DNA from: Bacteroidales bacterium | Lineage (GTDB): Bacteria > Bacteroidota > Bacteroidia > Bacteroidales > DTGW01 | Length of the DNA stretch: 41,705 bases | Assembly (NCBI GenBank): GCA_026416115.1 | Contig: JAOAFU010000075.1 | Span: 1-41,705 of the forward strand | Direction: 5' to 3' | In this document: positions 1-41,705 of the stretch, in pieces | Layout of the letters: each line of letters begins with the position of its first letter | Position numbering within the stretch: the stretch's first letter is position 1 | Program-made: the position numbers and the translations under genes | Notes under the pieces: model-generated | Databases searched by the model: none | Seen by the model: only the letters and a program-made list of their open reading frames with translations | Told to the model about the DNA's origin: nothing

Positions 1-220
1 TAAACCCACCATTTTCAAACGATTTGAGTAATAACATGCGTACACTTGGCATACAATTTAAATTTGCTGTAGCAAAGGCAAAAGCATTAGGTTCAAAAAT
101 TTTGGCTTCAAAAGCTTCTTCATACCAACGTTTAAAAAGCACAAAAGGATCGGGAGGCACAACTTTCTCATCAAGTTGTTGCTGAATAATATTTTCTCTT
201 ATCTCATAAATGCTTGGCAT
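1..220 (-). CDS. pdxH: Pyridoxamine 5'-phosphate oxidase, N-terminal part (runs off left edge)
   Basis: This is the first 73 codons of an open frame that starts at the ATG at 218-220 and leaves the window without a stop. The protein would be the FMN-dependent oxidase that makes pyridoxal 5'-phosphate from pyridoxine or pyridoxamine phosphate in the cytoplasm. The translation shows the family's N-terminal signature: a PPDPFVLFKRWYEEA stretch, then EPNAFAFATANL, then PSVRMLLLKSFENGGF, which match the usual PDPF..W, EPNAM.LAT and RMVLLK blocks in order. The FMN-binding C-terminal half lies outside. A partial -7 box (TATCTTTA) sits upstream in the gap before the next gene, so it probably has its own promoter. 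Product serves the PLP enzymes in this window (SerC and the oxoamine synthase). Confidence 0.88.
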   Translation of the reverse strand, partial: MPSIYEIRENIIQQQLDEKVVPPDPFVLFKRWYEEAFEAKIFEPNAFAFATANLNCMPSVRMLLLKSFENGGF

Positions 221-280
221 AAATTCCTTTATTTATAATCAACACTTTAAAGATATAAAAGTTTTCGTTGATGTCAATAT

Positions 281-310
281 ACAAAAAAAGCGGCTAAAAG
301 CCGCCCTTTT
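281..310 (-). terminator. Rho-independent terminator after the polyamine dehydrogenase gene
   Basis: A perfect 6-bp GC-rich stem (GCGGCT at 290-295, AGCCGC at 299-304) with a 3-nt loop is followed on the minus strand by a run of seven T. It lies just past the stop of the dehydrogenase gene and before pdxH. Confidence 0.85.
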
Positions 311-314
311 GTTT

Positions 315-1508
315 TTACAATTCAAGGTCGATATCATGAAGTTCATGCCATGGAAGACCATATCTATTGAGTGCCTCCATAAATGGATCGGGATCGAATT
401 GTTCAACATTATATACCCCTGGTTTTTTCCAGATTCCCTTAAGATACATCATGGCCCCAATCATGGCTGGGACTCCAGTTGTATAGCTGACTGCCTGTGT
501 ACCGGTTTCCCTATATGCTTCTTCGTGGCTACAGTTATTGTATACATAATAAGTCTTCTCTTTGCCATCTTTTATACCGCGTATTCGGCATCCTATGGAT
601 GTCCAACCTTTGTAGTTGGCGCCAAGTTCGCCAGGATTGGGTAATACTGCCTTCAAAAATTCGATAGGAATTATCTCAACACCTTTATAAATTACTGGAT
701 CGATTCGTGCCATACCTATATTCTGAATTACCCTTAAATGAGTAAGATACTCCTGGCTAAAGGTCATCCAAAATCGAGCTCGTTTAAGCGTAGGGAAATT
801 TTTAACAAGCGACTCAAGCTCTTCGTGATAAATTAAATAGCTTTCTTTTGGACCAATTCCAGGATAGTTAAGGGGTTTATGAATTTCATGAGGTTCTGTT
901 TCAATCCATTGGCCATTTTCCCAATATTTTCCTTTCTGGGTTACTTCTCTGATATTAATTTCGGGGTTAAAGTTAGTAGCAAAAGGACGGCCATGATCAC
1001 CGGCATTACAGTCAACAATATCAAGATAATGAATTTCGTCGAAATAATGCTTAGCAGCATAAGCAGTAAAAACACTGGTAACTCCAGGGTCGAATCCACA
1101 GCCTAAGATAGCAGTAAGATTAGCCTCCTTGAAACGATCGTGATATGCCCACTGCCACTTATACTCAAATTTTGCTTCGTCGCGTGGTTCGTAGTTAGCT
1201 GTATCGAGATATGCCGTACCTGTTTTTAAGCAGGCTTCCATTATGGTTAAATCTTGATAGGGCAAAGCCACGTTAATGACAATATCGGGCTTAAAGTCGT
1301 TCATTAGCTGGACTAGCTCGTTAACATTGTCAGCATCGACCCGAGCAGTCTTTATCCGATCGCCTCCAACAGCTTTAGCTATTGCATCGCACTTTTCCTT
1401 TGTACGACTAGCCAAAAGTATGTCGGAAAAAACCTCATTTTCTTTGGCCACCTTATGAGCCACTACTGTGCCTACCCCTCCGGCACCAATTATTAATACT
1501 TTTCCCAT
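315..1508 (-). CDS. Saccharopine dehydrogenase-family protein, probable carboxy(nor)spermidine dehydrogenase
   Basis: A 397-residue NAD(P)H enzyme of the saccharopine dehydrogenase family. The N-terminus has a Rossmann dinucleotide site (IIGAGGVGTVV, residues 5-15), followed by the family's INVALPYQDLTIMEACL and GCGFDPGVTS blocks. Length and sequence fit the carboxynorspermidine/carboxyspermidine dehydrogenases, which join aspartate semialdehyde to putrescine or diaminopropane, the alternative spermidine route common in Bacteroidota. True saccharopine dehydrogenase of lysine metabolism is the main alternative. The partner decarboxylase (NspC type) is not in the window. The gene stands alone: a -7 box lies 26 nt upstream and a terminator follows. 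The substrate assignment rests on family resemblance, not on residues I can point to. Confidence 0.8.
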   Translation of the reverse strand: MGKVLIIGAGGVGTVVAHKVAKENEVFSDILLASRTKEKCDAIAKAVGGDRIKTARVDADNVNELVQLMNDFKPDIVINVALPYQDLTIMEACLKTGTAYLDTANYEPRDEAKFEYKWQWAYHDRFKEANLTAILGCGFDPGVTSVFTAYAAKHYFDEIHYLDIVDCNAGDHGRPFATNFNPEINIREVTQKGKYWENGQWIETEPHEIHKPLNYPGIGPKESYLIYHEELESLVKNFPTLKRARFWMTFSQEYLTHLRVIQNIGMARIDPVIYKGVEIIPIEFLKAVLPNPGELGANYKGWTSIGCRIRGIKDGKEKTYYVYNNCSHEEAYRETGTQAVSYTTGVPAMIGAMMYLKGIWKKPGVYNVEQFDPDPFMEALNRYGLPWHELHDIDLEL

Positions 1509-1533
1509 TTATATCTTAAATTTTTAAATTGCG

Positions 1534-1541
1534 CAAAGATA
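1534..1541 (-). promoter_or_regulatory. Bacteroidota -7 promoter box for the polyamine dehydrogenase
   Basis: TATCTTTG on the minus strand matches TAnnTTTG exactly and would start transcription about 15-20 nt before the ATG at 1508. No clear TTTG is seen at the -33 position. Confidence 0.4.
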
Positions 1542-1603
1542 ATATTTTATAGTTAATTGATCCGAAAAATTACCTTGTACTTCTGCGGTTAAGAATAAAT
1601 TAA

Positions 1604-1627
1604 AGAGCGATTTAGGAAAAATGCTCT
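1604..1627 (-). terminator. Weak candidate terminator after the alpha/beta hydrolase gene
   Basis: AGAGC (1604-1608) pairs with GCTCT (1623-1627) across a 14-nt loop. On the minus strand it follows the stop at 1629 and runs into a T-rich stretch. The stem is only 5 bp. Confidence 0.3.
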
Positions 1628-1628
1628 A

Positions 1629-2585
1629 TTATTTTTTTGAAGACTTAACAGGTAAAAAAAAGCGAAAAAATTTTGAGATAAAATTTTTCTTAATCTCCGA
1701 ACTAGCGGCCATATCACTCATAAACGATAATAACAGCATAGTAAACTCCTTTGCTCTTAAATAACCAAATACATTATGAGGATTACGTTGGCCGCGAATT
1801 AAATAGTCATTTACTACTTGCTTGTCGATAGGAGCTATTCCCGAGATATTGGGAGAGTATATCTCAGAAAGTTTGTGTTTAAGAGCAATGACATCGGTCG
1901 AATCATAAAAATTATACCATCTCTTAGAAATTGAATTGGGGGTAGGTATCCCAATCGATGGAAAGATGGGTAATTGATTTGCTGTTGCCAATTTTTCAGC
2001 AATGTATGGAAAACCAAGAGGCGATCCCAAAGTTACCAGCGTATCGATTTTTAATTTATTTTGTTCGGTCAGAAGCACATCGTAAGCAATAACCGAGCCC
2101 ATTGAATGTCCGATTAGAAAAATTTCATCCTTTTGAAATTTATAAAGTGTTTCTAAAAGTCTCTCTTTTATCTGTTTTCTTTTATTTAATTCGGAATTAA
2201 ACAGATAGATATCAACCTCATGAAAATATTTTCTAACTAAAGGATCGAGCCACTCCTTAATATGTCCCATCGCTTTAGATCCATAAGCCGATCGCCAGAT
2301 TTTTTTTAAACTTCGCGAAAGTATGGAAGAAAGAATAATTTGTGTTCCCGAATAGTTTACTTTTCCGGGTGAGCGCGTATAAACATCGTCGGAAATAAAG
2401 GGATCTTCGAAATCGACCGGTTTAGCATAAACGATATCCGCCCAGTAAACAAGCTCAAAATGAGGCAATTTACCGTTATACCCTATTCGTTCGAGTCCTT
2501 CTTTAATTGCCTTCTCCCACCAATTTTTCAGCAATTCTCTTTCAGGCTTATTGTCGAGTCCGTGAATTCCTATTATTACTTTCAT
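1629..2585 (-). CDS. Alpha/beta-fold hydrolase (PGAP1/lipase-like), cytoplasmic
   Basis: A 318-residue serine hydrolase with no signal peptide or membrane segment. The oxyanion-side motif GIHGLDN is at residues 6-12 and the nucleophile elbow GHSMGS at 159-164, so Ser161 is the expected nucleophile. Asp229 or Asp231 (FYDSTDV) and His270 (RNPHNVFGY) are good candidates for the rest of the triad. The arrangement, with LVTLGSPLG after the elbow, resembles the GPI inositol-deacylase/lipase-like hydrolases that occur widely as uncharacterised bacterial esterases. The C-terminus is basic. The gene is transcribed away from the alpha-galactosidase that follows, and nothing nearby reveals a substrate. 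Confidence 0.75.
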   Translation of the reverse strand: MKVIIGIHGLDNKPERELLKNWWEKAIKEGLERIGYNGKLPHFELVYWADIVYAKPVDFEDPFISDDVYTRSPGKVNYSGTQIILSSILSRSLKKIWRSAYGSKAMGHIKEWLDPLVRKYFHEVDIYLFNSELNKRKQIKERLLETLYKFQKDEIFLIGHSMGSVIAYDVLLTEQNKLKIDTLVTLGSPLGFPYIAEKLATANQLPIFPSIGIPTPNSISKRWYNFYDSTDVIALKHKLSEIYSPNISGIAPIDKQVVNDYLIRGQRNPHNVFGYLRAKEFTMLLLSFMSDMAASSEIKKNFISKFFRFFLPVKSSKK

Positions 2586-2699
2586 CTAAACTCAGTTATT
2601 AGAATTACTAAATGTACCCTATCTTATTACATTCGTCTACCCTGGAAAAAACTAAAATATACCATTTTTGCATATCATTATATAAAAAATAAAAATAAA

Positions 2700-3929
2700 A
2701 TGAGAAGGCAGATGTTACGAACAAATTTCATTCTAATATTATTGCTTCTGGGCTCTCTTTTAAGCCTAAATGCCCAGAAATATGAAGGTATAGCTAAAAC
2801 ACCTCCTATGGGATGGAATAGCTGGAACCGGTTTGGATGCAATATTAACGAACAAATAATTCGAGAAATGGCTGATGCCATGGTAGCTTCGGGAATGAAA
2901 GATGCGGGCTATATCTACATCAATATCGATGACTGTTGGCAAGGAGGCCGTGACAGCCTGGGATTTCTATATCCCGATCCCAAACGATTCCCATCAGGAA
3001 TGAAGGCTTTAGCCGATTATGTTCATTCAAAAGGGCTTAAAATAGGTATATACTCCGATGCTGGTTGGAAGACCTGTGGAGGCTATCCAGGTAGCCGTGG
3101 CTACGAATTTCAGGATGCACTCCAGTTTGCAGAATGGGGTATAGATTACCTGAAGTACGATTGGTGCAACACAGATAATCTGGTTGCCGAAGAGGCTTAT
3201 AAAACTATGGCCCGAGCATTAATGGCTGCTGGACGACCAATAGTATTTAGTATTTGCGAATGGGGCAACAATAAGCCTTGGCTTTGGGGAGCTAAATACG
3301 GACACCTATGGCGTACAACAGGCGATATAATCGATTGTTGGGATTGCGAAAAAGGGCATGGAAGCTGGGTTTCGAACGGTATTATGCGTATTCTCGACAT
3401 GCAGATGGATAAAGATCTCAACCTTCGACAGTACGCTGGCCCAGGACACTGGAACGATCCCGATATGATGGAAGTTGGCAATCGCCTCTCTGTTAACGAA
3501 AGTCGTGCTCACTTCTCGCTCTGGTGTATGCTTGCTGCTCCCCTTATTGCTGGTAACGATCTTCGTAATATGTCGAAAGAAATTAGAGATATCCTCATCA
3601 ATAAAGAAATGATTTCCATTAATCAAGACACTTTAGGAGTACAATGTTTTCGTTGGTTCGACTATGGCGATTACGAAATATATGCCAAACCCCTGTCAGG
3701 AGGCGAACTTGCTGTATGTTTCCTAAATCGTGGAAATACTCCCATAAACATTTCTTTCGATTGGAAAGATTCTGAAAATATTTATGATGGTAAATACATT
3801 TACGAGTTCGATAAAGTAACTTATAAGCTTCGCGATGTATGGGCACATAAAGATGTTGGAAATACTGCACGTCCATTCATAGCTACTATTCCTGCAAGAG
3901 ATGTAATCGTACTTCGTCTCACAAAATAA
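2700..3929 (+). CDS. Secreted alpha-galactosidase, glycoside hydrolase family 27
   Basis: A 409-residue enzyme expected to remove terminal alpha-galactosyl residues from plant oligosaccharides or galactomannan outside the cytoplasm. Residues 1-26 form a signal peptide (basic MRRQMLR, hydrophobic core, LNAQ cleavage site). The GH27 barrel follows at once: TPPMGWNSWNRFGC (34-47), IDDCW (76-80), the YLKYDWC motif holding the nucleophile Asp154, and WRTTGDIIDCW with acid/base Asp209; DPDMMEVGN closes the active site region at 253-261. A beta-sandwich tail of about 90 residues completes the usual length. The frame is open further upstream, but that extension overlaps the divergent hydrolase and would bury the signal peptide, so the ATG at 2700 is chosen. 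It stands alone, with no SusC/SusD neighbours. Confidence 0.95.
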   Translation: MRRQMLRTNFILILLLLGSLLSLNAQKYEGIAKTPPMGWNSWNRFGCNINEQIIREMADAMVASGMKDAGYIYINIDDCWQGGRDSLGFLYPDPKRFPSGMKALADYVHSKGLKIGIYSDAGWKTCGGYPGSRGYEFQDALQFAEWGIDYLKYDWCNTDNLVAEEAYKTMARALMAAGRPIVFSICEWGNNKPWLWGAKYGHLWRTTGDIIDCWDCEKGHGSWVSNGIMRILDMQMDKDLNLRQYAGPGHWNDPDMMEVGNRLSVNESRAHFSLWCMLAAPLIAGNDLRNMSKEIRDILINKEMISINQDTLGVQCFRWFDYGDYEIYAKPLSGGELAVCFLNRGNTPINISFDWKDSENIYDGKYIYEFDKVTYKLRDVWAHKDVGNTARPFIATIPARDVIVLRLTK

Positions 3930-3994
3930 ACCCTTGAATATAAAAAACAGCTTTGATCAATACAGCGTCATGGTATAAAACACCACCTATGAAC

Positions 3995-4040
3995 AAAAAA
4001 GCCCCATCACTTGTAGTTATGATGGGGTTTATTTTTTTAT
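3995..4040 (+). terminator. Bidirectional terminator between the GH27 gene and the LytTR gene
   Basis: CCCCATCA (4002-4009) pairs perfectly with TGATGGGG (4020-4027) around a 10-nt loop. A T-rich tract follows on the plus strand and an A run precedes it, so the hairpin can end both convergent genes. Confidence 0.85.
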
Positions 4041-4092
4041 ACCTAGCCAATAAAAGATTGTATTAAAACAAATCCCTTTTGTAAAAGAATTA

Positions 4093-4794
4093 TCAGAACT
4101 TTTGAAGTGTACTAAGCAGGTTTTCACGATAGGCTTTCCCTATAGGTATGGTAATGTCCCCATCATTAGTTCTTATTAGTATTATATTGTCATCAATCTC
4201 ATTTATGGCATTAAGATTAATGATATATGACCTATGAACACGGATGAACATGGAGGGCAGCTTAGTTACCAAAGCCTTCATGGTGCTATGTACTGTATAT
4301 TTCTCATTGTAAGTATTAAAAACAACATAATTTTCGAGAGCCTCAATATACAATATTTCATCGTACTTGAGCTTAACTAGAGTGCTGTTTTTCTTTATAA
4401 AGATCTCGTTTTTCTTATTGCCTAAGTTAAGGCTATGTCGTTGAATTCGATACATAACCTTTTCTATTGCCTTTGTAAATCGATTATATGTAAAGGGTTT
4501 AAGTAAAAAATCAGCTACATCGAAATCGAATGCATCGAGTGCATACTTACCCTTTGATGAGGTCATGATAACTTGAGGCGGATCGACTACTGATTTAAGA
4601 AAATCTATTCCGCTCATTTCGGGCATTTCTATATCGAGAAAAATCAATTCAACCTCATTGTTCTTTTTCAAATACTTGATAGCATCGGGAGCGTTGGAAA
4701 AAGAACCAACCAGATTAATCCCGGCAGTTTTTTTGATATAGCCCTCCAGGATCTTCCGCGATAATTTGTCATCATCTATGATTATACAATTCAT
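4093..4794 (-). CDS. LytTR-family response regulator (LytR/AlgR type), no adjacent kinase
   Basis: A 233-residue two-domain regulator. The receiver domain (1-120) has the acidic pocket DDD at 7-9, phospho-acceptor Asp54 in IFLDIEMPEMSG, and the LLKPF switch lysine. The LytTR DNA-binding domain occupies about 130-233, with typical ILYIEALENYVVF and FIRVHRSYIINLNAI segments. Such proteins act with membrane LytS-type kinases to control exopolysaccharide, envelope or stress genes. No histidine kinase is next to it; the PAS/GAF protein 2.3 kb away lacks a kinase domain. A well-formed two-part promoter lies directly upstream and an AGGGAG sequence precedes the ATG. Confidence 0.92.
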   Translation of the reverse strand: MNCIIIDDDKLSRKILEGYIKKTAGINLVGSFSNAPDAIKYLKKNNEVELIFLDIEMPEMSGIDFLKSVVDPPQVIMTSSKGKYALDAFDFDVADFLLKPFTYNRFTKAIEKVMYRIQRHSLNLGNKKNEIFIKKNSTLVKLKYDEILYIEALENYVVFNTYNEKYTVHSTMKALVTKLPSMFIRVHRSYIINLNAINEIDDNIILIRTNDGDITIPIGKAYRENLLSTLQKF

Positions 4795-4816
4795 CTCTCC
4801 CTGTTTTCTTGTTATT

Positions 4817-4850
4817 CAAATTTAATTGATTTTTTTTATTATCCCACAAA
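4817..4850 (-). promoter_or_regulatory. Bacteroidota promoter (-33 TTTG, -7 TAAATTTG) for the LytTR gene
   Basis: On the minus strand TTTG (4847-4850) is followed after 22 nt by TAAATTTG (4817-4824), an exact TAnnTTTG. The predicted start lies about 15 nt upstream of the ATG at 4794. Confidence 0.55.
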
Positions 4851-4990
4851 ACCAAAAACTTCAACAAAAAAACTATAATCAATTTTTTATAATAGTGTGA
4901 CAAATATAACAATTACTTTAAAATCGAATGATATACTCGTAAAATTATATTAAAAAAAGAGAACAAAGCCTTTATTGGATTACATCTTCC

Positions 4991-5395
4991 TTATTTGCTG
5001 CAAAACTCGGTCAAAACACCGAAAGTTGATTTGGGATGCAGAAAACCTATCATCAAGTTTTCAGCCCCTTTTCGCGCCTGCTTATCTATCAGTTGAATCC
5101 CTTTAGACTCGGCCTGTTTTAATGCTTCATCTGTATTTTCCACTGCAAAAGCTATGTGATGAATTCCCTGACCCTTTTTCTCAATAAACTTACCAATAGG
5201 CCCTTCTGGATCAGTGCTTTCGAGTAATTCGATTTTAGTGTCTCCAATTTTAAAAAAAGCTGTCTTAACTTTTTGGTCTGGCACCTCTTCAATCGCATAA
5301 CACTTAAGGCCCAAAACTTCTTCGTAATAAGCTATAGCTTCGTTGAGGTTACTTACAGCGATTCCAATGTGTTCGATGTGTGTAGGTTTTATCAT
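4991..5395 (-). CDS. mce: Methylmalonyl-CoA epimerase
   Basis: A 134-residue vicinal-oxygen-chelate enzyme that interconverts (S)- and (R)-methylmalonyl-CoA, linking propionyl-CoA and succinyl-CoA with the B12-dependent mutase. Metal ligands are visible: His9 in IEHIGIAVSNL, the HH pair at 79-80 in GIHHIAFAV, and Glu130 in GVLTEFC. Length is standard. A start 36 bases further upstream is possible, but it would overlap the DUF4301 gene by 23 bases and add residues the family lacks, so the ATG at 5393-5395 is preferred. It follows the DUF4301 gene by 13 bases on the same strand, so they are likely cotranscribed. Confidence 0.92.
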   Translation of the reverse strand: MIKPTHIEHIGIAVSNLNEAIAYYEEVLGLKCYAIEEVPDQKVKTAFFKIGDTKIELLESTDPEGPIGKFIEKKGQGIHHIAFAVENTDEALKQAESKGIQLIDKQARKGAENLMIGFLHPKSTFGVLTEFCSK

Positions 5396-5408
5396 AGCTT
5401 TTATGTTT

Positions 5409-6911
5409 TTATGGTATATTCTGATGTTCATCTCTAAGCCAATCGGTAAACGTTTTAACCGGTGTAAAAGTTTCTATGGGTATTTCGACAAAAATGGTAA
5501 TCCAATGTGCCATTCCTCCATTCCACAATCCGGGTAATTCCTGAATTTTTATTTTTTTCCCCCTATGCGTTTTTTCGGAAATAAATCCAGATTTATCGTC
5601 TCTATATTTAAGTAAGTTAAATTTGTTGCCAGCAAAATCGTTAGTAATACAAACCATATCGACGGGATTAAAATGGGTAGCTCTTGAAAAAATAGCTTTC
5701 TGCTCAAAATCAGAAAAATTAACCTGCGACGATTCAATAATTTGTAGGGTTGGTTCTCCTTTTCGATTTAGTACCCAAAAAGGTCCTCCCCCTGGCTCGC
5801 CTGTATTTTTCACCATGCCACAAATTCTGATGGGTTTATCGAGTTTTGATTTAACATAACCTGCAAATATTGAATTGTCAATATCTTCAGGAACTTTTAT
5901 ACCTAGAAATAAGTTCATAAATTCAGCAATCTCGTGTTTTCGTTTTTGGGTGTAATTGTCGTGCCACTCGAGATAAGTCAGAAAATCCGTAATCTGATTT
6001 TTAATTTTAAGAGCTAATCCTCCCAAGGCTTTTTTATACCTGACGGAGAGGATTTTCCTATGGTCGGGTGCAATATTATCGATGTTTTTAATAAAAATTA
6101 GATCGGCCGAAATATTATTCAGATTTTCCAACAAAGCGCCATGACCTGCTGGTCTAAAAACAAAAGTCCCATCGGGTTCAATAACAGGTTCATTATTTTC
6201 GTCAACCGCAATGGTATTGGTTGATAATTTTTGAAAAGAATATGTAAGCTCGAACTTTTCGTTATTATACTTTTGCTTAAGTTTAGTAAATTCAGTTAAA
6301 AAAAGATTTTCGTGTTCGGGCGAAACAGTGAAATGAATCTTTACACCATCGCGTCCACGAGCATGCAAAAATGCCTCAACAAGATGTTCTTCAACAGCTG
6401 TGCGTTCCCCGTCGAGATACCTATGAAATTTAAGTAACCCCTTCGGTTTAAGTCCATATCCTAAACCATGCTCAAGCAGGAGCATTTCGACAATCTCTTG
6501 TAATCCCAATAAGTTGAAATATGCGGTAAGCTCTTTGCCATTTCTAGCAAAACACTGGTACAAGTCGGCGTAGAAAGGAAATTTTTCCATATTTTGGAGT
6601 AGAGCTTCTGTATCGTTGTTTGGTTGTTTGCTATTTAAATATTCAAACAAACCTTTAAACATGCGGCTTGCTGCTCCCGAAGCTGGAACAAACTTAACTA
6701 TATTGAGCCGTGTCTGGCTATCCTCATATAATTTTATCCATTCGTCTAAATCTTTCTCCGAGGGTTTAATAATTCCATCATTGATGGTAGCGGGCCGAAC
6801 AAGTCGTGCAAAAGGAAAGCCTTCCCTGAAAAATTCAAGTTGTTTCTCAATATCCTCGGGCAGAATGCCAAGCGCCTGTAATTGACTTACTTGAGTACTT
6901 GTAAGCTGCAT
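5409..6911 (-). CDS. DUF4301 family protein, possible nucleotidyltransferase fold
   Basis: A 500-residue cytoplasmic protein of a family (DUF4301) that is nearly confined to Bacteroidota and has no assigned function that I know of. No signal peptide or membrane helix is present. Two motifs are suggestive: FVPASGAASRMFKGL at about 77-91 resembles the phosphate-binding G-x-G-x-x-[ST]-R-[MF] loop of sugar-nucleotide pyrophosphorylases, and FRPAGHGALLENLN at about 252-265 resembles their PGGHG-type segment, followed by LIFIKNIDNIAPD where those enzymes carry a catalytic Asp. A sugar-phosphate nucleotidyltransferase-like role is therefore an inference. It leads an apparent two-gene unit with methylmalonyl-CoA epimerase, a pairing with no obvious metabolic reason. 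Confidence 0.8.
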   Translation of the reverse strand: MQLTSTQVSQLQALGILPEDIEKQLEFFREGFPFARLVRPATINDGIIKPSEKDLDEWIKLYEDSQTRLNIVKFVPASGAASRMFKGLFEYLNSKQPNNDTEALLQNMEKFPFYADLYQCFARNGKELTAYFNLLGLQEIVEMLLLEHGLGYGLKPKGLLKFHRYLDGERTAVEEHLVEAFLHARGRDGVKIHFTVSPEHENLFLTEFTKLKQKYNNEKFELTYSFQKLSTNTIAVDENNEPVIEPDGTFVFRPAGHGALLENLNNISADLIFIKNIDNIAPDHRKILSVRYKKALGGLALKIKNQITDFLTYLEWHDNYTQKRKHEIAEFMNLFLGIKVPEDIDNSIFAGYVKSKLDKPIRICGMVKNTGEPGGGPFWVLNRKGEPTLQIIESSQVNFSDFEQKAIFSRATHFNPVDMVCITNDFAGNKFNLLKYRDDKSGFISEKTHRGKKIKIQELPGLWNGGMAHWITIFVEIPIETFTPVKTFTDWLRDEHQNIP

Positions 6912-7072
6912 ATTCTTTTTTCTTCTAAAAATAGAAAAAGAATTCGAAAAAAAGATGATTTAACCAACATTTTGCCGAAAGAATTCAAAGTAGAATAATA
7001 CAAGTGCCTGAATAACGATTGTCGACAATTATCAATTATAGAGTTGAATAACCATGTTAGTTTTACTTCTGA

Positions 7073-8983
7073 TTAGCCGTACAAAAATAAATTAACCTTT
7101 TTGGTAATATCGTTGAACATATAAAGGATTTTACATTCTTTACTATTTATAAGGAGCGAATGTTCGATCGAATTTTTAGATTCAAATACTTTTCGAATAT
7201 TTTGAGCAATTTCATGTACTTTATCTAGAAAAAATGGTTTTAATTGTGCAGCCCTTTCGTTTATAAAGTCGAAATTATTATCCATATCGGATTCAATAAG
7301 GGCAACCGGGAGCGTTTCAACAACCGCTGCAAGTCGTTCGGAATGTTTCTCTTGGACTTTACGTTCAGTGATATCGACTATAACTGCCCTAAGGCCTACA
7401 GGTAGCTGATCTTGCATAATAATGTTCATATATAGCAGCACTGGAATTTCTACTTTCTCCCTGTTGACTATTACATATTCTTCTGTCTTAATATTCTCTC
7501 CACTAAGCAATCGTTCGAAATTATCCAAAACCCGCTGCCTACAGCTGGAGTGAAAAAAATTAAAAAAAATTATACCTTTATTTAGGTCGTTCTCGGTAAA
7601 CCCAAATTGAACTTGAGTATACTTATTGGCAAAAATAACTTTTCCATTAATAGCCGCTTCACATATCATTTCGGGCAATAACTCTGCTAACTCACGAAAT
7701 CTTCTTTCGCTCTTAACAAGCAAATCGATGTTAAGTTTTTGGCGAAATGTACTAGTAAGTATTTCGCAAAAGGTAGAGATAAACCTTTTGTCGCTCTCTT
7801 TCCAGTTATGTTTATCGTTGTGATCAATAAAACAAATAAATCCGAAGGGGGAGTTTTTATCGAGCCATAGCGGTACGGCCATAAAAGTTTGTGCCTGCTT
7901 GGGATTGAAATAAGGAAGAATTTCGTCTGGCATATTAGCTAAACCTTCATAATGCACACACTCCCTTTTACTAAAATGATTGGTGAGCTCGGGTAAAAGT
8001 GAGTAAGGTATGGCCTGTAGCTCGTATCGTTGAGGTAGGAACTCTTCCAAATGCCATTCGAAGGTACAACTAGCCGCTTTATTACTCAAAATATTCTGGA
8101 AAATAACTATCCGACTTATATGTAAAAAATTACCCAATATCCTTAGAGACTCATTAATCTTGTATTCAAAATTTTCGTGTGTATTTAAAATAAAAGCTAT
8201 TTGCGATAAAATATGCTGACGTTCAAGGGTTTTGTGAATTTTTTTTTCGTTTTCTTTTCGTTCCTTGATGGGAGACATTTTAATTATAAAAGATTTGTTG
8301 GTATCGCCAGGATAAACTTGCCAACAACGTTCGGTTTCAATTTTAATACCAGCAGCTGTAATAAAGGTGGTATCTGTCTTAGAATAGTGAGTGGTTGAAA
8401 TATGGGAAACTAATTGAATCCATTTTTCCGGATTATTTATTTCATCATCAATATCATAAAAATACAATGCTTTTATTTCTGATTCAGTTAACCCATACCA
8501 TTTCAGAAATGTATAGTTGGCGTACAAAATCTTTCCCTCAACAGATATCAAGGCAAATGCTTCTTCACTTTGATTAATAGCTTGAAAAACAATGGAAGTA
8601 ATATCGGGTTGATCAGCAGAACATAATAGCTTGTTTTTTAAAACAGCAAGCATTAACTCTTCGCTGCTGTTGTCATGCATTATTCTCTGAAAAACAGCTG
8701 AATATGCAACAAAAGATCCATCAGAACATCGCATTTGCAAATATTCTATTCTCTGAGTATCGTAAGAATCGAAACTTAATACTGATGAAAACAATGTTTT
8801 ATCAATAGGATCAATATAATTCAAAAGGCTTTTACCAACAATTTCCTTTTCTGAAAAACCTAGCTGTCGACTAATTGATGAGGAGGCATATAACACCTCA
8901 TATTGCTTATTAATCACAACTAATAGCAAATCTTTAGTTATATACCTATCCAAAACTGAAAGCAAGTTTTTTAATGACTCCAT
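7073..8983 (-). CDS. Multi-PAS/GAF sensory protein without output domain
   Basis: A 636-residue soluble protein built only from sensory modules. The order is PAS (about 12-110), PAS with a C-terminal motif (about 130-240, ending SPIKERKENEKKI), a GAF domain (about 255-410, with FMAVPLWLDKNSPFGFICFIDH), PAS (about 425-535, ending VDITERKVQEKH) and a shorter PAS-like end (about 545-636). Segments such as ILYANYTFLKWYGLTESEI and VIFANKYTQVQFGFTENDL are classic PAS. A histidine kinase, GGDEF, EAL or helix-turn-helix output is absent: the frame stops shortly after the last module and no kinase sequence follows in any frame. It may signal by protein contact, or may have lost its kinase. No close gene partner is evident. 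Confidence 0.85.
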   Translation of the reverse strand: MESLKNLLSVLDRYITKDLLLVVINKQYEVLYASSSISRQLGFSEKEIVGKSLLNYIDPIDKTLFSSVLSFDSYDTQRIEYLQMRCSDGSFVAYSAVFQRIMHDNSSEELMLAVLKNKLLCSADQPDITSIVFQAINQSEEAFALISVEGKILYANYTFLKWYGLTESEIKALYFYDIDDEINNPEKWIQLVSHISTTHYSKTDTTFITAAGIKIETERCWQVYPGDTNKSFIIKMSPIKERKENEKKIHKTLERQHILSQIAFILNTHENFEYKINESLRILGNFLHISRIVIFQNILSNKAASCTFEWHLEEFLPQRYELQAIPYSLLPELTNHFSKRECVHYEGLANMPDEILPYFNPKQAQTFMAVPLWLDKNSPFGFICFIDHNDKHNWKESDKRFISTFCEILTSTFRQKLNIDLLVKSERRFRELAELLPEMICEAAINGKVIFANKYTQVQFGFTENDLNKGIIFFNFFHSSCRQRVLDNFERLLSGENIKTEEYVIVNREKVEIPVLLYMNIIMQDQLPVGLRAVIVDITERKVQEKHSERLAAVVETLPVALIESDMDNNFDFINERAAQLKPFFLDKVHEIAQNIRKVFESKNSIEHSLLINSKECKILYMFNDITKKVNLFLYG

Positions 8984-9171
8984 AGCAAAATGCAGGCTCT
9001 AAAGCATATTAAATTACCTATAAAACACAATTTATCAACTAATTAAGATTTTTGCTTTAATAATGATTGATTTAATATTTTTCCAAACATTAACGAAAAG
9101 AATTAGGAAAGGTTTCGATAAAAAAAAATCATATTTTATTTAAAAATACGTAATTTTAGAAAAAAAAGGCT

Positions 9172-10140
9172 ATGAAAAGCTCAAATTTCAATGCAAAAAA
9201 AGTAACCGGCTTGGCAATTATTTTTATAGTAATAAGCCGTTTGGCCATACTTTCTCAAGATTTGCAACAAGTATCACCTTTTTTTCTACCCAAAGTAATT
9301 ACAGCACCTGGCACTTATTATATTCTAACACAGGGTTATAGTCGAGTACTCGAATCTAACTTCCGAATAACCTCAGGAAGTCTGACTGACAGTAGCATAG
9401 TAATCTACGAGTTTTTTCCCGTCCAAGGTGCATTTAAGGTTGTAGCCCGATCCAGCTTTTTACGGACATTCTATGGTGCAGCTTTCTATAAAAATAAGAT
9501 TATAATTGCCGGAGGGTATAATGCTCAGGGCACTCCAACCCAGAGCGTATATGAATTTGATTTGCAACTGCGTAAGTGGATTGAACGTAAGCAAGGGATG
9601 AATCAAAAAAGAGCAGAATTTGCCCTTGAGGTTAGCGGAAATAAGCTATATGCAATTTATGGCGATGATAAGGGAACTATAGAAGTATACGATGAAGCAC
9701 TTGGAAAATGGAACTTTGTAAATGTTGCCTACCAGGAAAATACAAAACCATTAAAAAAAATTAGAGCATCAGTAGCAATAGAGAATAATATTTACCTTTT
9801 CTCCGATGAAAGTAATTTTCTGGTTTATAATGCTTCAATAGGTAAGATTTCGAATGGAATTGCACCACCAATAAATTTATCTTTTTTCAATGTGATAAAT
9901 TGTAATAGAAAAATATATTTAGCTGGTGGCTGTGATAAGTCAGGGATTGATTACAATGTTTATGTTTTTAACTCGGTAGATAATACTTGGAAAAATTCCG
10001 GAAAAATTAGTGTAGAATTATGTGGTTCAGGTCTTGTTTGTCACGGACGTATGCTCATCTTTGTAGGAGGTTCAACCACGAATATGTTCGAAAAAACTAC
10101 CCCAACAGGAAATATTTTCATCTACCGTCCAATGTATTAA
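9172..10140 (+). CDS. Secreted Kelch-like beta-propeller protein
   Basis: A 322-residue protein with a hydrophobic N-terminal segment (about 10-28, ending LAILSQ) that looks like a signal peptide. The body carries Kelch-type repeats: KIIIAGGYNAQG..SVYEFDLQLRKW (about 107-138), KLYAIYGDDKGTIEVYDEALGKW, NIYLFSDESNFLVYNA, KIYLAGGCDKSG..VYVFNSVDNTW and MLIFVGGSTTNMF. These give four to six blades of a beta-propeller, which usually binds proteins or glycans. No catalytic residues are recognised. The gene is convergent with the glucosaminidase gene 29 bases downstream, with no clear terminator between. A near-consensus -7 box (TAATTTTA) is about 20 nt upstream of the ATG. Confidence 0.7.
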   Translation: MKSSNFNAKKVTGLAIIFIVISRLAILSQDLQQVSPFFLPKVITAPGTYYILTQGYSRVLESNFRITSGSLTDSSIVIYEFFPVQGAFKVVARSSFLRTFYGAAFYKNKIIIAGGYNAQGTPTQSVYEFDLQLRKWIERKQGMNQKRAEFALEVSGNKLYAIYGDDKGTIEVYDEALGKWNFVNVAYQENTKPLKKIRASVAIENNIYLFSDESNFLVYNASIGKISNGIAPPINLSFFNVINCNRKIYLAGGCDKSGIDYNVYVFNSVDNTWKNSGKISVELCGSGLVCHGRMLIFVGGSTTNMFEKTTPTGNIFIYRPMY

Positions 10141-10169
10141 ATTTTTATATCACCCCACACGACTCATTT

Positions 10170-11117
10170 TCAATTTGCTAACTCGCTACGAGGACGCGTT
10201 TTGCGCAACCATAGTTTTTGACCCTCTTCAGGCTCGGTACCTGGCTCCATGTGATTACGCTTATATAATTTTTTCACTTTCACACCATAAAGCTGACTAA
10301 TGGAATGCATCGTTTCTCCTTTTTTTACTATATGAAAATCGTTCCCAGGTTCGGGCCGACAACGTTTAGGCTGTATATAAAGTAACTCGCCAGGCTGTAC
10401 TTGGTAGTCTTCGGGTAATTCGTTGTATTTCCTCAACTGCCATGAAAATAGATCAAGTTCCTTGGTTAACGATTGCAGATTATCTCCCTCTTCGGCTATA
10501 ATATATTTTATCCTGTTGCGTTCGTATATTTTCCTCTTTTTAACAGTAATTACAAAACTTTCATCAGAATCGGTACGGGTAAAAGTTACTTTACGGGTAT
10601 AGTCGCCACTATCGAAAATATAAAGTTTATTTTCTTCGATAGTGCGAATAAGATCGCTGGCATAAGTTTTACTGGTAGCGTAACCAGCTTTTTGGAGGCC
10701 ATGTGCCCAGCTTTTGTAATCATCTGAAGAGTAATCGAAAAGAAAACGGTAGCGTGGCGTTTTCATGAGAAAATCGGTATGATCTCGAAACGAATCCTCA
10801 GCACTATCGTACTTTCTAAAACACTCATCCTTAGCATCATCATCGTGATAATGCTTTTCACCATCCCATTTATGGCATTTTATCCCAAAATGATTGTTGG
10901 CCTTACGAGCTAGTGTACTATTTCCATTAGCCGACTCTATAATCCCCTGTGCAAGTGTAATGCTCGCAGGAATACCGCTACGCTTCATTTCATCAATAGC
11001 TATTTTCTTGTATTTTTCAATATACTCTTCTTTAGTCATTCGTGGTTGTGCAACAACCACCATAGTACTGCAACAAAAAATCATGAAAATCAAAAAAAGT
11101 AGTTTTTCACTCCTCAT
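10170..11117 (-). CDS. Secreted peptidoglycan N-acetylglucosaminidase (GH73/FlgJ-like) with two LysM domains
   Basis: A 315-residue cell-wall hydrolase. A signal peptide covers residues 1-24 (VVVAQ cleavage). The glucosaminidase domain (about 26-165) has the active-site helix LAQGIIESANGNS with catalytic Glu61, then NNHFGIKCHKWDG, and YRFLF..SWAHGLQKAGYATSKTYASDLIRTI, standard for the FlgJ/AcmA group. Two LysM peptidoglycan-binding domains follow, at about 204-250 and 261-305. It should cut glycan strands in the periplasm during growth or division. An exact -7 box lies about 100 nt upstream, so the transcript would carry a leader of about 90 nt that holds no obvious regulatory structure. Confidence 0.93.
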   Translation of the reverse strand: MRSEKLLFLIFMIFCCSTMVVVAQPRMTKEEYIEKYKKIAIDEMKRSGIPASITLAQGIIESANGNSTLARKANNHFGIKCHKWDGEKHYHDDDAKDECFRKYDSAEDSFRDHTDFLMKTPRYRFLFDYSSDDYKSWAHGLQKAGYATSKTYASDLIRTIEENKLYIFDSGDYTRKVTFTRTDSDESFVITVKKRKIYERNRIKYIIAEEGDNLQSLTKELDLFSWQLRKYNELPEDYQVQPGELLYIQPKRCRPEPGNDFHIVKKGETMHSISQLYGVKVKKLYKRNHMEPGTEPEEGQKLWLRKTRPRSELAN

Positions 11118-11214
11118 TCAGAAAGTTTTTATTAGTAATCATTAAAAAACTCAGCGCAAGGTAAATCATGAATCAACAAACGCAAGTACAATGTTCTTGC
11201 CACAAATTAGTTTA

Positions 11215-11222
11215 CAAAAATA
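11215..11222 (-). promoter_or_regulatory. Bacteroidota -7 promoter box for the glucosaminidase gene
   Basis: TATTTTTG on the minus strand matches TAnnTTTG exactly. It implies a leader of roughly 90 nt before the ATG at 11117. No convincing -33 TTTG was found. Confidence 0.35.
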
Positions 11223-11394
11223 AAAGAATAGTTCAGTTGATATAACCAATTATATCTAAATGTGTTTCTAAAATAATTTGCTTGAGCATCTTATACTATT
11301 ATCTTTGCCCAGCTTAATTATACCAACACTTTTAGTCAAAGATTGTTTTTTAAGTCAACGAGGGATAATAATTAATGAATTAAAAGAAATTACT

Positions 11395-12339
11395 GTGGAA
11401 TATCCATGGCGACATAATCGGAGGTTTAATGCCTATCCTGAATATTTTAAACAAATTTTTGGGCATCGAGTTCAAAAGCTTACCATTGATGCTGGTTTTA
11501 CATGCCCTAACCGCGATGGTACGGTTGCATACGGCGGTTGTACCTACTGTAATAACGATGCCTTTAATCCATCGTATAACAATCCCAAAAAATCAATTAC
11601 CCAGCAATTGAGAGAAGGAGTAGAGTTCCACCAGGTGCGTTACCGAACAGCTCGTATGTATCTGGCCTATTTCCAGGCCTATTCTAATACATACAAGCCG
11701 CTTGATGAATTAAAAAAAATGTACGAGGAAGCACTATCATTTCCCCATGTGATAGGATTGGTCATTGGAACACGTCCCGATTGCATTGATGAATCAAAAC
11801 TTGAATATCTTGCTCAACTTGCCGAGAAGTACTATATCATTATCGAGTACGGGGTCGAGTCGGTATACAATTCAACTTTAGAAAAAATTAATAGGGGTCA
11901 TTCGTTCGAAAAATCGGCATGGGCATTAGAATTAACAAAAAAATATGGCATTAAAACTGGTGCTCATTTTATACTGGGTTTCCCTTACGAAACAGAACAA
12001 ATGATATTAGATTCAGTAAAGGTTATCTCAGCATTACCGCTTAACACCATTAAGTTTCACCAACTTCAGATTGTTAAGTATACAGCTATGGCACGAATGT
12101 ATAAGGAAAATCCTAGCTTTTTTCGTCATTATTCCCTCGATGAATATCTTGAGCTAGTATGTTCTGTTGTCGAACGTCTTAATCCAAAGTTTGTCATTGA
12201 GCGAATTGCTGGCGAAGTGCCACCTTGGTACCTCGAAGGACCTGGATGGGGTTTGCTACGAACCAATGACATTATTCGTAAATTCGAACTTAAACTCGAA
12301 CAAAAAAATACATGGCAAGGACGTCTTTATTCTCCCTAA
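11395..12339 (+). CDS. TIGR01212-family radical SAM protein (YhcC-like)
   Basis: A radical SAM protein of about 314 residues. The cluster-binding cysteines are Cys37, Cys49 and Cys52 in TCPNRDGTVAYGGCTYC, the spaced pattern typical of the YhcC/Elp3-related group. Later blocks (IGTRPDCID, IEYGVESVYNSTLEKINRGH, GAHFILGFPYETEQMI, FHQLQIVKYTAMARMY) follow the family order. The role is not established; YhcC has been linked to tRNA or sulfur chemistry only tentatively. The frame is open upstream to a TTG at 11278, but no ATG exists in frame before the conserved EYPW..NRRFNAY block, and the GTG at 11395 gives the family's usual N-terminus, so that start is preferred. It stands alone. Confidence 0.85.
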   Translation: MEYPWRHNRRFNAYPEYFKQIFGHRVQKLTIDAGFTCPNRDGTVAYGGCTYCNNDAFNPSYNNPKKSITQQLREGVEFHQVRYRTARMYLAYFQAYSNTYKPLDELKKMYEEALSFPHVIGLVIGTRPDCIDESKLEYLAQLAEKYYIIIEYGVESVYNSTLEKINRGHSFEKSAWALELTKKYGIKTGAHFILGFPYETEQMILDSVKVISALPLNTIKFHQLQIVKYTAMARMYKENPSFFRHYSLDEYLELVCSVVERLNPKFVIERIAGEVPPWYLEGPGWGLLRTNDIIRKFELKLEQKNTWQGRLYSP

Positions 12340-12478
12340 AACTCTTATCTTAGTTTATCAACCTGAACACAGCCCTTTTCCAAATTACCCATTTGAGATA
12401 ATAAAAAATTGATACCCTTAACCCAATATTTGTTATTTTTACCTCGTTTAAGTTTACGATTGACGAAAATCAAAAATA

Positions 12479-15400
12479 ATGCCTATGTCACGTTCGGTTT
12501 CGTATCTAATTTACTTCGTAATAACATGGTTATTTAATATTCAGACATTAACGGGCCAGGCTTCGTATGTTGATAAACACCCCGATAGGCTCGTACAAGC
12601 AAAAGAGCTATACGATAAAGAAAAATACGTAGCTGCACAAAATCTTTTCGATCAAGTATTGTCCGACCCAACAATAACATACCAACAGAAGACCGAGGCA
12701 GCTTATTATTCATTTCTTTGCAGCAGCCAGTTATATCACAAAGATACTAAATATAAAGGGTTAAATTTTATAGCACAATATCCTGAAAGTCCTTATGTTA
12801 ATCTTGTATACTTTCAATTAGGAAACAATGAGTATGTTAATAAAAATTATAAAAACGCTATCCCATACTTTCAAATGGTCGATAAAAAATCTCTTAGTGA
12901 AGACGAAAAAGCCGAACTACATTTCAAAAAGGGTTACAGTTGGCTTATGCTCGACTCGCTCGAACGTGCCAGAATTGAATTTTACGAAATTAAAGATGTA
13001 GATAATATCTATTCGTCGGCAGCTTTATACTACTATTCCTACATAGCATTTGTACAAAAGAATTACGCAACTGCTCTTGATGGTTTTATTCGGTTAAAAG
13101 AAGACGAAAACTTTGCATCCATTGTTCCTTACTACATTGTTCAATGTTATTTTTATCTTGGGAAAAATGACGAACTAATAGCATATGCGGTACCCATTAT
13201 CGATTCGGTGATTCCAAGCCGTGAAGCTGAAATTGCATACCTTATAGGAAGTGCTTTCTTTCGCAAAAACCAATACAAAGAAGCCATACCCTACTTCGAA
13301 AGATTTTTAGCTAAAGATAAAAAACCAGAACGAAGTAGTTTTTACCAGCCGGCCTATTGTTATTACCAGGTTGGCGATTATGCAAAAGCTATACCTTTAT
13401 TTGAAAAAATTGCAACAGAGAATAGCCAACTAGGACAAAATGCTAGTTACCATCTGGGGTATTGCTATTTGAAAGAGAATGCCAAAGATAAAGCCATGCT
13501 TGCCTTTTCTACAGCCGCACAAGCCTCATTCGACCCAAACATTCAGGAGGATGCGTCGTTTAACTATGCTGTGCTAACCCTTGAGTTAGCAAATACTCCA
13601 TTTAACAATGCAATCAAAGCCTTAAGCGATTATGTTGAACGCTACCCATATTCGCGTAGAAAAGAGGAAGCATATCAATATCTCGTTACTGCTTGTCTTA
13701 ATACACGTAACTATCAAGATGCGCTCAACTATTTAAATAAGGTTCAAAACAAAGATGCAAAAGTTAGAAAAGCCTATCAAAGAGCATCGTTTTTTAGGGC
13801 ACTTGAGCTGTTCAATAATTTAGATCTCGAAAATGCCAGCAAATATTTTGAGCTTGCTCAACGATACAGTTCAAGCGATCCGGTAATTGCAGCCCGCACC
13901 CTTTATTGGCAGGCCGAAATTCAGTACAGAAATAAAATTTACGACGATGCACTTGAAGGTTATCTTCAGTTCTACGATTTACCTGCAGCACGCCAAACAC
14001 CAGAATTTGTTATTGCTCCATATAATATTGCCTATTGCTATTTTAATCTAAAAAAATACTCCCTCGCCCTTCAATGGTTTCAACGATTTGTTGAAAAACG
14101 ATCCGATCAGATCCAGTTGATGACGGATAGTTATATCAGAATTGGCGATTGTTATTTTGCAACATCCAAATATAAAGAAGCAATTACCTATTACGCTCAA
14201 GCAATAACTAAAGGAACTACAGATAAGGACTATGCCATGTTTCAAAGAGCATTTGCTACTGGCTTGCTAGGCGATCATAAACAAAAAATAGTACTTCTTA
14301 ACGAACTCATACGTACTTCTCCCAATTCTGTTTATCTCGACGATGCCCTATATGAAATCGGCCAAAGTCATCTTGCTCTTCAAAATTCGAACGAAGCTAA
14401 AAATTATTATCGAAAAATTATTGCCCAGCACCCCTTGAGCAGTTATGTTAAAAAAGCATGGTTACAGCTGGGACTTATTGACTACAATAACAATCAGTTC
14501 GACTCGGCCATTGTGAAATACAAAAAAGTTATTAACGATTATCCCAATACATCCGAGGCCCGAAGCGCATTAAATGGGATAAAAAATATTTATATTGAAC
14601 TAAATCAGGTCGATGAGTTTTTGAAATTATCAAATTCTTTTAGTAGCACAAACTTAGGACAAGCAGAACAGGATTCTTTGCTATACTATTCGGCCGAAAA
14701 CCTATACACCAAAAGGCAATGGAACAAAGCCATAGAAGGATACAAAAAATATATTCAATCGTTTCCAAAAGGTAACTTTACTGCCAATGCCCACTTTTAC
14801 TTAGCCGATTGTTACTTACGCACCAATATGCCGACTGAAGCACTCGAACATCTCAATGTTGTAATTAGTCTTCCCCGCAACAATTTTACCGAATTAGCAT
14901 TGGTTACAGCAGCACAATTAAATATCGAAAAGAAAGATTTTTATGCAGCAGTCTCCAATTGCGAATCGCTCGATAGTATAGCCGAAGTAGCTGAAAACAG
15001 AGTTACGGCTCGACTTGGAAAAGCGCTTGGATACTTCCAACTTAAACGTTATCAGGAAGCTATTATCTCGGCTCAATGGTTACTTAATACTCCCGGTATA
15101 CCACAGGAAACCGAAAGGACCGCTCGATATGTGTTGGCTAAGTCGTACTTAACTTTAGGAGAAGAATCAAAAGCTATGGAACAACTTCGACGCCTTGCAC
15201 GAGATGTAAAAAATAAAGAAGGTGCCGAAGCAAAATACCTCATTGCAGAAAACCTTTACAAACAGAATCAGCTAGATAAAGCTATGAAAGAAATATTCAA
15301 CTTCATCGATCTTAACACACCCCACCAATACTGGGTAGCAAAGGCATATATCCTGTTAGCTCAAATTTATTTCCAAAAAAACAACACTTTTCAGGCCATT

Positions 15401-15541
15401 AAAACTCTCGAAAGCATTATAAACAACTACGATGTAAAAGACGATGGCATTATTCAAGAAGCGAAAGAACTTAAATCGCAATACGAAGATAAACCCAAAT
15501 CCAGTAATCTAAAAAATATACAAAACACGGATTTAAATTAA
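12479..15541 (+). CDS. Large periplasmic tetratricopeptide-repeat protein
   Basis: A 1020-residue protein with a signal peptide (hydrophobic core about 7-25, LTGQ cleavage) and then TPR units almost throughout. Repeating helices such as AAALYYYSYIAF, YKEAIPYFERFL, ASYHLGYCYLKENAKDKAMLAF, IRIGDCYFATSKYKEAITYYAQAI, AHFYLADCYLRTNMPTEALEHL and ALGYFQLKRYQEAI recur at 34-36 residue spacing, suggesting over 20 repeats. Similar very long TPR proteins of Bacteroidota are annotated only as tetratricopeptide repeat or CDC27-like proteins. Codon 3 is also ATG, so the start may be 12485. The outer-membrane barrel gene begins 55 bases later on the same strand, suggesting an operon and a periplasmic scaffold working with the barrel. 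No catalytic domain is seen. Confidence 0.9.
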   Translation: MPMSRSVSYLIYFVITWLFNIQTLTGQASYVDKHPDRLVQAKELYDKEKYVAAQNLFDQVLSDPTITYQQKTEAAYYSFLCSSQLYHKDTKYKGLNFIAQYPESPYVNLVYFQLGNNEYVNKNYKNAIPYFQMVDKKSLSEDEKAELHFKKGYSWLMLDSLERARIEFYEIKDVDNIYSSAALYYYSYIAFVQKNYATALDGFIRLKEDENFASIVPYYIVQCYFYLGKNDELIAYAVPIIDSVIPSREAEIAYLIGSAFFRKNQYKEAIPYFERFLAKDKKPERSSFYQPAYCYYQVGDYAKAIPLFEKIATENSQLGQNASYHLGYCYLKENAKDKAMLAFSTAAQASFDPNIQEDASFNYAVLTLELANTPFNNAIKALSDYVERYPYSRRKEEAYQYLVTACLNTRNYQDALNYLNKVQNKDAKVRKAYQRASFFRALELFNNLDLENASKYFELAQRYSSSDPVIAARTLYWQAEIQYRNKIYDDALEGYLQFYDLPAARQTPEFVIAPYNIAYCYFNLKKYSLALQWFQRFVEKRSDQIQLMTDSYIRIGDCYFATSKYKEAITYYAQAITKGTTDKDYAMFQRAFATGLLGDHKQKIVLLNELIRTSPNSVYLDDALYEIGQSHLALQNSNEAKNYYRKIIAQHPLSSYVKKAWLQLGLIDYNNNQFDSAIVKYKKVINDYPNTSEARSALNGIKNIYIELNQVDEFLKLSNSFSSTNLGQAEQDSLLYYSAENLYTKRQWNKAIEGYKKYIQSFPKGNFTANAHFYLADCYLRTNMPTEALEHLNVVISLPRNNFTELALVTAAQLNIEKKDFYAAVSNCESLDSIAEVAENRVTARLGKALGYFQLKRYQEAIISAQWLLNTPGIPQETERTARYVLAKSYLTLGEESKAMEQLRRLARDVKNKEGAEAKYLIAENLYKQNQLDKAMKEIFNFIDLNTPHQYWVAKAYILLAQIYFQKNNTFQAIKTLESIINNYDVKDDGIIQEAKELKSQYEDKPKSSNLKNIQNTDLN

Positions 15542-15596
15542 TGGTTCGGAAATCAATTATTTGAATTTCGGAATTGCAACGTAAAAGCTTTGTCCT

Positions 15597-17255
15597 ATGA
15601 AAGAAACTATAAAAAAAATTGTCATTTTATTGGTAAATGCAGGAATAATTACAACGACTGGCTTTTCGCAGGAGATAAAAAAAGATATCACTGTCGTAAA
15701 ACCATATCAACCTGTTGTACAAGATTTCACAAAGATAAATTTGATGCCAACAATCGCCGATACAACTGTTTCGTCCATACAATATACTTATCGAATAAAC
15801 TCAGTTAAGCTGGAAGCCCCCTATTCCCCACGTAATATTTCCATGGCAAAACTTGCTCAAGAAACTGTTCCAGCTTTATTGAACAATTATATCAAAGCAG
15901 GGATTGGTAATCCATGGGCTCCTCTCCTTGAAGCAAGCTTTAACAGTGGCCGTTCCGAAAGAAGCAGCTGGGGGTTATTCTTCAGTCATCGATCGGCAAA
16001 TGGTAGTGTACATTTGCAAGATTCGCGAAGTAAAATAGATGCACCTTACAAAAATACACTAGCTAGCATCCGAGGTAAGTATCTGACAAAAAAATCTGCT
16101 TTAACGGCCGACCTAAAGTATCGTTCGGAAACATATTGGTATTATGGAATTACTCCATCCTCAGCACTTTCATACGTTGCCGATAGTTTCAAGCAACGTA
16201 TGCAAACAGGAACAGCAAGTTTCAGCATCAACTCGCTTAACACCGACAGTAATAAAATTCAATATAAAACCGATTTGCAATATAATTACCACACTTTTTA
16301 TAGTAATCAGATTGAAAATCAGGTATTTTTAACTACTAACATTGGAAAAATGATGAGTCTTTTCTATGGAGGCTTGACAATTTCAAATCGGTTTTATGGA
16401 GCTGCCGGTAATAACGACTCATCGTACACAAACCTCTTTACACTTCGACCATACGTATCAAAAGCTAAAGGTGAATGGAAACTCCAAGGAGGTTTAAATG
16501 TTACATCCGACAAACATCTGGGTGGTACTACGTTGTATGTCTTTCCATACGCAAGTTTCGATTTTGTGATATTACCAAAAATAATGAAGATTAATCTTAG
16601 CTATGATGGTTTTGTAAACTCCAACAGTTTTGTCAACTTAATCCACGAAAACCCTTATATTAAACCAGGATTGTTCGGCAAAGCCACGAGTTGTAATAGC
16701 CAAATCAGCTCTACACTCTCGGGGATACTCAGCGACGAAATTAGCTATAGCCTTATGGGAAGCTATGCTAGTATAAAAAATCATATTTTCTTCATCAATG
16801 CTGTCGATTCTCCTTTCTTCAATTGGTTTCTTCCCGTGTACGATGATGTGGAATTGATCAATTTTGCAACAAGCTTCAACTTCAAGCTAAATGAAAAAGC
16901 ACAGCTTACTTTTACTGCTCAATATAGGCATTTTGATATGCTTCGGCAAAAAAAACCTTGGGGTATACCAGCTATAACTGCTAATGGAGCTTTTATATAC
17001 AATATTCGCAAGAAAATAATATCTACTACACAGCTATATTTTGTTGGACCACGATATGCTCAAAACCCTAATATAGGTAATACCACAACGCTAAACGCAT
17101 TTGTCGACCTAAATGAAAAGATTGAGTATCGATATACCGAAAAATTTTCAGTATTTTTGGAATTGAAAAATATAACCGCTTCCAAGTATGCTTATTGGAA
17201 TCAGTATACAAGTTATCGCTTTCAGGTATTAGGCGGAGCAATGTTTCTGTTTTAA
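15597..17255 (+). CDS. Outer-membrane beta-barrel protein (TonB-receptor-like barrel without plug)
   Basis: A 552-residue outer-membrane protein. Residues 1-25 are a signal peptide ending TTGFSQ. A short proline-rich N-terminal stretch (VVKPYQPVVQDFTKINLMP) leads into amphipathic strands alternating with polar turns to the end, closing on LGGAMFLF, the terminal phenylalanine recognised by the BAM machinery. No TonB-receptor plug or carboxypeptidase-like domain is present, so it is a plain barrel rather than a full TonB-dependent transporter. The gene follows the TPR gene closely. In Bacteroidota this TPR/barrel order recurs, so a complex between them is plausible; cargo and function are unknown. 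Confidence 0.82.
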   Translation: MKETIKKIVILLVNAGIITTTGFSQEIKKDITVVKPYQPVVQDFTKINLMPTIADTTVSSIQYTYRINSVKLEAPYSPRNISMAKLAQETVPALLNNYIKAGIGNPWAPLLEASFNSGRSERSSWGLFFSHRSANGSVHLQDSRSKIDAPYKNTLASIRGKYLTKKSALTADLKYRSETYWYYGITPSSALSYVADSFKQRMQTGTASFSINSLNTDSNKIQYKTDLQYNYHTFYSNQIENQVFLTTNIGKMMSLFYGGLTISNRFYGAAGNNDSSYTNLFTLRPYVSKAKGEWKLQGGLNVTSDKHLGGTTLYVFPYASFDFVILPKIMKINLSYDGFVNSNSFVNLIHENPYIKPGLFGKATSCNSQISSTLSGILSDEISYSLMGSYASIKNHIFFINAVDSPFFNWFLPVYDDVELINFATSFNFKLNEKAQLTFTAQYRHFDMLRQKKPWGIPAITANGAFIYNIRKKIISTTQLYFVGPRYAQNPNIGNTTTLNAFVDLNEKIEYRYTEKFSVFLELKNITASKYAYWNQYTSYRFQVLGGAMFLF

Positions 17256-17290
17256 CATACTTGTAGTCCTTATTTACTTTTCGGTCAATA

Positions 17291-17938
17291 ATGAGAATAT
17301 TAAAAATAAAAAAAATAATATGGACTGTTGTCCTATGTCTTGTATGTGTAGGTGTGATAATCACCTACTTATACGAACATACGCGTTGTAGCACGGCCAA
17401 ATATATTTATTCGAGCCTTCAAAAGATACCAAAAAATAAAGCTGCAATTATTCTTGGTACCAGTAAATACACAAAAAATAAAAATCCCAATCCCTATTTT
17501 TACAATCGTATAGCAGCAGCCGAGTTGCTTTACCGTTCGGGCAAAGTTAAATACTTGATTTTAAGTGGCGACAATCGTCATCGATCGTACAACGAACCTA
17601 TGATGATGAAACGGGAACTTAATCGGCGAGGAATACCCGACAGTGTAATTTTCCTTGACTATGCTGGGCTTAGAACTTTCGATTCAGTTATCAGAGGATA
17701 TAAAGTATTTGGCCAAAGAAGCTTTATTATTGTTTCTCAACGATTTCAAGTCGAACGTGCAGTTTACATTGCACACCAGTTTGGGATAGGTGCAATAGGT
17801 TTTGTAGCCGATAGCGTCGATGAACCTGAAGATCTTCTCATGTTAATAAGAGAACACTTTGCCCGTATACTAATGTATTGGGACATTATTACAAAACGCG
17901 AACCCAAGTTTCTTGGACCGGTTATAACTATACCCTAA
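17291..17938 (+). CDS. SanA/YdcF-like (DUF218) membrane-anchored protein
   Basis: A 215-residue protein with a single N-terminal transmembrane anchor (about 9-28, IIWTVVLCLVCVGVIITYL) and a periplasmic DUF218 domain. The domain shows AAIILGTSKY, FYNRIAAAELLYRSGKVKYLILSGDN, EPMMMKRELNRRGIPDSVIFLDYAGLRTFDSV and FIIVSQRFQVERAVYIAHQFGI, the standard order of the SanA branch. E. coli SanA affects envelope permeability to vancomycin at high temperature, but its reaction is unknown. The gene lies 35 bases after the barrel gene and may be the third member of that transcription unit. Its stop codon touches the stop of convergent pyrG with no base between. Confidence 0.9.
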   Translation: MRILKIKKIIWTVVLCLVCVGVIITYLYEHTRCSTAKYIYSSLQKIPKNKAAIILGTSKYTKNKNPNPYFYNRIAAAELLYRSGKVKYLILSGDNRHRSYNEPMMMKRELNRRGIPDSVIFLDYAGLRTFDSVIRGYKVFGQRSFIIVSQRFQVERAVYIAHQFGIGAIGFVADSVDEPEDLLMLIREHFARILMYWDIITKREPKFLGPVITIP

Positions 17939-21555
<3,617 letters not shown>

Positions 21556-21720
21556 AATAGATATTTTTTGAAGGTACGAAAATAGATATTTACCCCTTAA
21601 TTGTCAAAGGTTTTTTTAAAAAAGTATTCTTACGTAAAATTTATATAAAAATTTGTATCGCTCAAGGTATCGAGATAAGAGGTAGAACCGACGAAACTAA
21701 AATTAAGGAGTCAAATATTG

Positions 21721-22111
21721 TGGAGCTGGCGGGAATCGAACCCGCGTCCAAACAAGAAACAGAAACGCTTTCTACATGCTTAGCCAATTCTTGATTGTCG
21801 GGCGAAAACTGGCAATTGGCAACCTATTTTCGCCTTAGCCCTGTCATTCTGACTGGTCGGTCAGGACACCCGACCAGCGAGCCCAATCTCACGAGCGCCG
21901 CTTGACCAACGAGCGTTGGGCTAGCTCATTGAGCGACGTCTTGTCCCTAACACCTAGGTTAAGGATAAAGCCAATCTACTGTACTTCGATTAGGCTGCAA
22001 GAGCGTAATTGTAATCGCCTTTTATTGTTTGCAACCCTTGTTAAGGCCGTTGTTGCCTGGGCCTGCATGCTTACCTTTCCATTTGCCTTGCTGTCAAAAC
22101 CAGTCAGCCCC
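21721..22111 (-). ncRNA. ssrA: tmRNA (transfer-messenger RNA)
   Basis: On the minus strand the 5' end reads GGGGCTGACTGG (from 22111) and the 3' end carries a T-arm plus acceptor strand CAGCTCC followed by A, giving a 7-bp acceptor stem with one G-U pair. The T-loop motif GGTTCGATTCCCGC is present. The 3' CCA is not encoded: the genome continues ACAA. The tag reading frame, near 22000, encodes GDYNYALAA followed by TAA, ending in the usual ALAA degradation signal. Total about 391 nt, a normal one-piece tmRNA that rescues stalled ribosomes with SmpB, which is not in the window. An exact -7 box (TATATTTG) lies 30 nt upstream of the mature 5' end. Confidence 0.97.
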
Positions 22112-22140
22112 GCAATTATTAGGGTAATACAAATTCTATG

Positions 22141-22148
22141 CAAATATA
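22141..22148 (-). promoter_or_regulatory. Bacteroidota -7 promoter box for tmRNA
   Basis: TATATTTG on the minus strand matches TAnnTTTG exactly. It would give a short 5' precursor for trimming by RNase P. Confidence 0.45.
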
Positions 22149-22248
22149 CACCATAGTATTGTAATTAATCGAAAAATATTTATTCAATAATCAAATGTTA
22201 AATTTTAAACCCAATATAATAAATAAACCCTTATAACATAAAATTTAG

Positions 22249-22279
22249 TTGCTTGCGATTTTAGCAAAAACTAATTTTG
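22249..22279 (+). promoter_or_regulatory. Bacteroidota promoter (-33 TTG, -7 TAATTTTG) for queC-queE
   Basis: TTG (22249-22251) is followed after 20 nt by TAATTTTG (22272-22279), an exact -7 box. The ATG of queC is 21 nt beyond, leaving a very short leader with no room for a preQ1 riboswitch. Confidence 0.6.
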
Positions 22280-22300
22280 CAAGAAATATCGATACATTCT

Positions 22301-22984
22301 ATGGAAAAAACAAAAGCATACGTTTTACTATCGGGAGGACAGGATTCCTTTGTAAGTCTCATTTGGGCTATGCAAAATTTCGAGTCTATCGAAGCCGTAA
22401 GTGTTTCTTATCGTCAGCTGCATAGCAAAGAGCTGCTCTATGCGGGTCGATTGACAGAAAAATATAAAGTACCACACTTCATATACGATATCGATAATTT
22501 TTTTCAGCAACTAACTGTAAGTTCTCTTCTTAATGGAGAAAATCACAACCAAACCCATCAACTTTCGTCCGAGCTTCCTGCTAGTTTTGTGCCAAATCGA
22601 AATGGAATTTTTCTAACTATCGTTGCTACACATGCTTTCAGGTATCGTCATAAACAAATTCATCTTGTAACTGGTGTTTGTCAAACCGATTTTTCGGGAT
22701 ATCCCGACTGTCGCGACAACTACATTCGAACAAAAGCATTAGAGCTTTCGTTGGGACTCGATCTACCTGTATATATTCATACTCCATTGATGTGGAAAAA
22801 TAAAGCAGAAACGTTTAAAATGGCAGAAGAGATGGGGGTACTTGACGACTTAATTGAGAACACCCTCAGTTGTTACAATGGTATTGAAACACTACACCCC
22901 TGGGGACGTGGATGCGAAAACTGCCCTGCCTGTCGCCTTCGAAAAAACGGATATGAATCTTTCATAAAGATATATCACTCATGA
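22301..22984 (+). CDS. queC: 7-cyano-7-deazaguanine (preQ0) synthase
   Basis: A 227-residue enzyme converting 7-carboxy-7-deazaguanine to preQ0 with ATP and ammonia, in queuosine biosynthesis. The PP-loop ATP site SGGQDS is at 11-16, and the zinc site is complete: Cys191, Cys205, Cys208 and Cys211 in SCYNG and GRGCENCPACR. The ATG at 22301 gives the standard N-terminus; the open frame continues upstream only to a TTG. The stop overlaps the queE start as ATGA (22981-22984), indicating translational coupling. Confidence 0.95.
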   Translation: MEKTKAYVLLSGGQDSFVSLIWAMQNFESIEAVSVSYRQLHSKELLYAGRLTEKYKVPHFIYDIDNFFQQLTVSSLLNGENHNQTHQLSSELPASFVPNRNGIFLTIVATHAFRYRHKQIHLVTGVCQTDFSGYPDCRDNYIRTKALELSLGLDLPVYIHTPLMWKNKAETFKMAEEMGVLDDLIENTLSCYNGIETLHPWGRGCENCPACRLRKNGYESFIKIYHS

Positions 22985-23691
22985 TTGTTCGAGATAGCGA
23001 ATTTTTTATAAGCGAAATTTTCCGATCAATTCAAGGAGAGGGCAATTATGCAGGAATAAACAGCCTGTTTATTCGATTTCAGTTCTGCCAACTTACATGC
23101 AACTGGTGCGACAGCAAATACACATGGTACGAAAAATCGGGGAGTTTTAAACTTTATAGCAAAAAGGAATTAATCGATTTGATCGAAAACAATCCTTGTA
23201 AACATATCATCTTCACTGGCGGTGAGCCATCCCTTTACAGACTCGATCTGCTATACAACAAAAACAAAAAATTTCATGTCGAAACTAATGGAAATATAAT
23301 CCCTATACTTCCTCTTGATATTACGCTCGCAGATGGTACCCATATAAACCGTCAGGCGATGAACGAAAAAATTATCGAACAATTTAACTGGGTTGTTTCG
23401 CCGAAGTTAAAAAATGCCTATCAGGAAATTGATGAGACATCCCTATGTTTTTGGGCAAGCCGCTCTTACGCAATATTTAAATTTATCATTCGCGACATCG
23501 AAGATCTTGATGAAATTGAATACTGGCAAAAAAAGTGCAGCATAGCAATTGATAAAATTTATGTTGGGATTGAAGGTATTTCTTTGCACTCTCAACTTCG
23601 GCCCGAAATAGTGGACGCAATAATAGCAAAGGGGTATCACTTCTCCCCTCGTTTACACATCATGTTATGGGGCAACAAAAGAGGAAAATAA
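22981..23691 (+). CDS. queE: 7-carboxy-7-deazaguanine synthase (radical SAM)
   Basis: A 236-residue radical SAM enzyme that contracts 6-carboxytetrahydropterin to 7-carboxy-7-deazaguanine, the step before QueC. The cluster motif CQLTCNWC gives Cys36, Cys40 and Cys43 in the usual C-x3-C-x2-C spacing; IFRSIQGEGNYAG and HIIFTGGEPSLY are the other family blocks. The protein is slightly longer than minimal QueE. It is coupled to queC by a 4-base overlap. QueD and FolE, which supply the substrate, are not in the window. Confidence 0.93.
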   Translation: MIVRDSEFFISEIFRSIQGEGNYAGINSLFIRFQFCQLTCNWCDSKYTWYEKSGSFKLYSKKELIDLIENNPCKHIIFTGGEPSLYRLDLLYNKNKKFHVETNGNIIPILPLDITLADGTHINRQAMNEKIIEQFNWVVSPKLKNAYQEIDETSLCFWASRSYAIFKFIIRDIEDLDEIEYWQKKCSIAIDKIYVGIEGISLHSQLRPEIVDAIIAKGYHFSPRLHIMLWGNKRGK

Positions 23692-23723
23692 TTATTAAGT
23701 GTTCCCTGATTTTGAAAAAAAAT

Positions 23724-23731
23724 TACTTTTG
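23724..23731 (+). promoter_or_regulatory. Bacteroidota -7 promoter box for the oxoamine synthase gene
   Basis: TACTTTTG matches TAnnTTTG exactly, 40 nt before the GTG start. A matching -33 TTTG at the normal distance is not evident. Confidence 0.4.
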
Positions 23732-23771
23732 TAGGTTTATTTAAGAATTGTTTTACTAAAATTGTTTAGCC

Positions 23772-25022
23772 GTGGATATATTTGACAAAATTGAAAGGAA
23801 TCGAGGCCCATTGGGTCAATATCAGAAGGATGCCGAAGGTTATTTTATGTTTCCCAAGCTTGAAGGCGAAATTGGACCCTATATGGAATTCAAGGGTCGC
23901 AAAATGCTTAATTGGAGTTTAAACAATTATCTGGGTCTAGCTAATCATCCCGAAGTGCGTAAAGCCGATGCCGAAGCGGCTGCACAATATGGTTTGGCTT
24001 ACCCTATGGGAGCACGAATGATGTCGGGTCAAACGGACAAACACGAAGAATTAGAACAACGTCTAGCCCGTTTTGTAAAACGTGAATCTGCCTATGTAGT
24101 AAATTATGGCTATCAGGCTATGGTTTCAATTATCGACACCTTACTTAGCCGTAACGATGTGGTAGTTTACGATTCAGAAGCTCATGCGTGTATCATCGAT
24201 GGATTGAGGCTTCACATGGGTAAACGCTTTGTATACCCCCACAATAATATGCAGAAACTTGAAAAAGAACTTGAACGAGCTAGTAAACTGGCAGCCGAAA
24301 CAAAAGGTGGTATCCTGGTGATTACTGAAGGAGTTTTCGGTATGTCGGGCGATTTGGGCAAACTCGATGAAATCGTTGCGCTAAAGAAAAAATATAATTT
24401 CCGCTTACTAATTGACGATGCACATGGATTTGGAACTATGGGACCAACTGGCGCTGGAACCGACGAACATTTTGGAGTACAGAATGAAGTAGATATTTAT
24501 TTTGGAACTTTTGCTAAGAGTATGGCGCTCATCGGAGGTTTTGTGGCTGCCCGTAAAGATGTTGTAGACTACTTGCGTTATAACATGCGCTCTCAAATTT
24601 TTGCAAAATCACTTCCCATGGCTTGTGTTATTGGAGCCTTAAAACGTCTCGATATTATCGAAACCGACCCTTCGTTGCGTAAAAAGCTCTGGGACAATGT
24701 TAATGCCCTACAAAAAGGACTCAAAGCTAAAGGTCTCAACTTGGGCAACAGCAACTCACCCGTAACCCCTGTTTTCCTATCGGGTAATCCATTCGAAGCT
24801 ACTGCAGTTGTATACGATCTTCGCGAAAACTACAACATCTTCTGTTCGATGGTTACCTATCCAGTTGTACCTAAGGGAGTTATCATGCTTAGACTAATTC
24901 CTACAGCGGCCCACTCTCCCGAAGATATCGACAAAACAGTCAAAGCTTTTGCCGAAGTTGCCGATAAACTAAAAGCTGGAAAATATCAGGCTGATAAAGT
25001 AGTGACTGCTACTGATAAATAA
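23772..25022 (+). CDS. Alpha-oxoamine synthase family PLP enzyme (serine palmitoyltransferase or cysteate acyltransferase type)
   Basis: A 416-residue PLP enzyme that condenses an amino acid with an acyl-CoA or acyl-ACP. Key residues are in place: His138 (DSEAHACIIDG), the LLIDDAHGFGTMG motif with Asp215 and His218, and Lys249 (GTFAKSMALIGG) that binds PLP. In Bacteroidota such enzymes make 3-ketosphinganine (serine palmitoyltransferase) or the sulfonolipid precursor from cysteate; AONS and KBL are more distant alternatives. As I recall Bacteroides/Porphyromonas serine palmitoyltransferase, it reads differently around the AYPMGARMMSGQTDKHEELE region, so the substrate is open. The start is a GTG, supported by the MDIFDKI opening typical of this branch. 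A hairpin terminator follows; the gene is monocistronic. Confidence 0.85.
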   Translation: MDIFDKIERNRGPLGQYQKDAEGYFMFPKLEGEIGPYMEFKGRKMLNWSLNNYLGLANHPEVRKADAEAAAQYGLAYPMGARMMSGQTDKHEELEQRLARFVKRESAYVVNYGYQAMVSIIDTLLSRNDVVVYDSEAHACIIDGLRLHMGKRFVYPHNNMQKLEKELERASKLAAETKGGILVITEGVFGMSGDLGKLDEIVALKKKYNFRLLIDDAHGFGTMGPTGAGTDEHFGVQNEVDIYFGTFAKSMALIGGFVAARKDVVDYLRYNMRSQIFAKSLPMACVIGALKRLDIIETDPSLRKKLWDNVNALQKGLKAKGLNLGNSNSPVTPVFLSGNPFEATAVVYDLRENYNIFCSMVTYPVVPKGVIMLRLIPTAAHSPEDIDKTVKAFAEVADKLKAGKYQADKVVTATDK

Positions 25023-25045
25023 AATTTATTGCTGGGTATAATTTG

Positions 25046-25075
25046 AAAAAGGCGGGGATTCCTCGCCTTTTTTTG
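25046..25075 (+). terminator. Rho-independent terminator after the oxoamine synthase gene
   Basis: GGCGGGG (25051-25057) pairs with CCTCGCC (25061-25067), one G-T mismatch pair, 3-nt loop, followed by seven T. Confidence 0.88.
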
Positions 25076-25140
25076 TGGAAAATTCATTAGAAGTTTTTTA
25101 TTTTACTTTCGAAAAAATATAGCTAAACAAAAAATATTTT

Positions 25141-25698
25141 ATGGAAAAGCCTTTTTCATCTTTCCTCGAATTAGTTAATCAAAGGTACAGCGTACGTTCA
25201 TTTAACAGTAACCCTGTTGACGATGAACTAATAAAACAATGCCTCAGGGCTGCACATCTGGCTCCTTCGGCATGTAATGCACAACCTTGGAAATTTATCG
25301 TAGTTAACGATCCAATACTAAAAAACCAGCTTGCCGATGCAACCTCGAAGCATATCGTTCCTATGAATCATTTTACCAAGCAGGCACCTGTTCATGTTGT
25401 AGTAATTCTCGAAAAACCTAATCTTACCTCGGCTATTGGTTCGGTCATTCAGAACAAACCCTACACCCTTATCGATATTGGAATTGCTACAGCTCATTTT
25501 TGTTTACAGGCTACTGCACTGGGATTGGGTACCTGTATTATTGGTTGGTTCGACGAAAAGAAAGTTCGAAAGCTTCTTCAAATACCTCCATTTAGTCGTC
25601 CGGTTCTCATTATTGCTCTGGGTTACCCCGAAAAACCCGATGTGCCTGCTAAGCACCGAAAACCTTTTGAAAATATTTTTAATTACAACAAGTACTGA
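25141..25698 (+). CDS. Nitroreductase-family FMN oxidoreductase
   Basis: A 185-residue flavoprotein of the nitroreductase fold. The FMN-phosphate motif QRYSVRSF is at about 14-21, LAPSACNAQPWKFIVV at about 40-55, and DIGIATAHFCLQATALGLGTCIIGWFD at about 107-133, all standard. No signal peptide, so cytoplasmic. These enzymes use NAD(P)H to reduce nitroaromatics, quinones or unknown substrates; the physiological substrate is not deducible. A near-consensus -7 box (TACTTTCG) is about 30 nt upstream. No operon partner. Confidence 0.9.
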   Translation: MEKPFSSFLELVNQRYSVRSFNSNPVDDELIKQCLRAAHLAPSACNAQPWKFIVVNDPILKNQLADATSKHIVPMNHFTKQAPVHVVVILEKPNLTSAIGSVIQNKPYTLIDIGIATAHFCLQATALGLGTCIIGWFDEKKVRKLLQIPPFSRPVLIIALGYPEKPDVPAKHRKPFENIFNYNKY

Positions 25699-25820
25699 CT
25701 TTTCCATATTTTTATCACAAAAGACATGACAAAAAAGTTATATTGTTGAAAAACAATTTAAAATATGTTGACAAAAATTTGACAAACTGAATTTCATCGA
25801 CTAAAATAATCCTTATCTTT

Positions 25821-25853
25821 ACTCAAACGCTTCGCACTATATAGTGTTTGAGT
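25821..25853 (+). promoter_or_regulatory. Compound inverted repeat between promoter and start of the 70-residue gene (candidate operator or leader hairpin)
   Basis: ACTCAAAC (25821-25828) and GTTTGAGT (25846-25853) are perfect inverted arms, and a perfect 12-bp palindrome CACTATATAGTG (25835-25846) lies inside. The element directly follows a near-consensus -7 box (TATCTTTA, 25814-25821) and directly precedes the Shine-Dalgarno. It could be a repressor site at the transcription start or a leader hairpin. Confidence 0.45.
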
Positions 25854-25860
25854 AAAGGAG
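25854..25860 (+). promoter_or_regulatory. Strong Shine-Dalgarno sequence
   Basis: AAAGGAG lies 8 nt before the ATG at 25869. Such a complete anti-16S match is unusual in this window, and it fixes the start of the small gene rather than the TTG at 25848. Confidence 0.6.
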
Positions 25861-25868
25861 AATTGAAA

Positions 25869-26081
25869 ATGTTTCAGGAACTTATACAAGCATCGAAGCT
25901 AAGTATTAGCAAAGGAGCATATCAACTAAGGTATGATGAAAAAAGCCATACCGTTCAGGTTATCGACAAACGGCATGGCATTGTAAATTATGTTGTAGAA
26001 GGTGAAGACGATGAAATGCTAACAGCAACTTATATCTACTTTGGCATCAAACACCTCGAGAGCATTTCAAATGTTAGTTAA
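25869..26081 (+). CDS. Small protein of unknown function (70 residues)
   Basis: I do not recognise a family. The protein is 70 residues, mixed charge, with no signal peptide or membrane segment; residues 20-55 look like a small beta-sheet (AYQLRYDEKSHTVQVID, IVNYVVEG) followed by a helix (DDEMLTATYIYFGIKHLESI). The start is set by a strong Shine-Dalgarno. Codon use resembles the neighbours. It has its own candidate promoter and an inverted repeat directly in front, suggesting regulation. It is convergent with yqeY and the two stops touch with no base between. Real gene status is supported by the start signals and by ending exactly at its neighbour. Confidence 0.6.
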   Translation: MFQELIQASKLSISKGAYQLRYDEKSHTVQVIDKRHGIVNYVVEGEDDEMLTATYIYFGIKHLESISNVS

Positions 26082-26537
26082 TTATAAAGAGGCTAAAATC
26101 TTTTTTACTGTTTCGGCAATAACTTTCCCTTCTGCCTTACCAGCAAGTTCTTTAGAAGCTACGCCCATTACTTTGCCCATATCAGCCGGCGATTTAGCCC
26201 CTACTCTCTCTACGATAATACGTATCGTTTTTTCAAGTTCTTCGACCGACATTTGTGCTGGCAAATATTTTTCAATCACCGAAGCCTCGAAAAGTTCTTT
26301 TTCTGCAAGGTCGGCACGATTTTGGGCATTATAAATTTCGGCCGACTCCTTTCGCTGCTTAACCAAACGCTGTAAAACCTTTATTTCTACTTCGGGTGTA
26401 AGTTCATCCGAAGCGCCTTTCTCGGTTTTTGCCAACAACAAAGCTGCCTTTATAGCGCGGAGTGCTTCGAGCTTCTCTTTCTCCTTGCTAAGCATAGCAG
26501 TTTTAATGTCTTCGTTTATGGTTTCGAAAAGACCCAT
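26082..26537 (-). CDS. GatB/YqeY domain-containing protein
   Basis: A 151-residue YqeY-type protein: LFETINEDIKTAMLSKEKEKLEALRAIKAALL at the N-terminus, then EVEIKVLQRLVKQRKESAEIY and SPADMGKVMGVASKELAGKAEGKVIAETVKKIL at the end. The domain resembles the tail of the GatB/GatE tRNA amidotransferases, where it contacts tRNA; free-standing YqeY has no proven function. The frame continues to a TTG at 26564, but the ATG at 26535-26537 gives the family's length. It is the last gene of serC-serA-yqeY, 27 bases after serA. Confidence 0.9.
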   Translation of the reverse strand: MGLFETINEDIKTAMLSKEKEKLEALRAIKAALLLAKTEKGASDELTPEVEIKVLQRLVKQRKESAEIYNAQNRADLAEKELFEASVIEKYLPAQMSVEELEKTIRIIVERVGAKSPADMGKVMGVASKELAGKAEGKVIAETVKKILASL

Positions 26538-26564
26538 AGCCTTAGTTTTTAAAAAATCAAGCAA

Positions 26565-27491
26565 TTAAAACTTATTTACCTGAAAAGTTTTATCTCCTTT
26601 CACAAAAAAATCGACGATTTGTCGTGCAGCAGCAAGTCCGGCATTATTATTTGCTTCGTGCGTCTGTGCTCCACACTTTTTTGGAGTAAAATAGAACCTT
26701 CCTGCATATTTTTCGGCAATGATAGCAGCGTTATCGGGTGCCACATCTGCAACGTAAATGAAATCGGGGCGTTTTTCGAACATTTGTAATAACCCATCTT
26801 CATCAATCACCTCTTTGCGAGCCGTATTTATAAGACAGGCACCTTGCGGCATCACTGAGAGTAATTCGAATCCAACCGATTTTTTAGTTTGCTCGTTGGC
26901 CGGAATATGAAGCGACACATACTGGTTAGAAGAAAACAAATGCTGAACCGAATCAATCCATTTTACTCCATCCTTATCCATCAAGTTTTTATCGACGAAT
27001 GGGTCGTAAGCTGCCACTTCCATACCAAATCCATGGGCTATCTGCGCCACTAAACGACCTATATAACCATATCCGTAAATACCCATGGTTTTCCCTCGTA
27101 ATTCGGTACCTGTAGAACCATCGAACTGATTACGGATTTTGTAAATCAGCATTCCAAAAACCAATTCAGCTACCGCATTAGCATTTTGTCCGGGAGTATT
27201 CATTGCTACAATTTTTCTCTCGGAACAAGCCGAAAGGTCAATATTATCGTATCCTGCACCGGCACGCACCACAATTTCGAGGTTAGGAGCTGCAGCTACA
27301 ACATCCCTATCGACAATATCGCTTCTAATGATTAAGGCATTAGCTTCTGCAACTGCCTTTAGTAGATCTTCTTTAGAGGAGTATTTTTCAAGCAGTTGAA
27401 ATTTAAAACCGGCATCGGTTATTATTTTTTTTATACTCTCAACTGCACCTTTGGCAAAAGGCTTCTCAGTTGCTACCAGCACCGTTTTCAT
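26565..27491 (-). CDS. serA: D-3-phosphoglycerate dehydrogenase (short form, no ACT domain)
   Basis: A 308-residue D-2-hydroxyacid dehydrogenase oxidising 3-phosphoglycerate, the first step of serine synthesis. The NAD motif MGIYGYGYIGRLVAQIA is at about 132-148, the catalytic arginine lies in LINTARKEVIDEDGL and the histidine in KKCGAQTHEANNNAG. The C-terminal regulatory ACT domain of the E. coli enzyme is missing, so feedback inhibition by serine through that domain is not expected; short forms are common in Bacteroidota. The gene starts 12 bases after serC, which supports the assignment over other hydroxyacid dehydrogenases. Confidence 0.93.
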   Translation of the reverse strand: MKTVLVATEKPFAKGAVESIKKIITDAGFKFQLLEKYSSKEDLLKAVAEANALIIRSDIVDRDVVAAAPNLEIVVRAGAGYDNIDLSACSERKIVAMNTPGQNANAVAELVFGMLIYKIRNQFDGSTGTELRGKTMGIYGYGYIGRLVAQIAHGFGMEVAAYDPFVDKNLMDKDGVKWIDSVQHLFSSNQYVSLHIPANEQTKKSVGFELLSVMPQGACLINTARKEVIDEDGLLQMFEKRPDFIYVADVAPDNAAIIAEKYAGRFYFTPKKCGAQTHEANNNAGLAAARQIVDFFVKGDKTFQVNKF

Positions 27492-27503
27492 ATAACTAAA
27501 GTT

Positions 27504-28574
27504 TTAATTTTTTGCTTCAAATTCCTTCATAGCTTCTACCAAGGTAATCACACTTTCCTTGGGTAGTGCATTGTAGATCGACGCCCTAAATCCTCCTACC
27601 GACCTATGGCCTTTAATTCCTACAATACCTTTAGATTTTGCAAACTCAAGAAAGGGAGCTTCAAGATCTTTGTATTCGTCGTTCATTACAAAACAAACAT
27701 TCATAAGCGAACGATCTTCAACATCGCGTACAGGGCAACGGAATAATTTATTTCTATCAATTTCGTCGTATAGTATCTGTGCCTTTTCAACGTTCTTTTT
27801 GTAAATAGCTTGAACACCACCTAAAGACTTTAACCACTTCAGGGTTTGAAGACATGCAAAAATTGCAAAAACAGGTGGAGTGTTGTACAACGAGTTGTTT
27901 TCGACATGTGTACGATAATCGAGCATTGCAGGGATAGAACGTTTAATATTACCCAACAAGTCATTCTTAATAATTACAAATGCTACGCCGGCAGGTCCAA
28001 GATTTTTCTGTGCACCACCATAAATAATTCCATATTTCGATACATCCATAGGACGACTTAAAATATCCGACGATGCATCGGCAAAAAGAGGAACCTTAAC
28101 AGTTGGATCGGTCTTTAGCTCGGTTCCATAAATAGTATTATTGGTTGTAATGTGGAAATAATCAACATCATCGGGAACCGTATAGTTTTTAGGAATATAA
28201 GTATAGTTATCGGCTTTCGAAGAGGCTACTTCGATCACTTCTCCAAAAAACTTAGCCTCTTTCATAGCTTTACTGGCCCATGCACCAGAATTTAAATAAG
28301 CTGCCTTGGTATTGAGAAAGTTATAGGGTATCATAGCAAACTGAAGACTTGCTCCTCCACCTAAAAACAAAATGGTGTAGCCGGAAGGAATGTCGAGTAA
28401 CTCTTTAAACAGTTCTTGCGTTTCGCTTAATATGCCTTCAAACTCCTTACTACGATGGGATATCTCTAGTATCGACATACCTATCCCATTCAAGTCTAAC
28501 ACCGCCTTCGAGGTTTGTTCTAAGGTATACTCCGGTAATACAGAAGGTCCCGGATTAAAATTGTGCTTTCTCAT
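27504..28574 (-). CDS. serC: Phosphoserine aminotransferase
   Basis: A 356-residue class V aminotransferase converting 3-phosphohydroxypyruvate and glutamate to O-phosphoserine. The start [19 protein letters not shown] is typical, [16 protein letters not shown] is the phosphate-binding block, and the PLP lysine sits in [13 protein letters not shown]-terminal [17 protein letters not shown] is also diagnostic. First gene of serC-serA-yqeY, with a -7 box about 56 nt upstream. Confidence 0.97.
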
Positions 28575-28629
28575 AAAGTTCTATTTTGTTTTGCTTTTTT
28601 ATTTGGTTAAAACAGTTCAAAATTTGCCT

Positions 28630-28637
28630 CAAAAGTA
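28630..28637 (-). promoter_or_regulatory. Bacteroidota -7 promoter box for serC-serA-yqeY
   Basis: TACTTTTG on the minus strand is an exact TAnnTTTG in the 67-base gap between comB and serC. The leader would be about 48 nt. Confidence 0.42.
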
Positions 28638-28641
28638 ATGA

Positions 28642-29415
28642 TTAATTACGTATTTTATTTTCGTTTGAAGAAAAATTGTTAAAATTTTCACAATATTTTT
28701 CAACCACTAATGCATTATTTGAAAATTCGGGTACAATAGGGGCTTGGTCGGGTGTAAAACAGTATTCAAGCACATCATCAAGCCCATTCTTCTTTAATCT
28801 ATGCCGTTGTGCTGCTTTTTCGATATACCCTAAAATATCTTCTTTCGCAAGCGACCAAAGATCTGTTGAAGCAATAGTACTGTCGCATACGGTATAATAA
28901 ACACCTGTCTCTAATAATCTCTCTGCAAGAGCACCAGCAAAGATGGTATCTTCTAAACTAAACCTATCTTTCCATCCTGCACAAAAAATCACTACAGGAT
29001 GCTTTTGATTAACAAGAAAATCGGTTAGTGCACTTATATTTAAAAACGAACCAACTACCACCTTATAAGATTTTTCGGCCATATGGATGGCCTGTGTACC
29101 GTTGGTAGTACTGTATACTAGAACTTTTCCATTTACAACTTCAGGCGTAAAATTAAACGGCGAATTACCAAGATCGGCAAAACTACATTTTATTCCATCC
29201 CGTTCGGCAGCAACCAGAAATCCCCTTTTTTTATACAGATGAGCTTCTTCGACAGTTTGAACTGGAATAATCTGACTTACTCCATTTATAAAAGCTGTAC
29301 AAATAGCTGTTGTTGCACGAAGGATATCCACAATTACAACAATAGCCTCATCGTTGTGAAAACGATGATACATGGCTGGCGAAAAACAAACCTCAACAGG
29401 TAATTTATCTATCAT
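28642..29415 (-). CDS. comB: 2-phosphosulfolactate phosphatase (ComB family)
   Basis: A 257-residue Mg-dependent phosphatase of the ComB family, which removes phosphate from 2-phosphosulfolactate to give sulfolactate. Family blocks: VVIVDILRATTAICTAF (about 25-41), FLVAAERDG, LGNSPFNF, VLVYSTTNGTQAIHMAE, and VVIFCAGWKDRFSLEDTIFAGAL. Coenzyme M synthesis is the classic role in methanogens, but bacteria with ComB use sulfolactate differently. ComA (phosphosulfolactate synthase) is not in the window. It starts 13 bases after gcvT on the same strand. Whether it really acts on sulfolactate here is unproven. Confidence 0.85.
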   Translation of the reverse strand: MIDKLPVEVCFSPAMYHRFHNDEAIVVIVDILRATTAICTAFINGVSQIIPVQTVEEAHLYKKRGFLVAAERDGIKCSFADLGNSPFNFTPEVVNGKVLVYSTTNGTQAIHMAEKSYKVVVGSFLNISALTDFLVNQKHPVVIFCAGWKDRFSLEDTIFAGALAERLLETGVYYTVCDSTIASTDLWSLAKEDILGYIEKAAQRHRLKKNGLDDVLEYCFTPDQAPIVPEFSNNALVVEKYCENFNNFSSNENKIRN

Positions 29416-29428
29416 AGCTTTAGATTGC

Positions 29429-30550
29429 TTATTTCAATACTCCCGATGACACAAAAGGCATATCGGTAATCTGGGCTTTAAGCATTTTGCCTCTTATTTC
29501 GATATATATTTCCTGTCCTAATATTTCGTAACCAGCTGAGACATAACCCATGCCTATCCCTTCTTTCAAAACTGGCGATAGGGTACCACTAGTTACAATA
29601 CCAATTGTTTCTCCATTCATATTTTTAATATTGTACCCATGGCGGGGTATCCCTTTATCGATCATGCGAAATCCCACTCGACGACGATTAACACCTTTAT
29701 TTTTCTGTTCTAGAAGCAAATCTTTGTCTATAAAATTTTTATACGATTCAAACTTAACAATCCACCCCAAATTTGCCTCAATGGGCGAAGTAGTATCATC
29801 AATGTCGTTTCCATACAAACAATACCCCATTTCGAGCCTAAGTGTATCGCGCGCTCCTAGTCCAGCTGGTTTCATACCAATGGGATGACCACTCTCAAAA
29901 ATTGCATCCCAAATAACTTCAGCATACTTTTTGTCGAAGTATATTTCGAACCCTCCTGCACCAGTATAACCAGTAGCCGAAATAATCACATCACGTACAC
30001 CAGCAAACACATCTTGTACAAAAGTATAATATTTTAAGTCATCCAATTTTACACCAGTCAGTGGCTGCAGAACATTTACTGCCAATGGTCCCTGAATAGC
30101 TAACTGAGCAAAACTATCCGATACATTATTTAATTCTACGCCAAAAGAATTTTGCTGAAGTAACCAATTCCAATCCTTGTCAATATTAGAAGCATTAACT
30201 ACCAACAAATATCTGTCGCCGCTAAACCTGTAAACTAATATATCGTCGACAATTCCGCCCTTCCCATTAGGAAAACAAGAATATTGAACTTTTCCGTCGT
30301 AAAGTTTTGAAACATCGTTTGTAGTAACATACTGTAGAAAATCTAAAGCATGCTTCCCTTCTACCCAAATTTCTCCCATGTGAGATACATCGAAGACTCC
30401 AGCACATTGTCTTACAGTGAGATGTTCGTCGGTTATTCCAGAATATTCTACAGGCATATAAAAACCCGCAAAGGGTACCATCTTTGCCCCCATTGCTATA
30501 TGTCTTTCGGCAAATGGGGTGAATTTAAGCTCTTGTTGCGGCTTGTCCAT
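29429..30550 (-). CDS. gcvT: Aminomethyltransferase, glycine cleavage system T protein
   Basis: A 373-residue tetrahydrofolate-dependent protein that releases ammonia and forms methylene-THF from the aminomethyl group carried by the H protein. Recognisable blocks: [84 protein letters not shown] and the C-terminal [21 protein letters not shown]. Complete and normal in length. The other cleavage genes (gcvH, gcvP) are elsewhere. Serine and glycine metabolism link it to the serC-serA genes downstream. Confidence 0.97.
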
Positions 30551-30568
30551 TTCTTTAGTTTAAAGCTG

Positions 30569-30576
30569 CAAATTTA
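30569..30576 (-). promoter_or_regulatory. Bacteroidota -7 promoter box for gcvT-comB
   Basis: TAAATTTG on the minus strand is an exact TAnnTTTG, 18 nt before the ATG, giving a leader of about 12 nt. Confidence 0.42.
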
Positions 30577-30791
30577 TACAATTATACACAATTCGGTATC
30601 CTAACATAAAATTAGCTCAAAAATCGTAATGAAAATTTAAATAAAGCGTTATTATTCTGAAATGCAAGATAGGTTAGTCAATAAAGATATCAAATTCATA
30701 TAGTACAAATAAAAATATATGGCACGACAAATTTCGTCAAATATCCAAACATTAACTTATTTTGTAGGTTCTTTGTTTTAAAAGTTTTCGC

Positions 30792-31607
30792 ATGAGAATA
30801 GTTATAGTTTTTCTTTTACTTGGAAGTATTTACAACACCTATAGCCAATCGCCAAACTTCATACAACAAATTGACGAATTACAAGCTCAAATCCGATATT
30901 TAAGCAACGACTCCGATCGGATAGTATTGGGACAAAAAATTTGTCAGTTGTTGTCGGAATGGTTAAAAAACGAAACAACATTTAATGAAACGTCACGACC
31001 CAAGCACGTGGGTAGGGTAAACTCGCCTGATAAAAGATTCAATGTTTTTACTTTTAATATTCCTCTAATTGATGGCACGCATCGATTTGCCGGCATAATT
31101 CAGATGCGTCCAAAAGATGGGTTATGCAAAATATATATACTTAATGATATCTCGAAACAATACGAATCACGCCCCGTTTTTGAACAATTCTTGCCCGAAC
31201 GCTGGTATGGCAGCCTTTATTACGAAATTATACCGCGTAAGGTTGAAGACAAAAAAATATATGTTCTGCTTGGCTCATGTTTAAACAATAGCTTATTTAC
31301 TAACAAAAAAATTATCGAAACCCTTTGGTTCGACGAGAACGAAAATCCAATTTTTGGCTTTCCCTTGTTCGATTATGGGTTAAAGGTTCAGTCGAGGGTA
31401 ATATTTGAATATACTATTATGGCACAAATGTCGATACATTACAATAAAAAGCTCGATATGATCATTTTTGATCATTTGGCACCCTCCTCACCTTTGTATA
31501 CAAATAACTACAAATTTTACGGCCCTGACGCTTCGTACGATGGATTTAAATTTAAAGATGGTCTTTGGCGTTTCTGGCCCAACATAAACCCTTATTCTCG
31601 AAGATGA
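30792..31607 (+). CDS. Conserved secreted protein of unknown function
   Basis: A 271-residue protein with a clear signal peptide (1-18, VIVFLLLGSIYNTYSQ). No known domain is recognised, but the body (YGSLYYEIIPRKVEDKKIYVLLGSCLNNSLFTNKKIIETLWFDENENPIFG, in pieces, and IIFDHLAPSSPLYTNNYKFYGPDASYDGFKFKDGLW) resembles hypothetical exported proteins I have seen in Bacteroidales. It is rich in aromatic residues and probably beta-sheet. No lipobox Cys, so periplasmic or secreted. It stands between the divergent gcvT and the convergent BtuG-like gene and has a near-consensus -7 box upstream. Confidence 0.7.
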   Translation: MRIVIVFLLLGSIYNTYSQSPNFIQQIDELQAQIRYLSNDSDRIVLGQKICQLLSEWLKNETTFNETSRPKHVGRVNSPDKRFNVFTFNIPLIDGTHRFAGIIQMRPKDGLCKIYILNDISKQYESRPVFEQFLPERWYGSLYYEIIPRKVEDKKIYVLLGSCLNNSLFTNKKIIETLWFDENENPIFGFPLFDYGLKVQSRVIFEYTIMAQMSIHYNKKLDMIIFDHLAPSSPLYTNNYKFYGPDASYDGFKFKDGLWRFWPNINPYSRR

Positions 31608-31608
31608 A

Positions 31609-31649
31609 AGTCCCGCCATTGATTTGCCATGATCGTTTTCGGCGGGACT
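31609..31649. repeat. 9-bp inverted repeat between convergent genes
   Basis: AGTCCCGCC (31609-31617) and GGCGGGACT (31641-31649) are perfect arms around 23 nt. It begins 2 bases after the stop of the secreted-protein gene. No T run follows on either strand, so it is not a standard terminator but may protect or end both transcripts. Confidence 0.5.
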
Positions 31650-31676
31650 CTCGGGTATAGAGAGGGTAACAATCGC

Positions 31677-32774
31677 TTAGTTAGGGAAAACTGCCGCTTT
31701 GGGTATTATGCCAACCGTATAGGATTTAATCTTTTGGCCCGATGCACTATAACGAGTCATCTCTCCACTTGATACATAATCCTTCGCATCGAAAACATAT
31801 ATTTCGCCATTAGTCGGATTGACCGAAAAACCATAAAAATAACCTTCGATGATAGGTGCCGATTCGAGATTTGTGGCATCAATACTAAACTTCCAAATAC
31901 CATTAAACCCAAAACCTGCCCCATAATACAGTGCATCCTTATCCTTATTAATCGCTATCATGCTCGGATGATAGTTCTTACCAATCGTATATGTTGCTAA
32001 TACTTTATAGGAATTAACATCGATTTTTACCAATGAAGAAGGCTTGTCGTTTTCGCTATTACTCCAATCAGAGACGCCCGAACATAATACCCAGAGATAA
32101 CCATTTTTGTCTTTCACCATGTGCTGAGGATTATGCCCAACAACTATTCTTTTTTCAACCTTTAAAGTCGAGGGATCAAATATAACCAGGGTAGAATCTA
32201 CCCCCCAACCACCTCCATTGGCTATCCACAATTTTTTGTTAATCTCTGCTATTCCTTCTGGTCCCGCACCAATAGCAATGGTAGTGTCAACTTTCAAAGT
32301 TGTTACATCAAAAATAGCTAAGCAACCATTAAATCCATCACCCCATTGAGTTACGTAACCTTTATTTTGATAAAAGGCAACAAAACGAGGACTCATCAAG
32401 TTTTCAACCACACCTGCCTGCTTAAAATCGTCGGCATTTACTACTTCAATTTTGTTTGAATTGTTTACTACTAAATAAGCCTTACCCTTATAAATGGACA
32501 TAGACTGTAATACATCGCCCAACGGTCGACCATTTGTCGAACTGAAGATATCCTCTTTTACGCTATCGGTTGAAAAGCTTAAAAAAGCAACCGTTGCATT
32601 TGAATGTCCAAATGTACCTTCGTGAAGTATGAAGGCTCCATTTGAATATAAACCTGCTGGTTTCTCATTATCGTCTTCAGTACAGGCAGCAAAAAACAAC
32701 AACGAAAACACTGTGTAATACAATAAACTCTTTTTTTTCATAGGGTTCATTTTTAAATTATTAATAATTTTCAT
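31677..32774 (-). CDS. btuG: BtuG-like cobalamin-binding surface lipoprotein (DUF5074, YncE-type beta-propeller)
   Basis: A 365-residue lipoprotein. After two possible upstream starts comes MKKKSLLYYTVFSLLFFAAC with lipobox Cys31, then an acidic TEDDNE stretch that in Bacteroidota acts as a surface-export signal. The rest is a seven-bladed propeller: SMSIYKGKAYLVVNNSNKIEVVNADDF, LWIANGGGWGVDSTLVIFDPSTLKVEKRI, LWVLCSG, DALYYGAGFGFNGIWKF and IYVFDAKDYV. In Bacteroides, BtuG proteins of this type bind B12 at the surface and pass it to BtuB. The start overlaps the receptor stop as ATGA (32771-32774), so the pair is coupled; a start at MKKK is the alternative. The riboswitch upstream supports B12 as ligand. 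Confidence 0.88.
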   Translation of the reverse strand: MKIINNLKMNPMKKKSLLYYTVFSLLFFAACTEDDNEKPAGLYSNGAFILHEGTFGHSNATVAFLSFSTDSVKEDIFSSTNGRPLGDVLQSMSIYKGKAYLVVNNSNKIEVVNADDFKQAGVVENLMSPRFVAFYQNKGYVTQWGDGFNGCLAIFDVTTLKVDTTIAIGAGPEGIAEINKKLWIANGGGWGVDSTLVIFDPSTLKVEKRIVVGHNPQHMVKDKNGYLWVLCSGVSDWSNSENDKPSSLVKIDVNSYKVLATYTIGKNYHPSMIAINKDKDALYYGAGFGFNGIWKFSIDATNLESAPIIEGYFYGFSVNPTNGEIYVFDAKDYVSSGEMTRYSASGQKIKSYTVGIIPKAAVFPN

Positions 32775-34678
32775 GGCTTAGCTGAAAAATCCAATGTAAG
32801 GGTCAACAAATAGTTGCGCATGGGCATAGCATAATATTGTCGCACCTGATATAGTTCGTTCCATAAATTATTAATTCTTAGCTGGAGGTTTGTTTTTAGA
32901 TAACTAGTATTAAAAGTTATACCTAAAAACAAATCGGCGACTTGAAAATCTGGTAATCGTTTTCCAAGCGAATACCTAACTCCTGTATAATTATGAATAT
33001 AACCTAATGTCATATTTTTGTATACAAACGCTTGACTAAGATTTGCCTTGTAAATGGGCACATAATCGGGAGGATAGTTACTCCAAACACCGTTGTTCTG
33101 GAGTGTTCTGGCGTGTGTATACTGATAGCTCACTGTCGTTAAAGTACGAAAATTTGTAAGTTCGCAAATCGATTTAACCTTTAGCTCAAAGCCTTCCGAC
33201 TTTCCTTTTGATTTATTTACTGGTTGCCATTTACCACTTATCTCATTGGGTTGCCAAATTATCCAATTGCTGATATAATTGTAAAAAAACGATTGAGAAG
33301 ATTCTAAATTTATCAAACCCCAAACAACAGCATGTTGCTGTAATGATACTTCCCCTGACCATCCCTTCTCTGGTTTAAGATTGGGATTTCCCTTGGCAAA
33401 AGCATCCTCTTTCCAAAACAGATCGTTAAGAGTGGGTATTCGATAGTTCTTCGAAAAATTTGATGAAAAACGAAGGTATTGGCTAATCTTATACTCAAAA
33501 CCAGCGCTGTAGACTATAGGTACAAAATATGTGACATATTCCTGTCGACAACCGATCATAAAATTAGCACGTTTGCCGATGTTTTCAACTTTATATTGCA
33601 GAAACAAGGCTGTGCGATTACGGGTAGGTTTATCGGTCGAATAGCCTTCTGAAAAAGCTACATCGTAGGTATGATTAAACCCTACTTGTATCCACTGATT
33701 TTTCAGAAACCAAAGTCTTGTTTCTAATTCGGTTACATACGAACGCGAATTATTGTTTGTAGCTTCTTGACTAGGATCGAAATAAAGAATCTTATTGTAC
33801 ACGTAGGCATTTCGGATTGAAAAAACAACAGCCGAATCGACGTATTTCCATTGAACATTCATCAGAAAATTATCATCATCTTGATGTGTTAGATTAGGAT
33901 TCGAACTAGTCATCATCGTTTGAATATCCTTTCCATAATGCTGAATCCAACACGAAGCCTTCAATACCGAACGATTCGATGTTCTAAAAAACAGCTGTGG
34001 CATAAAGCCGTACTGCTTCATTCCTGCATTGGTCTGTCGAATAGTTCGCTGATAATAATCGGCTGTATTTTTAAAAGGAAAATCATTGTCCGATTCTTGA
34101 AAAAATACCTTTAACCCCGAAGCCAATCGATTATTTCCCATTTTAAACCCAACTCCCATGCTTTTATTACCAAAGCTACCCAGCGAAGGGGAGACCCAAA
34201 TATGGTTAGGCTGTTGAATGAATCCAGAACTTCCGAGATGAACGATTCCGGTCATCGTTCCACTCCCATAGTTTACCCCCGATCCCCCATATTGAATCGA
34301 GGCGTTGTCGAGAAAACAAGCAGGAACGACCGAAAGATTAAACTGTCCGTTCATTGGGCTTTGCAAGTTAATCTCTTCCCAAACAACAGCAGTGTGCGAA
34401 GCCGAAAGCCCCCTCACCGAGACAGTTGATAAACCACCTGGTCCATAATTATTAACATTAAGTCCAGCATAAGTGAGTAATTCGGGCAAAGCAAGATTTC
34501 GTCCCGCGCGAAGAATAAAGGTATCGAGCGACTGCACTTGAGTTCCAATCGACAGTACTTCGAATCGAGGCTTAGTTACATGAACTGCATCAATATTGTA
34601 TACGCTGTCGATACCCTCGGCAAAACCAAAACTACATGCAAAATGCGCAAAAAAAAGTATAACCCAAAAATACTTCAT
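32771..34678 (-). CDS. btuB: TonB-dependent outer-membrane cobalamin receptor (BtuB-like)
   Basis: A 635-residue receptor. A signal peptide (1-20, FAHFACSFGFAEG) precedes a plug domain (about 25-140) with LALPELLTYAGLNVNNYGPGGLSTVSVRGL and SASHTAVVWEEINLQSPMNG, then a 22-stranded-type barrel ending in LLTLTLDF followed by SAKP. Internal blocks FSSNFSKNYRIPTLNDLFW and NPNLKPEKGWSGEVSLQ are typical of vitamin and siderophore receptors. The carboxypeptidase-like domain of SusC receptors is absent. Assignment to B12 rests on the cobalamin riboswitch upstream and the coupled BtuG-like gene. The inner-membrane transporter BtuFCD is not in the window. Confidence 0.9.
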   Translation of the reverse strand: MKYFWVILFFAHFACSFGFAEGIDSVYNIDAVHVTKPRFEVLSIGTQVQSLDTFILRAGRNLALPELLTYAGLNVNNYGPGGLSTVSVRGLSASHTAVVWEEINLQSPMNGQFNLSVVPACFLDNASIQYGGSGVNYGSGTMTGIVHLGSSGFIQQPNHIWVSPSLGSFGNKSMGVGFKMGNNRLASGLKVFFQESDNDFPFKNTADYYQRTIRQTNAGMKQYGFMPQLFFRTSNRSVLKASCWIQHYGKDIQTMMTSSNPNLTHQDDDNFLMNVQWKYVDSAVVFSIRNAYVYNKILYFDPSQEATNNNSRSYVTELETRLWFLKNQWIQVGFNHTYDVAFSEGYSTDKPTRNRTALFLQYKVENIGKRANFMIGCRQEYVTYFVPIVYSAGFEYKISQYLRFSSNFSKNYRIPTLNDLFWKEDAFAKGNPNLKPEKGWSGEVSLQQHAVVWGLINLESSQSFFYNYISNWIIWQPNEISGKWQPVNKSKGKSEGFELKVKSICELTNFRTLTTVSYQYTHARTLQNNGVWSNYPPDYVPIYKANLSQAFVYKNMTLGYIHNYTGVRYSLGKRLPDFQVADLFLGITFNTSYLKTNLQLRINNLWNELYQVRQYYAMPMRNYLLTLTLDFSAKP

Positions 34679-34712
34679 TGTTACAAATGATTAACCATAA
34701 TCATTCGTAACA
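34679..34712 (-). promoter_or_regulatory. 15-bp hairpin abutting the btuB start codon (probable riboswitch expression platform)
   Basis: Arms 34679-34693 and 34698-34712 pair over 15 positions (14 Watson-Crick and one G-U in the minus-strand RNA) with a 4-nt loop UGGU. The ATG at 34676-34678 follows with no gap, so the hairpin would cover the ribosome landing site. It lies about 80 nt past the cobalamin aptamer. Confidence 0.55.
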
Positions 34713-34716
34713 TTTC

Positions 34717-34757
34717 GGAAAAAGTAAAATAGAACCGATGGGAAAAGTAGTTCTATT
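34717..34757 (-). terminator. Candidate attenuator hairpin between the riboswitch and btuB
   Basis: On the minus strand AATAGAAC (34757-34750) pairs with GTTCTATT (34735-34728), followed by a T-rich tract. It is placed where a riboswitch-controlled terminator would be, but the stem is AT-rich and the loop is 14 nt. Confidence 0.4.
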
Positions 34758-34790
34758 CTTTGCTTTTCACCCGAAAGCTACGAACCTAAA

Positions 34791-34961
34791 GTATTGGTAG
34801 GTCTTCTGGCTTTCCTGACTTTTGACGCCTTCCCATCCTCATGTGGACAGTGGCTGAGGGGTCAAAAGTACTTCCCTGATTTGCAGGAACAGGATTACAG
34901 CTGCGGGGACAGCTCCGGCTTCTCACCGGATTCCCTATTAATCCCTCATGGGAACCAATAC
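34791..34961 (-). promoter_or_regulatory. Cobalamin (B12) riboswitch aptamer
   Basis: On the minus strand the closing stem is GTATTGGT/ACCAATAC (34961-34954 with 34798-34791). The conserved core is unmistakable: GGGAATCCGGTGAGAAGCCG, then GAGCTGTCCCCGCAGCTGTAA, the B12 box GCCACTG (34854-34848), GGGAAGGCGTC, and the end CAGGAAAGCCAGAAGACC. It controls btuB-btuG. A -7 box lies just upstream, so transcription starts a few nt before or at the aptamer. Confidence 0.96.
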
Positions 34962-34965
34962 ATCG

Positions 34966-34999
34966 CAAAAATAATTATTTTTCGTTTCCTGCTTACAAA
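34966..34999 (-). promoter_or_regulatory. Bacteroidota promoter (-33 TTTG, -7 TATTTTTG) for the riboswitch-btuB-btuG transcript
   Basis: TTTG (34999-34996) is followed after 22 nt by TATTTTTG (34973-34966) on the minus strand. The rest of the 34962-35153 gap is AT-rich and otherwise holds only a plus-strand TAATTTTG at 35046-35053 that could serve the HMA gene. Confidence 0.55.
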
Positions 35000-35153
35000 T
35001 TTTTATGAACACTTATTAAAAACTACTAATGATAATGGAATGGCTTAATTTTGCAGTTTCACGATGTTGATTAAATATTTATCCAACAAATAAGTTTCAA
35101 AAAAACATTAGAATTTTGCATTATTATTGTAAAAGAGCTTAAATAAAAGAATT

Positions 35154-35363
35154 ATGCCAACGATGAAATTCAAAACCAATATCCGCTGTAGCGGTTGTAA
35201 AGCAAAAGTAGCCGCTATCCTTAATCAGGAATCGGGCATTACATACTGGGATGTCGATTTGAATGATCCCGAACGCATTTTAATTGTCGAAGCTGATAGT
35301 ATTGCCGATGAACAAATAATTGAGCTGGTTAAAAAAGCAGGCTACACTGCTACTAAGTTCTGA
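35154..35363 (+). CDS. Heavy-metal-associated (HMA) domain protein, copper-chaperone-like
   Basis: A 69-residue single-domain protein with the ferredoxin-like HMA fold: FKTNIRCSGCKAKV carries the metal-binding C-x-x-C (Cys12 and Cys15), followed by WDVDLNDPERILIVEA and IIELVKKAGYTATKF. The CSGC variant is common in Bacteroidota and differs from the MxCxxC of CopZ in lacking the Met two residues before the first Cys. It may carry copper or another thiophilic metal, but no P-type ATPase is nearby. Its last 11 bases overlap the end of the convergent CCA-adding-enzyme gene. Confidence 0.85.
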   Translation: MPTMKFKTNIRCSGCKAKVAAILNQESGITYWDVDLNDPERILIVEADSIADEQIIELVKKAGYTATKF

Positions 35364-36789
35364 CAGTAGGTTTTAATCCCATTTCTTCGGCTTTTCGAAT
35401 CAGAAACTCATATGCTGCATCATACTCGTTAGGAATAATTCCATCGAGTATAGCATCTTTTATAGCATTTTTAAGTATTCCTACTAATTTCGAAGGCGGA
35501 ATATTAAAAATTCTTACAATTTCATTTCCATCGATTGGTGGCTGAAAATTTCGAATTCTATCTTTCTCTTCTATTTCCTTAAGTTTCTGACGAACAAGCT
35601 TAAAGTTTTCGAGATAAATTTCCCTTAACTTTTGGTTTTTAGAAGTAATATCGGCTTCGCACAATAACATAAGGTCTTCGATATCATTTCCGGCATCAAA
35701 AAGCAAACGCCTAACAGCCGAATCGGTAACCTCTTCTTTGGCAAGTACAATGGGACGAAGATGAAGGCCAACAAGTTTTTGAACATAACGCATTTTATCG
35801 TGTAAAGGCAATCGAAAACGCTTAAAAATACTGGGCACCATTTTTTGGCCAACAAATTCATGTCCATGAAAGGTCCACCCCGTCTGAGGTGTATATCGCT
35901 TAGTAATAGGTTTGGCAATATCGTGCAAAAGAGCCGACCATCTGAGCCATATATTATCCGACCTACGCGCTACGTTATCGAGTACTTCGAGGGTATGCCT
36001 AAAATTATCTTTGTGCGAGTGCCCCTCAATGTTCTCAACCCCTTTTAAGGCCTCAAGTTCTGGAAAAATTATCGATAAAAGTCCTGTTTCGCTAAGCAAA
36101 TAAAAACCTATCGATGGAGTATTGGCAGCAATTATCTTATTAAGTTCGTCTGTGACTCGTTCCATCGAGACAATCTCAATACGTTGGCAATTTTTCTTAA
36201 TCCCTGCCAAAGTGTCGGGGTGTATGTCAAAATTTAACTGAGTAGCAAAACGGATTGCCCGCATCATTCTCAACGGATCGTCGGAGAAAGTTATATCGGG
36301 GTTGGTTGGAGTTCGAATGATACGATCGTGCAAATCCTGAATTCCATTAAAAGGATCGATCAAAAGCCCAAAATCTTCAGGATTTAAACTAAATGCCATT
36401 GCGTTGATTGTAAAATCTCTGCGTAACTGATCGTCTTTTAGTGAGCCCTCTTCGACCAATGGTTTTCGCGAGTGTGGCTGGTAAGATTCCTTTCGAGCAC
36501 CAACAAACTCTATTTCATAATTGCGCCAACGAATCATGGCTGTTCCAAAATTTTCGTATACGGTAATCCCCTTTTTTATTTTAAGTTCAGCAGCTACCCT
36601 TCGAGCAAAGTCGGGTCCGTTGCCCAAGACCACAACATCGATATCCTTACACTTCTTGCCCAATAAGGTATCGCGAACAAAACCACCAATTACATAGGCT
36701 TTTCGATTTTCTTCAGCTGCTACTTTAGAAATAACCTGAAAAATCCTATTATTTAGAACCGTTCCCTTATCGTCATGACCGGCCACCAT
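35353..36789 (-). CDS. cca: CCA tRNA nucleotidyltransferase / poly(A) polymerase family, with HD domain
   Basis: A 478-residue class II nucleotidyltransferase that adds or repairs the tRNA 3' CCA end. The head domain has GGFVRD (35-40) and the metal-binding DID (49-51), GARKESYQPHSRKP and RRDFTINAMAF. The RNA-binding neck (about 150-240, DDPLRMMRAIRFATQLNF) follows. An HD phosphohydrolase-type domain (about 250-370; HDIAKPITKRYTPQTGWTFHGHEFVG) is present, which in related enzymes trims cyclic phosphates. Since tmRNA here lacks an encoded CCA, this activity is needed at least for it. Poly(A) polymerase activity cannot be excluded from sequence alone. Confidence 0.92.
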   Translation of the reverse strand: MVAGHDDKGTVLNNRIFQVISKVAAEENRKAYVIGGFVRDTLLGKKCKDIDVVVLGNGPDFARRVAAELKIKKGITVYENFGTAMIRWRNYEIEFVGARKESYQPHSRKPLVEEGSLKDDQLRRDFTINAMAFSLNPEDFGLLIDPFNGIQDLHDRIIRTPTNPDITFSDDPLRMMRAIRFATQLNFDIHPDTLAGIKKNCQRIEIVSMERVTDELNKIIAANTPSIGFYLLSETGLLSIIFPELEALKGVENIEGHSHKDNFRHTLEVLDNVARRSDNIWLRWSALLHDIAKPITKRYTPQTGWTFHGHEFVGQKMVPSIFKRFRLPLHDKMRYVQKLVGLHLRPIVLAKEEVTDSAVRRLLFDAGNDIEDLMLLCEADITSKNQKLREIYLENFKLVRQKLKEIEEKDRIRNFQPPIDGNEIVRIFNIPPSKLVGILKNAIKDAILDGIIPNEYDAAYEFLIRKAEEMGLKPTVRT

Positions 36790-36971
36790 GAATATCTATA
36801 TTTTAATTAAATTTTATTTACTTCTCTTTATTATTCGCGCAAAAATAGCTATATTTAATTTTTAAACCTGTTCTGCAAAACTATTTTATAAATACTTGAC
36901 GGATAGTTTATTTGAGAATGGCATATAATTTGTCTACAAAAAATATAGATATATAAATATATTAATAATTA

Positions 36972-36979
36972 TAATTTTG
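36972..36979 (+). promoter_or_regulatory. Bacteroidota -7 promoter box close to the thioredoxin start
   Basis: TAATTTTG matches TAnnTTTG exactly but ends only 7 nt before the ATG at 36987. If used, the mRNA would be leaderless or nearly so. Confidence 0.3.
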
Positions 36980-36986
36980 TAAAACT

Positions 36987-37343
36987 ATGGTAACACATTT
37001 AACTACATCGGATTTTAAGCAGAAGGTATTTAACTATGAACAAAACCAAGAATGGAAATTCGAGGGAGACAAGCCTTGCGTCATAGATTTTTATGCCGAC
37101 TGGTGTGCTCCTTGCCGCATGGTTGCACCTATACTCGAGGAACTATCGGAAGAGTACGCTGGTAAAGTTGATATATACAAAGTAAACACAGAAGAAGAGC
37201 AAGAACTTGCTGCTGTTTTTGGTATTCAAAGTATTCCTTCGCTGCTTTTTGTTCCATTAAAAGGTCAACCGCAAATGGCACTTGGTGCTTTACCTAAAGA
37301 AACCTTCAAAAGAGCTTTCAAAGAGGTTTTAAATGTAGAATAA
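36987..37343 (+). CDS. Thioredoxin
   Basis: A 118-residue thioredoxin with the active site WCAPCR (Cys40 and Cys43), preceded by CVIDFYAD and followed by MVAPILEELSEEYAGKVDIYKVN and the cis-proline segment FGIQSIPSLLFV. There is no signal peptide, so it works in the cytoplasm as a disulfide reductant. It is slightly longer at the N-terminus than E. coli TrxA. No operon partner; a Wzi-like gene follows after 45 bases with its own promoter box. Confidence 0.95.
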   Translation: MVTHLTTSDFKQKVFNYEQNQEWKFEGDKPCVIDFYADWCAPCRMVAPILEELSEEYAGKVDIYKVNTEEEQELAAVFGIQSIPSLLFVPLKGQPQMALGALPKETFKRAFKEVLNVE

Positions 37344-37358
37344 TTTCTGCATTTTCTA

Positions 37359-37389
37359 TATCTTTGTTGCACTCTTCAAAGCAACAAAG
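37359..37389 (+). promoter_or_regulatory. -7 box overlapped by a 9-bp inverted repeat that reaches the Wzi-like start codon
   Basis: TATCTTTG (37359-37366) is an exact -7 box. CTTTGTTGC (37362-37370) and GCAACAAAG (37381-37389) are perfect inverted arms with a 10-nt spacer; the left arm overlaps the box and the right arm ends on the G of the GTG start. This could be an operator. Confidence 0.42.
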
Positions 37390-38783
37390 TGAAAGTATTT
37401 ATAAAAAAACAGTATTTTTTAATCTTTTTAATAAATACGGTTTATCTCGCTCAAGGACAGATATTGCGTGTGGATGGAGGAGGAATTTATAGCTCATCCA
37501 GCCATACGCCTTATTTTATTTCGGCCAATCGTACGGGTTTTTTAGGCACCATGCACAAAGGTTCTTATGCAAGTGTTCTTGCTTGTTCCATCGATAGTAT
37601 AGAGAATGATAATAAGATTCGATTTATTTATGGAATCGAGCCATTGTCACGTATATATAGTAAAACAAACATTGAGTTGTTCCAAGCATATGGTGGATTA
37701 AGTTACAAATTCTTTAGACTTTGGGCGGGTAAAAGAAAAGAGTTTTATGGCAACCAGGATACCATACTATCAAGTGGTGGGACCGTTTGGTCGGGTAATG
37801 CTCCGCCAATACCCAAAATTATGTTCGCAACCAACAACTTTATAAACATCTTTAATATTCCTTGGTTCTCGGTAAACTCAGGAATTGCTCATGGTTGGTT
37901 GGGATACAAAGAAAGTTATATAAGAAATCCCTTCCTACATCAAAAGTATTTTTATGTCAGATTGGGTAATCCTCAAAAAATTTTTTTTACAGCAGGTATT
38001 CAACATTACGCTCAATGGGGTGGTATATCTCCCATATATGGTCAACTACCCAATGATTTTAAAAATTTTCTCAAAGTATTTTTCGCATACAACAATGAAG
38101 ACAAATTAGATCCTACCCACAGTGGTATGCCCGAAAATGAAGCGAGAAACAGAATTGGTAATCATGTAGGAACTAAAGACTTTGGTCTAGATTTGAATTA
38201 TCGAAATTGGAAAGTAAAACTATACTGGCAAAATTTTATTGAAGATATAACAGGCTTAGGATTTCGTAATGCTATGGATGGACTCTGGGGTATTACCATT
38301 AATCGATCTAATAGACTGAAAGTTAACTATGAGTTCGTACACACCTATACTTACTATGTTACACACGAGAACCGAACTTTGCTCGACGATTACTTTAATA
38401 ATACCGTATATCGTTCGGGATGGACATATAAAGGATATGTGATTGGAACTCCGCTTATCACTTCACCAGTACTTCTTGCCGATTCTTTAATAGGAAGAAA
38501 ACTACCCAACAACAGGGTGATTGCACATCATCTTGCCTCATCAATTTACTTAAAAAAGGTTTCTATTATCCTGCAATATATATATTCAAAAAATTATGGT
38601 AATAGTGATATCATTCTTATTAAGCCAAAAATTCAGAACTATTTAATGGTTGAAACCTATTTTACTGATATCTTACCCCGTCTTTCTTTGAAAACCACGC
38701 TTGCATATGATTATGGGGATTTTTTGACCAACAAATGGGGTATAAATATATGCTTTAGCTATCGAGTCGAAAATCTTTTTTAA
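37389..38783 (+). CDS. Capsule assembly Wzi-family outer-membrane protein
   Basis: A 464-residue outer-membrane protein with a signal peptide (1-23, YFLIFLINTVYLAQG). The mature part matches the Bacteroidota Wzi-like family (SSSSHTPYFISANRTG, LFQAYGGLSYKFFRLWAGKRKEFYG, SGGTVWSGNAPPIPKI, GWLGYKESYIRNPFLHQKYFYVRLG in pieces, GIQHYAQWGG). E. coli Wzi is a barrel lectin that anchors capsule; here it may bind surface polysaccharide. The start is GTG at 37389, needed for the signal peptide. Ends in FSYRVENLF, a barrel-type terminus with final Phe. Convergent with the glycosyltransferase gene with a 4-base overlap of stops. Confidence 0.88.
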   Translation: MKVFIKKQYFLIFLINTVYLAQGQILRVDGGGIYSSSSHTPYFISANRTGFLGTMHKGSYASVLACSIDSIENDNKIRFIYGIEPLSRIYSKTNIELFQAYGGLSYKFFRLWAGKRKEFYGNQDTILSSGGTVWSGNAPPIPKIMFATNNFINIFNIPWFSVNSGIAHGWLGYKESYIRNPFLHQKYFYVRLGNPQKIFFTAGIQHYAQWGGISPIYGQLPNDFKNFLKVFFAYNNEDKLDPTHSGMPENEARNRIGNHVGTKDFGLDLNYRNWKVKLYWQNFIEDITGLGFRNAMDGLWGITINRSNRLKVNYEFVHTYTYYVTHENRTLLDDYFNNTVYRSGWTYKGYVIGTPLITSPVLLADSLIGRKLPNNRVIAHHLASSIYLKKVSIILQYIYSKNYGNSDIILIKPKIQNYLMVETYFTDILPRLSLKTTLAYDYGDFLTNKWGINICFSYRVENLF

Positions 38784-41122
38784 CAACAGGTATCGTCCTT
38801 TAATAGCTCTTGATAAAGCTTGTAATATTCTTCGGCATTTTTATTCCAGGTAAACTGCTGAGCATAGAGGTATGCGGCGTTACTTTTTTCCGCATCAAAA
38901 TCTTTCATACCTCTATTAAAAATATCGAGCATTGCCTCTGGATCGAAGGTGTGCCAGAAGAATACATGTTGGTTTCCAATTTCTTTAAGACTAGTTCGAT
39001 CGGAACAGAAAACTGGCTTTTTATTGAGCATAGCTTCAATTACGGGGAGTCCAAAACCCTCAGCAAGAGATGGAAATACAAAAGCTGAACAATTTTGATA
39101 AAGGTATTTTTTTTCGGCTTCGGTCACTGGTCCAGGCATTATTACAATATCTCGAAGCTTTTGTTGGTCGATCAGTTTACGGAGATAAGATCCATAGGCC
39201 GTATCGTTTTCTCCTGCAATCACAAGTTTGAATTTGCCCGCAAGTAGCTTAACAAAAGGTAAGAGTACATGAAAATTCTTTTTAGGTAAACATTGGCCAA
39301 TTGTAAACAAAAATGGCACGTCCTCTTTAATAAAAGCAGGTTGCTGGGGTGGATCGGTGGGTAGTTCAACACCATTATATATTACCTTCAAAATCTGGTG
39401 TGGATAAAACCTAAGGTGTTGCTCGCATATCTCTCGTGTAAAATGGGAAATAAAAACCACTGCATCGGCCTTATCTACCATACGTTGAACTTCTTTAAGG
39501 TAGTGGCGAGCCTTACGTTTATTTTTAGTAAACAAGAAATTCAAATCATGAATGGTTAACACTCTTTTGTTGCTCCATGCCACATTAAAAGATGGTGTTT
39601 GATGCAACATGTGCAAAATATCGAAGTTGTCGTAATGCGCAGAGAAGAAACGATATAAGTCATTTAACTTAAAAATACGTCCATTTTTGAGATGAGAATG
39701 ACCATTTTTCCCATAAATAATATAATTAAAAGTAAGCGAGTTATGTTGAGATGCATATTCTGAAAGGGCTTTACTAAAATCAATAGATACTCTTCCCAAT
39801 CCGCAATTAGGTCGATGAATTTTATCGAGCAATACGGCCACTTTGGGATGTCGTTGTAGATGCGATGAAGTAATGTGGTTATCGGGTAAATACACGAGTT
39901 TATCAGCAATCATTAATGCGTCGTTGAGATTGACATCCTCATTTACAAATACTTTAGTAATATTTGCGTTTTGTGCTAGATACTGCAATAATTTTGTTTC
40001 GTCGCTAATTTTTTCGCCTATGTGAAAATAAATTTCTCCTTTAAGGCCAAACCAACTACATAAGTTTAATAAACGTGCATCGAAAATATTGTTAATCACA
40101 AAAATTCGGATACGTAGCTGTTTAAATACTCGTATCAAATGCCAAACGTATACAATACCTAACCAAGAAAGAGCTCGCACACGTTTACCAATGTAATTAA
40201 TATGAGTCTTTTTACTACGGTCTAATAGCTCCGAACCACACGCAGCCATCAAAATTATTCTGGTGCATGACTCATCGGCATTTTTTATATCAGCTATATA
40301 CTGTAATTCAAAGGGTTGTGAAATTTTACGAGAAGTAAAAAAACAAATTCTATAGGGAGTTCGACTTTTTTCGATATCAATTATCTTTTTTAATTTAAGA
40401 TACTTAAGATAAACTTCATAAGCACCGTTTACGCTAATAACAAAGCCGTAAAAACCATCGAGGAAACCTAGTTTAATAAAATAGTCTCTAAAAAAACGCC
40501 ATAAAGGTTTAACAAGAATTGACCAAATACTTGTTCTAAAACCTTTATAGTAGAAAGCCTGTGACTGAAGGTCGGAAAACTTATTGATTTGAGCAATTTG
40601 TTGACCAATGGTGTAGAACGAATAATGAAGCAAATCGCCCTTAAGATGTTTGATACGTGAACCTTTTTTCATAACAAAAGCATCGTGTGGATTGATGCCT
40701 TCCCATTGTCCTTTGCGCCGGTCATATAAACGAAGTTTTCGCGAGGGGTACCAACTGGTATATCTTATCCATCTTCCGCAATAGTTAGTCAGTCGATTAA
40801 AAGTATATCCGTCGTGTGTCCAATTGTACTTTACAGCTAATATCGATGCTTTTAAAGTGTCAGAAAGCATTTCATCGGCATCCAACGATAGTACAAAGTC
40901 GTATGTAGCCTGATCGGTGGCCCAGTTTTTTTGTTCGATATAACCTTCAAACTTATGTTGAATGAAACGAGCATTATATTTTTTTGCAATTTCTTCAGTC
41001 CTATCTGTTGAAAAGCTATCTACAACGAGTATTTCATCGGCTACACCCAATACCGAACTTAGACACCGATCGAGATTTTTTTCCTCGTTGAGCGTTATAA
41101 TTACTGCAGAAATTTTTGGCAT
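38780..41122 (-). CDS. Fused glycosyltransferase: GT2 domain, GT-B-like middle region, GT4 domain
   Basis: A 780-residue cytoplasmic or membrane-associated enzyme. Residues 1-250 are a GT2 transferase of the WaaE/KdtX type: ISAVIITLNEEKNLDRCL, VVDSFSTDRTEEIA, DXD-like LDADE (80-84), YDRRKGQWEGINPHDAF. Residues 427-775 are a complete GT4: NCGLGRVSIDFSKAL, LTIHDLNFLF, FTIGQCLPKKNFHVL, and SLAEGFGLPVIEAM with Glu688 and Glu696 as the EX7E pair. Residues 256-415 form a middle region resembling the N-half Rossmann domain of a GT-B enzyme without its C-half. Two sugar transfers in LPS core, O-antigen or capsule assembly are likely; acceptors are unknown. A 10-bp-arm hairpin abuts the ATG. Confidence 0.87.
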   Translation of the reverse strand: MPKISAVIITLNEEKNLDRCLSSVLGVADEILVVDSFSTDRTEEIAKKYNARFIQHKFEGYIEQKNWATDQATYDFVLSLDADEMLSDTLKASILAVKYNWTHDGYTFNRLTNYCGRWIRYTSWYPSRKLRLYDRRKGQWEGINPHDAFVMKKGSRIKHLKGDLLHYSFYTIGQQIAQINKFSDLQSQAFYYKGFRTSIWSILVKPLWRFFRDYFIKLGFLDGFYGFVISVNGAYEVYLKYLKLKKIIDIEKSRTPYRICFFTSRKISQPFELQYIADIKNADESCTRIILMAACGSELLDRSKKTHINYIGKRVRALSWLGIVYVWHLIRVFKQLRIRIFVINNIFDARLLNLCSWFGLKGEIYFHIGEKISDETKLLQYLAQNANITKVFVNEDVNLNDALMIADKLVYLPDNHITSSHLQRHPKVAVLLDKIHRPNCGLGRVSIDFSKALSEYASQHNSLTFNYIIYGKNGHSHLKNGRIFKLNDLYRFFSAHYDNFDILHMLHQTPSFNVAWSNKRVLTIHDLNFLFTKNKRKARHYLKEVQRMVDKADAVVFISHFTREICEQHLRFYPHQILKVIYNGVELPTDPPQQPAFIKEDVPFLFTIGQCLPKKNFHVLLPFVKLLAGKFKLVIAGENDTAYGSYLRKLIDQQKLRDIVIMPGPVTEAEKKYLYQNCSAFVFPSLAEGFGLPVIEAMLNKKPVFCSDRTSLKEIGNQHVFFWHTFDPEAMLDIFNRGMKDFDAEKSNAAYLYAQQFTWNKNAEEYYKLYQELLKDDTCC

Positions 41123-41123
41123 T

Positions 41124-41147
41124 TTACGTTATTTTATAATAACGTAA
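41124..41147 (-). repeat. 10-bp inverted repeat one base before the glycosyltransferase start
   Basis: Arms TTACGTTATT (41124-41133) and AATAACGTAA (41138-41147) pair perfectly around TTAT. The ATG is at 41120-41122, with one base between. It sits in the 46-base gap between two same-strand glycosyltransferase genes. Confidence 0.6.
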
Positions 41148-41168
41148 CAAACTTAAGATAAAATTTTA

Positions 41169-41705
41169 TTATTCCGAATTTTTGACGGTATCTTTCTCTC
41201 TTGTTTTATTGCTTATTTTATCCATTGAAGTAACGGAAAATTGACCTGGGGTTTGTACAAAATTAGAGTTGGCAATAAGCTTGTAAAAGTTTAATACATG
41301 GATGTATGCATTGAGATTAGATTTGGCTGCAAAGGTTTGAACCTCATTTTTATAGTAAAAATGTCGGAACGAGACAGGTTGTTCAACTTCAGAAAAACTT
41401 ACCTGATGAACCAATACTTGAGGCATTCTGGCCAATCGTGCGCATAACATGGCATAAGAAGGTGCTTTGTGTTCGCCAGAAATTACAGATCCTATCCGGT
41501 AAACCCTGAGATACCTGGCAAAAAAAAGGGCAGAAAGAAAATTTTGACTTGTAAAGCCGATTTTATAAAAGTAAACCCTGGCCTCTTTAGCCTTGTAAAG
41601 AGCTGGTGAACCAGCAGGAGCAGCTACCGAAACCGAAAGTCCACTCTGATGAAGGCTGAGCATATACCTAAACATATGCTCTTCCTGGGTTCCCCAATTT
41701 TTTGA
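41169..41705 (-). CDS. Glycosyltransferase GT-B N-terminal domain, open at right edge and apparently truncated at the C-terminus
   Basis: The frame enters from the right edge (the last 10 codons read SKNWGTQEEH before the first internal ATG at 41675) and ends at 41169, about 178 visible codons. WGTQEEHMFRYMLSLHQSGLSVSVAAPAGSP is the usual opening of a GT4 enzyme (GG-x-E-x-H, L..L...G..V.V.AP.GSP), and GEHKAPSYAMLCARLARMPQVLVHQ is the next Rossmann block. The protein then ends in a hydrophilic tail (TSMDKISNKTREKDTVKNSE) where the linker and catalytic C-domain with EX7E should begin. So the catalytic half is missing, and only 46 bases separate it from the fused glycosyltransferase. It may be a decayed gene or a deliberate single-domain protein. 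Confidence 0.7.
   Translation of the reverse strand, partial: SKNWGTQEEHMFRYMLSLHQSGLSVSVAAPAGSPALYKAKEARVYFYKIGFTSQNFLSALFFARYLRVYRIGSVISGEHKAPSYAMLCARLARMPQVLVHQVSFSEVEQPVSFRHFYYKNEVQTFAAKSNLNAYIHVLNFYKLIANSNFVQTPGQFSVTSMDKISNKTREKDTVKNSE

Follow-up and report, generated by a model that had tools for sequence, protein, structure and literature searches.

Translational riboswitches of the sequester/antisequester kind, for example the TPP riboswitch of thiM, work by hiding the Shine-Dalgarno sequence, with P1 usually as the switching element. In the cobalamin riboswitch of Escherichia coli btuB, the hairpin of the platform works close to the ribosome site itself. That the ligand blocks ribosome binding has been proven in vitro for this riboswitch (PMC2258182), and intrinsic terminators accompany 37 of the 38 functional cobalamin riboswitches tested in another study (PMC9600662). 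A kissing pair between the aptamer loop L5 and the platform loop L13 is known in these other cobalamin riboswitches (PMC9600662; PMC2258182). Bacteroidota are without Shine-Dalgarno sequences, and their initiation depends on the structure near the AUG (PMC6847099).

The leader described here precedes btuB on the minus strand of a Bacteroidales contig (JAOAFU010000075.1), the whole analysed stretch of which, 41,705 nucleotides, is called the window below. It is probably a cobalamin OFF riboswitch that acts on translation through a relay of four segments, A to D (Table 1). With the E. coli btuB riboswitch it shares the aptamer, the L5-L13 kissing hairpin and the btuB target; ligand-dependent block of the ribosome is proven for the former, and we infer it for the latter. 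Unlike in E. coli, 83 nt separate the end of P13 from the AUG, the effect of P13 would be passed on by a second stem in competition with it, and the start lacks a Shine-Dalgarno sequence that could be hidden. The aptamer, L5-L13 kissing and mutually exclusive downstream pairings are also common to the terminator-type cobalamin riboswitches, from which this leader differs in that a conserved terminator is absent and the last helix masks the start codon. As in the sequester/antisequester riboswitches, a mutually exclusive pairing would free or hide the initiation region; here, unlike in the thiM type, the switching strand is made up of P13 and L13, and the hidden start has no Shine-Dalgarno sequence.

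Table 1. Positions of the btuB leader elements, putative promoter elements and downstream genes in the window.
Feature	Positions	Strand	Description
Possible -33 element TTTG	34999-34996	-	22 nt upstream of the -7 match
Putative -7 element TATTTTTG	34966..34973	-	fits Bacteroidota -7 promoter element TAnnTTTG
Cobalamin riboswitch aptamer (RF00174)	34779..34974	-	cmscan 107.2 bits, E 4.8e-26, gathering score 31.5
L5, C-rich aptamer loop UCCCCG	34904..34909	-	kissing partner of L13
Segment A, UUCGUAGCUUUCGG	34771..34784	-	includes P13 5' strand and most of L13; can pair with C instead
P13 hairpin, GCUUU-CGGGUGA-AAAGC	34762..34778	-	L13 at 34773-34767; in nearly all leaders
AT-rich hairpin	34728..34757	-	AATAGAAC (34757-34750) with GTTCTATT (34735-34728), 8 bp, then UUACUUUUU
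Segment C, CCGAAA-U-GUUACGAAUGAUUA	34698..34718	-	predicted partner of A (ON); from 34712, masking-stem 5' arm (predicted OFF)
Segment D, UAAUCAUUUGUAACA	34679..34693	-	masking-stem 3' arm, flush with the AUG; 15-bp C:D
btuB, TonB-dependent cobalamin receptor	32771..34678	-	PF00593, PF07715; PDB 8p98 BtuB E 1.4e-35
btuG-like surface lipoprotein (DUF5074)	31677..32774	-	PF16819; PDB 8bmx_D E 2.8e-45, 8p97_B E 5.5e-44

The cobalamin aptamer of the original prediction, made from the same DNA by eye of a model, was confirmed by Rfam on the minus strand upstream of btuB; RF00174 is matched end to end (model positions 1-189), and the core including the B12 box is complete. The two putative promoter elements stand slightly further apart than the usual -33/-7 spacing of 19-21. 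The -7 consensus of Bacteroidota is TAnnTTTG (PMC9723704), and the element of this type at 34973-34966 would put the transcript start close to the start of P1 (34961). By Pfam and PDB matches, the riboswitch stands before cobalamin uptake genes, with btuB-btuG downstream of the aptamer: the btuB product resembles the solved BtuB chains of PDB 8p97, 8p98 and 8bmx, and the chains matched by the btuG product share entries with these BtuB chains. The start of btuG and the stop of btuB overlap by 4 nt (ATGA), so masking of the btuB start may lower btuG too via translational coupling. Elsewhere in the window, a gene for a small heavy-metal-associated (CopZ-like) protein (35154-35363) lies divergent from the riboswitch, and a tmRNA gene (RF00023, 150 bits) is located at 21718-22111 on the minus strand; a plasmid search gave short partial matches only.

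The masking stem at the btuB start consists of TGTTACGAATGATTA (34712-34698), the loop TGGT (34697-34694) and TAATCATTTGTAACA (34693-34679). Its 15 uninterrupted pairs, one of them G-U, have an energy of -16.3 kcal/mol (z -5.9 against dinucleotide shuffles), and the final paired base (34679) adjoins the btuB ATG at 34678, exactly where a 15-bp stem flush with the AUG had been predicted. A purine-rich Shine-Dalgarno motif is absent from UUUGUAACAAUG, upstream of this AUG. Among 1000 shuffles of the upstream 75 nt, none reached 15 bp, the longest start-abutting helix being one of 12 bp in a single case, and among the 29 other open reading frames of at least 150 aa in the window the longest such helix has 10 bp. 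For comparison among relatives, cobalamin riboswitches were collected from 295 genomes of the order and 137 leaders were read. Start-abutting helices of at least 11 bp occur in 22 of 112 riboswitch leaders, all with a long gap before the start, and in 3 of 103 other genes, one of these three being the btuB studied here, which was included by oversight (p 8e-5). The masking stem is conserved within the genus (L003) and the family (L008, L010), and is also present in other families (L018, L069, L044, L050, L056, L154, L159, L160, L166 and more). Over eight close leaders, 90% of the cells of P13, the AT-rich hairpin and the masking stem are paired, and 8 cells of these three helices are changed on both sides, which 0 of 500 shuffles equalled. 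The covariation of the masking stem across relatives that the original prediction had proposed as a check is therefore seen, and its view of this stem as a candidate for translational control is likely to be right.

P13 directly follows P1 in nearly all leaders and is paired in all eight rows of the close-relative alignment; neither this hairpin (34778-34762) nor the alternative 14-bp A:C helix had been part of the original prediction. Among 124 leaders, the types of L5 and L13 change together: CGGGUG goes with UCCCCG in 14 of 16 cases and CGAGGA with UCCCG in 19 of 21, and CGGGAA, CGGGAU and CGGGUU go mostly with ACCCG. A different assignment, in which L5 was a UGARA loop pairing with UUUCG of L13, was rejected, as the loop types did not co-change. 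With the aptamer and the kissing hairpin together, the btuB leader is without doubt a cobalamin riboswitch. The earlier idea that an aptamer loop contacts the masking hairpin itself did not hold: the covarying partner of L5 is L13 of P13, about 50 nt upstream, and the signal would instead reach the start by strand competition.

This competition is suggested by segment A (UUCGUAGC), a near copy of segment D (UUUGUAAC); A and D therefore compete for C. The part of C complementary to A, CCGAAAUGUUACGAA (34718-34704), comprises the masking-stem 5' arm and the six preceding bases, and A:C is a 14-bp helix of 34784-34771 with 34718-34704 (-15.1 kcal/mol, z -4.1). Since this helix uses bases of L13, A:C and the kissing contact cannot coexist. 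In the first test, so that it would not be circular, C was chosen blind to A and by position alone, as the 5' arm of whichever hairpin lies closest to the start. With one leader per family from 50 families, duplexes between A and C of the same leader average -5.47 kcal/mol; permuted pairs average -3.96 (sd 0.28), and 0 of 5000 permutations reached the observed value. When the C arm is replaced by the 75 nt that end at the start, the means are -8.38 and -6.98 (0/5000). In an alignment fitted to C:D only (35 rows, two antisense artefact rows among them), the A:C 8-mers are paired at 6.83 of 8 positions, against 6.32 when permuted, again with 0 of 5000 permutations as high. Exchanges in A:C include C-G to U-A (17 and 9 rows) and G-C to A-U (25 and 5 rows), and at the latter position segment D follows too. 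Examples of A/C are UUCGUAGC/GUUACGAA in the btuB leader studied, UUUGUAGC/GUUGCAAA in L008 and L160, UUUAUAGC/GUUAUAAA in L166 and UUCAAAGC/GUUUUGAA in L080. The signal is clear as an average; taken singly, A:C is significant at 5% in 36% of 91 leaders, and within the eight closest leaders alone A:C varies too little for a covariation signal. A rigid 8-mer register for A:C, which was too strict and partly misplaced (6.09 against 5.66, 1/5000), was given up for the duplex energies and the model-based alignment.

Thus, two mutually exclusive helices, A:C and C:D, share strand C, and C:D masks the initiation region. P13, A:C, C:D and the match between L5 and L13 are shown by the statistics of the sequences, and these elements would cooperate in the following manner. 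When cobalamin is bound, L5 would kiss L13, P13 would be held closed and A would be occupied; by analogy with the established behaviour of cobalamin riboswitches, the ligand is expected to stabilise L5-L13 and hence P13. With A occupied, C would be free to pair with D, and the 15-bp C:D stem would cover positions -1 to -34 of btuB, the zone on which the 30S subunit has to land when no Shine-Dalgarno pairing guides it. When cobalamin is absent, the A:C helix would form with the bases of L13 included and release D, and btuB would be translated, with btuG along with it through the ATGA overlap. We infer in this model the ligand dependence, the OFF direction with B12, the block of translation in vivo and the response of btuG.

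Folding of the platform is consistent with such a balance. With P13 enforced, the modelled energy is -32.7 kcal/mol and the start region is paired; with A:C enforced, it is -33.3 kcal/mol (-34.6 with the full 14 bp) and D is released. The modelled OFF and ON energies are -29.6 and -29.6 in L008 and -33.1 and -33.5 in L018, and they are similarly close in L003, L008, L018, L069, L050 and L126. Compared between the two states only, the modelled energies are near equal, as a switch would need. From the OFF to the ON state, the paired bases between -15 and +3 of the btuB leader drop from 15 to 5, and this region is less paired in the A:C state in all 19 leaders examined. The unconstrained fold contains another pairing, between the P1 3' strand AUACUU (34796-34788) and the first btuB codons AAGUAU (34678-34668), and both of its sides differ in L003 (AUACCU/AGGUAU). 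As a switch this pairing was rejected: it was noticed by eye in one genus only, and it would cover the start when ligand is absent, the reverse of the direction expected.

The strongest of the other explanations concern the AT-rich hairpin, which the original prediction had described as terminator-like. The hairpin itself is real, with 8 bp of which 3 are changed on both sides among eight relatives; its role as a terminator is unsupported. In a reading by transcription attenuation, the hairpin and its U-rich tail would be a B12-dependent intrinsic terminator, with the start stem secondary, and in this genus an open P13 could leave its 3' strand, segment B (GAAAAG), to pair with the U-tract. 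Indeed, the tail UUACUUUUU is present both in the btuB leader studied and in L003, and B pairs with the U-tract in the ON fold only. Premature termination has also been proposed for cobalamin riboswitches of Bacteroides (PMC12751083), and transcriptionally active ones have been described in several Gram-negatives (PMC12121620). However, relatives that keep both other stems have UUUUCAC, UUUUCCC or UUUUAAU in place of the U-tract, the weak stem has 2 G-C pairs in 8 and forms in both modelled states, and conservation of C:D at the AUG is left unexplained. The G+C-rich stem and conserved U-tract of an intrinsic terminator are both lacking, and the hairpin is not listed by a simple terminator scan, which allows loops of 3-8 nt only. 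As there is no conserved U-tract and the same stem exists in both states, the AT-rich hairpin is probably not the switched element, and attenuation is an unlikely account of the leader. The hairpin is likely a spacer inside the ON helix, which would bring A and C together. A dual control, in which this genus alone would add B12-dependent termination by the AT-rich hairpin to start masking, could draw on the points for attenuation and the evidence for the relay together; it is equally doubtful, the termination part being unsupported outside the genus.

The long, near-perfect palindrome near a gene start could also be taken for the DNA operator of a transcription factor. Yet of 35 leaders, 16 have G-U and 11 have A-U at one position of the stem, a variation that RNA tolerates and that breaks a DNA palindrome, the 5' arm co-changes with segment A about 70 nt upstream, and the putative promoter is about 260 bp upstream of the repeat; for the frequent G-U pairs and the co-change with A, this explanation is rejected as hardly credible. 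A chance hairpin without selection, for which the AT-rich region might speak, is refuted with next to no probability left to it by the shuffles, none of which gave 15 bp, and by the double-sided changes in relatives.

The platform of the translational relay, which is preferred over these readings, is spread beyond the genus. Within the order, 74 of 393 genomes contain matches to a covariance model built on the platform only, with no aptamer; a recognisable B12 box is present at 28 of the 30 loci fetched, and the Rfam aptamer lies directly upstream in all nine loci checked, namely the two without the box and seven others. In a sample of the remaining phylum, six further genomes were matched. 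Four belong to a single family of another class; there the matches precede btuB-like genes, and a gap of 12-14 nt is left between the end of the stem and the AUG. The stem therefore need not touch the AUG, and coverage of the landing zone is probably what matters. In these four leaders (L171-L174), the mask carries a bulged A, and horizontal transfer and deep ancestry are both possible sources of the platform. In about 15 of 125 leaders, a list in which a few starts are misassigned, the platform is shorter and P13 itself reaches to within about 25 nt of the AUG. The leaders L161, L162, L165, L158 and L168 precede genes starting with MNG(D/E) or MSGE, one of which looks like an anaerobic ribonucleotide reductase; their C is GUUACCAU, in which ACCAU is able to pair with an AUGGU located at the start or immediately behind it, as a variant mask taking in the start region itself.

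Bacteroidota form a large share of gut and environmental communities, in which they compete for B12. A start-masking relay in their cobalamin riboswitches was found nowhere described in the open literature that could be searched, which does not make its novelty certain. On balance we favour the view that this is a widespread platform of Bacteroidota cobalamin riboswitches working without Shine-Dalgarno sequences and undescribed in the searchable literature, either in a direct form, with P13 at the start, or in a relay form, where P13 competes via a near copy of the 3' arm of the mask. If true, a conserved relay that hides the start predicts translational control, as against the termination proposed in Bacteroides (PMC12751083), and would explain how translation could be shut off in bacteria without the usual ribosome-binding signal. 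The model names the exact bases to mutate, and control of initiation by an RNA switch without Shine-Dalgarno sequences becomes a question for a simple reporter test.

The same genome has a second cobalamin riboswitch (L002; genome G000, contig C11, about 1830-2100), located before an ORF of 32 codons, METMKMLSKKKMIFF..., whose AUG is just behind a possible hairpin (GUAAU...AUUAC). metE follows only about 200 nt later, and the small ORF is possibly a B12-gated leader peptide before this gene.
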